A stretch of DNA of 64,000 nucleotides from Chthonomonas calidirosea T49 (GTDB lineage Bacteria; Armatimonadota; Chthonomonadetes; Chthonomonadales; Chthonomonadaceae). Below the pieces are notes generated by a model. It was not told the DNA's origin, did no database searches, and worked only from the letters and a program-made list of their open reading frames with translations. The position numbers and the translations under genes were made by a program. The DNA lies in NCBI RefSeq assembly GCF_000427095.1, contig NC_021487.1, positions 3,147,241 to 3,211,240 of the forward strand, in the 5' to 3' direction. Positions 1 to 64,000 of this stretch are shown in pieces (the stretch's first letter is position 1; every line of letters starts with the position of its first letter).

Positions 1-591
1 AAGTTCATCGGAACCGGTGAGAAGCTCGATGCGTTTGAGCCGTTCTATCCGGATCGCATGGCGCAGCGTATTCTCGGAATGGGCGACATTTTGAGCCTCA
101 TCGAGAAAGCGCAAGAGGCCGTGGATGAGAAAAAGGCGGCCGCCTTAGAGGCGAAGCTGCGTGAGAATCGATTTGACTTCAACGACCTGCTGGAACAGCT
201 CGAGCAGATGAAGAAGTTGGGGCCTATCGAGAACCTGCTAAAGCTTATCCCCGGCGTTAATAACAAAATGCTGGAGGGGATGAACCTCGATCCGAAAGTG
301 GTGGAGCGTCGTAAGGCCATCATTCTTTCGATGACTCCCCAAGAGCGTGCTAACCCGACGATTATCAATGCGTCGCGAAGACGGCGGATTGCCGCGGGAT
401 GCGGACAAAGCGTTCACGAGGTGAACCAACTGCTCAACGATTTTGAGCGGATGCGACGTATGATGCGCACGCTGATTCAGCAGGTTCCTGGCGCAAAACC
501 CAACAACAAATTGCCCTCCGCGCGTAAGCTCCCCGGAGCGCTTAAAAAGATGTCGCGAGGGCAAAGTAAAGGGTGGTTTTCCCGACAATAA
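1..591 (+). CDS. ffh: Signal recognition particle protein Ffh, C-terminal part (5' end outside window)
   Basis: This is the C-terminal end of the SRP54 GTPase, which binds 4.5S RNA and signal sequences and delivers ribosomes to FtsY at the membrane. The reading frame is open from base 1, so the NG domain start lies upstream of the window. The visible part is the end of the G domain (FIGTGEKLDAFEPF, the conserved block after the GTPase core) followed by the methionine-rich M domain (DLLEQLEQMKKLGP, PGVNNKMLEG, SMTPQERANP, ASRRRRIAAGCG). The tail is short and basic. rpsP follows after 90 bp, the usual ffh-rpsP order. Identification rests on several family-specific motifs. Confidence 0.97.
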   Translation, partial: KFIGTGEKLDAFEPFYPDRMAQRILGMGDILSLIEKAQEAVDEKKAAALEAKLRENRFDFNDLLEQLEQMKKLGPIENLLKLIPGVNNKMLEGMNLDPKVVERRKAIILSMTPQERANPTIINASRRRRIAAGCGQSVHEVNQLLNDFERMRRMMRTLIQQVPGAKPNNKLPSARKLPGALKKMSRGQSKGWFSRQ

Positions 592-681
592 CCGTTGCGA
601 TACCGATATCCTTTATGCAGACTGAAACATCGTTGAAGACGTGCATAGGGGAGAACGTATCGAAAGGAGTGACAAGGAAGA

Positions 682-975
682 GTGGTTAAAATACGTTTGA
701 AGCGAATGGGCGCAAGAAACCGTCCGTTCTATCGTCTTGTGGTGGCCAACAGCACATCACCACGCGATGGACGGTTTATTGAGACCATCGGTACCTACAA
801 TCCTTTGACAGACCCGCCCAGCATTACCGTGAAAGAGGAGCGGGCGCTCTACTGGCTCAGTGTGGGGGCTCAACCAACCGACATCGCCCGAGCCCTCTTG
901 AAAAAAACTGGGGTGCTGGAGAAGTTCCAGCAACAAAAAGCACAAAGCAAGAAGAAGGTGGAAGCAGGTGTCTAG
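682..975 (+). CDS. rpsP: 30S ribosomal protein S16
   Basis: Small-subunit ribosomal protein of 97 residues. The N-terminus [20 protein letters not shown] and the block [14 protein letters not shown] are the S16 signature, and the length is only slightly above the usual 80-90 because of a basic tail. The start is GTG, supported by an AAAGGAG Shine-Dalgarno at 663-669. Its last 8 bp overlap the start of khpA, so the two are translationally coupled. It sits in the conserved ffh-rpsP-khpA-rimM-trmD-rplS order. Confidence 0.98.
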
Positions 976-1234
976 TATTGCTGCCGAGTCGAAATCCATA
1001 TCGGGTTTGCTCGAATATCTCATTAAGTCGTTAGTGGACGATCCGGAAAGCGTTACGATTACGGAAGTAGAGCGACCGGATATCACCGTCTACGAGGTGC
1101 GTGTGGCTCCCGGAGACCTTGGGCGTATCATAGGAAAACAAGGACGCGTGGTGAATGCCCTGCGCACCGTAGCGCGAGCCGCTGCACGCGGCGAACGTCG
1201 CGTGCAAGTAGAAGTTATCTCTGATGCTTCTTAA
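968..1234 (+). CDS. khpA: KhpA-type KH-domain RNA-binding protein
   Basis: Small single-KH-domain RNA-binding protein of 88 residues, known in other bacteria (with KhpB) to affect cell length and RNA stability. The KH GxxG loop is visible as GRIIGKQGR near residue 50, followed by the typical LRTVARAAA helix. Translation begins with GTG inside the end of rpsP (8 bp overlap). Its position between rpsP and rimM is the standard location for this family. The gene symbol is assigned by family and synteny. Confidence 0.93.
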
Positions 1235-1260
1235 TCGGGCCTAAACATCTCTATAGAGCT

Positions 1261-1809
1261 ATGTCGCTTGAGGAGTGGACTCTTGTTATCGGGGAGATCG
1301 TAGCGCCGTTTGGCATTCGTGGAGAGGTGAAGGTTCGCCTTGAAACCGATTTTCCCGATAGGTTCTACTCTCTCAAACAGGTCTGTGTGCGTCTGCCATC
1401 CGGAGCCATGCGGCTCATGGAGATCGAGAGTGTGCGCCTTCATGGGCTGCATAAAGGGCAGATCCTGCTGCGCTTCCGGAATGTGGGCACCGTCGAGATG
1501 GCAGAGACGCTTCGGGGTGGGGTGCTGCGTATTCGCCCCGAAGAGGCTGTGCCCCTGCCACCGAATGAGTTCTATATTCATGAGCTTATCGGCTTTGACG
1601 TGGTGACCCACGAGGGCACCTTCATCGGACGATTGAAGGAGGTGCTTCGCTATCCGGCACACGACATCTATGTGGTGAGCCGAGTAGGAAAAAACGAGGT
1701 GCTTCTTCCTGCCGTCCACGAGATCGTGCGCGCTATAGACCCGCAAGCGAAGCGAATCGAGGTGCAATTGCTGCCCGGCTTGCTCTCGCCCGACGAATCG
1801 GAAGTGTAA
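1261..1809 (+). CDS. rimM: Ribosome maturation factor RimM
   Basis: 16S rRNA-processing protein that binds S19 during 30S head assembly. The 182 residues show the RimM N-domain start (LVIGEIVAPFGIRGEVKV) and the PRC-barrel C-domain (EFYIHELIGFDVVTHEG, EVLLPAVHEIVRAID). An ATG start is chosen because the canonical N-terminus follows directly. No good Shine-Dalgarno is visible, so expression probably depends on coupling with khpA 27 bp upstream. trmD lies 24 bp downstream. Confidence 0.96.
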   Translation: MSLEEWTLVIGEIVAPFGIRGEVKVRLETDFPDRFYSLKQVCVRLPSGAMRLMEIESVRLHGLHKGQILLRFRNVGTVEMAETLRGGVLRIRPEEAVPLPPNEFYIHELIGFDVVTHEGTFIGRLKEVLRYPAHDIYVVSRVGKNEVLLPAVHEIVRAIDPQAKRIEVQLLPGLLSPDESEV

Positions 1810-1832
1810 GTGGGCACGTCGCCCGCAAAGAA

Positions 1833-2687
1833 ATGCGTATAGACATTGTCACTCTCTTCCCCGAAATGGTGGAGGCCGTGTTAAACACGAGCATCCTCGG
1901 ACGGGCTAGAGAGAAGGGGCTTGTGACGTTTCGGGTGGTAAATCTGCGCGATTATGCCACCGATAAACACCGTACCACCGACGATGTGCCCTATGGTGGC
2001 GGCGGTGGTATGGTGATGAAGATCGAGCCTATCGCTCGTGCTCTCGATGCGCTGACGGCAGAAGCAGATGCCCATGGCGAGCAAAAACCTAGGATCATCC
2101 TTACCGATCCGCGAGGGCGTCTGTTTACACAAGAGCTTGCTAGAGAGTTGGCCAAAGAGAACCATCTTATCTTGATCTGTGGGCACTACGAAGGGGTGGA
2201 TGACCGAGTACGTCAGCACCTCGTCACCGATGTGGTCTCTATCGGCGATTATGTGCTGACAGGCGGTGAGCTGCCCGCGCTGGTGATTGCAGATGCCCTG
2301 ACGCGCCTGCAAGAGGGGGTGCTCGGTGACGAGGAGGCGCCCGAGAAGGATAGTTTTGCGGAGCCGATTCTCGAATATCCGCACTATACACGCCCCGTGG
2401 AGTTTCGGGGATGGCGCGTACCCGATATTTTATTGTGTGGACATCATGCCCAGATCGCCCGATGGCGGCGACAACAAAGCCTTCGGCTAACACGCGATCT
2501 GCGGCCAGACCTTTTTAACCGCCTCACGCTGAGTGCGGAAGACCGGAAGCTTTTAGAAGAGGAAATTACGGTTCCTCCAAAATCACGAAAACATCTGCCG
2601 GTGAGCTCCAAAAGCTTGGAGGAGACGGCATCGCAACAAGAGAGAGGAAAAGATACCGATGGCACTAGGACCAGAGATCATTCGTGA
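1833..2687 (+). CDS. trmD: tRNA (guanine-37-N1)-methyltransferase TrmD
   Basis: SAM-dependent m1G37 methyltransferase of the SPOUT class, which prevents +1 frameshifting. Motifs are [12 protein letters not shown] at the N-terminus, [13 protein letters not shown], the knot segment [13 protein letters not shown] and [15 protein letters not shown]. The 284 residues exceed the usual 240-250 because of a polar tail (about residues 240-284) that resembles nothing conserved. The last 29 bp overlap rplS in another frame. The tail could simply be read-through sequence tolerated because it carries the rplS ribosome-binding region. Confidence 0.97.
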
Positions 2688-3126
2688 AATAGAGAAAGAA
2701 GAGATCGAACGCGCACGCCAAATATGGGCTGAGACGGAAAACCGACGACGCGAGCAGGATGCAAAAGAGAAGAAGCGTGCCGAGTTTGAGCGCGTTTCCG
2801 TAGAAGACCGTGCCCCTATCCCTGGCTTCCGCCCCGGCGATACCGTGCGAGTGCACGCGAAAGTGGTAGAGGGCGATCGAGAGCGTATTCAGGTGTTTGA
2901 GGGCGTGGTTATCGCAATGAATAATGGGGGGGTGCGCAAGAGTTTCACGGTTCGTAAAATCTCCCATGGGGTGGGCGTGGAACGAACCTTCCTGCTCTAC
3001 TCGCCGCGCATTGAAAAGATCGAGGTGGTGCGCTACGGGAAAGTGCGTCGCGCAAAACTGTACTACCTGAGGACGAAGATCGGCAAGCAAGCCCGAATTA
3101 AAGAAGATCGCGACGCGAAGCGTTAG
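2659..3126 (+). CDS. rplS: 50S ribosomal protein L19 with long N-terminal extension
   Basis: Large-subunit protein at the 30S-50S interface. The core is canonical: [49 protein letters not shown] and [12 protein letters not shown]19 is normally about 115 residues; this one has 155. The extra sequence is at the N-terminus, where about 50 residues precede PGFRPGDTV instead of roughly 18. The extension is rich in Glu, Arg and Lys and looks helical ([24 protein letters not shown]). The ATG overlaps trmD, with GAGAGGAAA just upstream as ribosome-binding site. No later ATG exists before the core, which supports this start. Confidence 0.95.
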
Positions 3127-3135
3127 AGATAGGCG

Positions 3136-3954
3136 ATGACTCCAGCTCCACATGAAACAGGCGCCTTAGAGTTCTTCGCCTATCTCTCCACGGCGCAGGT
3201 CGCTCTTGCTGCCCTCGTTCTCACGATCGTACGTGTTTTTGCGCTACAACGCTATAAGGCTGCAGTCGAAGCACACAAAGCGGTGGAAGATGCTGGCTCG
3301 TTCTGGGCCTTCATCGCCGAGATCTGCGAATCCTTCCTTGTGGCCGGTGTGCTCGTCTTCTTCATTATTCGCCCCTTCTTCATTCAAGCGTTCTATATCC
3401 CCACCGAATCGATGGAGAACACCCTGATGGGGCACGATACCTTCGATCCAACAACCGGCCAGACCTACGCGCATGCTGTGCATGACCGCATTTTCGTAAA
3501 TAAGCTCATCTATCGTTTTACCAACCCAAAACGTGGCGATGTGATCGTGTTTCGTGCCCCTAAAGCCGCCGATTCGGATGATATCGCTCTCGGCAAACCC
3601 CTCAAAGAGAATATCCTCATTAAGCGGGTCATCGGGATTCCAGGAGATACCATCCAGATCAAACAAGTGGGGCCTTACGATTACGTGTTCCGTAATGGGG
3701 TTCAACTGAATGAATATCATAACCCCAAACTGCCTTATAGTATCAAAGATCCGATGGACCCTTCCCTCAACCCCAATTTCAAATATGGCTTTAAATCCCC
3801 CGTGCATTTGGGGCCTGGACAGTACTGGGTGATGGGAGATAACCGTAACTACAGCTTTGATAGTCGCTACTGGGGCGTGGTAACACGTAACCGTATTATC
3901 GGCAAAGCCTTTTTTATCTTTTGGCCGCTGAATCGCATTGGCTTTATCCATTGA
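3136..3954 (+). CDS. lepB: Signal peptidase I
   Basis: Membrane serine protease that removes signal peptides. There are two N-terminal membrane segments (about residues 15-38 and 60-85). The Ser-containing box follows (FYIPTESMENTLMG), then the catalytic-Lys box (LIKRVIGIPGD) and the C-terminal box (YWVMGDNRNYSFDSRYWG). The 272 residues are within the range of two-TM signal peptidases. The gene follows rplS by 9 bp. Its neighbourhood supplies many clients, since most genes in the rest of the window encode exported proteins. Confidence 0.97.
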   Translation: MTPAPHETGALEFFAYLSTAQVALAALVLTIVRVFALQRYKAAVEAHKAVEDAGSFWAFIAEICESFLVAGVLVFFIIRPFFIQAFYIPTESMENTLMGHDTFDPTTGQTYAHAVHDRIFVNKLIYRFTNPKRGDVIVFRAPKAADSDDIALGKPLKENILIKRVIGIPGDTIQIKQVGPYDYVFRNGVQLNEYHNPKLPYSIKDPMDPSLNPNFKYGFKSPVHLGPGQYWVMGDNRNYSFDSRYWGVVTRNRIIGKAFFIFWPLNRIGFIH

Positions 3955-3960
3955 GGTAGG

Positions 3961-4602
3961 GTGGAAGGAATTTTTGAAACAGATTGGTGGGCGGAAGAGA
4001 GAGCTGCAGCCCAAGCAGGCTACACCTGCATTGTGGGCATTGACGAGGCCGGACGTGGTGCGCTTGCCGGGCCGGTTGTCGCCGCCTGCGTGCTCCTACC
4101 TTTTGGATGGTGTCCGAAAGGTCTTAACGATTCCAAGCAGTTAACTCCGTGCGAACGAGAAACGCTCTACGAAACGATCTCCCAAAAGGCTCGTGCCTTT
4201 GGCGTAGCAGTGGTGGACGCTGAACGTATTGATGCCATTAACATTTTGAGAGCCACGCACGAAGCCATGCGAAGCGCGCTAGCCGCCCTGCCAAAAGGTC
4301 TTTTTCCCGATCTCGCGCTGATTGATGGTCTTCCCGTTCGTCCCTTTCCCATACCTCAAAAAGCCCTCGTAAAAGGTGACGCGCGCTGTGCCTCTATTGC
4401 TGCTGCCTCTGTGGTTGCAAAGGTTACGCGCGATCGCATAATGCATGAGTTAGATAGACGCTATCCCGTCTATGGTTTTGCGAACCACAAAGGATATGCG
4501 ACCCAAGAACATCTGAAAGCCCTACAGGTCCACGGTCCTTGTCCCTTACACCGACGTAGTTTTCGTCCCGTCGCAGAGATATGCACGCTTTGGGAGCGTT
4601 AA
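3961..4602 (+). CDS. rnhB: Ribonuclease HII
   Basis: Endonuclease that removes ribonucleotides from DNA and RNA-DNA hybrids. The first catalytic motif GIDEAGRGALAGPVVAA is intact, as are DSKQLTPCERE, the acidic LIDGLP segment and KGDARCASIAAASVVAKVTRD. The length of 213 is normal. The best start is GTG, 6 bp after the lepB stop, and its ribosome-binding site (GAGGTAGG) overlaps that stop. yraN follows by 4 bp. Confidence 0.96.
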   Translation: MEGIFETDWWAEERAAAQAGYTCIVGIDEAGRGALAGPVVAACVLLPFGWCPKGLNDSKQLTPCERETLYETISQKARAFGVAVVDAERIDAINILRATHEAMRSALAALPKGLFPDLALIDGLPVRPFPIPQKALVKGDARCASIAAASVVAKVTRDRIMHELDRRYPVYGFANHKGYATQEHLKALQVHGPCPLHRRSFRPVAEICTLWER

Positions 4603-4606
4603 AGCG

Positions 4607-4999
4607 ATGAGTACGAGTAAACATGCCTCTGGTGCAAAATGGGAACAAGTGGTTCAAGTCTATCTGAAAGATGCCGGGTGGCAGATTTTAGATACGAACT
4701 ATCGAAGCCCTTTTGGCGAGCTAGATATCGTGGCGTTGGAGCCGACCACTAGCGACCCTGTTATCGTGTTTGTAGAGGTGCGTTCGCGTAGGGGGAGCCT
4801 GTACGGTGCTCCCATCGAAAGCATAACGGCTAAAAAACGTGCGCGTATTCTCGCTACCGCTTACCAGTGGCTATCGGAACATGCGGAAGGGACGGCAGAG
4901 CCAGCCATTCGTTTCGATGTTGCAGCCGTTACCGTTGATTGCGATGGAAAGGCTGAGATAACTCTCTACCGAGGCGCCTTTGATGCCACAGGAGTTTAG
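4607..4999 (+). CDS. YraN/UPF0102 family endonuclease-like protein
   Basis: Small protein of the restriction-endonuclease-like fold. Visible are the N-terminal GAKWEQVVQVYLKDAGWQIL, the nuclease-type acidic pair in FGELDIVALE, and VFVEVRSRRG with the E-x-K-like (here EVR) element. The length is 130 residues, normal for the family. Biochemical function is not firmly established; the gene commonly follows rnhB, as here. It is the last gene of the plus-strand housekeeping run. Confidence 0.92.
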   Translation: MSTSKHASGAKWEQVVQVYLKDAGWQILDTNYRSPFGELDIVALEPTTSDPVIVFVEVRSRRGSLYGAPIESITAKKRARILATAYQWLSEHAEGTAEPAIRFDVAAVTVDCDGKAEITLYRGAFDATGV

Positions 5000-5005
5000 A
5001 AAGAA

Positions 5006-5056
5006 CGAAAACAAATAGGGGTGACGAAGCCACCATGTTTGAAACGCCGTCACCCC
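5006..5056 (-). terminator. Probable Rho-independent terminator of cysC (minus strand)
   Basis: Perfect 9-bp inverted repeat GGGGTGACG/CGTCACCCC (5018-5026 and 5048-5056). Read on the minus strand it is followed by a T-rich run (TATTTGTTTTC), so it should end the leftward sat-TSUP-cysC transcript. On the plus strand no T run follows. Confidence 0.6.
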
Positions 5057-5135
5057 AAACTAGGAACGCTACAGCCGTTGAAGTTCAGGGAAAAAGAAAG
5101 GCAAAAGGGGTTTCTAATATCGAGAGTAAGGCATT

Positions 5136-5684
5136 TTATTTGATCAGCCCTTGTTGTGTGAGGTAATCGAGTATCTTCTGGGCAGACTGTTCCACACTCT
5201 CCTCTGCCGTATACACCACCACCTCCGGATGCTCCGGAGGCTCGTAAGGGTCGGATATCCCTGTAAAATTGGCTATCTCCCCCGCCAAAGCCTTCTTGTA
5301 CAAACCCTTCACATCTCGCTCTATTAACGCTTCTAGCGGAGCACAAGCATACACCTCCACAAACCTGGCCTTCCCCTCTTCTTCCACTAAACGCCTTATC
5401 TCCTCCCTTACCTCTCGATAAGGGGAGATCGCCGCCGTGATCGCTATCACCCCATGACGTGCTAACACCCGTGCTACCCAACCGATCCGACGGATGTTGG
5501 TGTCCCTATCCTCTTTGCTAAAACCTAATCCCTTCGACAGGTGTGTCCGCACCTCGTCCCCATCCAGCAACTCCACCTCGTAACCCCGACGACCAAACTC
5601 CTCTACTAGGTAGTTGGCCAGCGTGGACTTGCCTGCCCCCGATAAACCCGTAAACCACAAGATAAACCCACGATGTGTTCCCAT
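5136..5684 (-). CDS. cysC: Adenylyl-sulfate kinase
   Basis: APS kinase, which phosphorylates adenosine 5'-phosphosulfate to PAPS, the second step of sulfate activation. The P-loop is GLSGAGKST near residue 15, followed by [31 protein letters not shown] and [12 protein letters not shown], all typical. The length of 182 is normal. It is the third gene of a leftward unit with sat and a TSUP permease, so substrate entry and two activation steps are co-transcribed. No PAPS reductase lies in this window. The nearest Shine-Dalgarno (AAGGAG) is unusually far, about 15 nt, from the ATG. Confidence 0.97.
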
Positions 5685-5729
5685 ACTCTGTCGTTTTTTC
5701 TCCTTCGTTGATGTTGTCTTTGAAAATCC

Positions 5730-6515
5730 TTAAGCCATGATGGCCTTCAGACCACTTAATAATAACACCCCTGCCAGCACCAGACGCATCGGGCGTTCCG
5801 CGGTCTTCACACACAGATAGCTCCCCAGCAACTCCCCTGGAATGGAGCCCAGTAGGAGGCTGCCCAACAGCCCATAGTCTATCCCCTTTAATACCACATT
5901 GCTTAAAGCTGCCACCCCTGTCAGCAGCACCGCATGCGCCGTCTCTGTCCCTATCGTCGTTGTCGCCTCTAACCCAAATACCAACAACAGCACCGGCCCA
6001 AAGAGCGCTCCCCCTCCTACCGAGGTCACTCCGACCATCATCCCAAACACAAATCCCACCGGAATGGCTATCCATGCCGCCTGATGCCGCTTGCCTAACG
6101 CTACCGGCAAACGCCACTGTGCAAAACGCGGATGCGCCTTCAACGCTATCGGAAGAGCCGACACCAAAAGCGTTAAGCCCAAAAGATGCAGCACAAAATG
6201 GCGTAGCGCTTCACTGCTCACATGTCCATAACGATGCAAGCCCCATAAACCCCATATCCCTACTAAAGCTCCTGGAATGCTACCAATGGCTAAGAGTTTT
6301 ACTAGGGGCCACTTGATACGACCTCGGCGCCAAAAGACGCCTACTCCCGCAAGACGAGACAGCGTGGAGTACGCCAAATCTGTCCCTATCGCTATCTTGG
6401 GCTCTACTCCCAACAGAAAGATCAGTACCGGGGTGGTAATCGAGCCCGCGCCCGTGCCCGTTAGGCCTACAATGAAACCGATGACAAGACCTACCACCGA
6501 ATAACGAAAATCCAT
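5730..6515 (-). CDS. TSUP (TauE/SafE) family sulfur-compound permease
   Basis: Polytopic membrane protein of 261 residues with about eight hydrophobic segments in two repeated halves (VIGFIVGLTGTGAGSITTP in the first, GMMVGVTSVGGGALFGPVLL in the second). This duplicated Gly-rich signature is diagnostic of TauE/SafE transporters, which move sulfite, sulfate or organosulfonates. ATG at 6515 is chosen because AAGGAG lies 7 nt before it; a GTG one codon earlier is possible. The Shine-Dalgarno touches the sat stop codon, so the genes are coupled. Between sat and cysC a role in sulfate uptake is the natural inference. Confidence 0.88.
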   Translation of the reverse strand: MDFRYSVVGLVIGFIVGLTGTGAGSITTPVLIFLLGVEPKIAIGTDLAYSTLSRLAGVGVFWRRGRIKWPLVKLLAIGSIPGALVGIWGLWGLHRYGHVSSEALRHFVLHLLGLTLLVSALPIALKAHPRFAQWRLPVALGKRHQAAWIAIPVGFVFGMMVGVTSVGGGALFGPVLLLVFGLEATTTIGTETAHAVLLTGVAALSNVVLKGIDYGLLGSLLLGSIPGELLGSYLCVKTAERPMRLVLAGVLLLSGLKAIMA

Positions 6516-6526
6516 CACCCCTCTCC

Positions 6527-7699
6527 TTAAGAACTGTTTCGAAAGGCCTCTATCAAAACCTCAGCCACCTCCGGACGCGTAAACTCCACCGGAGGCCGTT
6601 GACCCGCTCTTAACATCTCCCGCACCTTGGTTCCCGATAACGTTACATGCGCCTCCGATGGATGCGGACACGTCTTGGAGGTGGCCATGCTCCCACACTG
6701 TTGGCACCAAAAGGCATGCTCAAACTTTAACGGGATGATGCCGATCTCTTCGGGGGAAAACGCATCAAAAATCTCTTGGGCCTCATAGGTACCATAGTAG
6801 TTGCCTACTCCAGCGTGGTCGCGCCCCACGATGAAATGAGTACAACCATAATTCTTGCGCAAGAGGGCATGAAACACCGCCTCCCGAGGCCCCGCGTAGC
6901 GCATGGCCGAAGGGTTCACCGCCAGAAGGGTGCGATCCAGAGGATAATAGTTGTCCAGTAACACCCGATAACAGCGCATCCGCACCGACGCGGGAATGTC
7001 ATCGCCTTTGGTCTCTCCCACTAAGGGGTGCAGCAAAAGACCATCCACCATCTCCAAGGCCACCTTTTGCAGGTACTCATGGGCACGGTGGACAGGGTTT
7101 CGGGTTTGAAATCCCACCACGGTGCGCCAACCTTTTTGGGCAAAGTAGGCGCGCGTTTGGGTCGGGGTCAGGTAGTATTCGGGGAAGTCGGTGTGGGGAG
7201 GTAGGGTAAGTACCTCAACATCGCCTCCTGCGTACAGCTCCGGTTGGGCATAGAGAATGGCTACTCCGGGATGAGCGGGGTCGGTGGTTTTGTAGATAGC
7301 TTGGGCCTCTTGGGCTTTGTCGTAGGGATAGATATCTTGAAGATGAAGGATGGCGAGGGGTTGTCCGTCTTGGGCGGTAAGGGTAGCCTTTGGATGAGTA
7401 GCGAGGGTTTTGGCCTGCTCTTGGGAGATGGGAAGGGTGAGGGGAATAGTCCAAGGGAGGCCGTTGGCGAGGCGCATGGAGTGGAGGACGCTTTGGTAGT
7501 CCTTCTGGTTAAGGAAGCCGGTAAGGGGGCTAGCGGCTCCGATAGCGATGATTTCGAGGTCGGAGATTTGTCGGGGGGTGAGGGGAATGGTAGGGAGGGT
7601 TTTTGCCAGCGCTAAGGTGGATTCATAGCGCTCTTGAGGGACAAAACGATTGATAAGCACCCCCCCATGGGGGGCTATAAGGCCGGAAGCTGCTGACAT
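6527..7699 (-). CDS. sat: Sulfate adenylyltransferase (ATP sulfurylase)
   Basis: Monomeric-type ATP sulfurylase that makes APS from ATP and sulfate. Motifs are [16 protein letters not shown] (nucleotide-binding Q-x-R-N-x-x-H-x-x-H), the [15 protein letters not shown] block, and a C-terminal Cys/His cluster ([17 protein letters not shown]) as in the Dsr-type/archaeal-bacterial family. The length is 390 residues from the ATG at 7699. A longer frame reaches 7768, but AAAGGAA lies 11 nt before the internal ATG, and conserved sequence begins only there. First gene of the sulfur operon, preceded by a sigma-70 promoter and an IscR/Rrf2-type palindrome. Confidence 0.96.
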
Positions 7700-7748
7700 G
7701 GGGCTATTGGTTCCTTTCTTGTTCGATGTCGTCTGGTTCGTGGAGTAT

Positions 7749-7778
7749 AGAATACCCGATTCGAACAAAGAAAATCAA
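7749..7778 (-). promoter_or_regulatory. Sigma-70 promoter of the sat operon
   Basis: On the minus strand TTGATT (7773-7778) is followed after 18 bp by TATTCT (7749-7754), giving a transcript start near 7742 and a leader of about 40 nt before the sat ATG. The IscR/Rrf2-like palindrome lies directly upstream of the -35 box. Confidence 0.6.
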
Positions 7779-7781
7779 TAC

Positions 7782-7806
7782 TTATCTGATTATTTTAGTC
7801 AGGTAT
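7782..7806. promoter_or_regulatory. IscR/Rrf2-like operator upstream of sat
   Basis: A 25-bp imperfect palindrome. The right half TAGTCAGGTAT matches the published IscR type-1 half-site (YAGTCRRSTAT) at every base, and the left half TTATCTGATTATTT matches with three deviations, so 22 of 25 positions fit. It abuts the -35 box of the sat promoter. Rrf2-family regulators (IscR, CymR and relatives) control Fe-S and sulfur genes, so a sulfur-responsive regulator is a reasonable inference. No regulator gene is nearby. Confidence 0.55.
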
Positions 7807-7985
7807 GAGGGAGCAAAGAGATTTTTCTATTTCCTGCCGCGGAAGGCTGTAGTGCGTATGGGAGGGTGTTTGGAAACCGTTTCTGCTGTGGAGTACCTGA
7901 GCCGCTGAGGTAACCTTTTGGTGGATGGATTCGTCTAAATGGCGTCAATCGAACCTATATGCCGTGCTGGTAAGGAGGTTTCCCA

Positions 7986-10900
7986 ATGGGCAAAGTGGCA
8001 TTATGGACAGCAAAGATGGTATGCGCCTTCGGCGGCGCTCTTGTCCTTTTTGGAGCTTTGGGGCAGGGGAAGACGCCGGCCTCGACGGAGGGCAACGCGG
8101 TAAAGCTTTCTCCTATTGAAGTCATTGCGCGCGGCCAGGACACATGGATTTGTGGCTCGCGCGCCGGTTTACGGCTCATTGTAAAGAACCACGATACAGG
8201 ACAGCCTTTGCCCTCTCGGGTTCGCATTGCCCTGGCGTCGCAAAGTAGACCCCACGAGACGAAGCTTCTGTTTGAGGGGACGACCGATCGCTATGGAACG
8301 CTCGATGGTAGCTTTTCTACGGCGTCTCTTACGCCAGGAACCTATCAGCTTGCTGTGAAGGTGAAAACACCGATCGGTGAGGATGGATTTGAGACAACGG
8401 TACGGTTGGTAAGGCAGGTCAAAATCTATCTCACCACGGATAAACCGCTCTATCAACCTGGTCAAATCATCCATATGCGCGTGTTGGCGCTTGATGCGGG
8501 CACGTTACGGCCACTTGGCAAAACGCCCATTACCTTCTCGGTAACGGATGGGCGCGGGAACCGAGTATTCAAGGAGGAAAAGACGCTTTCGGACTTTGGC
8601 ACAGTAGGCGCCGATTTTCAGCTGGCCGATGAGGTCAATACGGGCGTCTATCGTATTACAGCCGAGACTCTCGATAGCTCCGTGGTACGTACGGTAGAGG
8701 TAAAGCCGTACGTTCTGCCCAAATTCCAGATCACGCTGAAGCCCGATCGAGGCTACTACCAGCCGGGTCAGGTGGTCACTTGTCGCTTACGTGCCTCCTA
8801 CTTCTTTGGGAAGCCTGTAGCCAATGCCGAAGTAAAGGCAACGGTGAGTACCCTTGATGTAGAAAACCATGAGCTAGCAACCTTTGAAGGGCATACCGAT
8901 GCCGTAGGCAGCTATACATTTCGCTATCGCCTGCCGGAGACACTCGTGGGTCAGCCTATGGCACAGGGTAACGCCCTGGTCAACTTTAATGTAAAGGTGA
9001 AAGATACAGCAGAGCAGGAACAGGAGGCTGCATTGAGCGTGCCGGTTTCGAGCCAGCCTCTCCATATAACGCTAGTGCCCGAATCGGAAAAGCTGCTGCC
9101 GGGCATGCCCAATCGGGTCTATGTTGCCGTCTCGACCCCAGATGGGCAGCCGGTTCCAAATGCACAAGTCCATTTCCAGTTTACGACCGCCCCTGGTAGC
9201 TCGGATCAGGCCACAGGCGTCTCCTTGCAGTGCATGACCGATGCACTAGGAATAGGGGAGATAGATTTCGTTCCTAAGAGTAGCCAAGGCAATGTGATCT
9301 GCACTGTTTCCGACAAACAGGGCCGTAAAAGCTCTACCTCAATGAATTTAGGCACCGGGCAGAACGCGGAGCTACTGCTGCGCGTGGATCGGCCGCTTGC
9401 GAAGGTAGGGGATGTACTGCAGCTCACCTGCTTTTCCCAGCAAAAAACAGGGACCGTCTACCTCGATGTGCTGCGTAACCACCAAACGATTCTCACCGAT
9501 GCCTTCCCCATTCAGGATGGCAAGGGCACGCTGCGCTTGCCGCTTAGCCCTGACATGGAGGGTACTCTGGAGCTGCATGCCTATCAAGTATTGCCGAACG
9601 AGCTGATACCTCAAGATGTTCGCTATGCGTTTGTGCTGCCGGCCAACGATCTGCAGCTAGCAGTTTCTACCGATAAGGAGGAGTACCGCCCTGGCACCGA
9701 TGCCGTCATCCGTTTCCATGTCTCGGACAAGGAGGGGCATCCTGTAGCGGCCGCACTCGGTGTGGCTATGGTAGACGAGAGCGTTTTTGCGCTTTCTGAT
9801 CTGCAGCCGAGTTTAGCCGAAATCTACTTCCTACTAGAACAACAGCTTCTGACCCCTCGATACGAAATTCATGGTCTGACACCAGAGCAGCTCATTCCCG
9901 TCCGCAATCCGTTGCCTTTGCAAGAACGACAGCGGGCGGCGCAGCTGCTATTTGCTGCGGCACGGAATGGCGCGGTAGGTGGATGGCCGGCAGGCTTCGC
10001 CGTTGTCACCTGGAATCCCGGTCCCAGGATACCCAACCAATCCGTTCCAGGGTATACGCTATTCATTGATACTTATGAAGAACGTTATGCAAAATTAATT
10101 CAGACGATTTTTAGCCGCATGCAGGAATCGCTCGCTCAAATTGAAAAGGCGATAAAGACATATCAGACCCAAACCGGCCAGACTCTTGTAACGGGTGTGA
10201 AACCGATGGAGCTGGTGGATAGAGGGCTCTTGTCGAAGGAGGCTTTACGCGACGCTTTGGGGCGTCCCTATCAGATAGATATTCAAGGGGAGGGAGCAGA
10301 CGTTAGGATACGTCTGACCAGCGCTGGCTTGGACGGTAAGTTCAACACGGGAGACGATTTTACGCTTTGGGGACCGCAAGCAGTGTTATGGGAGATGCGG
10401 GGTAGAGCGGTTTTCCAGGGTGCAATGGGCGGATTTGCCGGAGGGCGCATGGGGCTCGCGCCAGGTTCTCCTATGGTCTTGACGATGAGGGCAGCCAACG
10501 CCTCCATGGCAAAGCCAGTTGGGGCTAGTGCCCCTGAACCGCGTATAAGAAGCTACTTTCCCGAGACTCTCTACTGGAACCCTAACCTCATTACTGATGC
10601 GCAAGGCGAAGCTACCTTGCGACTGCCGATGGCCGACTCGATCACCACATGGCGCATGAGCTTGCTCGCTAACAGCCTGCAAGGGGCCTTGGGCAGCGCC
10701 ACAAAACAAGTTCGCGTGTTTCAACCGTTCTTTGTAGATCTTAATCTCCCTGTGGCTTTAACACAAGGCGACCGCATCTCCTTGCCCGTTACCATCTACA
10801 ACTATTTGCCGAAAGCGCAAAAGGTTCGCCTTGTGCTGAAGTTGCAGCCCTGGTTTCAGTTGGAGGGTAGCAATGAGCGCAAGCTTACAGTGACACCGGA

Positions 10901-12644
10901 AGAGGTTACGGTAGTACATTTCCCCATTATGGCCAAGGGGATAGGAGAGCACTCGCTTACCGTGGTGGCCTATGGAAATCAGCTCTCCGATGCAGTTCGA
11001 CGACAGATAAGGGTAGAACCAAACGGGCACAAAACAGAGGTCATTCACAACGGAACGCTACAGGGCACCGTTACCCAGCGACTCATGTTGCCGCCGGAGG
11101 CCGTGCCGGGAGCGAGTAAGGTGCTGGTGAAAATCTATCCTGGCGTCTTTAGCCAAGTTGTCGAGGGGCTAGACGGGCTGCTGCAGATGCCTTATGGGTG
11201 CTTCGAGCAGACCTCCTCTACCACCTATCCCAATATCCTGATTCTATCTTATCTGCAAAAGACCCATCAGGTGAACCCTGCTGTACAGATGCGAGCCGAG
11301 CAGTACATTGGCATCGGCTATCAACGCTTAGTCACCTTTGAAGTGCCGGGTGGCGGATTCTCATGGTTTGGCAATCCACCGGCAAACCAGGTGTTAACAG
11401 CCTACGGACTGCTCGAGTTCTCCGACATGGCCAAAGTACGCGACGTAGACCAGCAACTTCTCCATCGCACACAGCAGTGGCTTGCAGAAAAACAACGAGC
11501 CGATGGTAGCTGGCTGGAAGAAGGGCCAGGGATTGCCGAGGGGATTATCAATCGTCAGACCGGTGCCTTGCGCACCACCGCCTATGTGGATTGGGCGCTG
11601 GCGGAGAGCGGCTATACGGGCCCGCAAGTGACCAACGGCATTGCCTATGTCGAGAGGCATCTCGACGAGGCGGACGACCCCTACACTCTGGCGTTGATTT
11701 TAAATCTGCTGGTTGCGGCACGCAACGCCGATCCGAACACGTCCCGTGTTGCGCAAAAGCTTATCTCGTTAGCGCACACCACCGACACCACAGCCTGGTG
11801 GGAAGGGAAAACGGTGACCTTTACAGGCGCTGCGAATCTGGGGGCCGACCTTGAAACTTGCGGTCTGGCAGCCTATGCACTGGCGCGATGGGGAGGCGAC
11901 CCTGCTTTTACCACCAAAGCGCTCAACTATATTGTGCAACAACGCGACGCTGCCGGGACTTGGCAGACGACTCAGGCCACCGTGTGGTGTATGCGCGCTC
12001 TTCTCTACGCCAGCAGCCAGGGTGCCGCGAAGGGAAGTGGGTTAGTTACCGTGGCGATGAACGGCCAAAAAGTTGCCACGCTCTCGGTTACCGAGGCCAA
12101 TCACGATATTCTGCAGCAGGTCGAGATACAGAAGCCACTGCACGCGGGAGAGAATCTGCTCGAAATCCACTTCGAGGGAAAAGGGGCGTTGGGCTACCAG
12201 GCGGTTAACCGCTACTATCTACCATGGCGCGATACCATGCCACCCGTAGGACCTCCTACAGAGCCGCTTGCCTTGGCCGTGCACTACGACCGAACGACCC
12301 TGGCACAGAACGATACGGTGGGGGTGACAGTCACCATTCATAACAACACCGATAGCACGGTGGAGATGCCTCTCATTGACCTCGGAGTGCCGCCCGGCTT
12401 TACGGTGGAGACGGACGGCCTGGAGGAGGCGGTTAAAGCGAGAACCATAGATAAATACACAGTGGCGGCGCGGCAGATCATCGTCTATCTCCAAAAGCTC
12501 ACACCAAACCAAGCGATCACTTTACGCTACAAGGTGCGCGCGCTCTTCCCCGTGAAGGCGCTTACGCCGCTGAGTAAGGTCTATCCCTACTACGATCCGG
12601 AGAAGGTCACCATCGTTCCACCTCAAACCGTTGTGGTTGAGTAG
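7986..12644 (+). CDS. Alpha-2-macroglobulin family protein with thioester and pseudopilin-like insert
   Basis: Secreted or periplasmic protease-trap protein of 1552 residues with an N-terminal hydrophobic signal segment. MG domains begin near residue 140 (YLTTDKPLYQPGQIIHMRVL is the typical MG2 opening, repeated as PDRGYYQPGQVVTCRLRA). The A2M domain begins near residue 850 (FPETLYWNPNLITDAQGEA, TWRMSLLANS). The thioester motif PYGCFEQTSS is intact, with Cys about 1072 and Gln about 1075, followed by an alpha-alpha barrel domain and a C-terminal receptor-like domain. At the bait position (about residues 694-795) there is a segment resembling the C-terminus of GspG-type pseudopilins. Next to it is a Gly/Met/Ala-rich stretch. 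The ribosome-binding site AAGGAGG lies 7 nt before the ATG. No PBP1C partner gene adjoins it, unlike many bacterial homologues. Confidence 0.93.
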   Translation: MGKVALWTAKMVCAFGGALVLFGALGQGKTPASTEGNAVKLSPIEVIARGQDTWICGSRAGLRLIVKNHDTGQPLPSRVRIALASQSRPHETKLLFEGTTDRYGTLDGSFSTASLTPGTYQLAVKVKTPIGEDGFETTVRLVRQVKIYLTTDKPLYQPGQIIHMRVLALDAGTLRPLGKTPITFSVTDGRGNRVFKEEKTLSDFGTVGADFQLADEVNTGVYRITAETLDSSVVRTVEVKPYVLPKFQITLKPDRGYYQPGQVVTCRLRASYFFGKPVANAEVKATVSTLDVENHELATFEGHTDAVGSYTFRYRLPETLVGQPMAQGNALVNFNVKVKDTAEQEQEAALSVPVSSQPLHITLVPESEKLLPGMPNRVYVAVSTPDGQPVPNAQVHFQFTTAPGSSDQATGVSLQCMTDALGIGEIDFVPKSSQGNVICTVSDKQGRKSSTSMNLGTGQNAELLLRVDRPLAKVGDVLQLTCFSQQKTGTVYLDVLRNHQTILTDAFPIQDGKGTLRLPLSPDMEGTLELHAYQVLPNELIPQDVRYAFVLPANDLQLAVSTDKEEYRPGTDAVIRFHVSDKEGHPVAAALGVAMVDESVFALSDLQPSLAEIYFLLEQQLLTPRYEIHGLTPEQLIPVRNPLPLQERQRAAQLLFAAARNGAVGGWPAGFAVVTWNPGPRIPNQSVPGYTLFIDTYEERYAKLIQTIFSRMQESLAQIEKAIKTYQTQTGQTLVTGVKPMELVDRGLLSKEALRDALGRPYQIDIQGEGADVRIRLTSAGLDGKFNTGDDFTLWGPQAVLWEMRGRAVFQGAMGGFAGGRMGLAPGSPMVLTMRAANASMAKPVGASAPEPRIRSYFPETLYWNPNLITDAQGEATLRLPMADSITTWRMSLLANSLQGALGSATKQVRVFQPFFVDLNLPVALTQGDRISLPVTIYNYLPKAQKVRLVLKLQPWFQLEGSNERKLTVTPEEVTVVHFPIMAKGIGEHSLTVVAYGNQLSDAVRRQIRVEPNGHKTEVIHNGTLQGTVTQRLMLPPEAVPGASKVLVKIYPGVFSQVVEGLDGLLQMPYGCFEQTSSTTYPNILILSYLQKTHQVNPAVQMRAEQYIGIGYQRLVTFEVPGGGFSWFGNPPANQVLTAYGLLEFSDMAKVRDVDQQLLHRTQQWLAEKQRADGSWLEEGPGIAEGIINRQTGALRTTAYVDWALAESGYTGPQVTNGIAYVERHLDEADDPYTLALILNLLVAARNADPNTSRVAQKLISLAHTTDTTAWWEGKTVTFTGAANLGADLETCGLAAYALARWGGDPAFTTKALNYIVQQRDAAGTWQTTQATVWCMRALLYASSQGAAKGSGLVTVAMNGQKVATLSVTEANHDILQQVEIQKPLHAGENLLEIHFEGKGALGYQAVNRYYLPWRDTMPPVGPPTEPLALAVHYDRTTLAQNDTVGVTVTIHNNTDSTVEMPLIDLGVPPGFTVETDGLEEAVKARTIDKYTVAARQIIVYLQKLTPNQAITLRYKVRALFPVKALTPLSKVYPYYDPEKVTIVPPQTVVVE

Positions 12645-12668
12645 ACACGTCTGAAAACGTTGGTTGAG

Positions 12669-12708
12669 TCAGGGGGCACCGTTGCATTTTACTGCCCCCT
12701 GACCTTTT
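12669..12708 (+). terminator. Rho-independent terminator after the alpha-2-macroglobulin gene
   Basis: Perfect 10-bp stem TCAGGGGGCA/TGCCCCCTGA (12669-12678, 12693-12702) with a 14-nt loop, followed by CCTTTT. It starts 24 bp after the stop codon. Confidence 0.8.
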
Positions 12709-12743
12709 GTGAGCGGCTAAGGCACAGAGGTTTAAGCGGGCGG

Positions 12744-12749
12744 TATAAT
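12744..12749 (+). promoter_or_regulatory. Candidate -10 box (TATAAT) for the downstream membrane phosphoesterase gene
   Basis: Perfect TATAAT just after the preceding terminator. No convincing -35 box is seen 16-18 bp upstream. Transcription from here would start near 12756. That excludes the earlier in-frame start codons and favours TTG at 12783. Confidence 0.4.
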
Positions 12750-12782
12750 GCCTCATGTAAAACCGCTGGAGAGGAACCGCCT

Positions 12783-15056
12783 TTGTGTCGCAAGCGATTT
12801 TGTGCCCATCTGATGTTTGTTGTCCTAGTCTATCTTCTCTTCGGCCAAAGTGTAAAAGCACAACCAACCTCGCCAGCTCCAAAGCTCATTCTCGTGCTTT
12901 GTGATGGCCTCACTATAAGAGACCTGGAGAACCCGCATCATCCAGCTCTTTATCTCCTCGCTCGGTCTGGAGCAGTCGGTCTTATGAACGTGCGTACCGC
13001 TCAGCCCTATTCCCATCTTTCAGCGCTTCTTACGTTGGCGGCAGGCCAAATGGAGGCGGCGCAGCCTACCGATGGTTGGGCTTTTCAACAACAGGAGCAA
13101 GTCCCTAACTCGCGAGGAACGGCCGGCATTCTCTATCTGCGATACACAGGGCTAGTACCTACAAAGCCCATCGTGCATCTCGGCATCGCCTCGCTTTTGC
13201 GACGTAAGCTGAATACGGTGCTGCTTGGCTCTCTTCTGAATCAGGCTAGGCCCCCTATAGTTGCGGCGATCTATGGAAACGCAGATGCGAGTCAGCCCGA
13301 TCGAAGCGCTGCGTTGTTGGCCACCGACGCGTTTGGACAGGCACAAGGCGATCTGCTTTCTACACAGCGCGATGTGGAGGCTCCTTTCGGACAGCGCGAT
13401 AAACGAATGGACTGGTTTTATAGCAAGATAGTAGGGGGCACTGCCTCTCTATGTGTGATTCAGCTTGGCGACATGACGCGCCTTGCTGCGCTACAAACAA
13501 AACTATCGGCGAAAACCTTCCAGGCGTTGCGTGAGAGAGCTCTTTCAAGGCTTGATGTCCTACTCTATATGCTATGGAGCTTCGTGCGCGATCATGGAAG
13601 TGTAGATTTTATCTTGGTGTCCCCTGTTGCTGCACGAGGGGCGGCACTGCCTGATGCTTGGCAGCGTCTTACGCCTATTGTGGCTTTAGGGCCGGACTTT
13701 CCTGCAGGTTTGCTGACATCGCCAACGACGCGCACACGAGGTCTCGTGGCAAATACCGACCTCGCACCGACGATCTTGAACCTATTCCACGTGCCCATAC
13801 CGCCCACAATGACCGGACGCCCCTTTGTTGCGGTGCCCTATAGGGACGGGGCACACCGACTCGCGGTGTTGGCGCGAATGGATTATGTGAGTGTGCTCAA
13901 TGCGCGAACTGTGGTAGGGGGTATGGTGGCTATCGGGGCGCTCGGATCCCTAATCGCCGTTGGAGCGTTGATAGCCCATCGCTTCAAAAACCGTAGGTTG
14001 GCACGCTGGCTTTCAGCCGTTTTTGTATGGGGGCTTAATCTCCCTACAGCGTTGTTGCTGGCACCGCTATGGGTACCCCCTACACGATGGGAGTATATCC
14101 TGCGGATCATGGCTTGGATGAGCCTGCTTACGCTGGGATGTTATGGGGTTGGGCGATGGTCACGTTGGAGACCACCGAGCATAGCCTGTTTGGTTTGCAT
14201 TCTATTGATAGCTTTCGATCTGTGTAGCGGCCAGCAGCTCATTAAGGATTCGCTGCTCAGCGGGTATGCGTTGTCGGGAATTCGCTACTATGGCATTGGG
14301 AACGAGTATTTGGGTGTTCTTGTGGGCATGGCGTTGATAGGCGGGTGTGCCTGGCTTGACGATCTAGCCGTATTGCAGGCGAAAGAGAGCCCTCTTTACC
14401 GAAAAATGCTGGTGGGGGTCTGGGGGCTGTTAACCGTTCTCTTTGGTTGGCCCTATTGGGGGGCAAACTATGGTAGCTTGGTGGTTACTTGCGTCGCCTT
14501 TGGCTTGGGAAGAGAGGCCTTGTGGAATCGTTCGACGAGTCTCGTCAAGGCGATCGTGTTGGGATGTTGCGGAATAGGGCTTGCCTTTCTATTCGGAGAA
14601 CTTGATGCGAGCTTGGCGCGCAGGGCCAGCTCTCATGCGGGCTATGTTTTGGAGGAGGCCAAGCACGGAAGGGGAGTACGTTATTTAGGCGAGATTATCC
14701 TCCGAAAACTGGCTATGAACGCACATCTGCTGACCTCGCCTTACCTCTATCTAGGAATTGGGGTTGTCACCACCATTTTGGCTGCGAGTTTCTGGTTGTT
14801 GTGCCCAGAGGAGCGGGCGAGGCTCTTCCGACGCGTCCATACGGTAAAGGCGCTTGAAGCGCTGCCGGCAACAGTTGTTGTTACCCTATTCTTTAAGGAT
14901 TCGGGAGTGGTGAGCATTATCTTTCTAATAGGAACAACCTGTGCGATTCTTCTATGGTATGCGCTGCAAGAAGAGAGTGGGGAGAAAGGAGGACGAGAGG
15001 GCGTTGCGTCCTTCTGTAGCCCTTCGTCCCCCTTAAGCGGCAAGATCGAGCCGTGA
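12783..15056 (+). CDS. Alkaline-phosphatase-fold domain fused to polytopic membrane domain, unknown function
   Basis: A 757-residue protein. After a signal segment (HLMFVVLVYLLFGQSVKA), an extracytoplasmic domain of about 350 residues has alkaline phosphatase/sulfatase superfamily features: KLILVLCDGLTIRDL at the position of the metal-binding first strand, SHLSALLTLAAG, and a late NTDLAPTILNLFHVPIPP block like the LAPTILxLLGI of phosphopentomutases and sulfatases. At least eight membrane helices follow (about residues 390-740). TTG at 12783 is chosen because GGAGAGGA lies about 8 nt upstream and the only -10 box lies after all earlier starts. ATG at 12813 is an alternative. Substrate unknown; a cell-envelope phosphoesterase or transferase is inference. 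Its end overlaps a convergent small gene by 24 bp. Confidence 0.75.
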   Translation: MCRKRFCAHLMFVVLVYLLFGQSVKAQPTSPAPKLILVLCDGLTIRDLENPHHPALYLLARSGAVGLMNVRTAQPYSHLSALLTLAAGQMEAAQPTDGWAFQQQEQVPNSRGTAGILYLRYTGLVPTKPIVHLGIASLLRRKLNTVLLGSLLNQARPPIVAAIYGNADASQPDRSAALLATDAFGQAQGDLLSTQRDVEAPFGQRDKRMDWFYSKIVGGTASLCVIQLGDMTRLAALQTKLSAKTFQALRERALSRLDVLLYMLWSFVRDHGSVDFILVSPVAARGAALPDAWQRLTPIVALGPDFPAGLLTSPTTRTRGLVANTDLAPTILNLFHVPIPPTMTGRPFVAVPYRDGAHRLAVLARMDYVSVLNARTVVGGMVAIGALGSLIAVGALIAHRFKNRRLARWLSAVFVWGLNLPTALLLAPLWVPPTRWEYILRIMAWMSLLTLGCYGVGRWSRWRPPSIACLVCILLIAFDLCSGQQLIKDSLLSGYALSGIRYYGIGNEYLGVLVGMALIGGCAWLDDLAVLQAKESPLYRKMLVGVWGLLTVLFGWPYWGANYGSLVVTCVAFGLGREALWNRSTSLVKAIVLGCCGIGLAFLFGELDASLARRASSHAGYVLEEAKHGRGVRYLGEIILRKLAMNAHLLTSPYLYLGIGVVTTILAASFWLLCPEERARLFRRVHTVKALEALPATVVVTLFFKDSGVVSIIFLIGTTCAILLWYALQEESGEKGGREGVASFCSPSSPLSGKIEP

Positions 15057-15242
15057 GGCGCTATTCGCGCTAAATGCGACTCGGTTGGCTTCGGGAGTGA
15101 ACTGCACCCGATTCTGGGTAGGTTGAAATTTCACCCGATTCGAGATCGCGTGAAACCCTACCCGGCTCTGCACAGGTTGATACTGCAAGCGATTCTGCAC
15201 AGAGCTGAACTGCAGTCTGTCTTGCGTGCCGATCTCATTCAA
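15033..15242 (-). CDS. Nonapeptide-repeat small protein, copy 2
   Basis: Unrecognised 69-residue protein made almost wholly of six successive 9-residue units (residues 8-61) with pattern [NSD]-R-[VL]-x-[FY]-x-x-x-x, for example NRLQYQPVQ and NRVKFQPTQ. It ends in SRLDLAA. There is no signal peptide, Cys or membrane segment. The TTG start is supported by AAAGGAGGAA only 6 nt upstream. A second protein of the same design ends 98 bp upstream on the same strand. The alternating Arg-hydrophobic-x-aromatic pattern suggests a beta-solenoid or fibre-like strand stack, which is inference. The 3' end overlaps the convergent membrane phosphoesterase gene. Confidence 0.65.
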   Translation of the reverse strand: MNEIGTQDRLQFSSVQNRLQYQPVQSRVGFHAISNRVKFQPTQNRVQFTPEANRVAFSANSASRLDLAA

Positions 15243-15253
15243 GTGAGGTTCCT

Positions 15254-15270
15254 CCTTTCCCTACGAAAGG
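15254..15270 (-). promoter_or_regulatory. Hairpin covering the ribosome-binding site of repeat protein copy 2
   Basis: On the minus strand CCTTTC-N5-GAAAGG forms a 6-bp stem whose 3' arm contains the first bases of the AAAGGAGG Shine-Dalgarno. An outer GAGG/CCTC pairing could extend it. This would reduce ribosome access and may set the expression ratio between the two repeat proteins. Confidence 0.4.
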
Positions 15271-15340
15271 TCCTCGGCGGCAAGACAGATTTATGTTCGG
15301 TCGTTTCCTGCTGCGCGCTTCTTGTAACTTCTACCAGGTT

Positions 15341-15559
15341 TTAGGCCGCTTGGTCTAAAATCGAGAGCGAATCGCTTGCAAGCAACCCGACGATACGAAC
15401 ATGCTCCGGTGAACCTCGAACGACAACGCGCTCTTTTACAGGGATAAAACGCACCTGATCGGTTACCGGCGCGTAGTGGATACGATTGGGGATAGGTGCA
15501 TACCTTATCTGCCCTTCTAGAATGCCGGCCGCACCAGCCCCTTGCGTGTCGAGCGGCAT
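15341..15559 (-). CDS. Nonapeptide-repeat small protein, copy 1
   Basis: Unrecognised 72-residue protein. Residues 16-60 are five 9-residue units of the same type as its neighbour ([GND]-[QR]-[IV]-x-[YF]-x-P-x-x, for example NRIHYAPVT and DQVRFIPVK). The last two units diverge, and the tail is SILDQAA, comparable to SRLDLAA of the other copy. A strong ribosome-binding site (AAGGAGGAGG) lies just before the ATG, so translation is very likely. A Gly/Ala-rich leader of 15 residues precedes the repeats. It lies downstream of gltD on the same strand, separated by a hairpin. The function is not known. Confidence 0.68.
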   Translation of the reverse strand: MPLDTQGAGAAGILEGQIRYAPIPNRIHYAPVTDQVRFIPVKERVVVRGSPEHVRIVGLLASDSLSILDQAA

Positions 15560-15585
15560 ACTACCTCCTCCTTTCTACGCCAAAG

Positions 15586-15614
15586 CCCCATCCGGCGCTT
15601 TCGTTGGGATGGGG
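15586..15614 (-). terminator. Possible terminator after gltD (minus strand)
   Basis: Inverted repeat CCCCATCC/GGATGGGG (15586-15593, 15607-15614) with a 13-nt loop, followed on the minus strand by GCTTTGG. The weak T run makes partial read-through into the nonapeptide-repeat genes possible. Confidence 0.45.
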
Positions 15615-15701
15615 CGATTTGACACGCCAATAGGTTATCGGATGGCTGTCTCTAGGCGCTAACTGAAAGAAGCGCGAGATTTTTATCGCTCGACCGAATT
15701 T

Positions 15702-17168
15702 TCACACACAGAGGGGCGTTGCACGGGTAAGCGGCAGATCGGAGTGACCCATCAGGTAGAGATCCACTCCACGAGCCGCTTCGCGGCCTTCAGCAATGGC
15801 CCAAACGATAAGCGACTGCCCACGTCGCATATCCCCACAGGCGAAGACACCAGGGACGCTGGTGGCATAGTTGCTATCTGTCTTTACATTGCCGCGCTGA
15901 TCGAGCTCTACGCCCAATTGGGCTAATATGCCTCCGTGTTCGGGGTGTAGGAAGCCAAGGGCTAGCAACACAAGGTCTACCTCGAGTTCAAATTCAGATC
16001 CGGGTATCTCTTCCATGAGACGACGCCCTTCGGCATCTGGTTGACTCCACTGCACGCGCACGGCATGTAGTTTTTTGACTTTTCCGTTTTCTCCGGAAAA
16101 GGCCTTGGTGCTAACACACCACTCGCGAATACCGCCCTCTTCGTGGGCAGCGGAGGTACGAAGAATCATAGGGTAGCGTGGCCAAGGCATGGTCTCGTCT
16201 CGGCTTGAAGGGGGCTTAGGCATAATTTCAAACTGATAGACCTCTATGGCGCCCTGCCGATGGACGGTACCAAGGCAGTCTGCTCCGGTGTCGCCACCAC
16301 CTAAAATGGCTACACGCTTGCCAGCAGCGGTGATTTGAGGTTTATCTTCGGGCCAAATGCCAGCAACACGGCGGTTTTGCTGGGGGAGAAACTCCATGGC
16401 AAAGTAGATGCCCTCTAGCTCGCGTCCGGGAACGTTGAGGTCGCGCGGCACGGTGCAGCCACCGGCAAGCACAATGGCATCGAAGTCACGCCGCAACTCC
16501 TCACCGGAGATATCTACCCCTACGTTAACATTGGGGCGGAAGATCACCCCCTCTTCCTCCATCTGTTGAAGCCGCCGATCTAGCACCCATTTTTCCAGCT
16601 TAAAATCGGGGATGCCATAGCGCAAAAGACCTCCAATACGGTCGGAGCGCTCGAAGACGGTAACGGTATGACCAGCCCTGTTGAGCTGTTGCGCGCAGGC
16701 GAGGCCAGCCGGACCGGAGCCGACGATAGCCACTTTACGGCCGGTACGTTTGGTTGGGGGTTCGGGTTTGATCCAGCCCTCATCCCAGCCCATTAGGGCG
16801 AGGCTCTCCTCGATGCGGCGAATGGTGACCGGCTCTTGATTGATGCCTAGCACGCAGGCGGCCTCACAGGGAGCTGGGCAAAGTTTTCCGGTGAACTCAG
16901 GGAAGTTGTTGGTCGCATGAAGTTCGGCTAAAGCCTCGCGCCAGCGTCCACGATAGGTGAGATCGTTCCAATCTGGGATGATATTTCCTAGGGGACATCC
17001 CTGATGGCAAAATGGAATGCCGCAATCCATACAGCGTGCTGCTTGACGTTGTAGCTTCTCGCGAGGAAACTCCAAATAGAACTCGCACCAATCCTTCTTT
17101 CTCTCCTCCACGGGGCGGCGCGGAGGTAGCTCACGCTGATACTTCAAAAAACCTTTTGGGTCTGCCAT
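15702..17168 (-). CDS. gltD: Glutamate synthase (NADPH) small subunit
   Basis: FAD and Fe-S protein that feeds electrons from NADPH to the GltB subunit for glutamate synthesis. The N-terminal Cys clusters are [19 protein letters not shown] and [12 protein letters not shown]. The FAD Rossmann motif is [16 protein letters not shown] (about residue 150), the NADPH motif [15 protein letters not shown], and a late FAD contact is [19 protein letters not shown]. The length of 488 is normal. The large subunit is not in the window, so the gene is separated from gltB here. The same fold occurs in other oxidoreductases, but full-length agreement favours GltD. Confidence 0.94.
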
Positions 17169-17412
17169 GGCCTTTCATCTCTTGAGAAAAGTTTCCGCGC
17201 TTTTATGCGGTTGTAGGGGCACACCCAAATTTGCCACCAATCTCTTTCAAAGCACGGATTCATATTATACACCATACAGTGAGCGTTTTTGACAAAAAGT
17301 TTTCGGGCTATCCATTTCGAGCCGCGGGGGAAGAGCCTTGTTTTATCTGTCGAACCTTAGTAAGAGAGCGGGTAATATGTAAAGACGATTTTTGGGCAAG
17401 GGTAAGGAAGCA

Positions 17413-18441
17413 ATGGATAGGGTAAGATGGGCTATTTTGGGCACGGGAGGCATTGCGCGCAAGCTGGCTAATGCCATACGCCAATCTCGCCACGGGGAGC
17501 TGGTGGCCGTTGCGAGCAGGACACAGGCCTCTGCCGATGCTTTCGGGGAGGAGTTTGGCATTCCACGCCGCTATGAGGGCTATGCACGTGTTTTGGACGA
17601 CGCCGATGTAGAGGCCGTCTACATCTCGCTTCCAAACCATCTGCACGCGGAATGGACGGTGCGTTGCGCAAACGCCAAGAAGCATGTCCTGTGCGAAAAG
17701 CCCTTCACTGTGAACACGGCTGAGGCCGAGCACGCGCTCGATGTCGTTCGACGCGAGAGGGTTTTGTTTATGGAGGCTTTCCAATATCGCTGCCACCCCA
17801 CGATGCATCGCATCTGTGAGCTTGTTCGTGAGGGTGCTATTGGCGAGTTGAAGCTCATCCATGCGAGTTTTCAGTATAACCTCGGTCCGAAATACGATAA
17901 CATTCGACTTTCCAACCCAGCCGCAGGTGGGGGCATTATGGATGTAGGATGCTATACCCTCTCCTTCGCCCGCCTGATAGCCGGCGTTGCGGTGGGCCAA
18001 ACCTGCACCGAGCCGATCGAGCTAAAAGGCTGCGCGCATATCGGGACGGTAAGCCGGGTAGATGAGCAGGCCACAGCGGCCTTGAAGTTTCCAAAGGGGA
18101 TTGTGGCCTATCTAGCCTGTGGCACTCAGGTGCATTTTGACGCCACCGTGCGCCTTTTTGGAGCGGATGGTAGCCTTGAGGTAGCTAATTTATGGGTACC
18201 GCCTTTCGAGGGAAACAGCATTCGCCTACAGCGTGGTGGAAAGACCGAAGAGATTAGGGTAGAGACGAATAACGACCCCTATACAATTGAAGCCGATCTC
18301 TTCGCACAGTGTCTGAGGGAAGGACGCTTAGAAGCTCCGACACCTGCCATGACTCATGCAGACACATTGGGCAACATGCAGGCGCTCGATCGGTGGCGTG
18401 CAGAGGTGGGCCTCGTCTTCGATGTTGAGCGTACTCAGTAG
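17413..18441 (+). CDS. Gfo/Idh/MocA family oxidoreductase
   Basis: NAD(P)-dependent sugar or polyol dehydrogenase-like protein of 342 residues. The Rossmann motif WAILGTGGIARKLANAI opens the protein, YISLPNHLHAEW and VLCEKPF are the family signature (Lys of EKP is the usual catalytic residue), and a C-terminal alpha/beta domain follows. ATG at 17413 is preferred over an in-frame TTG at 17392 because GTAAGGAAG lies just before it and the N-terminal strand begins immediately. The exact substrate cannot be read from sequence; the secreted glycosidases nearby suggest sugars. Confidence 0.9.
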   Translation: MDRVRWAILGTGGIARKLANAIRQSRHGELVAVASRTQASADAFGEEFGIPRRYEGYARVLDDADVEAVYISLPNHLHAEWTVRCANAKKHVLCEKPFTVNTAEAEHALDVVRRERVLFMEAFQYRCHPTMHRICELVREGAIGELKLIHASFQYNLGPKYDNIRLSNPAAGGGIMDVGCYTLSFARLIAGVAVGQTCTEPIELKGCAHIGTVSRVDEQATAALKFPKGIVAYLACGTQVHFDATVRLFGADGSLEVANLWVPPFEGNSIRLQRGGKTEEIRVETNNDPYTIEADLFAQCLREGRLEAPTPAMTHADTLGNMQALDRWRAEVGLVFDVERTQ

Positions 18442-18573
18442 ACGGTTGAACTTTTTGGCCTCCGTCGCGTCTATACCGTTAATTATGGAGGGCTGCAACA
18501 AATAGTGCCAGCAAAATGCTGATGTGCCCCGGTGCATAGGGTATAGGCGTTTATGCGTCTAGAGGAGGAGCCA

Positions 18574-19866
18574 ATGTTAACGAAACGTATGATCTACCCC
18601 GTATGTGCTGTTCTGGGAGCCTTAACCTTACTGAACGGGCTTCAGAGACAAGCGAGCGCGTTGCCCCAAACGACAGAGGGGCAGGTGTTACAAGGTATGC
18701 AAAACCTCTATCTCTCCGGGCCGGTTCTACGGTTCTATGCGAACGCCGACCCCGATGCCGTGCCCTCTATTCCCGATAACCTCTTGCAGTTGGCCAATTT
18801 CTCGAAAGGAGCTAACCGTCATATCTATTTGAACGTAGCGCGGGTGCGGCAAGTTATCGCTAACGACGAGGCGTTGGCCGTGTTCTTAAACGACCCCAAT
18901 GTGGGACCTAGGCTACAACAAGCTTTGCAGCAGGCCCTGCTTTATGCCGGTTTAGAGGCGAATCCAAATGCCGGCTTTAACAGTTATAACGAACTTAATG
19001 CGATGTTTGGTGGAAAACGAAGGGCGCGCATTGCTGCCAACCCCAATCGGCTGCTAAAGCGGGGTGGGCAGGTAAGGCCTTCATCTCCACTTGCGACGCC
19101 AAATCCGCCTAACTCGGCAACCTCTGTGGCCAGCGACACCCAGCAGACCGTCGGTAACAGCAGTGCCCAACCGAAGAAGGGGGCGAACCTTAAGAACTTC
19201 GTCGCCGATGAGCTGCAGAAGGCGCAAGCTGCCGCCATTAATGACTTTACGGTGTTGGTGGGGCTGTCGCCGGATGGGCGGCAGGCGACTCTCTATGTGT
19301 TGGGCAGTTTACCCCAACAACAAAACCCAGATGTGCCCGTCAGTTTTACTGTAGAGGGGAGAACCTATCGGGAAGGGGATGCGGACTCGGCAGGAAACGA
19401 CCAACCCTCCAACTATACGCTGGTGGATAAACTCAACCTGCCGGCAGCTTCGCAAGAGGCTCGCTATTTCTGTTATGTCTACCCGTTGGTAACCCCTGAT
19501 CCAACCACCCAGATAGATTTTACCGTTCGGTACTGGCCGGCCCCCTTCCTCTCGATTATCCACGATGTTGCATTAGCTCATTCCGGGGTGAGTGCTAGCC
19601 CTAACACCATCTACGGTTGGACGGCTGTTCCGCTCACACGCCTGATCCGTTATAACCCTAAGCAGGCTCTTCTCGATTATGTGCTCGATCGCGCCGCCCT
19701 TGGAGGGGATGTGCAACAGGCCGAGCAGGAGCTACTTTACGGTAGAGCGCGAAAGCGGCTGCTGCAAAACAGGGCAGCCCAGAAAAGACAGGCGTTGCGC
19801 CGTAGGCCAAATCAAAACCTTCAAGGTAGCCCTACTGTGCCTCAAGGCAACTCTGGGCAGAATTAG
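18574..19866 (+). CDS. Secreted protein of unknown function
   Basis: A 430-residue protein not assigned to a family. The signal peptide is MLTKRMIYPVCAVLGALTLL followed by a probable AxA cleavage near ASA. Visible parts: an N-terminal helical region (LQGMQNLYLSGPVLRFYANA, DPNVGPRLQQALQQALLYAG), a low-complexity Asn/Ser/Pro linker, a central domain (DFTVLVGLSPDGRQATLYVL, TVEGRTYREGD), and a basic, Gln/Arg/Asn-rich tail. AGAGGAGGAG 4 nt before the ATG fixes the start. It has its own terminator downstream. No neighbour suggests a role. Confidence 0.8.
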   Translation: MLTKRMIYPVCAVLGALTLLNGLQRQASALPQTTEGQVLQGMQNLYLSGPVLRFYANADPDAVPSIPDNLLQLANFSKGANRHIYLNVARVRQVIANDEALAVFLNDPNVGPRLQQALQQALLYAGLEANPNAGFNSYNELNAMFGGKRRARIAANPNRLLKRGGQVRPSSPLATPNPPNSATSVASDTQQTVGNSSAQPKKGANLKNFVADELQKAQAAAINDFTVLVGLSPDGRQATLYVLGSLPQQQNPDVPVSFTVEGRTYREGDADSAGNDQPSNYTLVDKLNLPAASQEARYFCYVYPLVTPDPTTQIDFTVRYWPAPFLSIIHDVALAHSGVSASPNTIYGWTAVPLTRLIRYNPKQALLDYVLDRAALGGDVQQAEQELLYGRARKRLLQNRAAQKRQALRRRPNQNLQGSPTVPQGNSGQN

Positions 19867-19990
19867 CGGGTCGGCTTGAAACGAGGGTTTCTACAGGAAA
19901 TTTTATTTGAAAGGCTCGACTATAGATAAGGAGGCTGTGTGAGAGATATTTTAGTCGCGTTTTAAAGTTAGGGCAGACAAAACCGATCTC

Positions 19991-20014
19991 CCCCTTCAGT
20001 ATGAAGGGGTTTTT
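19991..20014 (+). terminator. Rho-independent terminator
   Basis: Perfect 8-bp stem CCCCTTCA/TGAAGGGG with 3-nt loop, followed by TTTTTC. It lies 125 bp after the stop of the secreted unknown protein and before convergent sepF. Confidence 0.85.
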
Positions 20015-20052
20015 CTTTGCCAACGATGGCGGCCTAGGCCGTTGCATCGGCT

Positions 20053-20502
20053 TTAGGGGGTTGTAGAACGTGTGGTGTTGCCTGAGCTCGCGGTGCCCTC
20101 GTCTACCTCTACTTCGACGTTAGCAGGGACAAAGAGATAGACCCGATCGCCAATGCGCTCCACCGTGCCGTCGAGCGCATAGCAGACTCCACTAAGAAAA
20201 TCTATGATGCGCTCTCCCATCTGGGGGGAGGCTTTCTCTAGGTTGACGATCTGCTGCTCGCCCATTTTAAGCCCATCGGCCGTTACGCGGGCATCCTCGA
20301 AAACCTGAGCATTCCGCCGCACGGCCACACGGCTTGTGCGAGCCGTGTGAAGGCGCAGAGGTTGTTGAGGTCTACGAGCGACCTCCGCTTCACTAGGATG
20401 CTCTTCAGCCTCGTCCTCCTGATCGTCGGGGCCTAAAAACATGTCTTTGATGCGGTGAAGCAGGCTGCGGTGCTCTTGTTCTTCAAATGAAGGTGAATTC
20501 AC
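20053..20502 (-). CDS. sepF: Cell division protein SepF
   Basis: Membrane-associated FtsZ partner. After an N-terminal amphipathic segment (LLHRIKDMFLG) and an acidic linker comes the conserved SepF core: VFEDARVTADGLKMGEQQIV, NLEKASPQMGERIIDFLSG, YALDGTVERIGDRVYLFVPANVEV. The 149 residues are typical. The start is GTG, with AAGGAGG 6 nt upstream. SepF is found in Gram-positives, cyanobacteria and several deep-branching phyla, but not in Proteobacteria, which supports a non-proteobacterial host. Confidence 0.94.
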   Translation of the reverse strand: MNSPSFEEQEHRSLLHRIKDMFLGPDDQEDEAEEHPSEAEVARRPQQPLRLHTARTSRVAVRRNAQVFEDARVTADGLKMGEQQIVNLEKASPQMGERIIDFLSGVCYALDGTVERIGDRVYLFVPANVEVEVDEGTASSGNTTRSTTP

Positions 20503-20858
20503 AGTCTACCTCCTTAGAAGGTGTTGATCGAATGTGGCGATGAAACTCTCTCCGATAGCATAGAAGTGCGTTCGTTTGTACGTAAGATAAGACTGGGAAA
20601 AGATACCACTTCAGCCCTTGCCACTGTTAGAAAGTATATCGCTTTACTCTTAGTTTAGCAGAAAAAAAGCGAGGATGCAAGAGGTTTAATGGATTTTTTA
20701 GAAAATTTTCTCACTTTTTTGCGATATGAACACCTTTTCTATGGCCATGGAAGGATAGAACTGTTTTCGGTGTCTTGTGTGACACAGGTTTGAGAGTTGC
20801 GGGTATAATGCCGAGTTGAAAAAATACGAGACGAGGATCCGCTTTTCATAGAAGACGT
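20503..20858. other. Divergent intergenic region between sepF and panD
   Basis: A 356-bp gap without a credible gene. It is AT-rich around 20640-20720, holds the sepF ribosome-binding site at its left end and the panD promoter at its right end. No structured RNA was recognised. Confidence 0.6.
20781..20809 (+). promoter_or_regulatory. Probable sigma-70 promoter of panD
   Basis: GACACA (20781-20786), 17 bp, TATAAT (20804-20809). The -10 box is perfect and the -35 weak. TGTGTGACACA around the -35 is a small palindrome. Leader length to the panD ATG is about 43 nt. Confidence 0.55.
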
Positions 20859-21206
20859 ATGCGACTACTGACGTTTTTAAAAAGCAAGATACATCATGCA
20901 CGAGTAACCGATGCTAACGTGAACTACGAGGGGAGTATCACGATAGATCGGGAGCTAATGGAGCGTGTGGGGCTGCTGGCCGGTGAGCTCGTACATGTGT
21001 GGGATGTAGAGAATGGGGAACGCTTCGAGACCTATGTGATGGAAGGCGAGGCAGGAAAAGGGGAGATCGTGGTGAACGGAGCAGCTGCTCATAAAGTGCG
21101 CGTTGGTGACAGGGTAATTATTGTGGCCTTTTGTTTGAGTGAAGAACCGGTAAAAGCGAGGGCTATCTTGGTTGATGCGCAGAACCGTTACCTCCACGAT
21201 CTCTAA
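20859..21206 (+). CDS. panD: Aspartate 1-decarboxylase precursor
   Basis: Pyruvoyl enzyme that makes beta-alanine for pantothenate and CoA. The self-cleavage site NYEGSITID is intact (Gly25-Ser26). LKSKIHHARVTDANV before it and NGAAAHKVRVGDRVIIVAF after it are conserved. The length of 115 is normal. The gene is followed closely by a metallophosphoesterase and pyrD, so it heads a three-gene run. Confidence 0.97.
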   Translation: MRLLTFLKSKIHHARVTDANVNYEGSITIDRELMERVGLLAGELVHVWDVENGERFETYVMEGEAGKGEIVVNGAAAHKVRVGDRVIIVAFCLSEEPVKARAILVDAQNRYLHDL

Positions 21207-21210
21207 AGCG

Positions 21211-21990
21211 ATGGAGGAAGGCCGACCTCTGATCGTTGCCATTGGAGATATTCACGGCCAAATAGCGCAACTTCGGGTTCTCTTAGAGAGGCTACGCACG
21301 CGTCCTTTGCGGGAGATAGACAGGCTCGTTTTTCTGGGAGACTATGTAGACCGGGGAGAGAACTCTCGTGCCGTTGTGGATCTGCTGATCGCTCTAAAAA
21401 AAGAGCGCCCAAACACCATTTTTCTGCGCGGCAACCACGAACAGCTTATGCTCGATGCACTTGACGGTCCTCCCACACAGCCTGCGGCCAAGGAGGGGTT
21501 TGTGCTTCACAGTGAGCAGACCTATCTTTGGCTGGAGAACGGTGGGGTCGAAACTCTCCTCTCTTATCAACCTACGGACATGCTTCACTGGAAAGAGGCT
21601 ATTCCGGCGGAACACATCGCCTTTTTGCAGGCGACTCAGATGGAGTATATTTGTGGAAACTATCATTTCGTTCACGCCGGGGTCGTGCCTCCCGGTATGA
21701 AATGGGAGGATGCGGCGTATGGTTTAGACCCTCGCCTCTGGATTCGGGAGCCATTTCTCTCCTATAAACCCTTGATCGGAGGGCGTCTGATCGTTTTTGG
21801 GCACACGCCCCAGCCGGATGGCCGCCCGTTGATCCAACGAAACAAGATAGGTCTCGATACCGGGGCTGTCTATGGAGGCCCTTTGACGGCCGCCGTGATT
21901 GACCCGGATGCGCCTATTCTTGGGCATAGAGCGGCAACTATCGAGATTGTCCAGGTGGAATATATGCGTGAGGAGGACGACCCCGTATGA
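21211..21990 (+). CDS. Serine/threonine-type metallophosphoesterase
   Basis: PPP-family calcineurin-like phosphatase of about 259 residues. The three metal-binding motifs are intact: GDIHGQ, FLGDYVDRGENS and LRGNHEQLM, and two later His motifs (HFVHAGVVPPG, VFGHTPQPDGRP) complete the set. The start is uncertain: ATG at 21211 lies 4 bp after panD, while in-frame TTG/ATG codons at 21172-21177 overlap panD, and none has a strong ribosome-binding site. The stop overlaps the pyrD start (ATGA). Substrate could be a phosphoprotein or a nucleotide such as Ap4A. Confidence 0.9.
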   Translation: MEEGRPLIVAIGDIHGQIAQLRVLLERLRTRPLREIDRLVFLGDYVDRGENSRAVVDLLIALKKERPNTIFLRGNHEQLMLDALDGPPTQPAAKEGFVLHSEQTYLWLENGGVETLLSYQPTDMLHWKEAIPAEHIAFLQATQMEYICGNYHFVHAGVVPPGMKWEDAAYGLDPRLWIREPFLSYKPLIGGRLIVFGHTPQPDGRPLIQRNKIGLDTGAVYGGPLTAAVIDPDAPILGHRAATIEIVQVEYMREEDDPV

Positions 21991-23072
21991 TCTACCGACG
22001 TGTGCTTCGTCCGCTACTTTTCGCTCAAGATGCTGAGAGCGTCCATGAGCGCACCCTCGCTTTGTTGGCCCGAATGGGGCGACTTGTGAGGTGTCGTCGT
22101 CCCTTCACGGATCCCGCTCTAAGCCAAGAGATAGCAGGCATCGTTTTCCCAAACCCAGTAGGGCTTGCAGCGGGTTGTGATAAAAATGCCTTGGCCATTC
22201 CCATTTGGCCGCGCTTGGGGTTTGGGTTTGTGGAGGTGGGCACGGTGACCGCCCAGCCTCAACCCGGTAACCCAAAACCGCGTCTGTTTCGCCTTCCTCA
22301 ACACAAAGCCATTCTCAACCGACTTGGGTTTAACAGCGATGGTGCAGATATGGTAGCCTATCGTCTCTCGCTGGTTCAGGGCGGAAAAGGGCTGCCCTTC
22401 CCTATTGGGGTAAATATCGGCAAGACGCGAAATGTTCAAGGCAAGGCGGCTACGCTGGACGACTACCGGGCCAGTTTTAGGCGACTCGCCCCTTACGCCA
22501 GCTACATTGCGGTTAACGTCTCTTCTCCAAATACACCAGGGCTGCGCCAATGGCAAGAGAAAGACCGATTACGCGATCTGTTGGCCCTATTAAAAGAGGA
22601 GAGCGAAAGCCTAGCGGTAGCGCGCGGACAGCGGGCGGTGCCGCTGTTCGTAAAGGTCTCCCCCGATATGGCCCCAGAAGATATCTGCGATGTGGCGGAG
22701 GTTGTACTTGAACAACAGATCGCTGGCATTATCGCGACGAACACAACGGTGGCAAGAGAGGGGGCTTTCGAAGGATTAACGGAGGAAGGTGGGTTGAGCG
22801 GCCCACCACTACGCGAACGAGCAGTGGCCACATTAAAACGGCTCTATCGAGCAACGGGTGGACAGGTGCCGATTATCGGGGTAGGAGGGATAGATAGCGC
22901 AGAAGAGGCCTACCAACGTATAAAGGCAGGGGCGTCGCTTGTTCAGATCTACACGGGTTTGATCTATGAAGGGCCTTTTTTGCCGCTGAGAATCAATCAG
23001 GGGCTGCTATGGCTTCTGGAGCGAGACGGATTCAAGCACATCGGGGAGGCCGTTGGTATCTCTTCACGTTAG
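21987..23072 (+). CDS. pyrD: Dihydroorotate dehydrogenase (quinone), class 2
   Basis: Membrane-associated FMN enzyme of pyrimidine synthesis, which passes electrons to quinone. The N-terminal helical extension (LLFAQDAESVHERTLALLAR) marks class 2. Further motifs are FPNPVGLAAGCDKNA, VEVGTVTAQPQPGNPKPR, LNRLGFNSDGAD, VNVSSPNTPGLR (the catalytic Ser region) and IGVGGIDSAEEAYQRIKAGA. The length of 361 fits. Overlaps the preceding phosphoesterase by 4 bp. Confidence 0.97.
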   Translation: MIYRRVLRPLLFAQDAESVHERTLALLARMGRLVRCRRPFTDPALSQEIAGIVFPNPVGLAAGCDKNALAIPIWPRLGFGFVEVGTVTAQPQPGNPKPRLFRLPQHKAILNRLGFNSDGADMVAYRLSLVQGGKGLPFPIGVNIGKTRNVQGKAATLDDYRASFRRLAPYASYIAVNVSSPNTPGLRQWQEKDRLRDLLALLKEESESLAVARGQRAVPLFVKVSPDMAPEDICDVAEVVLEQQIAGIIATNTTVAREGAFEGLTEEGGLSGPPLRERAVATLKRLYRATGGQVPIIGVGGIDSAEEAYQRIKAGASLVQIYTGLIYEGPFLPLRINQGLLWLLERDGFKHIGEAVGISSR

Positions 23073-23113
23073 AGACGCTCCGTACGCCCTCGCAAAACCC
23101 TGAGAGGCTACGA

Positions 23114-23135
23114 TGACGGCGGCGTCAGGCTTTTT
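23114..23135 (+). terminator. Probable terminator of pyrD
   Basis: TGACG-GCGG-CGTCA hairpin followed by GGC and TTTTT, 42 bp after the stop codon. The stem is short, so confidence is moderate. Confidence 0.5.
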
Positions 23136-23142
23136 CTCTACG

Positions 23143-24078
23143 CTATTTCTTAACGGCCGACTCCTTCTCTGCAACAATTCGCAGAAAAAGCTCTTCTAGC
23201 GTTTCGCGCTTAGGTACCAGGGCTAGGAGTTTGGCGTTATTACACACCACTGCGCGCGCCAGCTCTGGAACGTCCGCCTCCGATGGCACCCATGCCAAAA
23301 TTTTGCGAGGTGGCACGCTCTCGAACTTAAGCCGTGTCGCCACTTGCCGCAGCGCCTGCATCGCCGCATCGTTCATATCGGCCACCTCGATCTCTACAAC
23401 CGAGGAGAAAGCCAGAAGTTCCTCTATCGGGCCTTGAGCAACAACCTCACCTCTCTTCATGATCGCCACACGGTTGCAGGTCATTTCGATTTCCGAGAGC
23501 AGGTGGGAGTTCAGCAGCACCGTGCAGCCTTCATTGCGAAGCTGCAGAATGATATCGCGCACCTCCCGACGCCCTAGGGGATCGAGGGCGGAGGTAGGTT
23601 CGTCAAGAACGATCAGTTGAGGTTTATGGAGCATCGCCTGTGCGAGCCCGATGCGCTGTTGCAACCCTTTGGAGAGCTCACGGATACGGGTGTGAGCCCG
23701 TTCTGCTAGGCCCACCTGCCTAAGCACTTCGGGAATGCGCCTTGCGCGATCGGAGGCGTTCATTCCCGCAAGCTTTCCGTGGAGATCTAAGAATTCGGTG
23801 GCCGTGAGAAAGTCGTGAAACTGAAATTTCTCCGGCAGAAAACCCACATGTTTCCTTACCTCAATGTTGCCTAAGGGCTTCCCCAGTAGGAAACCGTGAC
23901 CATCGGTCGGGCGAATGTTGCCGAGCAACATAAGGATGGAGGTGGTTTTGCCCGCGCCGTTAGGGCCAAGCAGTCCAAAAACCTCACCTCGCGGTATTTG
24001 CAGGTCGAGGCTTCGGACAGCCTCAAACCTACCAAACCGTTTACAAAGGCCAACCGTTTCGATGGCATACTCGTTCAT
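23143..24078 (-). CDS. ABC-2-type ABC transporter ATP-binding protein
   Basis: ATPase subunit of 311 residues. Walker A is GLLGPNGAGKTT, the signature is LSKGLQQRIGLAQA, Walker B LIVLDEPTSALDP, and the H-loop is in LLNSHLLSEIE. A C-terminal domain of about 80 residues follows, as in ABC-2 exporters of drugs, lipids or polysaccharides. A longer frame overlaps the previous gene, but ATG at 24078 begins the conserved sequence. It lies 5 bp after a secreted CBM9-like protein. No permease gene adjoins it on this side; its stop is close to the pyrD terminator, so the partner must be elsewhere. Confidence 0.92.
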   Translation of the reverse strand: MNEYAIETVGLCKRFGRFEAVRSLDLQIPRGEVFGLLGPNGAGKTTSILMLLGNIRPTDGHGFLLGKPLGNIEVRKHVGFLPEKFQFHDFLTATEFLDLHGKLAGMNASDRARRIPEVLRQVGLAERAHTRIRELSKGLQQRIGLAQAMLHKPQLIVLDEPTSALDPLGRREVRDIILQLRNEGCTVLLNSHLLSEIEMTCNRVAIMKRGEVVAQGPIEELLAFSSVVEIEVADMNDAAMQALRQVATRLKFESVPPRKILAWVPSEADVPELARAVVCNNAKLLALVPKRETLEELFLRIVAEKESAVKK

Positions 24079-24083
24079 AAAGG

Positions 24084-25535
24084 CTACTTCTTGTTCGGGG
24101 GTGGGGTTAGGGCCTCGTTCCCTACAACATGCACCGTGCAGTGGAGCGGCCAGGTTTTGTCGAACCATATAATGCGCGCTTCAATGGGGTAATCTCCCGG
24201 CTTTGTATCGGCCGGCAAGTTGAAATAGACATGGGAGGTGCCGGTGGCGTCCTCTCCATAGACCACAACGCTCCGCTCTGGTTTTCCCTCCAGTTGCCAT
24301 GCCTTTGGATATTGAAGAATCTCCAGCCGTCCACGGAAGTGATCGGGCACCGCACTGGTGATCACCACACGCAGATCAAGGCGCGTCGTGCCAGAGATGT
24401 AGAGGGGATCGGGATAAGGTTGAAGGTGGGCTTCGATGGGCTCTACCACGGTGAACGAGGCCGAGGCGCTCACCTGGCGCCCGTCGTCTAGGGTGGCGGT
24501 TACTTGCAAGGTGTAGTTGCCTAGCGGAAGGTCTTTTGGAAGAATAGTCTTGTAGCCAAATTTTACCGTTTTGTGCGGGGGCAATGAAGGAGGAGTGACC
24601 GTACTAATAGTATCTACCGCGTTCTTAGAGTTACCTGTACCCTGCCATAGAACCGAGCGCAGGTGAATGGTTTGGTCGGTTTGGTTCAGTAAAAAGAGGG
24701 TGGCAAAGAGCTTCTGGCCGGCAATGCACCGATAGTCGGAGAGCTCTAGATGTGGGTTAATTCCCGGCACGGTCTGCACTTCGGAGTTAACAAGGTTTGC
24801 GTCGAGGAGAAGGTGCGGTTCGTAGGGAGCTGTTGGAGTATAGGCTGTAGGGGCGATAGGAGGAATGAACTCGACGCGCAGACCTATGGTCGCTCCCGCA
24901 GTAGGAAGGAGCCCCGCGGTATCTTTAGGAATGGCAACCTCGACCTCTTGGGTGCCGTTGATAAGGCGCCCTGCGGTGAGAATGGCGTTGACATCGAGGC
25001 CTTGTGTCGTCCAAAAAGGAACGTCTTTAGCGCTTGACGCATCGAGCACGCGCGCTACCAGAGCCGGCTTTTGGTTGGGGCCGGCGGGGCCTACCACGAG
25101 TTCGAGGTTGTCGGAGCCACGCAGCCATCCGTTGTCGGAGGCATCCACATCAATGATGAGCGTAGCCGGTTGAGAGGTACGGGCAGCGACATAGAGATAG
25201 TTATCGTCCCAGTCGCAAAAAACGGTACCGGTGATGGGGCCGGAAGTCACCGTGTAGAACGGATTCCATTGATCGTCTTGGATGATACCGTTCATGTCGG
25301 GAGTACGTTTCAGAATATGCGCCGCTACCGGCCAGGGAGGACGGGTACGAAAATCTACAGAGGAGCCGGGTGCCGGTGTGGGGGGCGTTGAGGAAGTTGT
25401 GGTCTGTTGGGTAGAGGGAGCCGTTTGCGCCGGTAGCCCAGGCAGTGTTTGGGCTGCAGGAAAACAGGTAGCTCCCATAAGGAACACGCTAATCCCCAAT
25501 AGTTTGTAGGTGCTGTGTTTGATGACAGGCAACAT
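24084..25535 (-). CDS. Secreted protein with CBM9/DOMON-like carbohydrate-binding domain
   Basis: A 483-residue exported protein. The signal peptide is MLPVIKHSTYKLLGISVFLM followed by a Thr/Pro linker. The region of about residues 60-230 (DMNGIIQDDQWNPFYTV, VFCDWDDNYLYVAARTS, DVDASDNGWLRGSDNLELVV) has the pattern of CBM9-like sugar-binding domains. The C-terminal half is a series of beta-sandwich-like segments (LPPHKTVKFGYKTILPKDLP, LGNYTLQVTATLDDGRQVSA). GGGAGG 8 nt before the ATG sets the start. It lies between GH53 and an ABC ATPase, suggesting polysaccharide handling. Confidence 0.78.
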   Translation of the reverse strand: MLPVIKHSTYKLLGISVFLMGATCFPAAQTLPGLPAQTAPSTQQTTTSSTPPTPAPGSSVDFRTRPPWPVAAHILKRTPDMNGIIQDDQWNPFYTVTSGPITGTVFCDWDDNYLYVAARTSQPATLIIDVDASDNGWLRGSDNLELVVGPAGPNQKPALVARVLDASSAKDVPFWTTQGLDVNAILTAGRLINGTQEVEVAIPKDTAGLLPTAGATIGLRVEFIPPIAPTAYTPTAPYEPHLLLDANLVNSEVQTVPGINPHLELSDYRCIAGQKLFATLFLLNQTDQTIHLRSVLWQGTGNSKNAVDTISTVTPPSLPPHKTVKFGYKTILPKDLPLGNYTLQVTATLDDGRQVSASASFTVVEPIEAHLQPYPDPLYISGTTRLDLRVVITSAVPDHFRGRLEILQYPKAWQLEGKPERSVVVYGEDATGTSHVYFNLPADTKPGDYPIEARIIWFDKTWPLHCTVHVVGNEALTPPPNKK

Positions 25536-25563
25536 GCGCGAGGCCTCCCAAAACAAAGATTTT

Positions 25564-26667
25564 TTATTTCTCTGACGAAGTTGATGACGGAACACCTATA
25601 CCGGATGTGTAACCGTCGAAGGCCATGATAACAGGAAGCGCCTCATGGTCTTCATTAAAGAAGCTTCGGGATACTAAGCTGGCGTATGTGCCATGAAACG
25701 GCACGGCGGGTTCCCACCAGAAGACGCCTACCCCGAGGTGATCAGGGGTGCTCTGCACGATCTGGTAGACCGTCTGTAAGAACTGCTTTTGCCCTTCAGG
25801 CGTCTCGGGGAAAGGCCCATTACCATTGGGGTATTCCGCTTTTTGCCAATGATACGCGGTTTCCACGATGACAATGGGCTTATGATAGGTTTGCGCAGTG
25901 AGACGCATATTCTGCTGAAGTTCCTCGAGGCTGCCATGCCACCAAGGGTAGTAGGATTGACCTATGATGTCATAGTGAATATGGTATGCGGCAAGTCTAT
26001 CGAAGAAGAGATGCGTATATTGCCAATCGCCGCCTCGGTCAATGTGGATCATGATCCATGGTCGAAGCTTGGTGGGGCAAGCGGCGTATACACCGGAAAT
26101 ACCAGCCTTCATAAGGTCGGCGAAATGGTCCCAGTGTTCCGGTAGTTTCCCATCCGGCCAAAGCAGGCCAACGGAAACCTCATTGCCGATCTGAACCATA
26201 TCAGGCATGACATTGGCCTTGCGGAAAGCTTCTATCGTGTCTTTGGTGTAGCGAAAAACTGTTTTCACCAGTTCAGGATGGCTGAGATTTTGCCACGCTG
26301 ACGGCGTGATCTGATGATGCGGGTCGGCCCATGTATCCGAGTAGTGTAGATCGAGCAGAAAATGATAGCCCAGCGCTTTAGCACGCTTTGCAAGAGCGAT
26401 GGTGTAGTCAAGGTTATTTGGGAGGTCGGTAGGATGCACGAAGAGCCGGAGCCGGACCCAGTTGTACCCGTGGTTTTTGAGCAATTGAAGCACATCTACG
26501 GGCTTGCCGTTCTCGAAAAAGACGTCGCCCTCATCTTCTGCGAATTTGAGAAAAGAGAGATCGGCGCCGATCATAAAGGCGGGGGGCGTGCAGAGACCAC
26601 GCAAGGGAAGTACGAACAACAGGAAAAACAAGGTGAAGAGAGGTGTTATATGCCGTATGAAGTTCAT
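25564..26667 (-). CDS. Secreted GH53 family endo-beta-1,4-galactanase-like enzyme
   Basis: Extracellular glycoside hydrolase of 367 residues with signal peptide (PLFTLFFLLFVLPLRGLC). GH53 hallmarks are FMIGADLSFLKFAEDEG, YNWVRLRLFVHP, LLDLHYSDTWADP, the acid/base Glu in MVQIGNEVSVGLLWP and the nucleophile Glu in IVIVETAYHWQ. The family cleaves beta-1,4-galactan side chains of pectin (arabinogalactan type I). It heads a leftward group with the CBM9-like protein (28 bp gap) and an ABC ATPase. Confidence 0.93.
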   Translation of the reverse strand: MNFIRHITPLFTLFFLLFVLPLRGLCTPPAFMIGADLSFLKFAEDEGDVFFENGKPVDVLQLLKNHGYNWVRLRLFVHPTDLPNNLDYTIALAKRAKALGYHFLLDLHYSDTWADPHHQITPSAWQNLSHPELVKTVFRYTKDTIEAFRKANVMPDMVQIGNEVSVGLLWPDGKLPEHWDHFADLMKAGISGVYAACPTKLRPWIMIHIDRGGDWQYTHLFFDRLAAYHIHYDIIGQSYYPWWHGSLEELQQNMRLTAQTYHKPIVIVETAYHWQKAEYPNGNGPFPETPEGQKQFLQTVYQIVQSTPDHLGVGVFWWEPAVPFHGTYASLVSRSFFNEDHEALPVIMAFDGYTSGIGVPSSTSSEK

Positions 26668-26746
26668 TAGAACTCATCTGCCTTCTATACCGAATTCCAT
26701 TAAGAAAAGCATACCTCAAAAAACGGTTTGAGGTGTCATTCTCCTC

Positions 26747-26776
26747 TTGACAAAAAGGGGCGTTCCGTGCTAGCAT
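26747..26776 (+). promoter_or_regulatory. Sigma-70 promoter of tRNA-His
   Basis: Perfect TTGACA (26747-26752), 18 bp, TAGCAT (26771-26776). Transcription would start at about 26783, just before the tRNA. Confidence 0.7.
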
Positions 26777-26788
26777 AGGAAATAACAT

Positions 26789-26863
26789 GGCGACTGTAGC
26801 TCAGCCGGTTAGAGTGCCAGGTTGTGGCCCTGGAGGTCGTCGGTTCAAGTCCGACCAGTCGCC
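26789..26863 (+). tRNA. tRNA-His (anticodon GTG)
   Basis: Complete cloverleaf. Acceptor stem GCGACTG/CAGTCGC, D stem GCTC/GAGT, anticodon stem CCAGG/CCTGG with loop TTGTGGC giving anticodon GTG, T stem GTCGG/CCGAC with TTCAAGT loop. The His-specific extra G at position -1 (26789) is encoded and faces discriminator C73 (26863). The CCA end is not encoded. Confidence 0.97.
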
Positions 26864-26878
26864 CTTAGAGCGTAATTT

Positions 26879-26915
26879 AAGAACAGGGGGAGGCAATATG
26901 CCTCCCCCTGTTCTT
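26879..26915 (+). terminator. Terminator of tRNA-His, 17-bp perfect palindrome
   Basis: Arms of 17 bp (26879-26895 and 26899-26915) pair perfectly around an ATA loop, with AAGAAC at one end and GTTCTT at the other. It follows the tRNA by 15 bp, and the symmetric A/T ends allow function in both directions. Confidence 0.85.
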
Positions 26916-27105
26916 AGTCGGGGTACACAAAGCACTGCGTAACGGCTCTGGCAATAGATGAAGGCACTTTGTTCGTGGCATACAACGGTAGGGCGGCTTT
27001 TGGGTAAAAAATTTGGGATAACTTTGCAGATAGTTTGTCGTCCAAAATAATAAGGATATACGAACCACTGTACCCAAAATGGGCGCAAAGATCGTTCTGC
27101 TAAAC

Positions 27106-27133
27106 GTATTTAGAGAAGGTCTTGCCTAAATAC
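27106..27133. promoter_or_regulatory. Inverted repeat upstream of the efflux operon
   Basis: Perfect 8-bp arms GTATTTAG-N12-CTAAATAC about 70 bp before the adaptor-gene ATG. A weak promoter (TTGTCG at 27035-27040, 16 bp, TATACG at 27057-27062) lies upstream, so the palindrome would fall in the early transcribed region, where a TetR/MarR-like repressor site or an RNA hairpin is possible. Confidence 0.4.
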
Positions 27134-27204
27134 AAGCTCTTCTCTACTTATTGCTATCAAAAAATGAGGACTCTTGGTCTTCGGACCTCGTGAGGAAAAA
27201 CAAG

Positions 27205-28983
27205 ATGGAATCGGTGTCGAATCCGCATACAGTAGCCTTGCGCCGTAAAACACGCCGTCGTCTCCGCCCTTGGCCCAGTATTGTGACAGTAGGTGTGCTT
27301 GTAGCTCTCGGATGGTGGGGGTGGAGCGCTACGCATGCCTCGAAAGAGGCGGAGTCTCCGCTGATTACAGCTAAAGTTGTGCGAGGCGATTTAGAGGAGA
27401 CCATCTCCGCCACAGGAAGTGTTACCGCTCAAACAGGGGCTGAGGTGAAGATTGGCTCCCAACTTACGGGTGTTATCAAACGCCTTTATACCGATGTTGG
27501 TCAGATCGTGCACAAGGGCGCTCCCATTGCTGAGTTGGATCTGCCGGATATCACCGCACAGCGTAACGAGGCCCAGGCTAACCTTGCAGCGGCCGAGATG
27601 AAGCTGGAACAAGACCTCTCTGGGGTACAGATGCTTAAAGACCAAACCAACAGCGCTGTTACTCAGGCAAAGGCACAACTGCGCAGTGCAGAGGCTCAGC
27701 TTGCATCCGCTAAGGCAGCAGCGCGCCAGCAGGAGGAGCAGACGCGCACCGATATACAAAAGGCGCAAGCGGCACTTTCTGCCGCCAAAGCCGCTCTTAG
27801 CACAGCACAGGCCACTCTTCGCCAGACCCAGGCGAGTGCGAACCTTGAGATCGCCACGGCGCAGGCGCAGCTGACTCAGGCGCAGGCAACGGCACATGAC
27901 GCTGAGCTGAACCTGCAACGACAGAAGCAACTGTTGCAGAAAGGGTTTGTGGCTCAGAGTGCGGTGGACGATGCCCAAGCGACCTACACGGTGGATGAGG
28001 CCCAGGTGGCTGCTGCACAGCAGAATGTAGAGCTCGTTCGTCAGAAGGTGACAGCGGATCTACAAACCGCACAAGACCAAGTGACCCAGGCTCAACAGAA
28101 TCTGGACTCGGCCAAAGCGGCCTACGATGCCGCTAAAGCCGAGGTCTATCAGAACGCTGTGAAAGAGGCCGATGTCCGTAACGCCCAGGCCGTCGTGAAT
28201 CAGGCAAAAGCAAATCTCATTTCTGCCCAAGCTAACCTCACTCAGAACCTCTTAAAGCAACAGACCATTGTGCAGGACCAAGATCAGGTGGCAGCAGCAC
28301 GCCAACAGGTGGCCTATTGGAACGCCCAAGTCAACAAAACGATTATCCGTAGCCCGATAACCGGTACGGTTCTCCAACTAGCGTCCCAACAGGGCGAGAC
28401 GTTGGTAGCCGGTTTATCGGCACCGACCCTTATTATTGTCGCTGACTTGCATCGTCTGCAGATAGATGCCTATGTGGATGAGACCGATATCGGCAAAGTG
28501 AAGCTTGGTCAAGAGGCCGACTGCACGGTGGATGCCTTCCCGCATATGGTGATTAAAGGGCATGTTTCCAAGATCGCTTCGGGTTCAACGATCATGCAGG
28601 GCGTGGTAACCTACGACGTAACGATCTCGCTTGATCACCAATATCCTGGACTCAAGCCCGATATGACGGCTAATGTCATCATCCATGTAGGTAAGCTGTC
28701 TAATGTATTGCTTGTGCCTGCCGAGTCGGTGCATTTAGGTGTACACGGCGCTACCGTGGATGTGTTGACGATGAAAGATGGGAAGCAGGTCATTACGCCC
28801 CATGTGGTGAAGGTAGGGGGGAGCGATGGCGTCAATACCGCTATTCTTGCCGGTTTAAACGAAGGCGATGTCATAGTGCGTGCCGGTACGGCCAGCTCTA
28901 ATAGACCTATGTGGGGTAATGCTTCGCCGTTCACGAGTAACAATAACAACAAACAGAAGAAACCGTCTAACGGAGGGGCTTAA
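27205..28983 (+). CDS. Efflux periplasmic adaptor (MacA/HlyD family) with very long coiled coil
   Basis: Membrane-fusion protein of 592 residues linking an inner-membrane ABC transporter to an outer-membrane duct. One N-terminal membrane segment ([17 protein letters not shown]) is followed by a split lipoyl domain ([39 protein letters not shown]). Between them, about residues 110-380, is an Ala/Gln-rich helical hairpin much longer than MacA's. A beta-barrel follows ([16 protein letters not shown]). ATG at 27205 with GAGGA 8 nt upstream is preferred over TTG at 27151. The stop overlaps the ATPase start (TAATG). Confidence 0.92.
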
Positions 28984-29765
28984 TGACAGTCGAAGAACCC
29001 ATGCTGCGCCTTCGAGGGATCACCAAGGTATATGAGATGGGTGATCAATTTGTGCAAGCTCTCGACGGGGTTGATCTCGATATCTATCGTGGAGAGTTTG
29101 TGGCCATTATGGGTCCCTCCGGATCGGGTAAATCTACCCTCATGCACATCATCGGCTGCCTTGATACCCCTACCACTGGCTCCTATCAGATAGATGGGAT
29201 CGAGGTGGCCGAGATGGATGAGGTGGAGTTAGCCCATATCCGTAATCGGAAGATAGGTTTTGTCTTTCAAGGGTTTAACCTGCTTCCGAGGACAACGGCT
29301 TTGGAAAACGTGGAGCTGCCATTAGTTTATGCACGTCGGAAAGATCGAACCGAGCGTGCTATTGCAGCCTTAGAGCGAGTGGGATTGGGGGATCGACTCG
29401 ATCACTGGCCAAACCAGCTTTCGGGAGGTCAACAGCAACGGGTAGCCATCGCACGTGCCCTTGCCCCCGAGCCGCTCCTTATTCTGGCGGATGAGCCTAC
29501 TGGAAATCTCTCCAGCCTCCAAAGTGAGGAGATTATGGATATCTTTCAAAATCTCAACGACGAAGGCATCACCGTCGTCATGGTGACGCATGAGCCGGAT
29601 ATAGCACGTCATGCGAAACGTATCGTTACGATTAGAGATGGCCGCATCGTGGATGATGAGCCTGTCACCAACCGAATCTATGCACGTGAGGCGCTCGCGG
29701 CGATGGTAGCGGAGCGAGAACGTGAACAGAAACGTCGTCTAGAAGTTCAAATGCAGCAGGTGTAA
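28983..29765 (+). CDS. MacB/LolD-type ABC transporter ATP-binding protein
   Basis: ATPase of 260 residues. Walker A is [15 protein letters not shown], the Q-loop region [20 protein letters not shown], the signature [15 protein letters not shown], Walker [13 protein letters not shown] and the H-loop VMVTHEPD. This is the canonical MacB/LolD subgroup. Here the ATPase is a separate protein rather than fused to the permease. It is coupled to the adaptor by a 1-bp overlap and precedes the permease by 4 bp. Confidence 0.95.
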
Positions 29766-29769
29766 AGAG

Positions 29770-31065
29770 ATGAATCTGCTAGAATCCACACGTATCGCCC
29801 TTCGAGGGTTGGCTGGAAACAAAATGCGAACGTTTCTCACGATGCTCGGCATCATTATTGGTGTCGGCGTCGTGATCCTTGTTGTCGCTATAGGCGAGGG
29901 AGCCACTCAGCGCGTAAAGCAGACCATTGACGAGTTAGGAACGAACTTGCTTTTCGTGTGGAACGGTCCGCCGCGCCTTCACATTGCCCCTGCAGCTGCC
30001 TTGGCCGCACAGTCCGACAGCAGTACTACTACGACGACAAGCAACGGCTTCCCAACACCACCGGCGCCGCCAAATCGCCTTACACTGGACGAAGCCAACG
30101 CCATAGCGAAAAACTTTACGCAGGCCATAGCGGCCGTCGCGCCCATTGTGCGTCGCAGTGTGCAGATCCGTTTTCAAGATAACAATGCTACCACCACTTT
30201 GGAAGGAACGAACACAGAGTATCCTTTCGTGAATAACGCTTCCGTTATGCGCGGCCGCTTCTTTGATCAAAGCGATATTGACGGCGTACGGCAGGTGTGC
30301 GTCGTGGGACAAACCGTTGTGGAAAGCCTAACAGGCAGTGCTGACAACGATCTTGTTGGGCAGCATATCTCTATCAACAACCAAGACTTTTTGGTGATCG
30401 GCGAGTTAACCCCAAAAGGCTCCGGCATCTTTGGGCAAGATCAGGATGATGTGATTCTTGCGCCGATCACCACGGTAATGCAGCGCATTGCAAATACGAC
30501 GAATATCGACGCAATGAATGTGCGCTGCACAAGTGCCAAGATGATGCCGCTGGCCATGGAGCAGATCGCAAACTATCTAAGGAACCAGCACCACTTGCAA
30601 CCGCCTTTTCCTCAAAACGACGACTTTGAGATACGAAGCCAAACTGATTTAATGAATCGGCAACAGAGTGTGACCGGTACAATGACCTCTCTGCTCTCTA
30701 TCGTTGCGATTATCTCGCTGGTTGTGGGTGGCATCGGGATTATGAACATTATGCTGGTTTCGGTTACCGAGCGCACACGCGAGATCGGCATTCGTAAGGC
30801 CATTGGCGCTACCCCGCGCGACATCTTGTTGCAGTTCCTCATCGAGTCCTCAATTATCTCTCTTATTGGGGGGATCATAGGTCTCGCCCTTGGAGTAATC
30901 GGAGCGCATCTCTTGGCGACGGTAGGAGGCTGGAACACGATTGTAGACCCGCGTGCAGTGATAGCGGGTTTGGTTGTCTCGGCAGGCGTAGGGTTGTTCT
31001 TTGGAATCTACCCGGCAAGTAAGGCCGCCGCACTCAATCCCATCGAGGCGTTGCGGTTTGAATAG
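29770..31065 (+). CDS. MacB-like ABC transporter permease
   Basis: Permease of 431 residues. N-terminal MacB opening (ALRGLAGNKMRTFLTMLGII), a periplasmic core domain (about residues 60-290; GRFFDQSDIDGVRQVCVVGQ) with a Ser/Thr/Pro-rich insertion near residue 80, and the C-terminal three-helix FtsX domain (GGIGIMNIMLVSVTERTREI, GIRKAIGATPRDI). It completes a tripartite efflux or lipoprotein/peptide exporter with the two preceding genes. No outer-membrane TolC gene is adjacent. Confidence 0.94.
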   Translation: MNLLESTRIALRGLAGNKMRTFLTMLGIIIGVGVVILVVAIGEGATQRVKQTIDELGTNLLFVWNGPPRLHIAPAAALAAQSDSSTTTTTSNGFPTPPAPPNRLTLDEANAIAKNFTQAIAAVAPIVRRSVQIRFQDNNATTTLEGTNTEYPFVNNASVMRGRFFDQSDIDGVRQVCVVGQTVVESLTGSADNDLVGQHISINNQDFLVIGELTPKGSGIFGQDQDDVILAPITTVMQRIANTTNIDAMNVRCTSAKMMPLAMEQIANYLRNQHHLQPPFPQNDDFEIRSQTDLMNRQQSVTGTMTSLLSIVAIISLVVGGIGIMNIMLVSVTERTREIGIRKAIGATPRDILLQFLIESSIISLIGGIIGLALGVIGAHLLATVGGWNTIVDPRAVIAGLVVSAGVGLFFGIYPASKAAALNPIEALRFE

Positions 31066-32365
31066 TTCGGCGCAGCCAATCCGGCCTACGCCTTTTCTTG
31101 CGCTTCGTTCTCGTAACTTTCGCCTCTTTTTTGTTGGGCAGTTTATTTCCGTGGTCGGCACCTGGATGCAGACCATGGCGCAGCAGTGGCTCGTCTATGA
31201 GATTACCCATTCGGCAAGCTGGCTCGGCATTGTTACGGGAGCTGGAGCCATTCCCTATGTCCTTTTGACCCTTCATGGCGGTAAAGCGGCTGATAGATAC
31301 CCGCGTCGGACAATCCTGGTGATCACTCAGGCCGCTGCTATGCTTTTGGCCTTTGCCCTTGCGTTGCTCAACACAAACTGGGTAGTGCCCATTCGTCCTT
31401 GGCATATCGCTCTGCTAGCAGCCCTCTCCGGTGTGGTAAACGCCTATAACATGCCGGCACAACAGGCCTTTGTTAGTGAAATGGTGGACGACCCAGCAAT
31501 GCTCGGAAATGCTATTGCGCTCAACTCCTTGCAGTTCAATGTGGCCCGCGTGTGCGGACCCTTCTTGGCCGGCGTTACGCTGGCGCATTTTGGAGCCACC
31601 GCCTGTTTCTTCCTTAACGGCTTAAGCTATATTGCCGTTATCATTTCTCTTCTCATGATGCATCTCCCACCCTTTGTGCCCGTGAGTCATCAACTCTCTT
31701 TGGTAAGCGGTTTCCACTATTTAGCCAGGAACCGAGGCCCACTGCGAGTGATACTGCTTGTGGGCGCGGCGAGTTTGGGAGCTTGGTCGGTTTCGACCCT
31801 CTATCCGGTCTATTCTGATAAGTTTGCGGCACTGGCAGGCGCCTCTTTTGCAGTACGTAAGCAGGTTTCTGCTGTCATCTTAGGGCGTATGATGTCGGCA
31901 AGTGGGGTGGGAGCGGCAATTGGCGGGCTCTTGGTGGCCTCTTTCTCCCATCGTTTTGCTCGTCGGTTTCTCCTCTATACGTCTGCCATTTTCTTTGGAA
32001 TCACTCTGCTTTTCTTTGGATCTTGCCATTCGGAGCTGCCTGCCATGCCTGCGCTCATGCTGAGTGGCATTTTTATGACCGCCTTTGGCATCACAGCGAA
32101 CACCGTGGTTCAGGAGCAGGTACCCGATTCGCTTCGTGGAAGGGTTATGGCTATCTATTCGTTCGTTTTTGGAGGGCTCATGCCATTGGGAGGGCTAGAG
32201 ATCGGGTTTGTCGCGAACCATGTGGGAGCGCCGAAAGCTATCTACATGAATGTTGGAGGGTACTTGGTGTGTGTGCTGCTAACCCTACTCTGGAGCCAGC
32301 TTGACAAACGCTCTCAAGGGCTGCCGATTGAGCTTTTAGAGACGACCTCGGAGCCTGCCACCTGA
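31058..32365 (+). CDS. MFS transporter (EntS/MFS_3-like)
   Basis: Twelve-helix exporter-type MFS protein of 435 residues. FLALRSRNFRLFFVGQFIS and VGTWMQTMAQQWLVYEIT are the usual opening of the EntS/MFS_3 group, followed by GGKAADRYPRRTILVITQ (motif A). The N-terminal TTG at 31058 overlaps the permease stop by 8 bp and has GAGGCG 8 nt upstream. A longer frame back to 31001 is unlikely, because those residues are the shadow of the permease end. It is likely co-transcribed with the efflux ABC system; substrate unknown. Convergent with dprA (3 bp gap). Confidence 0.9.
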   Translation: MNSSAQPIRPTPFLALRSRNFRLFFVGQFISVVGTWMQTMAQQWLVYEITHSASWLGIVTGAGAIPYVLLTLHGGKAADRYPRRTILVITQAAAMLLAFALALLNTNWVVPIRPWHIALLAALSGVVNAYNMPAQQAFVSEMVDDPAMLGNAIALNSLQFNVARVCGPFLAGVTLAHFGATACFFLNGLSYIAVIISLLMMHLPPFVPVSHQLSLVSGFHYLARNRGPLRVILLVGAASLGAWSVSTLYPVYSDKFAALAGASFAVRKQVSAVILGRMMSASGVGAAIGGLLVASFSHRFARRFLLYTSAIFFGITLLFFGSCHSELPAMPALMLSGIFMTAFGITANTVVQEQVPDSLRGRVMAIYSFVFGGLMPLGGLEIGFVANHVGAPKAIYMNVGGYLVCVLLTLLWSQLDKRSQGLPIELLETTSEPAT

Positions 32366-32368
32366 AAT

Positions 32369-33535
32369 TCAAAGCGACTGGCCGCGCACATAGGTGTTCC
32401 CCGGCAAGCGCTGAACGAAGCCCGACAGCTCTAGTAGGGTCATTTCCGTGCTCACTTCGGATACAGACCGCTGTACCTCCTGAGCGATCTGATCGATATG
32501 ACGTGGAGTGAGCGAAAGAGACTCCACAAGCTTCCGCTGCAGTTCGTTCAGATGCGAGGTATCGAACACGTTGGGTTGGCCTGTATCGAAGTCCAGAGTT
32601 GGTTGGCGAGGCTTAGCTGCTAAGGCGGTAAGTCCAAGAGCGTAGAGGACATCGGCAGTTTCTGTAACCACAATGGCGCCTTCTTTCAACAGAGCATTGG
32701 TGCCGGCACTTGCCGGACGGTTGATATCACCTGGCACGGCAAGTACCGATCTTCCCTGTTCAAGCGCATAGCGTGCCGTGATAAGGGCACCGCTATTGAT
32801 GGGAGCTTCGACAACAAGGACGGCCTGGGCAAGACCGCTGATAACGCGGTTACGTGCGGGAAAACGCCAGGCTTCTGGCTGGGTTCCGGGCGGGTACTCT
32901 GAAACGAGAGCCCCCTGCTGCGCAATAGCCTGAAACAGAGCGCGATGCTCGCGCGGATAAGCGACATCTGGACCGCAGCCTAGCACCGCCAAGGTGCGTC
33001 CTTTTTTCTCCAAAACACCGCGATGGGTGGCAGCATCAATACCGCGTGCACCCCCGCTGATCACGATGATTCTGTAGGCGGCCAACTCGCGGGCGATACG
33101 TTCGGCAACATGGACACCGTAGGGCGTGGCATGGCGCGACCCCACGATCGCCACAGAGGTTAGATCGAATTTCCGATAGCTTCCTTGTAGGAATAGAATC
33201 GCCGGGGGGTCGTAGATGTCGAGAAGGGAGCTAGGGTAGTTTGGGTGTCCCTTCCAGAGGAGGGCTGTATCACTGCGCTCCAACCACCGGCGTTGGGAGG
33301 CAGTAGGGATATAGGCCAAGTCTCGCAAGCGCGCTACATGGTGCGCCTGCAAATCTAGGTCGGGTATCTCTGCCAACTCTCTATCGGTGGCCTCAAAGAG
33401 CGCTTCAGGTGCTGCGCAATACCGCTCGAGAAGCGCCCCGGTAATCTTAGGGCTAAGCTGTAGATTCGCTAGCCTGAGAAGCGCAAGAAGAGATTTTTCG
33501 TTGGCGGTGGAGGCGGTCGGCTTAATCTCCTCCAC
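32369..33535 (-). CDS. dprA: DNA-processing protein DprA (Smf)
   Basis: Loads RecA on incoming single-stranded DNA in natural transformation. A helical SAM-like N-terminal region leads into the Rossmann core: VAIVGSRHATPYGVHVAERI, VISGGARGIDAATHRG, AVLGCGPDVAYPREHRALF, LVSEYPPGTQP, FPARNRVISGLAQAVLVVEA and SGALITARYALEQGR. A C-terminal winged-helix (LTPRHIDQIAQEV, LELSGFVQRLPGNTY) follows. The start is uncertain: the frame is open to TTG at 33631, but GTG at 33535, overlapping the upstream stop by 14 bp, fits the family's N-terminus better. Confidence 0.93.
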   Translation of the reverse strand: MEEIKPTASTANEKSLLALLRLANLQLSPKITGALLERYCAAPEALFEATDRELAEIPDLDLQAHHVARLRDLAYIPTASQRRWLERSDTALLWKGHPNYPSSLLDIYDPPAILFLQGSYRKFDLTSVAIVGSRHATPYGVHVAERIARELAAYRIIVISGGARGIDAATHRGVLEKKGRTLAVLGCGPDVAYPREHRALFQAIAQQGALVSEYPPGTQPEAWRFPARNRVISGLAQAVLVVEAPINSGALITARYALEQGRSVLAVPGDINRPASAGTNALLKEGAIVVTETADVLYALGLTALAAKPRQPTLDFDTGQPNVFDTSHLNELQRKLVESLSLTPRHIDQIAQEVQRSVSEVSTEMTLLELSGFVQRLPGNTYVRGQSL

Positions 33536-35177
33536 CGTTTCCGCCCCCACCGCTGCCAAGGCCAGGACGACCGCCTCTACCTCCCGCTGTATTTGTGCCC
33601 TGCGTGTTTTGAGTGCGTAGGGCGCGTTCAATGGGGTAGGCGTCGCCGGTGGTAAACAACCAGGTTTCCGTTTTCTGATTTCCTTTCCAGTCTTGAGCTG
33701 TTATTGTAATGGTGTGGTGACCATCGGAGAAGGAATTCGAAACCCCAGTCGTTTTTGGTTGAATGTCGTATTCCAAAATGCCTTTATCTTTATCAAAAGT
33801 AAAACCATCTTTACCGTTAATCAGATCTTCTTTCGTAACTTGGTTGATAGGGCGATCATCTATTGTCAGCGTAACACTAGATGGCTTGAGGCCTGAACCG
33901 AAATCGAAGATGTGGGCTCGGACGATAAAAGGAGGTTCACCTTTACAGTACTCTCCACGTTCTGGGGCGAGGGGTGTAATGATCGGCGGTATCAGATCGA
34001 TAGCACTATTGCTAAAGCAGGTAACCGATCCATCGTCGGATACGACGAACAGGTGTCCATTATCTACAGCGGGTGTTGCCAGCACATGGTTTTCTTCAGG
34101 CAATCTATTCGGGTCGAGAGAAGAGGGCTGGATAGAGTAGTCCCATACGAGTTCACCCGTATTGCGGTCATATGCGTAGACCCCGGCCTCGGCACTGCAC
34201 ACAATAAGCAGGTTGCCGGAAATGATGGGTGCAGCATTAATAGGAAAATCAACTTCAGGTACTGTTTTCCAGAGAGGTTTCCTCTGGGATGTTAAGGCAT
34301 AGACCTTTAGGTTCGCTGTGCACACATAGACGTTTCCATCGGGATCGACAGCTGCAGGTGCGGTGAAATCGTTTCTTGCCGGCAAAGACCACACCACGAG
34401 ACCGTTGTCGGTGCGGAGGCAGGTTATAGCCGATTGGCCAGCAACATAGATGTAGTTCTGAGAGACGGCAGGGGTAGAGAACACCGTCACTCCAAGTACC
34501 GAGGCATGCCATTTCTGTGCCCCGGACTGCGCATCCACCGCATGTATCTCCCCATTGGAGGTGCAGAAGTAGAGCATGCCGTTGTAGGTGGTAACATCGC
34601 CCTCTAAAGCTCCTGGCAAGGGAATACCGCCTCCGAGAAGGGGGTTAATGGGATGACCATTGGAAGCCTTAATTCCATAGAGACGTTCGGAACCGGAGAT
34701 AAAGTAGACGTTATCGCCCCAAACGGCCGGATGGCTAATCACGCCACCACGAACTTTATAGGCTGGGTACTTTTGCCGACCGGTATCTGCATCCAGCGCG
34801 TAGAGGCCGTCGCCTTCAGGCACAAAAAGGGTGTCACCACTGATGGTCGGCGTGGCCATAATAGGATTAGGTAAATAGCTACCTTCAGGGTAGACCCACT
34901 TCTGTGCACCTATATGTTCATCGAGCGCGTAGAGACGTGTGCCGGAAGCGTAGTAGATGGTACCATCGGCCACAACTGGGCCGGTTGGATTGTTTGGGTA
35001 GGCTTGTCCCGTGAATTTCCAGTCTACGGCTAGCGGCGCTTTGAGCGTATTGCCGGTGAGGTTTTCCTCTGCAGCGACTTGTAGATGCGACCCACTCAGC
35101 GCCAAAAGCGCTCCAACCAGCAGAACCAGTTCTATGGAAAAAGATTTTTTTAGACCGCCCAGCCATGTTGGCAGCAT
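33522..35177 (-). CDS. Secreted PQQ-like beta-propeller protein
   Basis: A 551-residue exported protein. After a signal segment (IELVLLVGALLALSGSHL) come seven or eight blades of the PQQ/YncE type, seen as repeated A-x-D-x-x-T-G-x-x-x-W units: YALDEHIGAQKWVY, YALDADTGRQKYPA, HAVDAQSGAQKWHA, YAYDRNTGELVWDY. An Ig-like C-terminal region (about residues 400-510) precedes a Gly-rich tail containing GLGSGGGGNGGGD. ATG at 35177 starts the signal peptide. The promoter upstream is a perfect sigma-70 consensus, suggesting high basal expression. Function could be a BamB-like scaffold or a sensor; catalytic PQQ residues cannot be assigned. Confidence 0.88.
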   Translation of the reverse strand: MLPTWLGGLKKSFSIELVLLVGALLALSGSHLQVAAEENLTGNTLKAPLAVDWKFTGQAYPNNPTGPVVADGTIYYASGTRLYALDEHIGAQKWVYPEGSYLPNPIMATPTISGDTLFVPEGDGLYALDADTGRQKYPAYKVRGGVISHPAVWGDNVYFISGSERLYGIKASNGHPINPLLGGGIPLPGALEGDVTTYNGMLYFCTSNGEIHAVDAQSGAQKWHASVLGVTVFSTPAVSQNYIYVAGQSAITCLRTDNGLVVWSLPARNDFTAPAAVDPDGNVYVCTANLKVYALTSQRKPLWKTVPEVDFPINAAPIISGNLLIVCSAEAGVYAYDRNTGELVWDYSIQPSSLDPNRLPEENHVLATPAVDNGHLFVVSDDGSVTCFSNSAIDLIPPIITPLAPERGEYCKGEPPFIVRAHIFDFGSGLKPSSVTLTIDDRPINQVTKEDLINGKDGFTFDKDKGILEYDIQPKTTGVSNSFSDGHHTITITAQDWKGNQKTETWLFTTGDAYPIERALRTQNTQGTNTAGGRGGRPGLGSGGGGNGGGD

Positions 35178-35295
35178 GATTTTTCTAGGACCCCCTCTTC
35201 TAAAACATTGTTCATATCGTATCGCGTCTAAATATCTGACGATGGACGTGTTAGTGAGGTAACATAATGAAAGAACTTTCCACTTAATCATCGCA

Positions 35296-35324
35296 ATTAT
35301 AAACCCAAAAGCCCTCTCTGTCAA
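35296..35324 (-). promoter_or_regulatory. Consensus sigma-70 promoter of the PQQ-propeller gene
   Basis: On the minus strand TTGACA (35319-35324), exactly 17 bp, TATAAT (35296-35301). Both boxes are perfect. An 8-bp hairpin, CCCTCTCT-N4-AGAGAGGG, overlaps the -35 box (35312-35331). It could be an operator or the terminator of an antisense transcript. Confidence 0.8.
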
Positions 35325-35404
35325 GAGAGGGTGCTCTATGAGGCAGGAATTTTTGTCTTTAAAGAGGAACTTAAAAAACGACCAAGAACAGCTGAGGAGT
35401 TTCG

Positions 35405-36010
35405 ATGACGGTAAAACATCCGGCTTTGCTCTGCTCTACCGAAAGCGTTTTAGTTGCTATTGACCTTCAAGAAACCCTCCTACGTACCCTACCTAATACC
35501 GAAAGCTTATTGAGGAGCACGCGCCTCTTGTTACAGGGGGCACAAGCGCTTGGGATACCACTGCTGGTCACCACACAAAATCGCGACAAGCTCGGTGGAG
35601 TTACGAAGGAGCTAGCCGATCTGCTTCCAAAGGAAGACACATGGTTAGATAAGCTCTGCTTTAATTGTGCCGGAGCCTCGAATTTTGTATCGCGACTGCA
35701 AGCGCTACAGAAACGGCAAGTGGTACTGTGCGGGGTGGAGACGCATATCTGTGTTTGCCAAACGGCGTTAGGGCTGCTTGCAGAGGGCTATCAGGTGCAT
35801 ATCGTTGCCGATGCTGTGGCGGCTCGTTCCCAATGGGATCATGAACTGGGATTAAGGAAGATGTTTCAAGTGGGGGCGCTTCCCTCATCGGTCGAGATGG
35901 TGCTCTACGAATGGCTAGAAGAGGCGGGAAGCACCTCGTTTCGTGCGATATTGCCGCTTATTAAGGCGAATCAGAATGAACGTAAGGAGTCAGGTTCTCA
36001 TGCGAGGTAG
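35405..36010 (+). CDS. Isochorismatase-like cysteine hydrolase
   Basis: Hydrolase of 201 residues in the isochorismatase/nicotinamidase superfamily. The catalytic triad is visible: Asp in VLVAIDLQETLL, Lys in TWLDKLCFN and Cys in VETHICVCQTALGLL, with the conserved GYQVHIVADAVAAR after it. Substrate is not predictable (YcaC-like group). The last 11 bp overlap the start of the GH38 mannosidase, so the two are translationally coupled. Confidence 0.9.
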   Translation: MTVKHPALLCSTESVLVAIDLQETLLRTLPNTESLLRSTRLLLQGAQALGIPLLVTTQNRDKLGGVTKELADLLPKEDTWLDKLCFNCAGASNFVSRLQALQKRQVVLCGVETHICVCQTALGLLAEGYQVHIVADAVAARSQWDHELGLRKMFQVGALPSSVEMVLYEWLEEAGSTSFRAILPLIKANQNERKESGSHAR

Positions 36011-39000
36011 AAGTGATATTCTCAAAGCCGTTGGTCTGTGGGGAATGCTCTTTGGGTGTCTTACTTTTCTTATCGGCAGTCCCGGTAGGGCATACGCCGA
36101 TTCCTTTACAGATGCCCTTGTGCTCCTACGCGACAGTCGAGTGATGACGATTAACGATTGGAAGTTCCATCAACCGGACATTCCAGATGGCCAGATGCCT
36201 ACAATATCGGATGCAGATTGGCAGACGGTTCATCCTGGGTTTGTGTGGCATGGTGAGAACACGCGCGTCTGGTTTCGCACACAGATCGTGGTGCCCGACA
36301 AGGTTGCGGGGGTTTCAACGGAAGGTGCCCCAATGTACCTGCAGATAGGGGTGGACGACGATGGGGAAGTCTATGTAAATGGAGAGATGCGAGATAGTTT
36401 CCACTGGGATGAAGGCAACGTCCTGATCTCTCCTCATGTGCAGCCAGGCGAAAAGTTTTTTATCGCGGTACGTGGCATTAACGGGCCGGGAGATGGACGG
36501 CTGATGTTCAGTCGTTTGGTTTTTGGACCGCCGAAGCCGTGGCAGCCAAATTTTGATTGGGTCATTCAGGAGACGCAGTTTTTACAACAGCTTGCTACGC
36601 AGGTGCCCGAGCAAGAGAGCGCGCATATTCGTAGCGTGCTGGCGGCCGCCGAGTCGAAGGTAGATATCGAACATCTTACCAGTCTTCCTTTGGAGCAATC
36701 GGCAGCGCAGCTGGCCGCTGCTCATGAAACGCTCATGAGCTTGCGTCCACTTACCCAAAACTATGATGTCTACTACGTAGGTCATGCTCATATAGATATG
36801 AATTGGTTATGGCCTTGGCCTGAGACCATAGATGTATGCCACCGTACCTGGGCCAGCGCTTTAAAACTGATGAATGCATTTCCTGACTTTGGGTTTGTGC
36901 AGAGCCAGCCCGGAGCCTACGTGCCGATTCAGCATCGTTATCCGCAAGAGTTCGCTGAAATGCAGGCAGCGGTGCAACGCGGTCAATGGGACCCGGTAAG
37001 CGGCTTTTGGGACGAATCGGACACCGATATGCCTTCTGGTGAGGCTCTGGCTCGATCGCTTTTCTTGGGGCAGCGCTATTTTTACAAACATTTTGGACGC
37101 TATGCTATAACCGGCTGGCTACCCGATTCGTTCGGCCACTCGTGGCAAATTCCGCAACTGCTACGTAATGTGGGCATTGTTAACTACTACCACATGCGCT
37201 GTAATGATGGCATCTATTTCAGCTGGTGGGAATCGCCTGACGGTTCCCGGGTGCTAAAGGCTAGCACGAATAGTTATGATGAACCAGTTACCGTTGATCA
37301 GATGGTGCGCCCGTGGCAAATAGAGAATAGCTTTGGGCTAAAAAAGGCTTTGGTCGTTTTTGGGGTAGGAGACCATGGCGGAGGGCCAACACGCCAGATG
37401 ATCCTTGTGGGTAAGCAGTTACAAGCAGACCCCCTTATGCCCCATGTACATTTTTGCACTGCCGATAAGTTCTTCGATATTCTCCGCTCCGACCCCAACA
37501 CGGCACAGCTCCCTGTGGTGGATAGAGATTTGCAGTACACGTTTGAAGGATGCTACACGACTCACGCCGATATTAAAAAGGCAGTTCGTAGCACCGAGAA
37601 CGCCCTCTACGCAGCAGAGGCTTTCTCCTCCCTAGCCGCGATGAGCGGCCTGCCATATCCAGTGCAGGGGTTTGAGGAGGCTTGGAAACCAACGGCATTT
37701 GCACAGTTCCACGACATTATGTGTGGCTCGGCCATCCATTCGACCTATCCTTGGATGGAGAGCTATCTAACTCCGGCACGTCAATGGGCAGATCAGCAAA
37801 CCGCAAAGGCCCTTCAAACGCTCACAAGTCATGTGGATACGCGTGGAGCGAAACAGGGTGAAAAAGCGGTCGTGGTTTGGAACGCACTCTCCTACGCTTG
37901 CACCGGCCCAGTCAAGTTGAGCGTTCCCCAAGCAACTCTATATCATTCTGTGAGGGACACGGCAGGCCATCTTTTTCCAGCACAGGCCCTATCATCCGAT
38001 ACGCTGCTGTTTATCGCTCGAGACGTCCCCGGTTTTGGACATAAACTCTACTTCCTTTCTAAAAAGCCCTGTGCATCGCATCTCTCGGTTTCAAAAGGGC
38101 GCACCGGCGACTATGTGCTGCAAAATGCCTTTCTGCGTCTTGAGATCGATCCCCAAACTGGGCTTATGCAACGTTTAGAAGACCTGCGCATGGGACGAGA
38201 GCTTTTGGCGGCCTCTGCGAATGGGCTGCAGTTGCTAGGGGATACAGGCAGTGCCTGGAACATTAACTTCACCGGTCAACAGCAACTGCTGACGACTCAG
38301 GGGGCTCAGGTTCGCCTGTTGGCGAGCGGACCAGTTGTTGCCACCGTTCAGGTGACGCACGCGTTGAATAAATCCTCTTATGTACAAGAGATATCGCTCT
38401 ACGATGGGCTTGACCGGGTGGATGTGCAGAATGACGTGCAGTGGCATGAACACAACGAGATGCTGAAGGCGGTGTTTCCGCTAGCCATGCAGCATCCCAA
38501 GTTGCATGTCTCCATTCCCTATGGAAGTATAGATAGACCAGACAACGGCCAAGAGAACCCTGGTCAAAAGTGGATGGATATGACCGACTATAGTGGGACG
38601 AGATTGCTTTCAGCGACCCCGCTGGATCTGCATCGTCTGTTTAACTCGGATAGTAATGCCGATTTCGATTCACAGCAACGAGGGTATCCGCGTAGCCTAT
38701 TTCCGCCTGCCGGTATTCATAAAGTGGGGGCTCTGAAACTTCCGATCTACCTGCATGGGAATACATCCGGCCCCGACAATGTTGCCTGTGAAGGGCAGAC
38801 GATAGCTGTTCCGGCCACAGCGAAGGGCAATACCCTCTTTCTTGTGGGAGCGGGCGCATTAGGTAGCCAGGGTGGGCTGCTAAAACTACAGCTCGCCGAT
38901 GGGCATGCCATCACGCAGGCTATAGCGATGGGGGATTGGGTGACAGGAGGGCAGTCGGAAGAAGACGTGATGGACTTTCCCTATCGCCTGCTAGATGAGG

Positions 39001-39728
39001 GAAGCGGAAGGGAAAATATTGCGGCGCACCTCTGGATGGTGCGAATTGCCTTGCCGAGCGGTTCGCGCGTTGTGCGCATAGAGCTGCCTCAAAACCCGCT
39101 TCTCCATCTCTTTGCGGCGACAATAGCAACAGTAAGCCCCGGTAAAGCGCTATGGGGGGTTACTTTTGTGAACGATAGCAAATATGGGAATGATGCGAAC
39201 GGGCCGGTCTTCCGCCTTAGCTTGCTGCGTTCCTCCCATGACCCCGATCCTGACCCGGATGAGGGTGAGCAGCGTTTCGCTTATGCTCTGATACCGCATA
39301 TCGGGGATTGGCGGGCTGCACGAGCAGAAGAGTTAGGAAAGGCCTTTAATATCCCCCTGCAGGCGGTAGTGACAAATGCCCATCCACCAAAACCCGAAAC
39401 GCCACCTCGCTTTACGCTCACCGATGCAAAAGGATGGGGCGATCTGGTTGCCGGAGCGCTTAAGCACTGCGAGGACGGTAAAGGCTATATCCTCCGATTT
39501 TTCGAGACACAAGGCCGAGACACCGTCGCCACACTGCGTTTTGCGGTGCCGGTTCAGATCACACAGACGGATATTCTGGAGCGTCCAGTGCCCGGCGGCT
39601 TTCAGGGTAAAGGCAAGGTGTTCACCATACCCATCGGGCATGATAAGATAGTAACCCTTCATATCGTTGGGTTACCAGATGCCGGGGTCGCTCCGCCTCC
39701 GAATCCAGCGTTGCCTGAACCGGACTAG
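36000..39728 (+). CDS. Secreted GH38-type alpha-mannosidase
   Basis: Large exported glycosidase of 1242 residues. A signal segment (VGLWGMLFGCLTFLIGSPG) precedes a jelly-roll domain with WHGENTRVWFRTQIVVPDK (about residues 70-190). The GH38 catalytic domain follows: the zinc motif GHAHIDMNWLWPWPET, SQPGAYVPIQHRYP, and the nucleophile Asp in GWLPDSFGHSWQIPQ. The rest is the beta-rich mannosidase C-terminal half (SYVQEISLYDGLDRVDVQND). ATG at 36000 is preferred because AAGGAG lies 10 nt upstream. GH38 enzymes cleave alpha-mannosides, with Zn or Ca. Confidence 0.93.
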   Translation: MRGRSDILKAVGLWGMLFGCLTFLIGSPGRAYADSFTDALVLLRDSRVMTINDWKFHQPDIPDGQMPTISDADWQTVHPGFVWHGENTRVWFRTQIVVPDKVAGVSTEGAPMYLQIGVDDDGEVYVNGEMRDSFHWDEGNVLISPHVQPGEKFFIAVRGINGPGDGRLMFSRLVFGPPKPWQPNFDWVIQETQFLQQLATQVPEQESAHIRSVLAAAESKVDIEHLTSLPLEQSAAQLAAAHETLMSLRPLTQNYDVYYVGHAHIDMNWLWPWPETIDVCHRTWASALKLMNAFPDFGFVQSQPGAYVPIQHRYPQEFAEMQAAVQRGQWDPVSGFWDESDTDMPSGEALARSLFLGQRYFYKHFGRYAITGWLPDSFGHSWQIPQLLRNVGIVNYYHMRCNDGIYFSWWESPDGSRVLKASTNSYDEPVTVDQMVRPWQIENSFGLKKALVVFGVGDHGGGPTRQMILVGKQLQADPLMPHVHFCTADKFFDILRSDPNTAQLPVVDRDLQYTFEGCYTTHADIKKAVRSTENALYAAEAFSSLAAMSGLPYPVQGFEEAWKPTAFAQFHDIMCGSAIHSTYPWMESYLTPARQWADQQTAKALQTLTSHVDTRGAKQGEKAVVVWNALSYACTGPVKLSVPQATLYHSVRDTAGHLFPAQALSSDTLLFIARDVPGFGHKLYFLSKKPCASHLSVSKGRTGDYVLQNAFLRLEIDPQTGLMQRLEDLRMGRELLAASANGLQLLGDTGSAWNINFTGQQQLLTTQGAQVRLLASGPVVATVQVTHALNKSSYVQEISLYDGLDRVDVQNDVQWHEHNEMLKAVFPLAMQHPKLHVSIPYGSIDRPDNGQENPGQKWMDMTDYSGTRLLSATPLDLHRLFNSDSNADFDSQQRGYPRSLFPPAGIHKVGALKLPIYLHGNTSGPDNVACEGQTIAVPATAKGNTLFLVGAGALGSQGGLLKLQLADGHAITQAIAMGDWVTGGQSEEDVMDFPYRLLDEGSGRENIAAHLWMVRIALPSGSRVVRIELPQNPLLHLFAATIATVSPGKALWGVTFVNDSKYGNDANGPVFRLSLLRSSHDPDPDPDEGEQRFAYALIPHIGDWRAARAEELGKAFNIPLQAVVTNAHPPKPETPPRFTLTDAKGWGDLVAGALKHCEDGKGYILRFFETQGRDTVATLRFAVPVQITQTDILERPVPGGFQGKGKVFTIPIGHDKIVTLHIVGLPDAGVAPPPNPALPEPD

Positions 39729-39763
39729 CGACTCAACAACTTATTAAGAACTTAAAGTGGATT

Positions 39764-39798
39764 GAGGCGACGCATTTGACGACGTGTCGCCTCTTTTT
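39764..39798 (+). terminator. Rho-independent terminator of the mannosidase gene
   Basis: GAGGCGAC/GTCGCCTC stem (39764-39771, 39786-39793) followed by TTTTT, 35 bp after the stop. Confidence 0.85.
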
Positions 39799-39822
39799 AA
39801 TAAAGTCCTATGTGGAGACTGG

Positions 39823-42272
39823 CTAAGAGGAGGACCCGTTCTCAAACACCTTGATCCAGCCGCGATATCGCTGGAGATTCTCTTGCGCTACCTGGTTCTG
39901 CGGATCAATTTGAAGAGCGCGGCGAAAAGCGCTGAGAGCGCCAGGGATATCGCCAAGCTGCTCACGAGCGACCCCAATGTTGTTAACAGCATCTACATAC
40001 GAGGGATCCATGGTTATGGCCTTCTTAAAGTAGGCGATCGCCGCTTTCGGCTGTCCAAGTTTGAGAATAGCAAGCCCGAGTCCATTGAGGGCTTCTGCGC
40101 TATTAGGTTGTTCCACAAGGGCCCGCCGATATATCTCTTCGGCCTGCTGCCAATTCTTACGTTCTCCGCTGGTGACAAGCAGGTAGCCTAGCATACGTAA
40201 ACCGAGAGCCATCTCCGGCCCATGTCGCGGCAGAGTAACCGTCTTCTGCAAAACCTCCATCGCCTCCTGTTTTTGGCCGGCAAGCTGAAGGCTACGTGCA
40301 TAGAACAGGGCTAATTGCAGGTGAGAGGAATTCGCCGTATAAAGTGGCGCTAACACCTGTGCCGCTTTGGAATATTCTTGCTGATGCAAAAGGTTTTGCG
40401 CATAAAGAAGCGCGATGTCTACATTCTGTGGGTCTCGACTCAGAGCTTGCTGATAGGCGCTATCGGCCGCCGCATAGAGCCCTAACTGGGTTTGGGTTTT
40501 GGCGAGTAGAAGCAACGCTGGGATCGAATTGGGGTGGAGTTTTAAGGCGGCCTGGAGTTTTTCTACAGCTGCGGTAGCATTGCCCTCTTGGGCAAGCAGG
40601 GTGGCCTGGGCTTCGAGAGCAGCGTAGTCATCAGGGTTAAGTCGGACGGCGTTATCAAGGGCTGTTTGAGCCGTTTGCCATTCGGGTGCGGAGATAGGCA
40701 GCTTTTTCTGAAGAGCTTCCTGGAGAGTGAGAATTCCTAGGTTATGCCATGCCAATGCGTTGGAGGCAGCGATCTGGGTGGCTTTCCGGTAGGCGGCGAT
40801 CGCTTCCTCATTGCGGCCAAGGTGTTGGAGGGCATCACCGAGAGCGCAAAATCCGTCGCCGTTTGGCACGGCCTTGCCTTGAGGGTCGAGTTGGGCATAG
40901 CGTTCCAAAGAGTCCACAGCGGCAGTGTAGTCGCCGGTGTTCGCTAAGGTCGTTCCGAGCAGGTAGGCGACGAGAGGGGAGTTAGGCTCTTTTTGGGCGA
41001 GTTCTTGTAACTCTTTTGTGGCAGGTACATACTGTTTTTGAGCGACGAGCGCGCTAGCAAGATTAAGGCGGGCTGTGGTGTCGGACGGCGATATCTCGAG
41101 CGCTTGATGGAGGGTTGCTACTGCCTGGTCGTATTGGTGTTGTTGAAGATAGCAGGCGCCGAGCCAGGCGAGAGCGCTCGCATCGTGGGGGCTGTTTGAA
41201 GATAGGTTTGAAACAGGTGGATAGCCTCCTCGATCTTCCCTACCTTTTGGGCCGCAACCGCGCTGTTATAGAGCATATCTGGAGGTAGCGCAGCCTGCTG
41301 ACCCGCCGCTTGTCGGTCGGCCGCAGCCTGTTGAAACGCTTCATAGGCCTCTTGGTAACGGTTCTGAACAAGATAGATGCGACCCAGGCCCTCTCGTACC
41401 TCATAGTCTTTTGGGTTGATGGATAACGCCTTTTCGAAAGAAGTTTGCGCCTCAGAGAGCGCATTTGCATTTTTCGATTGATCGGCAGCTTTCATCTGAA
41501 TGAAACCGAGAAGGCGCCAGGCGGCTTCTCGGTCAGGCGCGAGTTGTGTGGCCTGCCTAGCCGAATCGGCTGCGAGCGTGAGATCGCCGGCTTTGAGCGA
41601 TGCGGAGGCTAGAGCAATATAGAGAGCGGGGCGGTCAAGCGATTGAGGGGACAGACTCGGAATGCCTGTTGGCGCCGTAACGGAGGCACTAGGAGGTAAA
41701 GAGGCTGCTTTTTGGTAGGCTGCAATGGCATTCTTCAGAAGCTCGCTTTTCTGGGCACTGTTCTGAGCCTTAGTAGCCGCATCAAAATAGACAGTGCCGA
41801 GGTCAAAATAGCAGCGATAGAGATAAGGGTCGCGTACATCGGGCTTCGGCATGGCACGGTAGATCGCGATGGCATGCTGCAGGGCCTCGGCGGCATCCGG
41901 ATAGAGACCAAGTTTGTGGTAAGCAAACCCTAGATCCACATAGGGAAGACCTTGCTTTGGATCAAGGAGGATGGCTTGCTGAAGGGGATCTATTGCATCT
42001 GCATAGTCGGCACGCGCGATTTGGAGAAACCCTATCCATTGGAGGATAACAGGGCTTTTAGGGGCCTCCCTATGGGCGGCTTGCATCTCTTTAAGCGCCT
42101 GATCCAGATCGTCCGTTTGATGGTTTTGAACCCAGGACTCGTAGAGATGAAACCCCTTATTAAAGTGTTCTTGTACCGAGTCGGCGTAGGCCACAGAAAA
42201 AGAAAGCAGAGTCAGTAAGCTAAGGGCAATCCACGCAGAACGACAGCTAAAGCATGAGATTCGACCTTGCAT
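39823..42272 (-). pseudogene. Exported TPR protein split by a single-base frameshift
   Basis: Two adjacent TPR reading frames are halves of one gene of about 815 residues. The 5' half (from 42272, signal peptide WIALSLLTLLSFSVAYA) leaves the correct frame after YLQTAP near 41187. In the next frame the TPR pattern resumes without a gap (HDASALAWLGACYLQQHQ, then NLASALVAQKQY) and runs to 39823. The break falls on five consecutive G (41187-41191; C on the coding strand). One more base would restore QTAP-HDASALAW. At least a dozen TPR units are visible. It lies 9 bp after a PEP-CTERM-like gene. It may be a true mutation, a slippage site or a sequencing error. Confidence 0.85.
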
Positions 42273-42281
42273 AGGGTATAG

Positions 42282-43133
42282 CTAGCCTCGCTTCTTGTAT
42301 TTTCTTAAAAAGACCAACGGAAGCCCCATGCCAGCCACAAAAGAGAGCCAACCGCCTTCCGGCACGATACCGTGCGGTGCAAAACCGCCCGAGCTAGAGA
42401 ACTGTGGCGGAAGCGCTCCAAGGAGGTTCCCTCCATTGGAGCCGCCGCTGTGGAAGAAAAAGGGAAGCGCAAGAGCACCGGTGAGCGGCAAGCCAGAAAA
42501 GTGGGCTTGCGGCAGTCCGGGAGGACGCAAAGGTAGGGCATCCGATGCGGTGGGTATTTCGAGATCGGCGATCCGCGTTGGAGTGGAGATAGGAGTATAG
42601 GGTTGTGGATTGACGGGTGAGACGGGCGTTGTTAGGGAAGGTGTTAAGTCAAATTGATTATGAGCCACGCTCTTAGCCGGTGGTAAAGCGACGGTTCCGA
42701 TAGGATTGCCACATTCAGCAATTAAGATGGGGGCATTCTTACTATCGGCAAATACCAGGGTTCCTGCAGGCACATGGCGCAGCTTATAGCCCATAATTTC
42801 TGCTCCGTTGATGTTATGAACATACCAAACAGGCAGATCTCTGTCGGAAGAAAGGCGTGTAAGATGAAGTTGAGCGAGGGCAAGCTCTACATCACCCGTT
42901 GTTGTAATATAGAAATGGCGTTTGTATCTATCAGCAACTACAGGTTCGCGTTCGACTTCTTGGACGAGTTCGCGGGTGCTATTGGCTGGATAGAGCAGAA
43001 ACGCTCCGGGCGGAACGCCGGGTGCAGCCTTCGCGGGCAAGACGCTCTGTAAGAGTAAACCACTAGCACTTACCAAGATAGTAACAGCAGCCCTCTTGCC
43101 GAAATAAGCAAGACAGGTTAATGAATGTAGCAT
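42282..43133 (-). CDS. Exported protein with PEP-CTERM-like sorting tail
   Basis: A 283-residue unrecognised protein. It has an N-terminal signal segment (VTILVSASGLLLQSVLPAKA), a Pro/Thr-rich middle, and a C-terminus with the three-part architecture of exosortase substrates: a V-P-E-G motif, a hydrophobic stretch (WLSFVAGMGLPLVFL) and a basic end (RKYKKRG). The motif differs from classical V-P-E-P. GGAGAAAATACCT precedes the ATG. A TPR gene follows after 9 bp. PEP-CTERM systems in Proteobacteria include a large exported TPR protein (PrsT), so the pairing is suggestive. No exosortase is in the window. Confidence 0.72.
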   Translation of the reverse strand: MLHSLTCLAYFGKRAAVTILVSASGLLLQSVLPAKAAPGVPPGAFLLYPANSTRELVQEVEREPVVADRYKRHFYITTTGDVELALAQLHLTRLSSDRDLPVWYVHNINGAEIMGYKLRHVPAGTLVFADSKNAPILIAECGNPIGTVALPPAKSVAHNQFDLTPSLTTPVSPVNPQPYTPISTPTRIADLEIPTASDALPLRPPGLPQAHFSGLPLTGALALPFFFHSGGSNGGNLLGALPPQFSSSGGFAPHGIVPEGGWLSFVAGMGLPLVFLRKYKKRG

Positions 43134-43460
43134 AGGTATTTTCTCCTATTATAGAGCAGTGTAAAGAAACGTGGCCCATCTGCCTGGTCTAGAACTACCT
43201 AATTAATTATTATAACCCTAATATGCTTTGACGACGTGCAAAGTGATGATGTTCAACGCAATATTGATAGATTGGATAAGCTCATTAAACCCCATCGGCT
43301 AGACGACTGAGATTACACGTCAAAGCTGTGCCCTCCTTAATTAAGAAACAGATCGTTGCAGCTGTTAGTTCCTTCTCAAATCTGGTATATAGACTCAGCT
43401 CCGCAGGATGGGAACATCTAGAATTTAGCATAAAACGGTTGGTGAAGCAGCAGGCGCGCA
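43134..43460. other. Divergent intergenic region, PEP-CTERM-like gene / ABC-F gene
   Basis: A 327-bp gap with no supportable gene. A TATAAT read leftwards (43209-43214) is a possible -10 box for the PEP-CTERM-like gene but lacks a good -35. No sigma-54 element or structured RNA was recognised. Confidence 0.5.
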
Positions 43461-45449
43461 ATGAGCTTAGTACAGGTTGAAAACCTTGAAAAATCCTATG
43501 GCAGCGATACACTTTTTACCGATGTAACCTTTCAATTGGGTTGGGGTCAAAAGGTAGGTTTAGTGGGTCATAATGGGGCTGGCAAAACGACCCTGGTGCG
43601 CATTCTCGCCGGCGAAGAGGTGCCCGATCGAGGCAGAGTAAATTATGCCCGCGGAGTTCGCTTTGGGTATCTGCGTCAAGAGGAGGTCGTCAATCCACAG
43701 AAGACCGTTTTAGAAGAGGCACAATCGGCTTTCGCTCCTATTTTGGAGATGGAGCGGCGTATGCGTCAAATCGAAGCCGAGATAGGATCGCTCTCTCCAG
43801 AGGCCATAAGGCGAGAAGACCTGGATGCGGTTATCTGGGAGTACAGCCAACTGCAAGAGCGTTTTGAGATTATGGGGGGATATGCGGCGTTGCGCGATGT
43901 CCCTCAGGTGCTCTATCGGCTTGGTTTTGCTCCGGAGGACTTGTCAAAGCCTTGCGGCTACCTGTCGGGGGGAGAAAAGACACGGTTAGCTCTTGCAAGA
44001 GTTCTCCTCTCTGGCCCAGATGTTCTCTATTTAGATGAGCCGACAAACCATCTCGATATTGAGGCCATCGAATGGCTAGAGAGCTATTTAAAAGGGTTTG
44101 GCGGCGCCCTGTTGCTGGTATCCCACGATCGCTATTTCTTAGACCGCATTGTTACGCAGATCGCCGAGTTAGATTCGGGCAGACTGACGTTCTATCGAGG
44201 CAATTATACCAACTTCCAACAGCAAAAGCAGGCTTTACAGAGGCGCATTGAGCAGATATATGAACGCGAACAGCGTGAAATCGCGCGTTTGATAGAGTTC
44301 TACGAAAAGTGGAAAAGTACACCTACACGACGCAACCAGGCAATGGTGCGCAAACGCTGGGCCGAACGCCTAGAAGCGCGGCTTGTTGAGCCTCCTAAAA
44401 CGACCGGAAAAAAACTTCGCGCCAAACTACAGCCGGAACGTTTGAGCGGAAGCGAGGTTCTTGTTTTCGAAGGACTTACCAAGCAGTATGGGGGCAAAAA
44501 ACTGTTTGAAAACGTTAGCGGGGTTGTGCAGCGCGGCGAGCGTATAGGGATTGTAGGGCCGAATGGGGCCGGTAAATCTACGCTGGTACGTATCCTTTTA
44601 GGGAGGGAGACGCCAGATGCAGGAATCGTACGATTCGGGCTCAACGTCACCGTGGGCTATTTTGCTCAAGATACAAGCGATCTCGATCTGGAGGCCACCG
44701 TCCTAGAGAATATGTTAGAAGTGGGGACGATCTCCCCCTTCGAAGCGCGTACCCACCTCGCTCGCTTCCTCTTTGTGGGCGACGATGTTTTTCGCCCGGT
44801 GAAATTCTTATCGGGTGGTGAGAAAAACAAGCTGGTGTTAGCGCAGATCACTTGGCTGAAGCCCAATCTGCTTGTGTTAGACGAACCGACTAATCACCTC
44901 GACATCGAATCGCGCGAAGCGCTTGTGCAGATGTTAAAGGATTATGAAGGGACTCTTCTGCTCGTTTCTCATGATCGCTACCTTCTAGATCAGACAACAG
45001 AAAAGACTTTGGAGCTCGCTGGAGGTCAAGCAAGATGGTACGATATGCCCTATAGTCTTTACCGAGAGCGGCGCCAACCTATCAGCACACGTATCTCGGG
45101 TTCGGCAACCCCTGTAGCAAAGGTGGCAGGACCCGATTCGGCTCTCGGACGTCTGGTTGCCGAGAGCCCTCGCAAATCTGCGATATCTGGCGCTATTGAG
45201 GGCCCAGTTAACGGATACGCTTTGAACGCGGAACGCCGCAAAGCACGTAAACAGGTGGAGGAAGCGGAAAGGCGTGTGGAGGCTCTCGAAAAACGTTTAA
45301 AGGAGCTAGAGGAGCGCCTTTATCATCCCAGACCGACAGACAATGTCGTTGCTCTTTCGCAGGAGTATCAAGGAGTTCAACAGGCACTTGAGGAGGCTCT
45401 GCGACTTTGGGAGGAAGCAGCAAGCTACGCTGAAAAGCTTGGTGCCTAG
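43461..45449 (+). CDS. ABC-F family ATPase (Uup-like)
   Basis: Soluble tandem ABC protein of 662 residues that acts on ribosomes or DNA, not transport. First ATPase: LVGHNGAGKTTLVRILAGEE, LSGGEKTRLALARVL, VLYLDEPTNHLDIEAIEWL. The linker of about 80 residues is highly charged (EQIYEREQREIARLIEFYEK). Second ATPase: IVGPNGAGKSTLVRILLGRE, LSGGEKNKLVLAQI, LLVLDEPTNHLDI. The C-terminal coiled coil (RKARKQVEEAERRVEALEKR) points to the Uup/YdiF type. The function in translation rescue is by family. Ribosome-binding site before the ATG is weak. Confidence 0.94.
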   Translation: MSLVQVENLEKSYGSDTLFTDVTFQLGWGQKVGLVGHNGAGKTTLVRILAGEEVPDRGRVNYARGVRFGYLRQEEVVNPQKTVLEEAQSAFAPILEMERRMRQIEAEIGSLSPEAIRREDLDAVIWEYSQLQERFEIMGGYAALRDVPQVLYRLGFAPEDLSKPCGYLSGGEKTRLALARVLLSGPDVLYLDEPTNHLDIEAIEWLESYLKGFGGALLLVSHDRYFLDRIVTQIAELDSGRLTFYRGNYTNFQQQKQALQRRIEQIYEREQREIARLIEFYEKWKSTPTRRNQAMVRKRWAERLEARLVEPPKTTGKKLRAKLQPERLSGSEVLVFEGLTKQYGGKKLFENVSGVVQRGERIGIVGPNGAGKSTLVRILLGRETPDAGIVRFGLNVTVGYFAQDTSDLDLEATVLENMLEVGTISPFEARTHLARFLFVGDDVFRPVKFLSGGEKNKLVLAQITWLKPNLLVLDEPTNHLDIESREALVQMLKDYEGTLLLVSHDRYLLDQTTEKTLELAGGQARWYDMPYSLYRERRQPISTRISGSATPVAKVAGPDSALGRLVAESPRKSAISGAIEGPVNGYALNAERRKARKQVEEAERRVEALEKRLKELEERLYHPRPTDNVVALSQEYQGVQQALEEALRLWEEAASYAEKLGA

Positions 45450-45513
45450 TAACTGCCCTTCTGTTGCTTTAAAACACTCTATATAAGTTTCCATTTCAAC
45501 CCGATAATAGTGC

Positions 45514-45948
45514 TTGGTAGAGCACTCTCAGTACGTCTGGAACCGTCTCGATGCCTCTTATCGAGTGGCCGGATTTGTGCACTATCGTTTCTTCCCCTTG
45601 CGTGTTCGGAAGCCCCTGAAGGCTTTCGAGCACGCCTATAAAACACAACAAAAACCTAATATGTATGTCGCCATAGGCTATGGCGGACAAGGAGAATTCA
45701 TCATGATGTGGGACTTCGTGGAGCGCGAAGAGTTTCATGACCTCTACTTAGCCGGAGAGCGCGTCATGCCGGGGCTTTATCGGCAGGTTAATGGGAAGCG
45801 CGAAGTGTGGCTCGAGCAGGAGGACGTGTTGCCCGCCAGTCTTGATGGTCGTGTCGCCTGCTATCGGCGTGTCTACTCTTGGGCTCTTATTCAACAGCAG
45901 CGACCCGTCGAGGAGACATCGAGCGACCACTCTCTTACCGTCCCCTAA
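45514..45948 (+). CDS. Hypothetical protein
   Basis: Unrecognised cytoplasmic-looking protein of up to 144 residues, rich in aromatic and charged residues (FVHYRFFPLRVRKPLKAFE, MYVAIGYGGQGEFIMMWDF). The long open frame, amino-acid make-up and a following terminator support it. The start is uncertain: TTG at 45514 is the first possible, GTG at 45565 or 45577 are alternatives, and no Shine-Dalgarno is seen. GATAAT at 45503-45508 would place the transcript start almost on the TTG, so a leaderless mRNA is possible. Confidence 0.55.
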   Translation: MVEHSQYVWNRLDASYRVAGFVHYRFFPLRVRKPLKAFEHAYKTQQKPNMYVAIGYGGQGEFIMMWDFVEREEFHDLYLAGERVMPGLYRQVNGKREVWLEQEDVLPASLDGRVACYRRVYSWALIQQQRPVEETSSDHSLTVP

Positions 45949-45971
45949 AGCTTATTCTCTACTTAATGAAC

Positions 45972-46009
45972 ATCCTCGGCCTTGTTACGTCTAAAAGGCC
46001 GAGGATTTT
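45972..46009 (+). terminator. Rho-independent terminator
   Basis: Perfect 12-bp stem ATCCTCGGCCTT/AAGGCCGAGGAT followed by TTT, between the small hypothetical gene and the GH79-like gene. Confidence 0.8.
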
Positions 46010-46049
46010 GCGTCTCATAGGCAAATGTCTTTCAGAAAGGAGAGAGCGG

Positions 46050-47492
46050 ATGGGTCTTTATAGAGAAGCGCTTTCTAGGATGATACCGCTTCTTGCCATG
46101 CTGCTGTTACCTCTTCATGCTTTCGCCCAATCGATGCCAGTCGTCAGCGTTCGGGTGTTCCAAAAGCCTGTAGCCCCATCTATTCCCAAAGACTTTTTAG
46201 GGCTTAGCTACGAAGCGCCCGCCCTCACAAGCCCTTACTTTGATATATCTAATCGGGTTTATGTGCAGCTGCTGCGGAATCTGGGGCCGGGCTCTTTCCG
46301 ATTCGGCGGCAATAGTGTGGAAAACACGTTTTGGCTGCAGGCAACTGCGGATGCGAATCAGACGACGCGCCGATCCCTTCGACGTCCTACTGTGTTAAAG
46401 GGCGCCGACCTCGATAGAGTTTTTCGGTTCGCTCGTGCTATCGGTTGGCATGTTATTCTTGGTGTGAATCTGGGGCATTTCAACCCACAGATGGCGGCCG
46501 ATGAGGCACACTATGCAGTGACGCATGGAGGTCGTACGCTAACGGGCATTGAAATCGGCAATGAGGCCGATCTCTATGGTAGTAACGGGTGGCGCACACG
46601 GGATTGGGATTATGCGCAGTATCATCGCGATTTCATAGCCTATGTCAGCGCCATCGAGCAGGAGACTCCCGGTACGCCGATCGTTGCACCGGCCTTCTGT
46701 TGCTCATTGGGCTATCGTTGGTTACCGCAACTCCTTCACGATGACGCCGCAGACATCCATCTCGTTTCGTTCCACATGTATCCCTTGTATCATGCTCCTG
46801 GCAGCAAGGGCCCTACGGCAGAACAGCTGCTGAGTACGAAGGTGGCACGCTGGGAAGATCAGCATTTACAGGAGCTGGCTTCTGATGTGGCACCCTATCG
46901 TTTGCCTTTGCGCATGGCAGAGACAAACTCTGTTGCAGGAGGAGGTATGCCAGGCGTGAGCGATACCTATGTCGCCGCGCTTTGGGTTGCCGACTATCTC
47001 TTTCGTGTGGCCGAACATGGCCTGAGCGGTGTTAATTTTCATGGTGGCTTTTTTAGGGGCGGCTATAGTCCTATTTGGGAACAGAACGGAGTGTTCTCAG
47101 CAGCCCCAGAGTACTATGGCATCCTGCTGTTCCACCAGGCGTCCCAAGGCCGACCTGTTCAGATACAAGTGGAGGCACCCTCTGATATCAATGTAGTAGC
47201 CCATGCGGTGGCCGGTTCAAAAGGTCGGCTCTATGTGGCTATTATTAATAAGGATTTCCAGAACGGTGCCGAAGTGCATCTGCTGCTGCCGTCTTCTTTT
47301 CGGTATGGCGCGCTGATTCGTCTCAACGGGCCGGCTGCAAACGCCCAAGATGGCATAACTCTTGGTGGTCGGGAGGTGTCGGCAGATGGAACCTGGAGCC
47401 CTGCCAACCATGAACATGTAACGGTAAGCGATCGGATGGCGATTGTCTCGGTACCTGCACTTAGTGCGGCCTTGGTCACTTTTTACAAGTAG
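46050..47492 (+). CDS. Secreted GH79-like glycoside hydrolase
   Basis: Exported enzyme of 480 residues resembling the beta-glucuronidase/heparanase family. A signal peptide (LLAMLLLPLHAFA) is followed by FLGLSYEAPALTSPYFDISN and FRFGGNSVENTFWL. The likely acid/base Glu is in GIEIGNEADLYG and the nucleophile Glu in RMAETNSVAGGG. A C-terminal beta domain follows (LYVAIINKDFQNGAEVHLLL). AAAGGAGAG before ATG at 46050 fixes the start; a longer frame upstream runs through a terminator and is rejected. A 17-bp tandem repeat covers the stop codon. Confidence 0.85.
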   Translation: MGLYREALSRMIPLLAMLLLPLHAFAQSMPVVSVRVFQKPVAPSIPKDFLGLSYEAPALTSPYFDISNRVYVQLLRNLGPGSFRFGGNSVENTFWLQATADANQTTRRSLRRPTVLKGADLDRVFRFARAIGWHVILGVNLGHFNPQMAADEAHYAVTHGGRTLTGIEIGNEADLYGSNGWRTRDWDYAQYHRDFIAYVSAIEQETPGTPIVAPAFCCSLGYRWLPQLLHDDAADIHLVSFHMYPLYHAPGSKGPTAEQLLSTKVARWEDQHLQELASDVAPYRLPLRMAETNSVAGGGMPGVSDTYVAALWVADYLFRVAEHGLSGVNFHGGFFRGGYSPIWEQNGVFSAAPEYYGILLFHQASQGRPVQIQVEAPSDINVVAHAVAGSKGRLYVAIINKDFQNGAEVHLLLPSSFRYGALIRLNGPAANAQDGITLGGREVSADGTWSPANHEHVTVSDRMAIVSVPALSAALVTFYK

Positions 47493-47522
47493 AATGATGG
47501 AACTTGTAGAATGATGGAACTT
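47489..47522 (+). repeat. 17-bp tandem duplication at a stop codon
   Basis: GTAGAATGATGGAACTT occurs twice head to tail (47489-47505 and 47506-47522). The first copy contains the stop codon of the GH79-like gene, so the protein is unaffected. Confidence 0.9.
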
Positions 47523-47605
47523 GCTTAAAAGGCCGTGCACGAAAATAGGGCTGCGCCGCAAACGTGATGGTTGAACGTCCCCATTTCTAGAAGGGCACCT
47601 CGCAC

Positions 47606-47633
47606 TTGAAAATCCATCAGGAGGTGATATAAT
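47606..47633 (+). promoter_or_regulatory. Extended -10 promoter and overlapping ribosome-binding site of the six-gene membrane operon
   Basis: TTGAAA (47606-47611), 16 bp, TATAAT (47628-47633) with TG one base before the -10 box. The same bases contain AGGAGGTGAT (47619-47628), a ten-base match to the anti-Shine-Dalgarno. The two readings conflict: a transcript starting at about 47640 would lack this ribosome-binding site and start almost on the ATG. Either the mRNA begins upstream or it is leaderless. Confidence 0.5.
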
Positions 47634-47639
47634 GGACGT

Positions 47640-48119
47640 ATGCAAAACGTCCAAGAACAGCTTTCTTGTGGTACCTCTCTTCCTGAGGCTGCTGTGGTTT
47701 GGCAGGTACATCTTTTACGCTGTCAACCGAGCAAGCTGCCATTCGTAGGGGCTGTTGTTTTATTGGGCGTTTTGAGCGCTTGGGTGCTTTTCGGCCAGCT
47801 GCTGCTGGTGCTGTTGGCGCTTGTGCTGCTTTGCAAGGCCGCAGGCGAGTATCTGTTTCCGTTGACCTATCGTCTCGATGCCGATGGCGTGTGGGTGAGC
47901 GGATTCCTGTTGCGCCAAGGGCTTCGCTGGCAGGAGGCTAAGCGGCTGGTAAGCGAGGGGAATGGACTATATATCTCTCCTTTTGCCAATCCATCACCGT
48001 TAGAGCGATTTCGCGGGCTTCACCTCCGTTTTGCCGACGATGGCTCTGTGGGTGATCGTTTCACGGTTTTGGATGCGCTTACAAGATGGGCACCCCATCT
48101 AATGCAAGAGGGCCACTGA
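47640..48119 (+). CDS. Membrane protein with PH-like domain, first gene of unknown membrane operon
   Basis: A 159-residue protein. Two close membrane helices (about residues 35-72, FVGAVVLLGVLSAWVLF and LLLVLLALVLL) are followed by a cytoplasmic beta-rich part (YRLDADGVWVSGFLLRQGLR, WQEAKRLVSEGNGLYISPF) that looks like a bacterial PH (bPH) domain. ATG at 47640 fits this frame. A better-spaced ATG at 47632 reads another frame and gives only a 38-residue peptide. Its TGA overlaps the next ATG by one base. Role unknown. Confidence 0.72.
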   Translation: MQNVQEQLSCGTSLPEAAVVWQVHLLRCQPSKLPFVGAVVLLGVLSAWVLFGQLLLVLLALVLLCKAAGEYLFPLTYRLDADGVWVSGFLLRQGLRWQEAKRLVSEGNGLYISPFANPSPLERFRGLHLRFADDGSVGDRFTVLDALTRWAPHLMQEGH

Positions 48120-48445
48120 TGTTCGATTGGAACCGCCCGCTTCCTCAAGAGCGTTTGGAAGCTCTGATTGAAGAGATAGCGCAGTGGGTACATCGTCGCC
48201 AGTTGCACGTCCCCGCCATCATGTTGCTGGAGATGCACAAGCCTATCTCCTTCTTTGTCGGGCAAGGGATCGTGTTTTCGGCCACGCTGCTCGCCCCTCT
48301 TTTCGGCGTCCAAAAGGTTCAGGAGTTATCTTGGCTGCTCGAAAATCGGGATAATGTAGAGCAGCTTATACAGCGCATCGAGGCGTTGGCTGCTGCCTCT
48401 AACGCGGAGGCTCCGGAAGGAGAGAAGCATGCTTCATGCCAATAG
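48119..48445 (+). CDS. Conserved-looking small membrane-associated protein, membrane operon gene 2
   Basis: A 108-residue protein of unknown function. It opens with an amphipathic helix (QERLEALIEEIAQWVHRRQL), then a hydrophobic segment (ISFFVGQGIVFSATLLAPLF) preceded by VPAIMLLEMHKP, and then a charged helix (LLENRDNVEQLIQRIEALAA). Start and stop are coupled to both neighbours (TGATG before, 17 bp overlap after), which fixes the ATG at 48119. Confidence 0.78.
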   Translation: MFDWNRPLPQERLEALIEEIAQWVHRRQLHVPAIMLLEMHKPISFFVGQGIVFSATLLAPLFGVQKVQELSWLLENRDNVEQLIQRIEALAAASNAEAPEGEKHASCQ

Positions 48446-49202
48446 TGCAGTACGTATTTTGATCCCGTTGTTTAGCGTTATCCTCCTTGCAGCGATCTAT
48501 GCGGCAGGCCAACGCCCGCTCTTTATTCGGCGTATCTATGGCCTAACGGCCCTAGAAGAGGCGGTGGGAAGAGCTACCGAAATGGGCAGACCCATGCTAG
48601 GGGTCCCCGGATTAGGCGGCATTGATATCGTTACATTACAAGCTGTTGCTATTCTAGCCTATGTGGCGCGTATCGGCTGTCGTTACCGTACGCAGCTTCT
48701 CGTGCCTGTAGCCGACACGACCCTACTTCCCCTCGTGCAAGAGACGTTGCAGGATGTCTATGTGTCGGAGGGAAGGCCCGAACTGTTCGAGCCTGAAAAT
48801 GTGCGATTTCTCTCGAATCGCCAGTTCTCCTTTGCCGCGGCGGTCGCCGGCACGATTCTGCAGGAACGCACGGCAGCCTGTTTCTACTTCGGATCGTTCT
48901 TTGCTGAGGCCCTTATCTTTTCGGAGGTTGGCCAGCAGATCGGGGCGATTCAGATCGCAGGAACACCCTCGACACTTCAGATTCCCTTTTTCATCGCCAC
49001 CTGCGACTATGTGATCATCGGGGATGAGTTTTATGCTGCTAGTGCCTACCTCACGCGAGAACCGGTTCTGTTGGGCAGCATCATTGGGCAAGACCTCTGC
49101 AAACTGCTGATCATCGCGGGCGTGTTGGTTGGAACGGTTGTCGCCTCTTTATGGCCGACCTATCTCCCCCTGATCAAGGGATTCTTCATGGGAGCGGGGT
49201 AG
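48429..49202 (+). CDS. Membrane protein, possibly DUF6754-like, membrane operon gene 3
   Basis: A 257-residue protein with membrane segments at the N-terminus (ILIPLFSVILLAAIYAAG), in the middle (TACFYFGSFFAEALIF; IPFFIATCDYVIIGDEFY) and at the C-terminus (LLIIAGVLVGTVVASLW). A soluble alpha/beta part lies between (EEAVGRATEMGRPMLGVPG, PLVQETLQDVYVSEGRPELF). I recall the EEAVGRATEMGRP-type motif from a DUF6754-like family, but that name is unverified. Coupled to both neighbours by short overlaps. Confidence 0.75.
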   Translation: MLHANSAVRILIPLFSVILLAAIYAAGQRPLFIRRIYGLTALEEAVGRATEMGRPMLGVPGLGGIDIVTLQAVAILAYVARIGCRYRTQLLVPVADTTLLPLVQETLQDVYVSEGRPELFEPENVRFLSNRQFSFAAAVAGTILQERTAACFYFGSFFAEALIFSEVGQQIGAIQIAGTPSTLQIPFFIATCDYVIIGDEFYAASAYLTREPVLLGSIIGQDLCKLLIIAGVLVGTVVASLWPTYLPLIKGFFMGAG

Positions 49203-49999
49203 TGGGCTTGCTAAGAGAGATCTTTCATCCGATTACCAATAAAACCCTATTGGTATTGTACATAGCTGGGGTACTTTTTGCATGTTTTGTGCTATTCTTG
49301 GTGCTACAGCTCATTCCTGTGCCGGCAAGGCGGCATGTTATCCGTTTCGTTACGTTTATTGGCGGGCTTTTCTACGCCCTAGAGTTCTTTCTACCGGTAG
49401 CCAAGAGCGGCCCTCACGCTGACCAAAACGTTTTGACCCCTTACACCACCGCCTTCGGGAACATTAGTCAAGCCATTGTCGGCTTTACCATTGGGTTGGG
49501 GGTGATCAACCTTTTTCAGGTGCATCTCGGTCGTCTCGTAAAGCGAACGGGCGATGCGATGTTCAGTTTGGCCTTCTTTCTTAGTTTCTTTGCCATGTTG
49601 CTGGTAAGTCTGTGGAATCATAGTCATTCTAATGCCCTTAGCAAGGCGCTGAATCACATTTTGTTCGACGGCCTCCTCCAGTCGCTGGACGCCACCATGT
49701 TTTCGCTTATCGCCTTCTACATTGCCTCTGCGGCCTATCGGGCGTTTCGGGTGCGCTCGTTAGAGGCCACTATTCTGCTCGTCACCGCGCTGGTGGTGAT
49801 GTTAGGCCAAATACCAGTTGGAACCTATCTTACACATACCCTTCCTGCCCCCCTGCGGGTGGAGAACATCCGTCACTGGATACTCACGCAGGCCAACGTG
49901 GCGGTAATACGTGCCATCGCGTTTGGCCTCGATATAGGCGCCCTCGCGATGTCGCTGCGGATATGGCTCGGGCTAGAGCGAGGCAACTACTTTGATTAG
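49202..49999 (+). CDS. Polytopic membrane protein, membrane operon gene 4
   Basis: A 265-residue protein with about seven membrane helices (TLLVLYIAGVLFACFVLFLV, NISQAIVGFTIGLGVINLF, MFSLAFFLSFFAMLLVSLW, ATILLVTALVVMLGQIPVG). There are no catalytic motifs. The start is GTG overlapping the upstream TAG by one base (TAGTG), with a GGGAG ribosome-binding site; a longer frame from 49151 is the upstream gene's shadow. Function unknown. Confidence 0.75.
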   Translation: MGLLREIFHPITNKTLLVLYIAGVLFACFVLFLVLQLIPVPARRHVIRFVTFIGGLFYALEFFLPVAKSGPHADQNVLTPYTTAFGNISQAIVGFTIGLGVINLFQVHLGRLVKRTGDAMFSLAFFLSFFAMLLVSLWNHSHSNALSKALNHILFDGLLQSLDATMFSLIAFYIASAAYRAFRVRSLEATILLVTALVVMLGQIPVGTYLTHTLPAPLRVENIRHWILTQANVAVIRAIAFGLDIGALAMSLRIWLGLERGNYFD

Positions 50000-50011
50000 G
50001 AAGCAGGTACC

Positions 50012-50872
50012 ATGCTAAGACGACTACAATCTCTGGATAGGCGCTATCTGTACGCACTGCTTCTGTTATCGGTGACGCTGCCCTTCTTTGTTCCGTTTCA
50101 ACTTCCTGTGGCCGTTACGTCTACCACCAAGAAACTTTACGATGCTATCGAAAGGCTTCCTGCCAACAGCTTCGTCCTTGTTGGGGTAGATTGGTCTGCC
50201 GGATCGCGCGGGGAGAACCGTCCTCAAACCGAGATCATTCTGCGCCATCTCATGGCGCGCCACCTACGTTTTGCTCTCCTTGCCTTCTCGGATCCGCAAG
50301 GAGCGACGTTAGGCGAGGAGTTGGCCAGAGAGATCGCGCGTCAATACGGCTATGTAGAGGGCGTGAACTGGGTTAACTTCGGCTATCGTGTGGACATGGT
50401 GAACTGGTTGAAGGCGTTTATCCAGAATGTGCCACAGCAGGTGAAAACCGATGTGCGAGGCTTTCCTGTGGCCAATTTGCCGGTGATGCAGGGCATTCAC
50501 ACGGCGCGCGATATCACCATGGCGATAGACATTACCCCGACAGCCTCCTACCAATACTACATTCAGTTTTTAACTCAGCCGCTCCATATGCCCCTTGGTG
50601 TGGGGCTTACGGCGGTGATGGCACCGGAAGCCTATAACTATGTGGACAGTGGGCAGCTTGTCGGCATGATGGCAGGCCTAACCGGAGCGGCAGAGTATCA
50701 GGCGCTTTTTGCCCAACAATACGACCCTCGTCTGCCTTTGCATAGTCGGGTCAACGCCTACAGCAACGCGAACTCCATAGCCCATCTGCTGATCATCACC
50801 TTTATTCTGCTGGGCAATGTGGCCATGCTTTTGGAAAGACGTAGCCGGCTTCGCGCCACTAGGAGAGGCTAG
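50012..50872 (+). CDS. Membrane-anchored alpha/beta protein, membrane operon gene 5
   Basis: A 286-residue protein with a membrane helix at each end (YLYALLLLSVTLPFFVPFQL; IAHLLIITFILLGNVAMLL) and a soluble domain of about 210 residues between them. The domain has a Rossmann-like strand-helix pattern (SFVLVGVDWSAGSRGENRPQ, LRFALLAFSDPQGATLGEEL) and a periplasmic-solute-like look (LGVGLTAVMAPEAYNYVDSG). With one TM at each end, the domain lies on one face. It is the only member of the cluster with a substantial soluble domain, so it may be the ligand-facing part. Function unknown. Confidence 0.75.
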   Translation: MLRRLQSLDRRYLYALLLLSVTLPFFVPFQLPVAVTSTTKKLYDAIERLPANSFVLVGVDWSAGSRGENRPQTEIILRHLMARHLRFALLAFSDPQGATLGEELAREIARQYGYVEGVNWVNFGYRVDMVNWLKAFIQNVPQQVKTDVRGFPVANLPVMQGIHTARDITMAIDITPTASYQYYIQFLTQPLHMPLGVGLTAVMAPEAYNYVDSGQLVGMMAGLTGAAEYQALFAQQYDPRLPLHSRVNAYSNANSIAHLLIITFILLGNVAMLLERRSRLRATRRG

Positions 50873-50875
50873 CCG

Positions 50876-51673
50876 ATGTCCTTAGCGAGCTGGATCGTAC
50901 AGAATCAAAACACGCTCTATCTGCTTGTAGGGGCTTTTGCGACGCTGGGTCTCTATTCGGTGCTCTACCGGGAGAACCGCCTCTATCGCCTTTGTGAGCA
51001 CGTTTTCCTTGGCGTGGCCACCGGCTATGCCGTTGCGTTCACGTGGAACAACGTGCTCGAACCTTATTGGTTTCAGCCACTCTGGATGAAAGGAGAGTGG
51101 TGGCTGGCTGTGCTCCTGTTTCCGGGGCTGCTTTACTACTGTGTGTTCTCCAAGACCTACAACTGGATGGCACGCCTGATCATAGGGTTCTACATGGGGA
51201 TCGCTGCCGGACAGGGCTTTCAGTCCTTTGTAAACGACCTCTGGCCCCAGATCGTGAATACCTTTCGGCCGCTCTGGCCCCATCCCGCATTTTCGGCCAC
51301 ACCGAGGCATAAGGCCATTCCGGCCGTTAGTCCCTTTCAAGCTTTCTCCAATCTCCTTTTTCTGATCATCCTGCTATGTGTGTTGACCTATTTCTTCTTT
51401 GCCTTTGAACAGAAGAGTAGGGCGGTACGTGGGGCTTCGCAGGTTGGGCGGTGGGTGATGATGCTTAGCTTCGGCGCCATCTTCGGTCTTACTATGATGG
51501 CTCGTCTGGCATTGCTCATTGACCGCATGTATTTCTTGCTTTTTGAGGTGGGGACTTTGCCCTGGCTACATACGCCTCCCGATCGCCCTTCGTGGGTTAT
51601 CTTCGGCATCCTTATGGGGCTTGTTGTGTTGGTGCTTGTACTTGCGCATTTCCATAAGCCGGATCGTGCGTAA
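50876..51673 (+). CDS. Polytopic membrane protein, membrane operon gene 6
   Basis: A 265-residue protein with about seven membrane helices ([87 protein letters not shown]). [20 protein letters not shown] is distinctive. It starts 3 bp after gene 5. Its length and topology resemble gene 4, which suggests the two could form a pseudo-dimer; this is inference. Confidence 0.75.
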
Positions 51674-51770
51674 AGGCGGTATATCGCTTGCTGAAATCGC
51701 GAAACGTGCTGTCATCGCTCCTGCGCTTGGCGTATCTATACATAAGTTTCACCACGAAGGAAAACACCCT

Positions 51771-53855
51771 ATGTCGGAAAATAGAGCCCCTACCAATAGG
51801 CTCATCCACGAAACGAGCCCCTACCTGCTTCAGCATGCCCATAATCCGGTGGACTGGTATCCATGGGGGGAAGAGGCGCTTCGACGCGCCAAAGAGGAGC
51901 AAAAACCCATTCTGCTCTCCATTGGTTATTCGGCCTGCCATTGGTGCCATGTGATGGAGCGAGAGTGTTTTGAGAACCCTGAGATCGCGGCGCAGATGAA
52001 TCGCGATTTCGTTAACATCAAGGTAGATAGAGAGGAGCGACCCGACCTCGATGCCATCTATATGAATGCCGTGGTGGCCATGACGGGGCAGGGTGGCTGG
52101 CCGCTTACCGTCTTCCTCACCCCAGACGGGGTGCCATTTTTCGGAGGGACCTACTTTCCCCCGGAAGATCGTTATGGTCGTCCCGGCTTTCCACGCGTGC
52201 TGACGGCGGTGGCCGAAGCCTGGCGCACCAGGCATGCCGAGATCGAGGCTCAAAGTCGCCTCATGCTCCAAGAGCTGTCACGCTCGCTTGTGCCTGAGGA
52301 GGGGGTGCCGATGCCCCTCACACCCGATCTCCTTGAGAAGGCTTATAGGGCTTTTGCCGAATCGTTCGATGCGGCTTACGGTGGGTTTGGGGGAGCCCCT
52401 AAGTTTCCCCAAGCGTCGGGGTTAGAGTTTCTCATGCGTTACTATCTGCTGACAAAACGCGTTGGGGCGCTAGAGATGGTAGAAAAGACGCTGCAGCAGA
52501 TGGCGCTTGGTGGATTGCGCGATCAGTTGGGTGGGGGCTTTCATCGCTACAGTGTGGATGCCCGTTGGCTAGTGCCGCATTTTGAAAAGATGCTTTACGA
52601 CAACGCCCAACTCATTCGTGTCTACCTCCATGCTGCGCAGATAACCGGCAACGCGCTTTACCGTGATGTGGTGGCAGATACGTGCAACTACGCTTTACGC
52701 GAGATGCGCTCGCCGGAAGGAGGATTTTACTCTGCGCAAGATGCCGACAGCGAGGGAGAAGAGGGAAAATACTATGTTTGGCGGCTAGAGGAGGTAAAGG
52801 CTGTTTTAGAAGAGAACGAGGCAAAACTGTTTTGTGCTTTCTATGATGTCACTGAAGCGGGAAATTGGGAGGGACGCTCCATTCTACATGTCGCGATGCC
52901 TTTGCAGCAGCTGGCCGAGCGGTTTGGAATAACGTTGGAGCAGGCTGCGGAGAGGCTTGCAAGCGCGCGGGCCAAGTTGCTGGCCTATCGCATGCAGCGT
53001 GTGCCTCCCGCGACCGACGATAAGGTCTTAACCGCATGGAACGGGCTGATGCTTTCCGCATTGGCCGAGAGTGGGGCGGTGTTGGAAGAGAGGCGGTTTT
53101 TAGAGGCCGCAGAAGGCTGCGGCCGGTTTATCGAGCAGCACCTAACCTACCGCGATGCGGAGGGAAGGCTAAGGCTCTATCATCTGTTTGCTAAGGGGCA
53201 CGCGAAAGGTGTCGGGCTATTAGAGGACTACGCCTTTTGCATAGAGGGGTTTCTCTGTCTTTATGAGGCGACCTTGCAAGAACATTGGCTCGCGTTGGCT
53301 AGGGAGCTAGCTAAAAGTACGTTGAGCCAATTTGAGGACACCGAGTCAGGCGGATTTTTCACCACCCCGCCGGAGCAGAACGACCTGATCTATCGGCCGA
53401 TGGACTGGACGGATGACGCGCTCCCTTCTGGCAACTCGGTGATGTCGGAGGTGTTGCAAAGGCTTGCTTTGTTGACCGGCGAAGCGGAGCTTCGCGAGGC
53501 CGCCTTGCGAACGCTACGGCGCATGGTTCCTCTCATGGAGCGCTATCCAACCTCCTTTTCTCGCGCCCTCTGCGCCTTGTGTTTTTACCTGTCGGATCCA
53601 CAGGAGGTGGCGCTGCTAGGGTCAAAGGAGGCGTTAGAGGACTTTCTGCGGGTTTTGCGCGAGACCTATCGGCCCAATCTGGTGCTGGCACAAGCCGATA
53701 CGGCGGAAGCAGCAAACGCCTCTGGGTTGGCTTTGTTGGAAGGGAAGACGCTTGTAGAAGGTCGGCCTACCGCCTACGTCTGCAAAAATTACGCCTGTAA
53801 AGCACCTACCACCGAGCCGATGCTTTTGCGGCAGCAGTTAAGTTCTGGACAGTAA
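51771..53855 (+). CDS. YyaL-type thioredoxin-domain protein (DUF255)
   Basis: A 694-residue protein of the YyaL/SSP411 family: an N-terminal thioredoxin-like domain with the motif [20 protein letters not shown] near residue 50 followed by [14 protein letters not shown] and [19 protein letters not shown], then an alpha/alpha-barrel (N-acylglucosamine 2-epimerase-like; [32 protein letters not shown]). The cellular role is not settled. ATG at 51771 has AAGGAAAA nearby; earlier in-frame codons belong to the preceding gene's shadow. It is separated from the membrane operon by 97 bp. Confidence 0.94.
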
Positions 53856-54025
53856 AGGCATCGTCGAGGCCTGCGCACCCCTCTCGGCCCTTCTCTAATT
53901 TGGAGGAGCATAGGGACGATGAGCCCATCGCCTTTTTGGCAAAGTTGTGGCTTTACTGAGGGGGAATCTACAAGAATGACCGCATGTATCTCAGGCTCGC
54001 TTGTTAAGGTGGAGGTATTTTTGGC

Positions 54026-54061
54026 GAAAAAAGGGGTAGGATGCATTTCGTCATCCTACCC
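54026..54061 (-). terminator. Terminator of the PEP-CTERM-like gene
   Basis: Perfect 10-bp stem GGGTAGGATG/CATCCTACCC (54034-54043, 54052-54061). Read leftward it is followed by CTTTTTT. It is 28 bp beyond the stop of the minus-strand gene. Confidence 0.85.
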
Positions 54062-54089
54062 AGAAAGTGCCTTTTTGTTTGGGAAAGAG

Positions 54090-54650
54090 TTAGCGGCGTT
54101 TGCGGAACCCTAGGAAGCCCGCACCGACCAGCATGGTGGCCATAGCCACAGAGCTGCCCAATTCGGGCGTGCTAGCAGAGAATTGACCGCTGAACGCGCC
54201 CATTGTACCGTTCCACGAAGTGGTAGTGCCGGTGAAGGTACCTGAGGAGTTTTGCGGAATGTAGCTCTGAATACTGGGATCGATGCTGGAGTATTTGATA
54301 CCGCTCACAGCGAACGTCGCAATGTTCTGAAAGGTCTGAAAGATGCTCATGGTTCCATTTGAGAAGTGGAACATGAGATTGTTCGCGGAGTCTTTCAAGT
54401 CACCTTGGATGCCGTGTGGACCGGAGCCGCTCACCGTGAGTGTGTAGTTTGGACCTGCGCCAGGTGAGATAGGATTTGCTGAGAGATCGGTCAATTTGAC
54501 CAGCTCAGAGCTCGGGCTGGCGAAACCGGTTGACGTCGGTTGAAAGCTACCGCTAACGAAGAGGTATTGAATGCCGTTCGCCTTGGCAAACCCCGGAGCG
54601 AGGAGCAAAGCTCCTATAGCCGCTCCAACAAACCATTTGATGGATCGCAT
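54090..54650 (-). CDS. Exported protein with PEP-CTERM-like TPELGS tail, intact copy
   Basis: A 186-residue surface-protein candidate with signal peptide MRSIKWFVGAAIGALLLAPG and no recognised domain. The middle is Ser/Thr/Gly-rich and beta-like (NYTLTVSGSGPHGIQGDLKD, NNLMFHFSNGTMSIFQTF). The end has the exosortase-substrate plan: T-P-E-L-G-S, a hydrophobic stretch (SVAMATMLVGAGFLGF) and RKRR. Transcription is from a perfect sigma-54 promoter with a leader of about 110 nt. The Shine-Dalgarno (AAGGAGG) is far, about 14 nt, from the ATG. Two damaged paralogues follow upstream on the same strand. Confidence 0.82.
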   Translation of the reverse strand: MRSIKWFVGAAIGALLLAPGFAKANGIQYLFVSGSFQPTSTGFASPSSELVKLTDLSANPISPGAGPNYTLTVSGSGPHGIQGDLKDSANNLMFHFSNGTMSIFQTFQNIATFAVSGIKYSSIDPSIQSYIPQNSSGTFTGTTTSWNGTMGAFSGQFSASTPELGSSVAMATMLVGAGFLGFRKRR

Positions 54651-54773
54651 TCTGATTTTTCGTTCCTCCTTCGCACTAGTGTGTGGATGACCATTCTTGG
54701 GCTCCATCGCCGCACTACCTTGTCCCTCCCCCACACAAGGTCAGAGCCACGACAGACACCCACTTTTCTATCA

Positions 54774-54789
54774 TGCAATTTCCGTGCCA
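54774..54789 (-). promoter_or_regulatory. Sigma-54 (RpoN) promoter of the PEP-CTERM-like gene
   Basis: On the minus strand TGGCACGGAAATTGCA matches the -24/-12 consensus (TGGCACG-N4-TTGCW) at every fixed base, with the GG and GC dinucleotides exactly 10 bp apart. The identical 16-mer occurs at 61029-61044. Confidence 0.9.
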
Positions 54790-54829
54790 AGTTAGCACGT
54801 TAGAGGAGTAAGTGATGGTTCTTTGGTAT

Positions 54830-54852
54830 GATATTTCCTTGCTAGAAATATC
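54830..54852. promoter_or_regulatory. Palindrome upstream of the sigma-54 promoter (candidate enhancer site)
   Basis: Perfect inverted repeat GATATTTC-N7-GAAATATC centred about 52 bp upstream of the -24 element, a distance typical for activator sites of sigma-54 promoters. It is not found at the other sigma-54 elements of the window. Confidence 0.45.
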
Positions 54853-54889
54853 TTTATTATAAGAAAGACTAATAGGAGTCCGCTAGAAA

Positions 54890-54919
54890 TTCTCGGCTTG
54901 TAACTTTACAAGCCGAGAA
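54890..54919 (-). terminator. Terminator of the second PEP-CTERM-like copy
   Basis: Perfect 13-bp stem TTCTCGGCTTGTA/TACAAGCCGAGAA with ACTT loop. On the minus strand AATTTC follows. It lies 38 bp beyond the pseudogene stop. Confidence 0.7.
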
Positions 54920-54957
54920 GCAGGATGTGTCTGGTCTGATTTACAAGATCAAAAGCA

Positions 54958-55523
54958 CTATCCTTTTCGACGTAGGCCTAATAAATCAGAGCCCAAACGC
55001 ATCGTCATCATTGTCACCGAGCTACCAAGTTCCGGGGTATTGGCCGAGAATTGGCCATTGAATTGCCCTGCCTTCCCATTCCAAGTCCCGGCGGTAGATC
55101 CGGTGAAGCTGCCATAAGCGTTATTGGGTATCAGGTTCTGTAGACCCGGAATAACATTACTATATTTTAGCACGGTAACAGCGAATACGGCGTTCGAACC
55201 AGCGGTCTGGAAGACACTCAGTGTGCCTTGCGAAAAGTCGAACAACGTGGTTGCACCGTTCTTCAAGCCGCCAATAACGTTACTTGTAGGTGGCGATAGG
55301 GTTTGGACGTTCAATGAATAGGTACCGGTAAACCTGGTATTGACGACCCATCCAAGTGCTGAATGATCACCCTTTCTGTGCCGTTCAGGCCACTTGCTGG
55401 AGACCAGTTAAACACCTTGGACACATGGGTCTATTGTATACCGCTGATGCCGGCTTGCGCGGCGAAGGGGTAGCTCAACAACACCTCTATAGCGGCTCCG
55501 AAGAGCCATTTCCTTACCTTCAT
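54958..55523 (-). pseudogene. Decayed PEP-CTERM-like paralogue, copy 2
   Basis: Homologue of the intact copy at 54090-54650. The start (ATG 55523, ribosome-binding GGAGGGAGGG) and signal peptide MKVRKWLFGAAIEVLLSYPF are intact, but an in-frame TAG follows GISGIQ at about 55431. The frame then changes near 55330, after which the conserved part resumes (YSLNVQTLSPPTSNVIGG, TTLFDFSQGTLSVFQT, NGQFSANTPELGSSV) and ends in LRRKG. At least one nonsense and one frameshift mutation are therefore present. Its sigma-54 promoter carries a change at the -24 GG. Confidence 0.85.
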
Positions 55524-55623
55524 TCTTCCCTCCCTCCATTCTCCATAGAGACTAGCTATTAAGGTAATCTTCTCCGCCTGTTCGGCATGAGGTAGCAGAT
55601 AAGTCTCTCTCAATTATCCTTAA

Positions 55624-55639
55624 TGCAATTTCCGTGTCA
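55624..55639 (-). promoter_or_regulatory. Damaged sigma-54 promoter of copy 2
   Basis: On the minus strand TGACACGGAAATTGCA. It differs from the intact element only by G to A in the -24 GG dinucleotide, a change known to weaken sigma-54 promoters strongly. Confidence 0.75.
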
Positions 55640-55765
55640 AAACACATAAGTTCTATAAGGTTGAGTTCGGTTCATGAATGTTTTTTCTTAATAAAAATCA
55701 TCAAAAAGTAGCTCCACTAATATTATTGAGAAGTATAACCTTTGGACGGAGCAGATACAAACACA

Positions 55766-55795
55766 GGGTAGGACACAGGCACTTGTATCCTACCC
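55766..55795 (-). terminator. Hairpin after the third PEP-CTERM-like copy
   Basis: GGGTAGGA/TCCTACCC stem (55766-55773, 55788-55795), resembling the terminator of the intact copy (GGGTAGGATG). On the minus strand only a broken T run (TGTGTTTGT) follows. Confidence 0.5.
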
Positions 55796-55822
55796 ATGAG
55801 AAGATTAGCTGTAAACGGTTTT

Positions 55823-56263
55823 TCAGCGACGTTTGCGGAACCCTAGGAAGCCTGCACCAACCAGCATGGTGGCCATCGCAACTGAACAGCCTAGCTCTGG
55901 TGTAGTGGCCGAGAACTGACCGTTGAATTTACCGCTAGGGGCCGACCAAGTTCCTACTGCAGAACCCGTAAAACTTCCTTTGGAGCCGTTGAAAAGATAC
56001 TGCGGCTGATTTAGCTGTGGGGCAACATTGGAATAGGTGATGTTGCGCACTATAAAAAAGTTGCGTTATTGCCAGGCGCTTGGAAAACGGTAACCGTCCC
56101 CTCCAGAGAAGTCAAACAGCGTTGTACCAAGTTTATCCGTTAGGCTTCCGTGGACAATACCACCTGAATTGACGACATGAAGGTTAAAAGCGCCGTTTGA
56201 ACTAATGGGAGCGAAAGGAGAGAATGGAGAGTTAAGCATGCTATTAATGCAATTTAATGCCAA
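55823..56263 (-). pseudogene. Decayed PEP-CTERM-like paralogue, copy 3 (5' truncated)
   Basis: The conserved middle (FNLHVVNSGGIVHGSLTDKL, TTLFDFSGG) and the tail (TTPELGCSVAMATMLVGAG, then FLGFRKRR) are present, but in different frames. An extra G in a GGGG run (near 56100) and a missing T in a T run (near 56056) break the frame twice. The signal-peptide region is absent: the remaining coding sequence joins directly to a sigma-54 promoter remnant, as if a deletion had removed leader and signal peptide together. Confidence 0.8.
56248..56262 (-). promoter_or_regulatory. Sigma-54 promoter remnant of copy 3
   Basis: On the minus strand TGGCATTAAATTGCA. The GG and GC dinucleotides are 9 bp apart instead of 10, so the element is probably inactive. 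Confidence 0.5.
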
Positions 56264-56425
56264 TTTTTTGAAATGCCATGCCTCTAGGAAGAGAGTACTG
56301 TCGTTGTTACGATAATGGATACCCGCATACTTAGTTCGTAACCTAACGGCCCACGGAAACGTCTAAACGATGAAACCTACCTGTTAGGGAACCGATGAGA
56401 GCCTAAGGATATGAGGACGTAGAAG

Positions 56426-57163
56426 ATGGCATGGATAGAGGGGGTCTGGATGAGCCAAGAGCGACCCGCCCCGAAGACCAAAAGGCGGTCGTATGCGCCC
56501 AATTCGCCTTCGGAAGTCCCAACGGCAGAAACGAGAAGGGTACAAAAGGATGCCGACCCATCGGCTCATGAGGAGGAACGTTGGAACGAGGCGGCTCTCA
56601 TCGCGCGTACCCTGCAAGGGGATCGAACGGCCTTCGATGTGCTCTTTAGGCGCTATCAAGACTACGTATACCGAATCGTATACGGTATTGTGGGCAACGC
56701 GGAGGAGGCAAAAGACCTTACTCAGGACGTTTTCCTTCAGGCGTTTCGCTCGCTAGGCCGATTTCGTGGGCAAGCCAAATTCGCCACCTGGCTCTATCGT
56801 ATTGCGGTGAACCGCGCCACCGATGCCGTTCGCACCGCCCAACGAAAACGCTTTTTGCCTTTGTGGGACTGGATGGTGAGCAGCGCTTCAGAGACAGCGG
56901 ATTGTCGGGAGTTCCCCGAAGTGGAGACCACGCGCGGGCAGGTTCAAGAGGCGCTGTTGCGCTGCCCGCTAGTTTTGCGCCAAGCGTTGGTTTTGCGCTA
57001 CTACAATGAGTGCAGTTTGGAGGAGATGGCGGAGATATTGAACTGTTCGACCGATGCCGTTAAGGTACGCCTGCATCGAGCGCGCGCAATGTTTCGACAG
57101 GTCTATGGGGTAGTTTGCCGTGAAGAAGAGCCGCTGGCCTCGGAAACGCGATCGGAGGAGTGA
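56426..57163 (+). CDS. ECF RNA polymerase sigma factor
   Basis: Extracytoplasmic-function sigma factor of 245 residues. A polar N-terminal extension of about 60 residues precedes region 2 (FDVLFRRYQDYVYRIVYGIV, AEEAKDLTQDVFLQAFRSL), then region 4 (VLRQALVLRYYNECSLEEMA, STDAVKVRLHRARAMF). ATG at 56450 (MSQERPAP) with GAGGGGG upstream is an alternative start. It is followed by a zinc-finger anti-sigma factor after 4 bp, the usual pairing. Confidence 0.94.
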   Translation: MAWIEGVWMSQERPAPKTKRRSYAPNSPSEVPTAETRRVQKDADPSAHEEERWNEAALIARTLQGDRTAFDVLFRRYQDYVYRIVYGIVGNAEEAKDLTQDVFLQAFRSLGRFRGQAKFATWLYRIAVNRATDAVRTAQRKRFLPLWDWMVSSASETADCREFPEVETTRGQVQEALLRCPLVLRQALVLRYYNECSLEEMAEILNCSTDAVKVRLHRARAMFRQVYGVVCREEEPLASETRSEE

Positions 57164-57167
57164 GACG

Positions 57168-58349
57168 ATGAAATTGAGTTCCTATCGCGCGTGTGCGAAA
57201 GCTCGGCAACAGATGCAGATGCTTTTGGATGCATCCTCATTCGAATCGCTTCCGCAGAGCTTGGAGAGGCACCTTGAACAGTGCGCGGCTTGTCGGGAGA
57301 TGTGGCGCCTCTTTCTCTTCTATGAAAACCTTTTACGTGCCGGCCGCGCCCAAATTCCCGATGGGGGCGATCTTCTTCCGGCTTTCCATCGGCGGTTGGC
57401 GGCTCTGCCACCATCAAGGAGGACGAGCTACTCCGGAAAATGGGAAAGTTTTCCGGAGACCCTTCGGCGACGCTGGCAGCTGATAGCAGGGCTAGGTGCC
57501 GCTACGATGGCCACGATGGCCGTGCTATGGATGGTAGCGGCCAGAACGCTTTTTCTGTCAATTGACCGAAGTTCACCTGCCGTGTTGCCACCGAAGACCG
57601 CCGGCCTTCATAGCAGCCGGGCCGTAAAGGGGTCGCAATCTCACACTGTGACCCTCCAACGGCCGTCTCTTGCACAGCGAACTCCTGAGTTCGTAAGACC
57701 GCACCTCGATAACCAAAAAACTGTCTCCTCTAGCTTGGCACGTAAAGCCCCGCAAATAGCCCTTCGCACCGCTTTGCCAGGAGCGGAGGTACCTAGCTCC
57801 AGAAAATTGGAAGAGGTTTTGGTAGCCTCGATGTTGGCGATGAGGGAAAAGGAGGCCTCACCTCAGAGAGTCGTGCAATTTTCTGGAAACCCCCATATCG
57901 CCCTAGACGCTCTGATGCGATCTAAGCCCATGATACCGGTGCCGATGGGCTCATTTGGTGACCAAAGTTTACTAGATGGTAGCCTAAACGTTCCCGAGAA
58001 CCTCAGGCACGCATCAGCGACCTTGATGGCCGGAGCTTTTGCTGCGCCTGACAGTGTGCTGGCGCAAAAACTGAAAGAGAATGCTGTGGTGCCGCAGAAT
58101 CGGGCGTCAATGTCTGAAAGGAAGGGCGCTCTACCCACAAAAATGGCAGGATTTGCTGGTGCCGGATTTTCTTTGGATCTCCATTCCGGCCTTGAAGGGA
58201 ACGTACCTATTCGTCTTCATGTCGTGGACCCCAGGCGCGGATTCACCGGCACCTTGCAAGTGATTCCCAATAGCTCGTCAAACAGCAGTGCGCCGACCAT
58301 CACTTTCCAAGAAGCTCTCATTCCAAAAACGGAAGGAGGTCAACCCTAA
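57168..58349 (+). CDS. Membrane anti-sigma factor with zinc-finger (ZAS) domain
   Basis: A 393-residue protein that should bind and silence the preceding sigma factor. The ZAS motif is HLEQCAACREMW (His-x3-Cys-x2-Cys) near residue 40. A single membrane helix follows (LIAGLGAATMATMAVLWMV, about residue 115), then a long extracytoplasmic region of low complexity of about 260 residues with no recognised domain. GGAGGAG before ATG at 57168 supports this start. The last base overlaps the next gene (TAATG). The long exterior domain could sense envelope stress, a general inference for this family. Confidence 0.88.
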   Translation: MKLSSYRACAKARQQMQMLLDASSFESLPQSLERHLEQCAACREMWRLFLFYENLLRAGRAQIPDGGDLLPAFHRRLAALPPSRRTSYSGKWESFPETLRRRWQLIAGLGAATMATMAVLWMVAARTLFLSIDRSSPAVLPPKTAGLHSSRAVKGSQSHTVTLQRPSLAQRTPEFVRPHLDNQKTVSSSLARKAPQIALRTALPGAEVPSSRKLEEVLVASMLAMREKEASPQRVVQFSGNPHIALDALMRSKPMIPVPMGSFGDQSLLDGSLNVPENLRHASATLMAGAFAAPDSVLAQKLKENAVVPQNRASMSERKGALPTKMAGFAGAGFSLDLHSGLEGNVPIRLHVVDPRRGFTGTLQVIPNSSSNSSAPTITFQEALIPKTEGGQP

Positions 58350-59302
58350 TGCGATCTATTTTTCGATTCCTCTTGTTTGTGCCGATCATTTTTGTTGGCT
58401 GCATCGCAGGTTATGCACAGATAGGCCCGGCGCCAGCCGTAGAGCTAGAAGCTCCCTTCACACTTCAAGGGGATGCAAGTAGCCTAACGCTTTCAGCTAA
58501 CAATGCGGACGTGCGTGAGGTGCTCCATGCCCTCTTTCTTCAAGCACATCGCCAATATGTGCCCGACGCCACCGTGATGGGGCGGGTAACTCTCCTACTG
58601 ATCCATCAGCCGTTTCATGTGGTGCTCGATAGTGTGTGCCGTCAAGCGTTTCTTGCCTATCGGGTAGATGAGCATGGAATCTATCATATCTACCAGGATG
58701 AGGCCGCCTTGCGTCAGACCTTTGCCCGCATCAAGCTGCTCAACGGACTTACAGCCCAGCAACTGAACAACTATCTTCGCTCGCAGTCCCCGAATCCGGC
58801 CGATGTTCCAACGGCCCCACTGCATAGTCTCACTCCGCAGCCTTTGCTGCCTAATGTTGTGACCAAAACCCTACCAAAACTACCCGCGTCGCCCTCACAA
58901 GATTTAATGCAGTCGGAAGCGCAGTTTCAGAAGACGTGGCAGCAGTATCAGGCTTTTCAGCGGCGATCGGCTCTGTTAAGCGATGAGTACGCGATGGTGC
59001 GTATGAACGTGCCAGACGGGAAACCGATTCCGGTGGCAGAGGTATTGCGTGATTTCAGCGAGCAGTCGGGTGTTCCGATCTATGTAGACCCTATTATCGC
59101 TCAGGACTCAAATTTCCGTATTGATGGCACGCTGATAAGCCCTTTGCCGGAGGCGTTAAACCTAATAGGCCTTGTTGCTCATCTTTCTGTGTACAAGGTA
59201 AATTCGGCCTATTTTGTGACCACGGCGCCTGATTTCCGAATCTTTTACGGGGATACCAGTAAACCCAAGGCCTCCTATCCGCCTTCAGCCTCAGGCCGTT
59301 GA
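58349..59302 (+). CDS. Exported protein with secretin/TonB N-terminal (STN)-like domain
   Basis: A 317-residue protein with signal segment FRFLLFVPIIFVGCIAGYAQ. The region ANNADVREVLHALFLQAHRQ through VMGRVTLLLIHQPFHVVLDS looks like an STN domain, found at the N-terminus of secretins and TonB receptors used in sigma signalling. A second similar module appears near residue 235 (VAEVLRDFSEQSGVPIYVDP; INPLPEAL-like SPLPEALNLIGLV). No secretin barrel follows. Translationally coupled to the anti-sigma gene, so it probably belongs to the same signalling unit. Confidence 0.8.
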   Translation: MRSIFRFLLFVPIIFVGCIAGYAQIGPAPAVELEAPFTLQGDASSLTLSANNADVREVLHALFLQAHRQYVPDATVMGRVTLLLIHQPFHVVLDSVCRQAFLAYRVDEHGIYHIYQDEAALRQTFARIKLLNGLTAQQLNNYLRSQSPNPADVPTAPLHSLTPQPLLPNVVTKTLPKLPASPSQDLMQSEAQFQKTWQQYQAFQRRSALLSDEYAMVRMNVPDGKPIPVAEVLRDFSEQSGVPIYVDPIIAQDSNFRIDGTLISPLPEALNLIGLVAHLSVYKVNSAYFVTTAPDFRIFYGDTSKPKASYPPSASGR

Positions 59303-59458
59303 AGAACTGAGAAACGTTTTGGTCGTGTTCTTCCGTAGAATAGGCGGGGTCGGCAGAAGGAATTTTCTTTTGTTCTGTCGAAATTTCCCATTACTTCAAC
59401 TGCAAGCGTTTACAATGAAAAACAAAAGGCTTGCGGAAGGTGCCTATCTATTATCCTG

Positions 59459-59481
59459 CTGAATGCATTCTCTGCATTCAG
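59459..59481 (+). promoter_or_regulatory. Leader hairpin before the metal-binding protein gene
   Basis: Perfect 9-bp inverted repeat CTGAATGCA-TTCTC-TGCATTCAG, 31 bp before the ATG. It may be an operator or an RNA hairpin. A TACAAT box lies at 59411-59416. Confidence 0.4.
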
Positions 59482-59512
59482 AAAACTCAACACTTTAAGG
59501 AGGCAAAGAGAG

Positions 59513-59821
59513 ATGCAAAAGTTGTTCACTCGTTTGGGGACGGCCATCGCGTTGGTGGCCCTGGTTGGCACCGGTGCGCTCGCTAAGCCGCCCGTTCATC
59601 ATGCGGTAAAGAAAGCCACCCAACCCAAATGCCCAGCCTGCGGCATGTTCCTTGCCAGCAAGAAGACGGCGAAAATGACTCGTGCCGTGAAGATCAAAGG
59701 AAAGACCTACTACTGCTGCGCCAAGTGCGATATGTCCAAAATGGAACACCATACCATGAAGGGACATAAAATGGAACACCATACCATGAAGGGACATACA
59801 CGCTCTAAGGGCACAAAGTAG
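59513..59821 (+). CDS. Small exported His/Met/Cys-rich metal-binding protein
   Basis: A 102-residue secreted or periplasmic protein. The signal peptide is followed by KCPACGMFLASKKTAK and YYCCAKCDMSKM, two Cys pairs like those of NosL/YHS-type copper or heavy-metal chaperones. The tail holds a duplicated decapeptide KMEHHTMKGH, also His- and Met-rich. Copper or another soft metal is a reasonable inference; a specific partner gene is not adjacent. AAGGAGG lies 9 nt before the ATG. Confidence 0.82.
   Translation: MQKLFTRLGTAIALVALVGTGALAKPPVHHAVKKATQPKCPACGMFLASKKTAKMTRAVKIKGKTYYCCAKCDMSKMEHHTMKGHKMEHHTMKGHTRSKGTK
59738..59797 (+). repeat. 30-bp tandem duplication within the metal-binding gene
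   Basis: Two identical 30-bp copies (59738-59767, 59768-59797) encode the His/Met decapeptide twice. Zero differences between copies indicates a recent duplication or slippage, so copy number may vary. Confidence 0.95.
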
Positions 59822-59872
59822 CTGTTTGTGGGACGCAGTGCCGTTACTTTGCGAAAGGTATCGGCTCCCAGA

Positions 59873-59912
59873 AAGAAGATAGAAGGCTCCTCTAGGAGCC
59901 CTCTATCTTCTT
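59873..59912. terminator. Bidirectional terminator between convergent genes
   Basis: 18-nt arms (59873-59890 and 59895-59912) with one mismatch and a TCTA loop; A-rich at one end and T-rich at the other. It contains the stop of the receiver-PilZ gene. Confidence 0.8.
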
Positions 59913-60926
59913 AGCAACGATCTGTTTCAGTTCTTGCTTTGTTGGATAGGGAATACGGGTGAACTGCAAGGCTACGGTATAGCGGTTCCCTTGTAGAGAC
60001 TGTGGTTTGCAGCGCTGCACTTCGCCTTCTAGTTGGAGGGTTTTTGGGGCGATATTCTCAAGGACAATGCGAACCGTTTGGCCGTCTGTAAGAGGCACAG
60101 GTGAGATAAGAGCACACCCCCCTAGACTAAGGTCGGTCAGTACGGCGTGTAACTCCTCTTGAGAGGGAAGGGGTTGAAGACGTACTTCTGCTTGCAAGGC
60201 GACCCTTGGATATTGGCGACGTTGAAAACGGTGTAAGGTTTGCGGCATCTGTAGCTTCCATGCCCAAACGATCTGTTGCTGACGGTCGAGGATTTTAGTG
60301 GCAAAACGGTAGAGAGCCGTCTCACCGGTGAGCTCTACATGGATGCGTGTTCCTATGGTTATATCTGGAGGAAGGGTGACTTGCGGCTCGCCCGTTACCC
60401 AAAAAGCGTCTTGTTCGACCTGCAGAATGCGTGTGCTGGATTGACCCTGTGGGCTTCTTAGCAGGACTTGCTGGCCTACGGCGAAGAGATGGAGCTGCGG
60501 TTCCGTTGGAGGGGCGAGGGCTTTTCGTTGAGCCTGATCTATCAATTGACGCAGGGTTTCTATGGTGAACGGTTTTATAAGGACGGAGGCGATGCCTAGC
60601 CGACGAAGGCTCATCCAGAGGGAAAGACGATCTTCTGGGGCGAGGAGAACGAGGGCCGAAGAGGGGCAGAGAGCACAGAGTTTTGGAAGCAGGGTCTCCG
60701 TGTCAGGAAGCAAGATATCCCAAAGAATGAGGTCGGGATTACGTTCTACGGCCTGGCGCAGGCCTACAGGGCCTCTTGCCAGAGGAATGACTTCGAAGGC
60801 TCCATAGTGCTCCAGGCTGGCCTCAATGATGCGACTAATGTAAGGGTCGGCATCGGCGACCAGAAGGCAAAATCGCTCGGTAACATGTTCCTCCTCGTTC
60901 GCATCGGTGGAGTGGGCGCACATCAT
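59892..60926 (-). CDS. Response-regulator receiver fused to PilZ domain
   Basis: A 344-residue cytoplasmic protein. The receiver (about residues 20-130) has the phospho-acceptor Asp in LILWDILLPD and the conserved Lys in VLIKPFTIETL. The second half has a YcgR-N-like beta region (VGQQVLLRSPQGQSSTRILQ) and a C-terminal PilZ domain with the c-di-GMP motifs RRQYPR (RxxxR) and DLSLGG (DxSxxG). It should couple phosphorylation and c-di-GMP to motility or surface properties. A perfect sigma-54 promoter lies about 103 bp upstream of the ATG, with a good ribosome-binding site (AAGGGGAG). Confidence 0.93.
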   Translation of the reverse strand: MMCAHSTDANEEEHVTERFCLLVADADPYISRIIEASLEHYGAFEVIPLARGPVGLRQAVERNPDLILWDILLPDTETLLPKLCALCPSSALVLLAPEDRLSLWMSLRRLGIASVLIKPFTIETLRQLIDQAQRKALAPPTEPQLHLFAVGQQVLLRSPQGQSSTRILQVEQDAFWVTGEPQVTLPPDITIGTRIHVELTGETALYRFATKILDRQQQIVWAWKLQMPQTLHRFQRRQYPRVALQAEVRLQPLPSQEELHAVLTDLSLGGCALISPVPLTDGQTVRIVLENIAPKTLQLEGEVQRCKPQSLQGNRYTVALQFTRIPYPTKQELKQIVAKKIEGS

Positions 60927-61028
60927 CTCTCCCCTTTACAGCCTAGTGGGTGAGGCTTTCTTTAAAGTCTTAGTTGATTTGTTCTCGAGAGGGTAAAAAA
61001 AGAGGTTGCCTCCTCGCATTTTTCATAG

Positions 61029-61044
61029 TGCAATTTCCGTGCCA
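61029..61044 (-). promoter_or_regulatory. Sigma-54 (RpoN) promoter of the receiver-PilZ gene
   Basis: Minus-strand TGGCACGGAAATTGCA, identical over 16 bases to the promoter of the intact PEP-CTERM-like gene. Leader about 90 nt. Confidence 0.9.
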
Positions 61045-61137
61045 TTCTTACGGCAAAAACAGGAAATTTACAGGAAGATCCAATAGGATGCTTTCATTCG
61101 CCTTGTTCGTTTAAAATGATTTGTAGGACGATGCCCA

Positions 61138-62373
61138 CTAAGCGATAAAATGCCGAATGGAGGCGGGAAGCAGGGCGGGAGAAAGCGTTTTTTCGTTCGG
61201 GTCGGCCAGGACCACAGCGCGTTCTATGGTATTTTCTAGCTCCCGAACATTGCCAGGCCAGGAGTAGCGTAGGAGGAGCGCTTCGACCTCAGGCGATATC
61301 TCCGTTAGCTGGCGTCGGTTCTGGGCGCTAAAACGCGCGAGGAAATGACGGGCAAGTGGCACTATATCCTCACGACGTTCGCGTAAGGGGGGCACATGAA
61401 TGGTCACAATGTTGAGGCGGAAATAGAGGTCTTGGCGGAATTTGCCCTCCTTCACCGCAGCATCAAGGTCATGATTGGTGGCAGCAATGAGGCGCACATC
61501 CACTTTTGTGGTTTTGGTAGCACCTACCCGTTCAAACTCCCACGTCTGCAGAACTCGTAAGAGCTTTACTTGCATGAGAGGGGGAATGTCGCCGATCTCA
61601 TCAAGAAAGAGCGTACCGTTGTGGGCTAGCTCGAAACGGCCTGGTTTCGCCGTGGTAGCCCCAGTAAACGCGTTCTTCTCGTGGCCAAACAGTTCGCTCT
61701 CTAGCAGGGTTTCTGGCAGGGCTGCACAAGAGACGGCGATGAAGGGGCCGCTGGCACGCGAGCTTTTCTCGTGAAGGGCGCGAGCGATCAACTCTTTGCC
61801 GGTGCCACTTTCACCCGTGATCAGTACGGTTGCCCGTGTGTCGGCAGCACGTTCAACGATATCGTAGACCTCCTGCATGGCTGGGCTAATACATCGGAGC
61901 GGGTTATCGTAGAGGGAGGCGGCGCCTTTATCATGTTTGTCCGTTTTTTTCTTCTCTTGGGGAAGAGATGGTAACGATTGTGTGTGAGCACGATACTCCA
62001 GGGCACGTTTAACGGTGAGCTTTATCTCGTCAATATCGAAAGGCTTTTGTAGATAGTCGAAGGCCCCGCAGCGTGTGGCTTCCACCGCCGAGCGAATGGT
62101 GCCATAGGCGGTGAGAATGATAGCGACACAGTTTGGATGGAGGCGTTTGATCTGTTGTAGCACCTCCACGCCGCTCAGGCCGGGCATGATGAGGTCGCAG
62201 ATAAGCACATCAATGGGTTGCGATTTTGCGTACTCTAGAGCGCGCTGTCCGTTTTCAGCAGTAAAGACAGTGTGCCCTTCTGGCATGAAGAGCGCTTGAA
62301 GAGCACGTCGAATGTTAGGCTCGTCATCCACAATCAGGATATTTAGACTCTCTAAAGAGGTACGGGTAACCAT
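61138..62373 (-). CDS. Sigma-54-dependent response regulator lacking a DNA-binding domain
   Basis: NtrC-type activator of 411 residues. Receiver: [14 protein letters not shown], the phospho-acceptor in [13 protein letters not shown], Lys in [16 protein letters not shown]+ domain: Walker [18 protein letters not shown], a loop [15 protein letters not shown] (Asn replaces the first Gly of GAFTGA), Walker [14 protein letters not shown], and [20 protein letters not shown]. It ends with [15 protein letters not shown] and about 30 more residues, so the C-terminal Fis-type helix-turn-helix is missing. Only about 95 bp separate its stop from the next promoter, too little to encode one. Activators without this domain are known (for example FlgR). 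Confidence 0.93.
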
Positions 62374-62551
62374 AGGAAAAACCTCACCGGCCGTCTATTG
62401 ATTATCGGCTTTAAGGGCGTCTGATAGAGATCTTAGGAAACATGCGTCTGCCCAAGTACATAGGTTTGAGAAGAGGATAGGACGCAGAGCGATGGGCTTA
62501 TTCGGTTTGTAGGAAACGTCTTCACTCTATTTGATGTCAAAACGGAAGCAT

Positions 62552-64000
62552 TTAGTTCCCTGCCCATCTTTGCTCGCCTAACCGTAGGGTAGGAAGCGGT
62601 AAATCGGTGTCGAACAGAATGGGAGGTGAGGGAGGTAGGAAGATGCGAAAACAGGCGCCTTCTCCGCGTTGGCTCTCCACCTCAATGTGCCCGCCGTGCT
62701 GTTCCAGCAGTTTTACCACGATAGGAAGGCCTAAACCCGTTCCTTTCGGGCGAGTGGTTACAAAGGGTTGGAAAATGCGCTCTTTGTCTTCGGGCGCTAT
62801 GCCTTCTCCGTTGTCTTTCACCTCGATAACGAATCGAAGATGGGTGGGTTCGTAACGGGCTGCTATCTCTAACTCTCCTTGTTCATTCATCGCCTGCACC
62901 GCATTCGACACGAGGTTGCGTAGTATCTGTTGAAGGTGCACGGGGTCGGCTTGCAAAGGGGGCATGGGGGTTTGCAAGTTCCAATGGAGGGTGATGTGCT
63001 GTTCGTCAAGCATTGGCTGCATTGTTTGTAGGGCCGTTTGGAGGAAGCTGGCAAGATCGATGGTCTGTGGGTGGGGGGGTGTGGGGCGAGAGAACTCGAG
63101 AAGCTCTCCGGTTAGGCGGGTTAGGTCATCTACTTCCGCGAGAATGATCTCTGTCCACTCGGAGGCTAGACCATGGCTTTGTAGCTCTCTTTGAAGGATC
63201 TGGGTGCCGGCCCTTATGGGCGAGAGAGCGTTGCGAACTTCATGAGCCATTTTGGCTGCGAGTTGTCCGATGTCGGCGAGTCGCCGCATACGCTCGATCT
63301 CGCGCTCTAACGCGATCTCTTGGGTGATGTCTTCTAAAATCAGCACCACGCCGGAGGGCTCGTTTCCGGGCTCTGGAAGCCCGGAAACATGGAGAGCGAC
63401 CGTCTTAGGCTGTGCGCCGGGGAAATGAAGAGGGAAGCGCTGGCGCAGCATGGCTTCTCCTGAAGAGCGCGCGCGCTCCACAAGCCGTCGGAATATCTCC
63501 TTCTCGCGTTGAGGAATGGAGAGCTTCTCGACAAGTTGATCGAGGGAGCAACCACGACATTTCGAGGCGGATATTCCTAGGATCTTCTCTACAGCAGGGT
63601 TACAACGGGTGATGATGCCGTGACTATCGGCGGAGAGAATGGCGATGTCAATGGAGCGGAGCACGCGCTCTGTGTAGGCTTGTAGTTTGCGCGCCGTCTC
63701 CATACTCGTCCGCATAGCGATATAGAGACGAGCGTTCTCAATGGCTATACCGGCTTGCCCAACAAAAGCGTTGAGCAGGTTCAACTGGGTGGGCAGAATA
63801 GGTTTTTTTCTTGTGCGATTGTCCGCCACGAGAATGGCGAAGCACTCACCATGGGAGTTACGGATAGGGGCGAGCACAAGTAGGTTGGAGCCGAGGGCAC
63901 GTGCAAATCCGCGCAGCAAACGCGCCACTTTATCGGAAAGGTTCTGTGGGTGACGTGGGTCAAACACCAGTGCGCCCTGCGCTTCGGCAATAAACTTTAG
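62552..64000 (-). CDS. Sensor histidine kinase, GAF-PAS-HisKA-HATPase (5' end beyond window)
   Basis: The frame is open to the last base of the window, so the N-terminus is missing. Visible parts: a GAF-like domain (NLLVLAPIRNSHGECFAILV, NAFVGQAGIAIENARLYIA), a PAS domain (RSIDIAILSADSHGIITRCN), the phospho-acceptor His in AAKMAHEVRNALSPIRAG, the N box LRNLVSNAVQAMNEQG, and DNGEGIAPEDKERIF and GTGLGLPIVVKLLEQHGG. The layout resembles the AtoS/NtrB-like kinases and PEP-CTERM-associated PrsK. It precedes the sigma-54 activator by 178 bp on the same strand, so it is its likely partner. Confidence 0.92.
   Translation of the reverse strand, partial: LKFIAEAQGALVFDPRHPQNLSDKVARLLRGFARALGSNLLVLAPIRNSHGECFAILVADNRTRKKPILPTQLNLLNAFVGQAGIAIENARLYIAMRTSMETARKLQAYTERVLRSIDIAILSADSHGIITRCNPAVEKILGISASKCRGCSLDQLVEKLSIPQREKEIFRRLVERARSSGEAMLRQRFPLHFPGAQPKTVALHVSGLPEPGNEPSGVVLILEDITQEIALEREIERMRRLADIGQLAAKMAHEVRNALSPIRAGTQILQRELQSHGLASEWTEIILAEVDDLTRLTGELLEFSRPTPPHPQTIDLASFLQTALQTMQPMLDEQHITLHWNLQTPMPPLQADPVHLQQILRNLVSNAVQAMNEQGELEIAARYEPTHLRFVIEVKDNGEGIAPEDKERIFQPFVTTRPKGTGLGLPIVVKLLEQHGGHIEVESQRGEGACFRIFLPPSPPILFDTDLPLPTLRLGEQRWAGN

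Follow-up and report, generated by a model that had tools for sequence, protein, structure and literature searches.

Why should an identical 16-mer lie upstream of two quite different genes in a bacterium of the little-studied phylum Armatimonadota, one encoding a PEP-CTERM-like surface protein and the other a receiver-PilZ protein? The locus lies in a 64,000-nucleotide stretch of the genome of Chthonomonas calidirosea T49 (positions 3,147,241 to 3,211,240 of contig NC_021487.1), hereafter the window. In Proteobacteria, PEP-CTERM genes are linked to sigma-54, and the original prediction was that the 16-mer is a sigma-54 promoter and that the locus is a counterpart of PrsK/PrsR and RpoN control in another phylum, with a c-di-GMP reader in the same regulon.

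The repeated sequence is real. Exact copies of TGGCACGGAAATTGCA are found at 54774-54789 (-) and 61029-61044 (-), and a copy with one mismatch, TGACACGGAAATTGCA, at 55624-55639 (-). Four matches with no more than three mismatches occur in the window against 0.61 expected, and no shuffled sequence reached four. The 16-mer matches the consensus -24/-12 promoter of sigma-54. The copy at 54774-54789 is intergenic and precedes a 214-aa ORF (54090-54734, -) by approximately 124 bp, if the likelier start, an ATG at 54650 behind AGGAGG, is used. The encoded protein ends in STPELGS, a hydrophobic stretch and RKRR. It has no Pfam or NCBIfam hit, including TIGR02595 and PF07589, and is thus assigned to the PEP-CTERM-like proteins by its tail architecture, paralogy and shared promoter. 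Since PF07589 does not recognise the tails of this genome, a tail alignment was used to find them.

Two further sorting-tail genes in the same array are pseudogenes and real paralogues of the intact gene. Pseudogene 2 (54958-55613, -) has an in-frame stop and frameshifts, but its TPELGS tail is still readable; the site before it, at 55624-55639, has lost the GG of the -24 element (GG to GA). Pseudogene 3 (55823-56263, -) has split reading frames and a readable TPELGC tail. Its form of the site, TGGCATTAAATTGCA at 56248-56262 (-), is a 15-base relic that is one base short, so that the -24/-12 spacing is broken. The suggestion that altered forms of the 16-mer lie before both pseudogenes is, thus, clear for one and weaker for the other.

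The second exact copy, at 61029-61044, lies 103 bp before the ATG of the receiver-PilZ gene (59892-60926, -; 344 aa; PF00072 and PF07238). The receiver residues D25, D70 and K118 and the PilZ RRxxxR motif are invariant in seven orthologues. The window protein carries QRRQYPR and DLSLGG, which correspond to the RxxxR and [D/N]xSxxG motifs of PilZ c-di-GMP receptors; the second motif is mostly kept in the orthologues. As in YcgR/PilZ-type receptors, a PilZNR-like segment is present in several orthologues, but here the PilZ domain is fused to a receiver domain and placed behind a sigma-54 promoter next to the activator. That the protein binds c-di-GMP is inferred from motif residues only, although 10 GGDEF matches in the genome make c-di-GMP plausible.

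Upstream of this gene, on the same strand, are a sigma-54 activator (61138-62373, -; 411 aa), consisting of a receiver and a sigma-54-interacting AAA+ domain, and a sensor kinase (62552-64000, -) that runs past the end of the window. The full kinase is a GAF-GAF-PAS-HisKA-HATPase protein of 905 aa without a transmembrane helix. The activator is the only true sigma-54 activator in the genome (E 1.6e-72; the next hit, at 1e-7, is a generic AAA protein), and there is a single rpoN (one PF04552 match, E 7e-28). No consensus site was found before the kinase, the activator or rpoN in this genome, which gives no indication of autoregulation. A search of a plasmid collection for the activator found nothing.

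How far does the promoter extend beyond this locus? The complete 3.44-Mb genome has four exact copies of the 16-mer, and three more with one change in the spacer between the -24 and -12 elements. In total, there are eight perfect TGGCACGN4TTGCW sites, of which seven are in promoter position. They precede the Wzc-Wza-GT-exosortase-EpsI operon, the EPS (exopolysaccharide) priming sugar transferase, two sorting-tail genes, the receiver-PilZ gene, a cold-shock gene and an M16 (PreP-like) peptidase gene. The exosortase (TIGR02602, 136 bits against a cut-off of 105.55) is the only one in the genome; EpsI scores 45.2 against 42.8 (TIGR02914), and the operon carries the exact 16-mer. The eighth perfect site (1516714) lies inside a 1018-aa ORF and was discarded as coding, as were almost all of the 39 one-mismatch sites, only three of which are intergenic, one of them a pseudogene promoter. 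Of the five clear intact tail genes in this genome, two have the site; the other three (97350, 2367407 and 2514839) have no consensus site.

Much of this wiring recurs across the phylum. In 291 genomes, rpoN and the activator occur together (201/17/6/67; Fisher p = 3e-42), and 168 of 207 activator-positive genomes have one copy of the activator. Within the order, matches to the motif outnumber those to a reversed control by 83 to 9 in 17 genomes with rpoN, but only by 11 to 6 in 14 genomes without it. In order-level relatives with rpoN, 21 of 41 perfect sites precede a PEP-CTERM-type gene, against a background of 5 of 443 ORFs (p = 5e-21), and 8 of 10 such proteins pass TIGR02595. Sites were also found before EPS, exosortase or receiver-PilZ genes in 10 of 42 upstream regions from loci with rpoN (mean 0.07, maximum 2, for permuted motifs), and in 0 of 16 from loci without it. 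The promoter evidence covers only part of the phylum, since in two families (f15 and f16) perfect sites are no more frequent than the reversed control. The order kinase-activator-(site)-receiver-PilZ recurs, although the receiver-PilZ gene does not follow the activator in every relative. One deep branch has the kinase, rpoN, activator, receiver-PilZ, exosortase and EPS genes in one cluster. The coupling is not obligatory, since the exosortase often persists without rpoN (41 of 291 genomes, some of them incomplete MAGs).

The original prediction is therefore supported: both tests proposed with it, the presence of rpoN and the enrichment of the motif before sorting-tail genes, came out in its favour, and a counterpart with a c-di-GMP-type reader in the same regulon holds as a statement about wiring. 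Two corrections are required. Firstly, it is a counterpart and not the same regulator, as discussed below. Secondly, the regulon also includes the EPS and exosortase machinery itself.

The activator has no DNA-binding domain. No HTH_8/Fis domain (PF02954) was found in the window protein or in six orthologues, and in all 17 crown relatives tested the orthologues end 2-14 residues after the AAA lid. The domain is present in outgroups and kept in deep branches of the phylum. Similar proteins were suspected in Acidobacteriota or Verrucomicrobiota from the match ends, but those carry about 77-88 further residues. Activators without this domain are known from H. pylori FlgR and Chlamydia CtcC (type Ic of PMC3162934), where one activator also serves the sigma-54 promoters of the genome. 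FlgR controls flagella, whereas the system described here appears to control EPS and sorted surface proteins, and the loss is seen across the crown of a phylum in which HTH_8-bearing deep relatives are still present.

Taken together, the window most likely holds the control centre of a small, dedicated sigma-54 regulon that makes the EPS matrix and its sorted surface proteins. This explanation is held with good confidence, although all functions are inferred from sequence. The domains and conserved adjacency suggest that the soluble kinase senses an unknown intracellular cue and phosphorylates the receiver of the neighbouring activator. Having no DNA-binding domain, the activator would oligomerise and contact the RNA polymerase-sigma-54 closed complex from solution instead of from an enhancer; this mechanism is inferred, with FlgR and CtcC as precedents. 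Since it is the only true activator, targeting would be set by the -24/-12 promoter alone, which in this genome selects seven strong sites, their transcription being inferred. Polymer, sorting enzyme and cargo would thus be made together, although two of the seven targets, the cold-shock and M16 peptidase genes, do not fit an EPS or surface theme. The receiver-PilZ protein is probably phosphorylated by the same kinase and able to bind c-di-GMP, and is inferred to act after transcription on EPS synthesis or export or on surface behaviour.

Haft and colleagues (2006, PMC1569441) tied PEP-CTERM genes to sigma-54 in Proteobacteria and noted that further regulators remained to be found, also outside that phylum. 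Sigma-54 has also been described as a controller of the bacterial exterior, with EPS and surface genes as common targets (Francke et al. 2011, PMC3162934). That paper mentions neither PEP-CTERM nor Armatimonadota, and among the papers searched none joins Armatimonadetes or Armatimonadota with RpoN or PEP-CTERM in this sense. This is a well-supported case in another phylum, with a different activator and with the exosortase operon itself under the promoter. It also predicts surface regulons in a phylum with almost no genetics, and provides a natural series (HTH_8-bearing deep branches, an HTH-less crown, and loss together with rpoN) for asking when sigma-54 control can do without enhancers. It is tempting to speculate that in the crown of Armatimonadota sigma-54 has become a dedicated matrix sigma factor, whose one remaining activator lost its DNA-binding domain, possibly once, so that the whole regulon is thrown as a single switch without enhancers. 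In this reading, the neighbouring receiver-PilZ protein would couple the same phosphorelay to c-di-GMP in a feed-forward loop on EPS export and protein sorting. This is about as likely as not.

Among the alternatives, it remains possible, though unlikely, that sigma-54 is a general regulator here and that the EPS/PEP-CTERM link is one part of a wider, unrelated set. The cold-shock and M16 peptidase genes carry the site, and relatives have it before pseudopilin-type (DUF1559) and other genes. However, about half of the sites in relatives precede sorting-tail genes, and many others precede glycosyltransferase, Wzy, UDP-sugar dehydrogenase, acyltransferase or exosortase genes.

Almost equally doubtful is the possibility that the activator drives the regulon but does not act purely from solution, being brought to enhancers by a separate DNA-binding protein or a cryptic C-terminal determinant. 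The deep-branch relatives keep HTH_8, so enhancer binding is probably ancestral. On the other hand, no shared word above shuffles was found upstream of the seven sites, although with only seven sequences a degenerate enhancer cannot be excluded. The short C-terminal ends of the crown orthologues also argue against it, and specificity among activators is not needed where there is only one.

It is very unlikely that this is the Proteobacterial PrsK/PrsR system itself, acquired or shared by descent. The logic is the same (RpoN, PEP-CTERM genes and EPS; PMC1569441 and, for Aquincola pepA, PMC9850573), with sigma-54 promoters before PEP-CTERM genes, an exosortase and EPS context, and a receiver-AAA+ activator next to a kinase. 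However, the activator scores 374.6 bits with the PrsR model (TIGR02915) against a cut-off of 502.6, HTH_8-bearing members of the phylum reach only 379-408, and AtoC/NtrC models score higher. The kinase scores 98.9 against 300 with the PrsK model (TIGR02916) and, in contrast to the transmembrane PrsK, has no hydrophobic segment of transmembrane strength. The activators of the phylum form their own clade (SH-aLRT 99). The exosortase/EPS operon and the priming transferase carry the promoter too, and the receiver-PilZ gene is in the regulon.

Finally, although three of the copies lie at a duplicated tail-gene array, the reading of the 16-mer as a mere relic of gene duplication or a dispersed repeat is excluded by a comparison of flanking sequences, since it sits before unrelated genes with different flanks. 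It also matches the -24/-12 consensus, and in relatives occurs with variable spacer letters in excess only where rpoN is kept.

The 16-mer TGGCACGGAAATTGCA occurs exactly at 54774-54789(-) and 61029-61044(-), with a one-mismatch copy at 55624-55639(-). Allowing up to 3 mismatches, four matches were found in the window, against 0.61 expected by shuffling. The sequence fits the sigma-54 -24/-12 consensus TGGCACG-N4-TTGC. In the complete genome (3,437,861 bases in one contig, C1, of which the window is C1:3147241-3211240), there are four exact copies and three near copies with changes only in the spacer. Of eight perfect TGGCACGN4TTGCW sites, seven are in promoter position, while one is inside a 1018-aa ORF. 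Of 39 one-mismatch sites only three are intergenic, and one of these is the decayed promoter of a tail pseudogene. The pseudogenes belong to a tandem array of three paralogous tail genes at 54090-56263 (-), one intact and two decayed, each with a progressively more damaged sigma-54 site: promoter and gene decay together.

Four of the seven sites in promoter position are exact copies. The first, at 1501118(-), precedes genes for a Wzc-like kinase/co-polymerase, a Wza-like exporter, a glycosyltransferase, exosortase, and EpsI; this is the only exosortase in the genome. The second, at 3116462(-), precedes the EPS priming sugar transferase (TIGR03025 above cut-off), while those at 3202014(-) and 3208269(-) precede the genes for the TPELGS tail protein of the window and the receiver-PilZ protein, respectively. 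The remaining sites precede genes for a second tail protein (STPELSS...RRHRR; 1253948(-)), a cold-shock protein (257941(+)), and a 971-aa M16 peptidase of PreP type (2227245(+)). The flanks of the seven sites are unrelated. A tail-profile search of the genome finds four strong tails (the two genes with sites and the two pseudogenes) and three further intact tail genes at 2367407, 2514839, and 97350. None of those three has a consensus site, so that 2 of 5 intact tail genes carry it.

The genome has one rpoN and one true sigma-54 activator, which is encoded at 61138-62373 in the window (E 1.6e-72; the next hit, at 1e-7, is generic AAA). The activator has a receiver, the AAA+ sigma-54 domain, and the lid, and then ends, with no HTH_8. 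Its kinase has the domain order GAF-GAF-PAS-HisKA-HATPase and is without a membrane helix. There are ten GGDEF matches in the genome.

Across 291 genomes of the phylum, rpoN is found in 218, exosortase in 241, and the activator orthologue in 207. The genes for rpoN and activator co-occur (201/17/6/67 for both, rpoN alone, activator alone, and neither; Fisher 3e-42), as do those for rpoN and exosortase (200/18/41/32, in the same sense; 9e-11), although these counts ignore shared ancestry and include incomplete MAGs. Of the 207 activator-positive genomes, 168 have one copy. In one genus of the survey, g56, some species lack both rpoN and exosortase, while others keep exosortase without rpoN; these are recent losses that could show the order of decay. 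Within the order, perfect sites number 83, versus 9 for a reversed-pattern control, in 17 rpoN+ genomes, and 11 versus 6 in 14 rpoN- genomes. Enrichment is also plain in some other families (for example, 19 versus 1 in genome G222), but is absent in two families of the phylum, f15 and f16. The genomes of these two families mostly keep rpoN and the HTH-less activator, and their promoters may have drifted.

Of 41 perfect sites read in rpoN+ relatives of the order, 21 directly precede a gene with a sorting tail, against 5 of 443 background ORFs (p=5e-21). The tail rule was a pattern devised for this analysis; eight of ten such proteins pass the TIGR02595 cut-off of NCBI. Sister species and one gene with two sites are included, so the counts are not all independent. 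In the relatives' locus L187, two perfect sites (926 and 1075 (-)) lie 149 bases apart before the same PEP-CTERM gene. Other downstream genes include a Wzy-type ligase, glycosyltransferases, UDP-sugar dehydrogenase, acyltransferase, and exosortase. In two sister species, a pseudopilin-like DUF1559 protein carries a perfect sigma-54 site at the same distance (L186:2386 and L188:2461 (-)). When the upstream regions of EPS, exosortase, and receiver-PilZ genes were examined, 10 of 42 held a site in rpoN+ loci, against 0.07 (max 2) for 100 permuted motifs, and 0 of 16 held one in rpoN- loci. The one positive locus from a genome without detected rpoN, L166, was left out beforehand because that genome is only 73% complete; counting it would make the negative set not quite empty.

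The order kinase-activator is nearly universal in the loci read, and receiver-PilZ follows in many of them. A site is present between activator and receiver-PilZ in the loci L124, L126, L128, L131, L136, and L140, with weaker ones in L133 and L137. In the deep branches L304 and L305 the order is activator, perfect site, and receiver-PilZ, with rpoN following. In another deep branch of the phylum, kinase, rpoN, HTH_8-bearing activator, receiver-PilZ, Wza, UDP-sugar dehydrogenase (read from sequence only), exosortase, EpsI, and Wzc lie in one cluster (L303:413-12715). The receiver residues and the PilZ RRxxxR are invariant in seven orthologues.

In 17 crown-group orthologues of the activator, the protein ends 2-14 residues after the match to the query, while intact out-of-phylum relatives carry roughly 60-116 more. 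Deep branches of the phylum keep HTH_8: clearly in L302, L303, L306, and L307, above cut-off in L318, and below cut-off in L304. All activators of the phylum form one clade (SH-aLRT 99). The quick tree needs 2-3 changes, but a single HTH-less clade is not rejected (AU p 0.53). In agreement with the loss of the DNA-binding domain, no word is shared beyond shuffles among the seven upstream regions compared, a sample too small to exclude a degenerate enhancer, whereas Proteobacterial PEP-CTERM promoters carry an enhancer motif about 63 bases upstream (PMC1569441).

Given these sites, genes, and single copies, their conservation, and the domain loss, a mechanism is proposed in which the kinase acts on the activator and the activator on sigma-54 holoenzyme at all -24/-12 sites, with no enhancer step. 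The output would be matrix polymer, its sorting enzyme, its cargo, and a receiver-PilZ effector. Phosphorylation, activation from solution (for which FlgR and CtcC are precedents; PMC3162934), c-di-GMP binding, and transcription itself are inferred. The original prediction, that this is a counterpart in another phylum of the PrsK/PrsR and RpoN control of PEP-CTERM genes, with a c-di-GMP reader in the same regulon, is supported as a statement about wiring. No description of such a regulon in this phylum was found in the literature searched, which left out most subscription journals, while RpoN-dependence of a PEP-CTERM gene has been shown by experiment in Aquincola (PMC9850573). The system works like PrsK/PrsR/RpoN but is not a member, since the proteins do not satisfy the PrsR and PrsK models.

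Beside the tail-gene array, at 56426-59302 (+), an ECF-type sigma factor (Sigma70_r2, r4_2) is followed by two ORFs of 409 and 317 aa without Pfam hits, apparently in one operon. A 102-aa exported protein encoded at 59513-59821 (+), also without a Pfam hit, has cysteine pairs and a His/Met-rich repeat (MEHHTMKGHK), and is possibly metal-binding.
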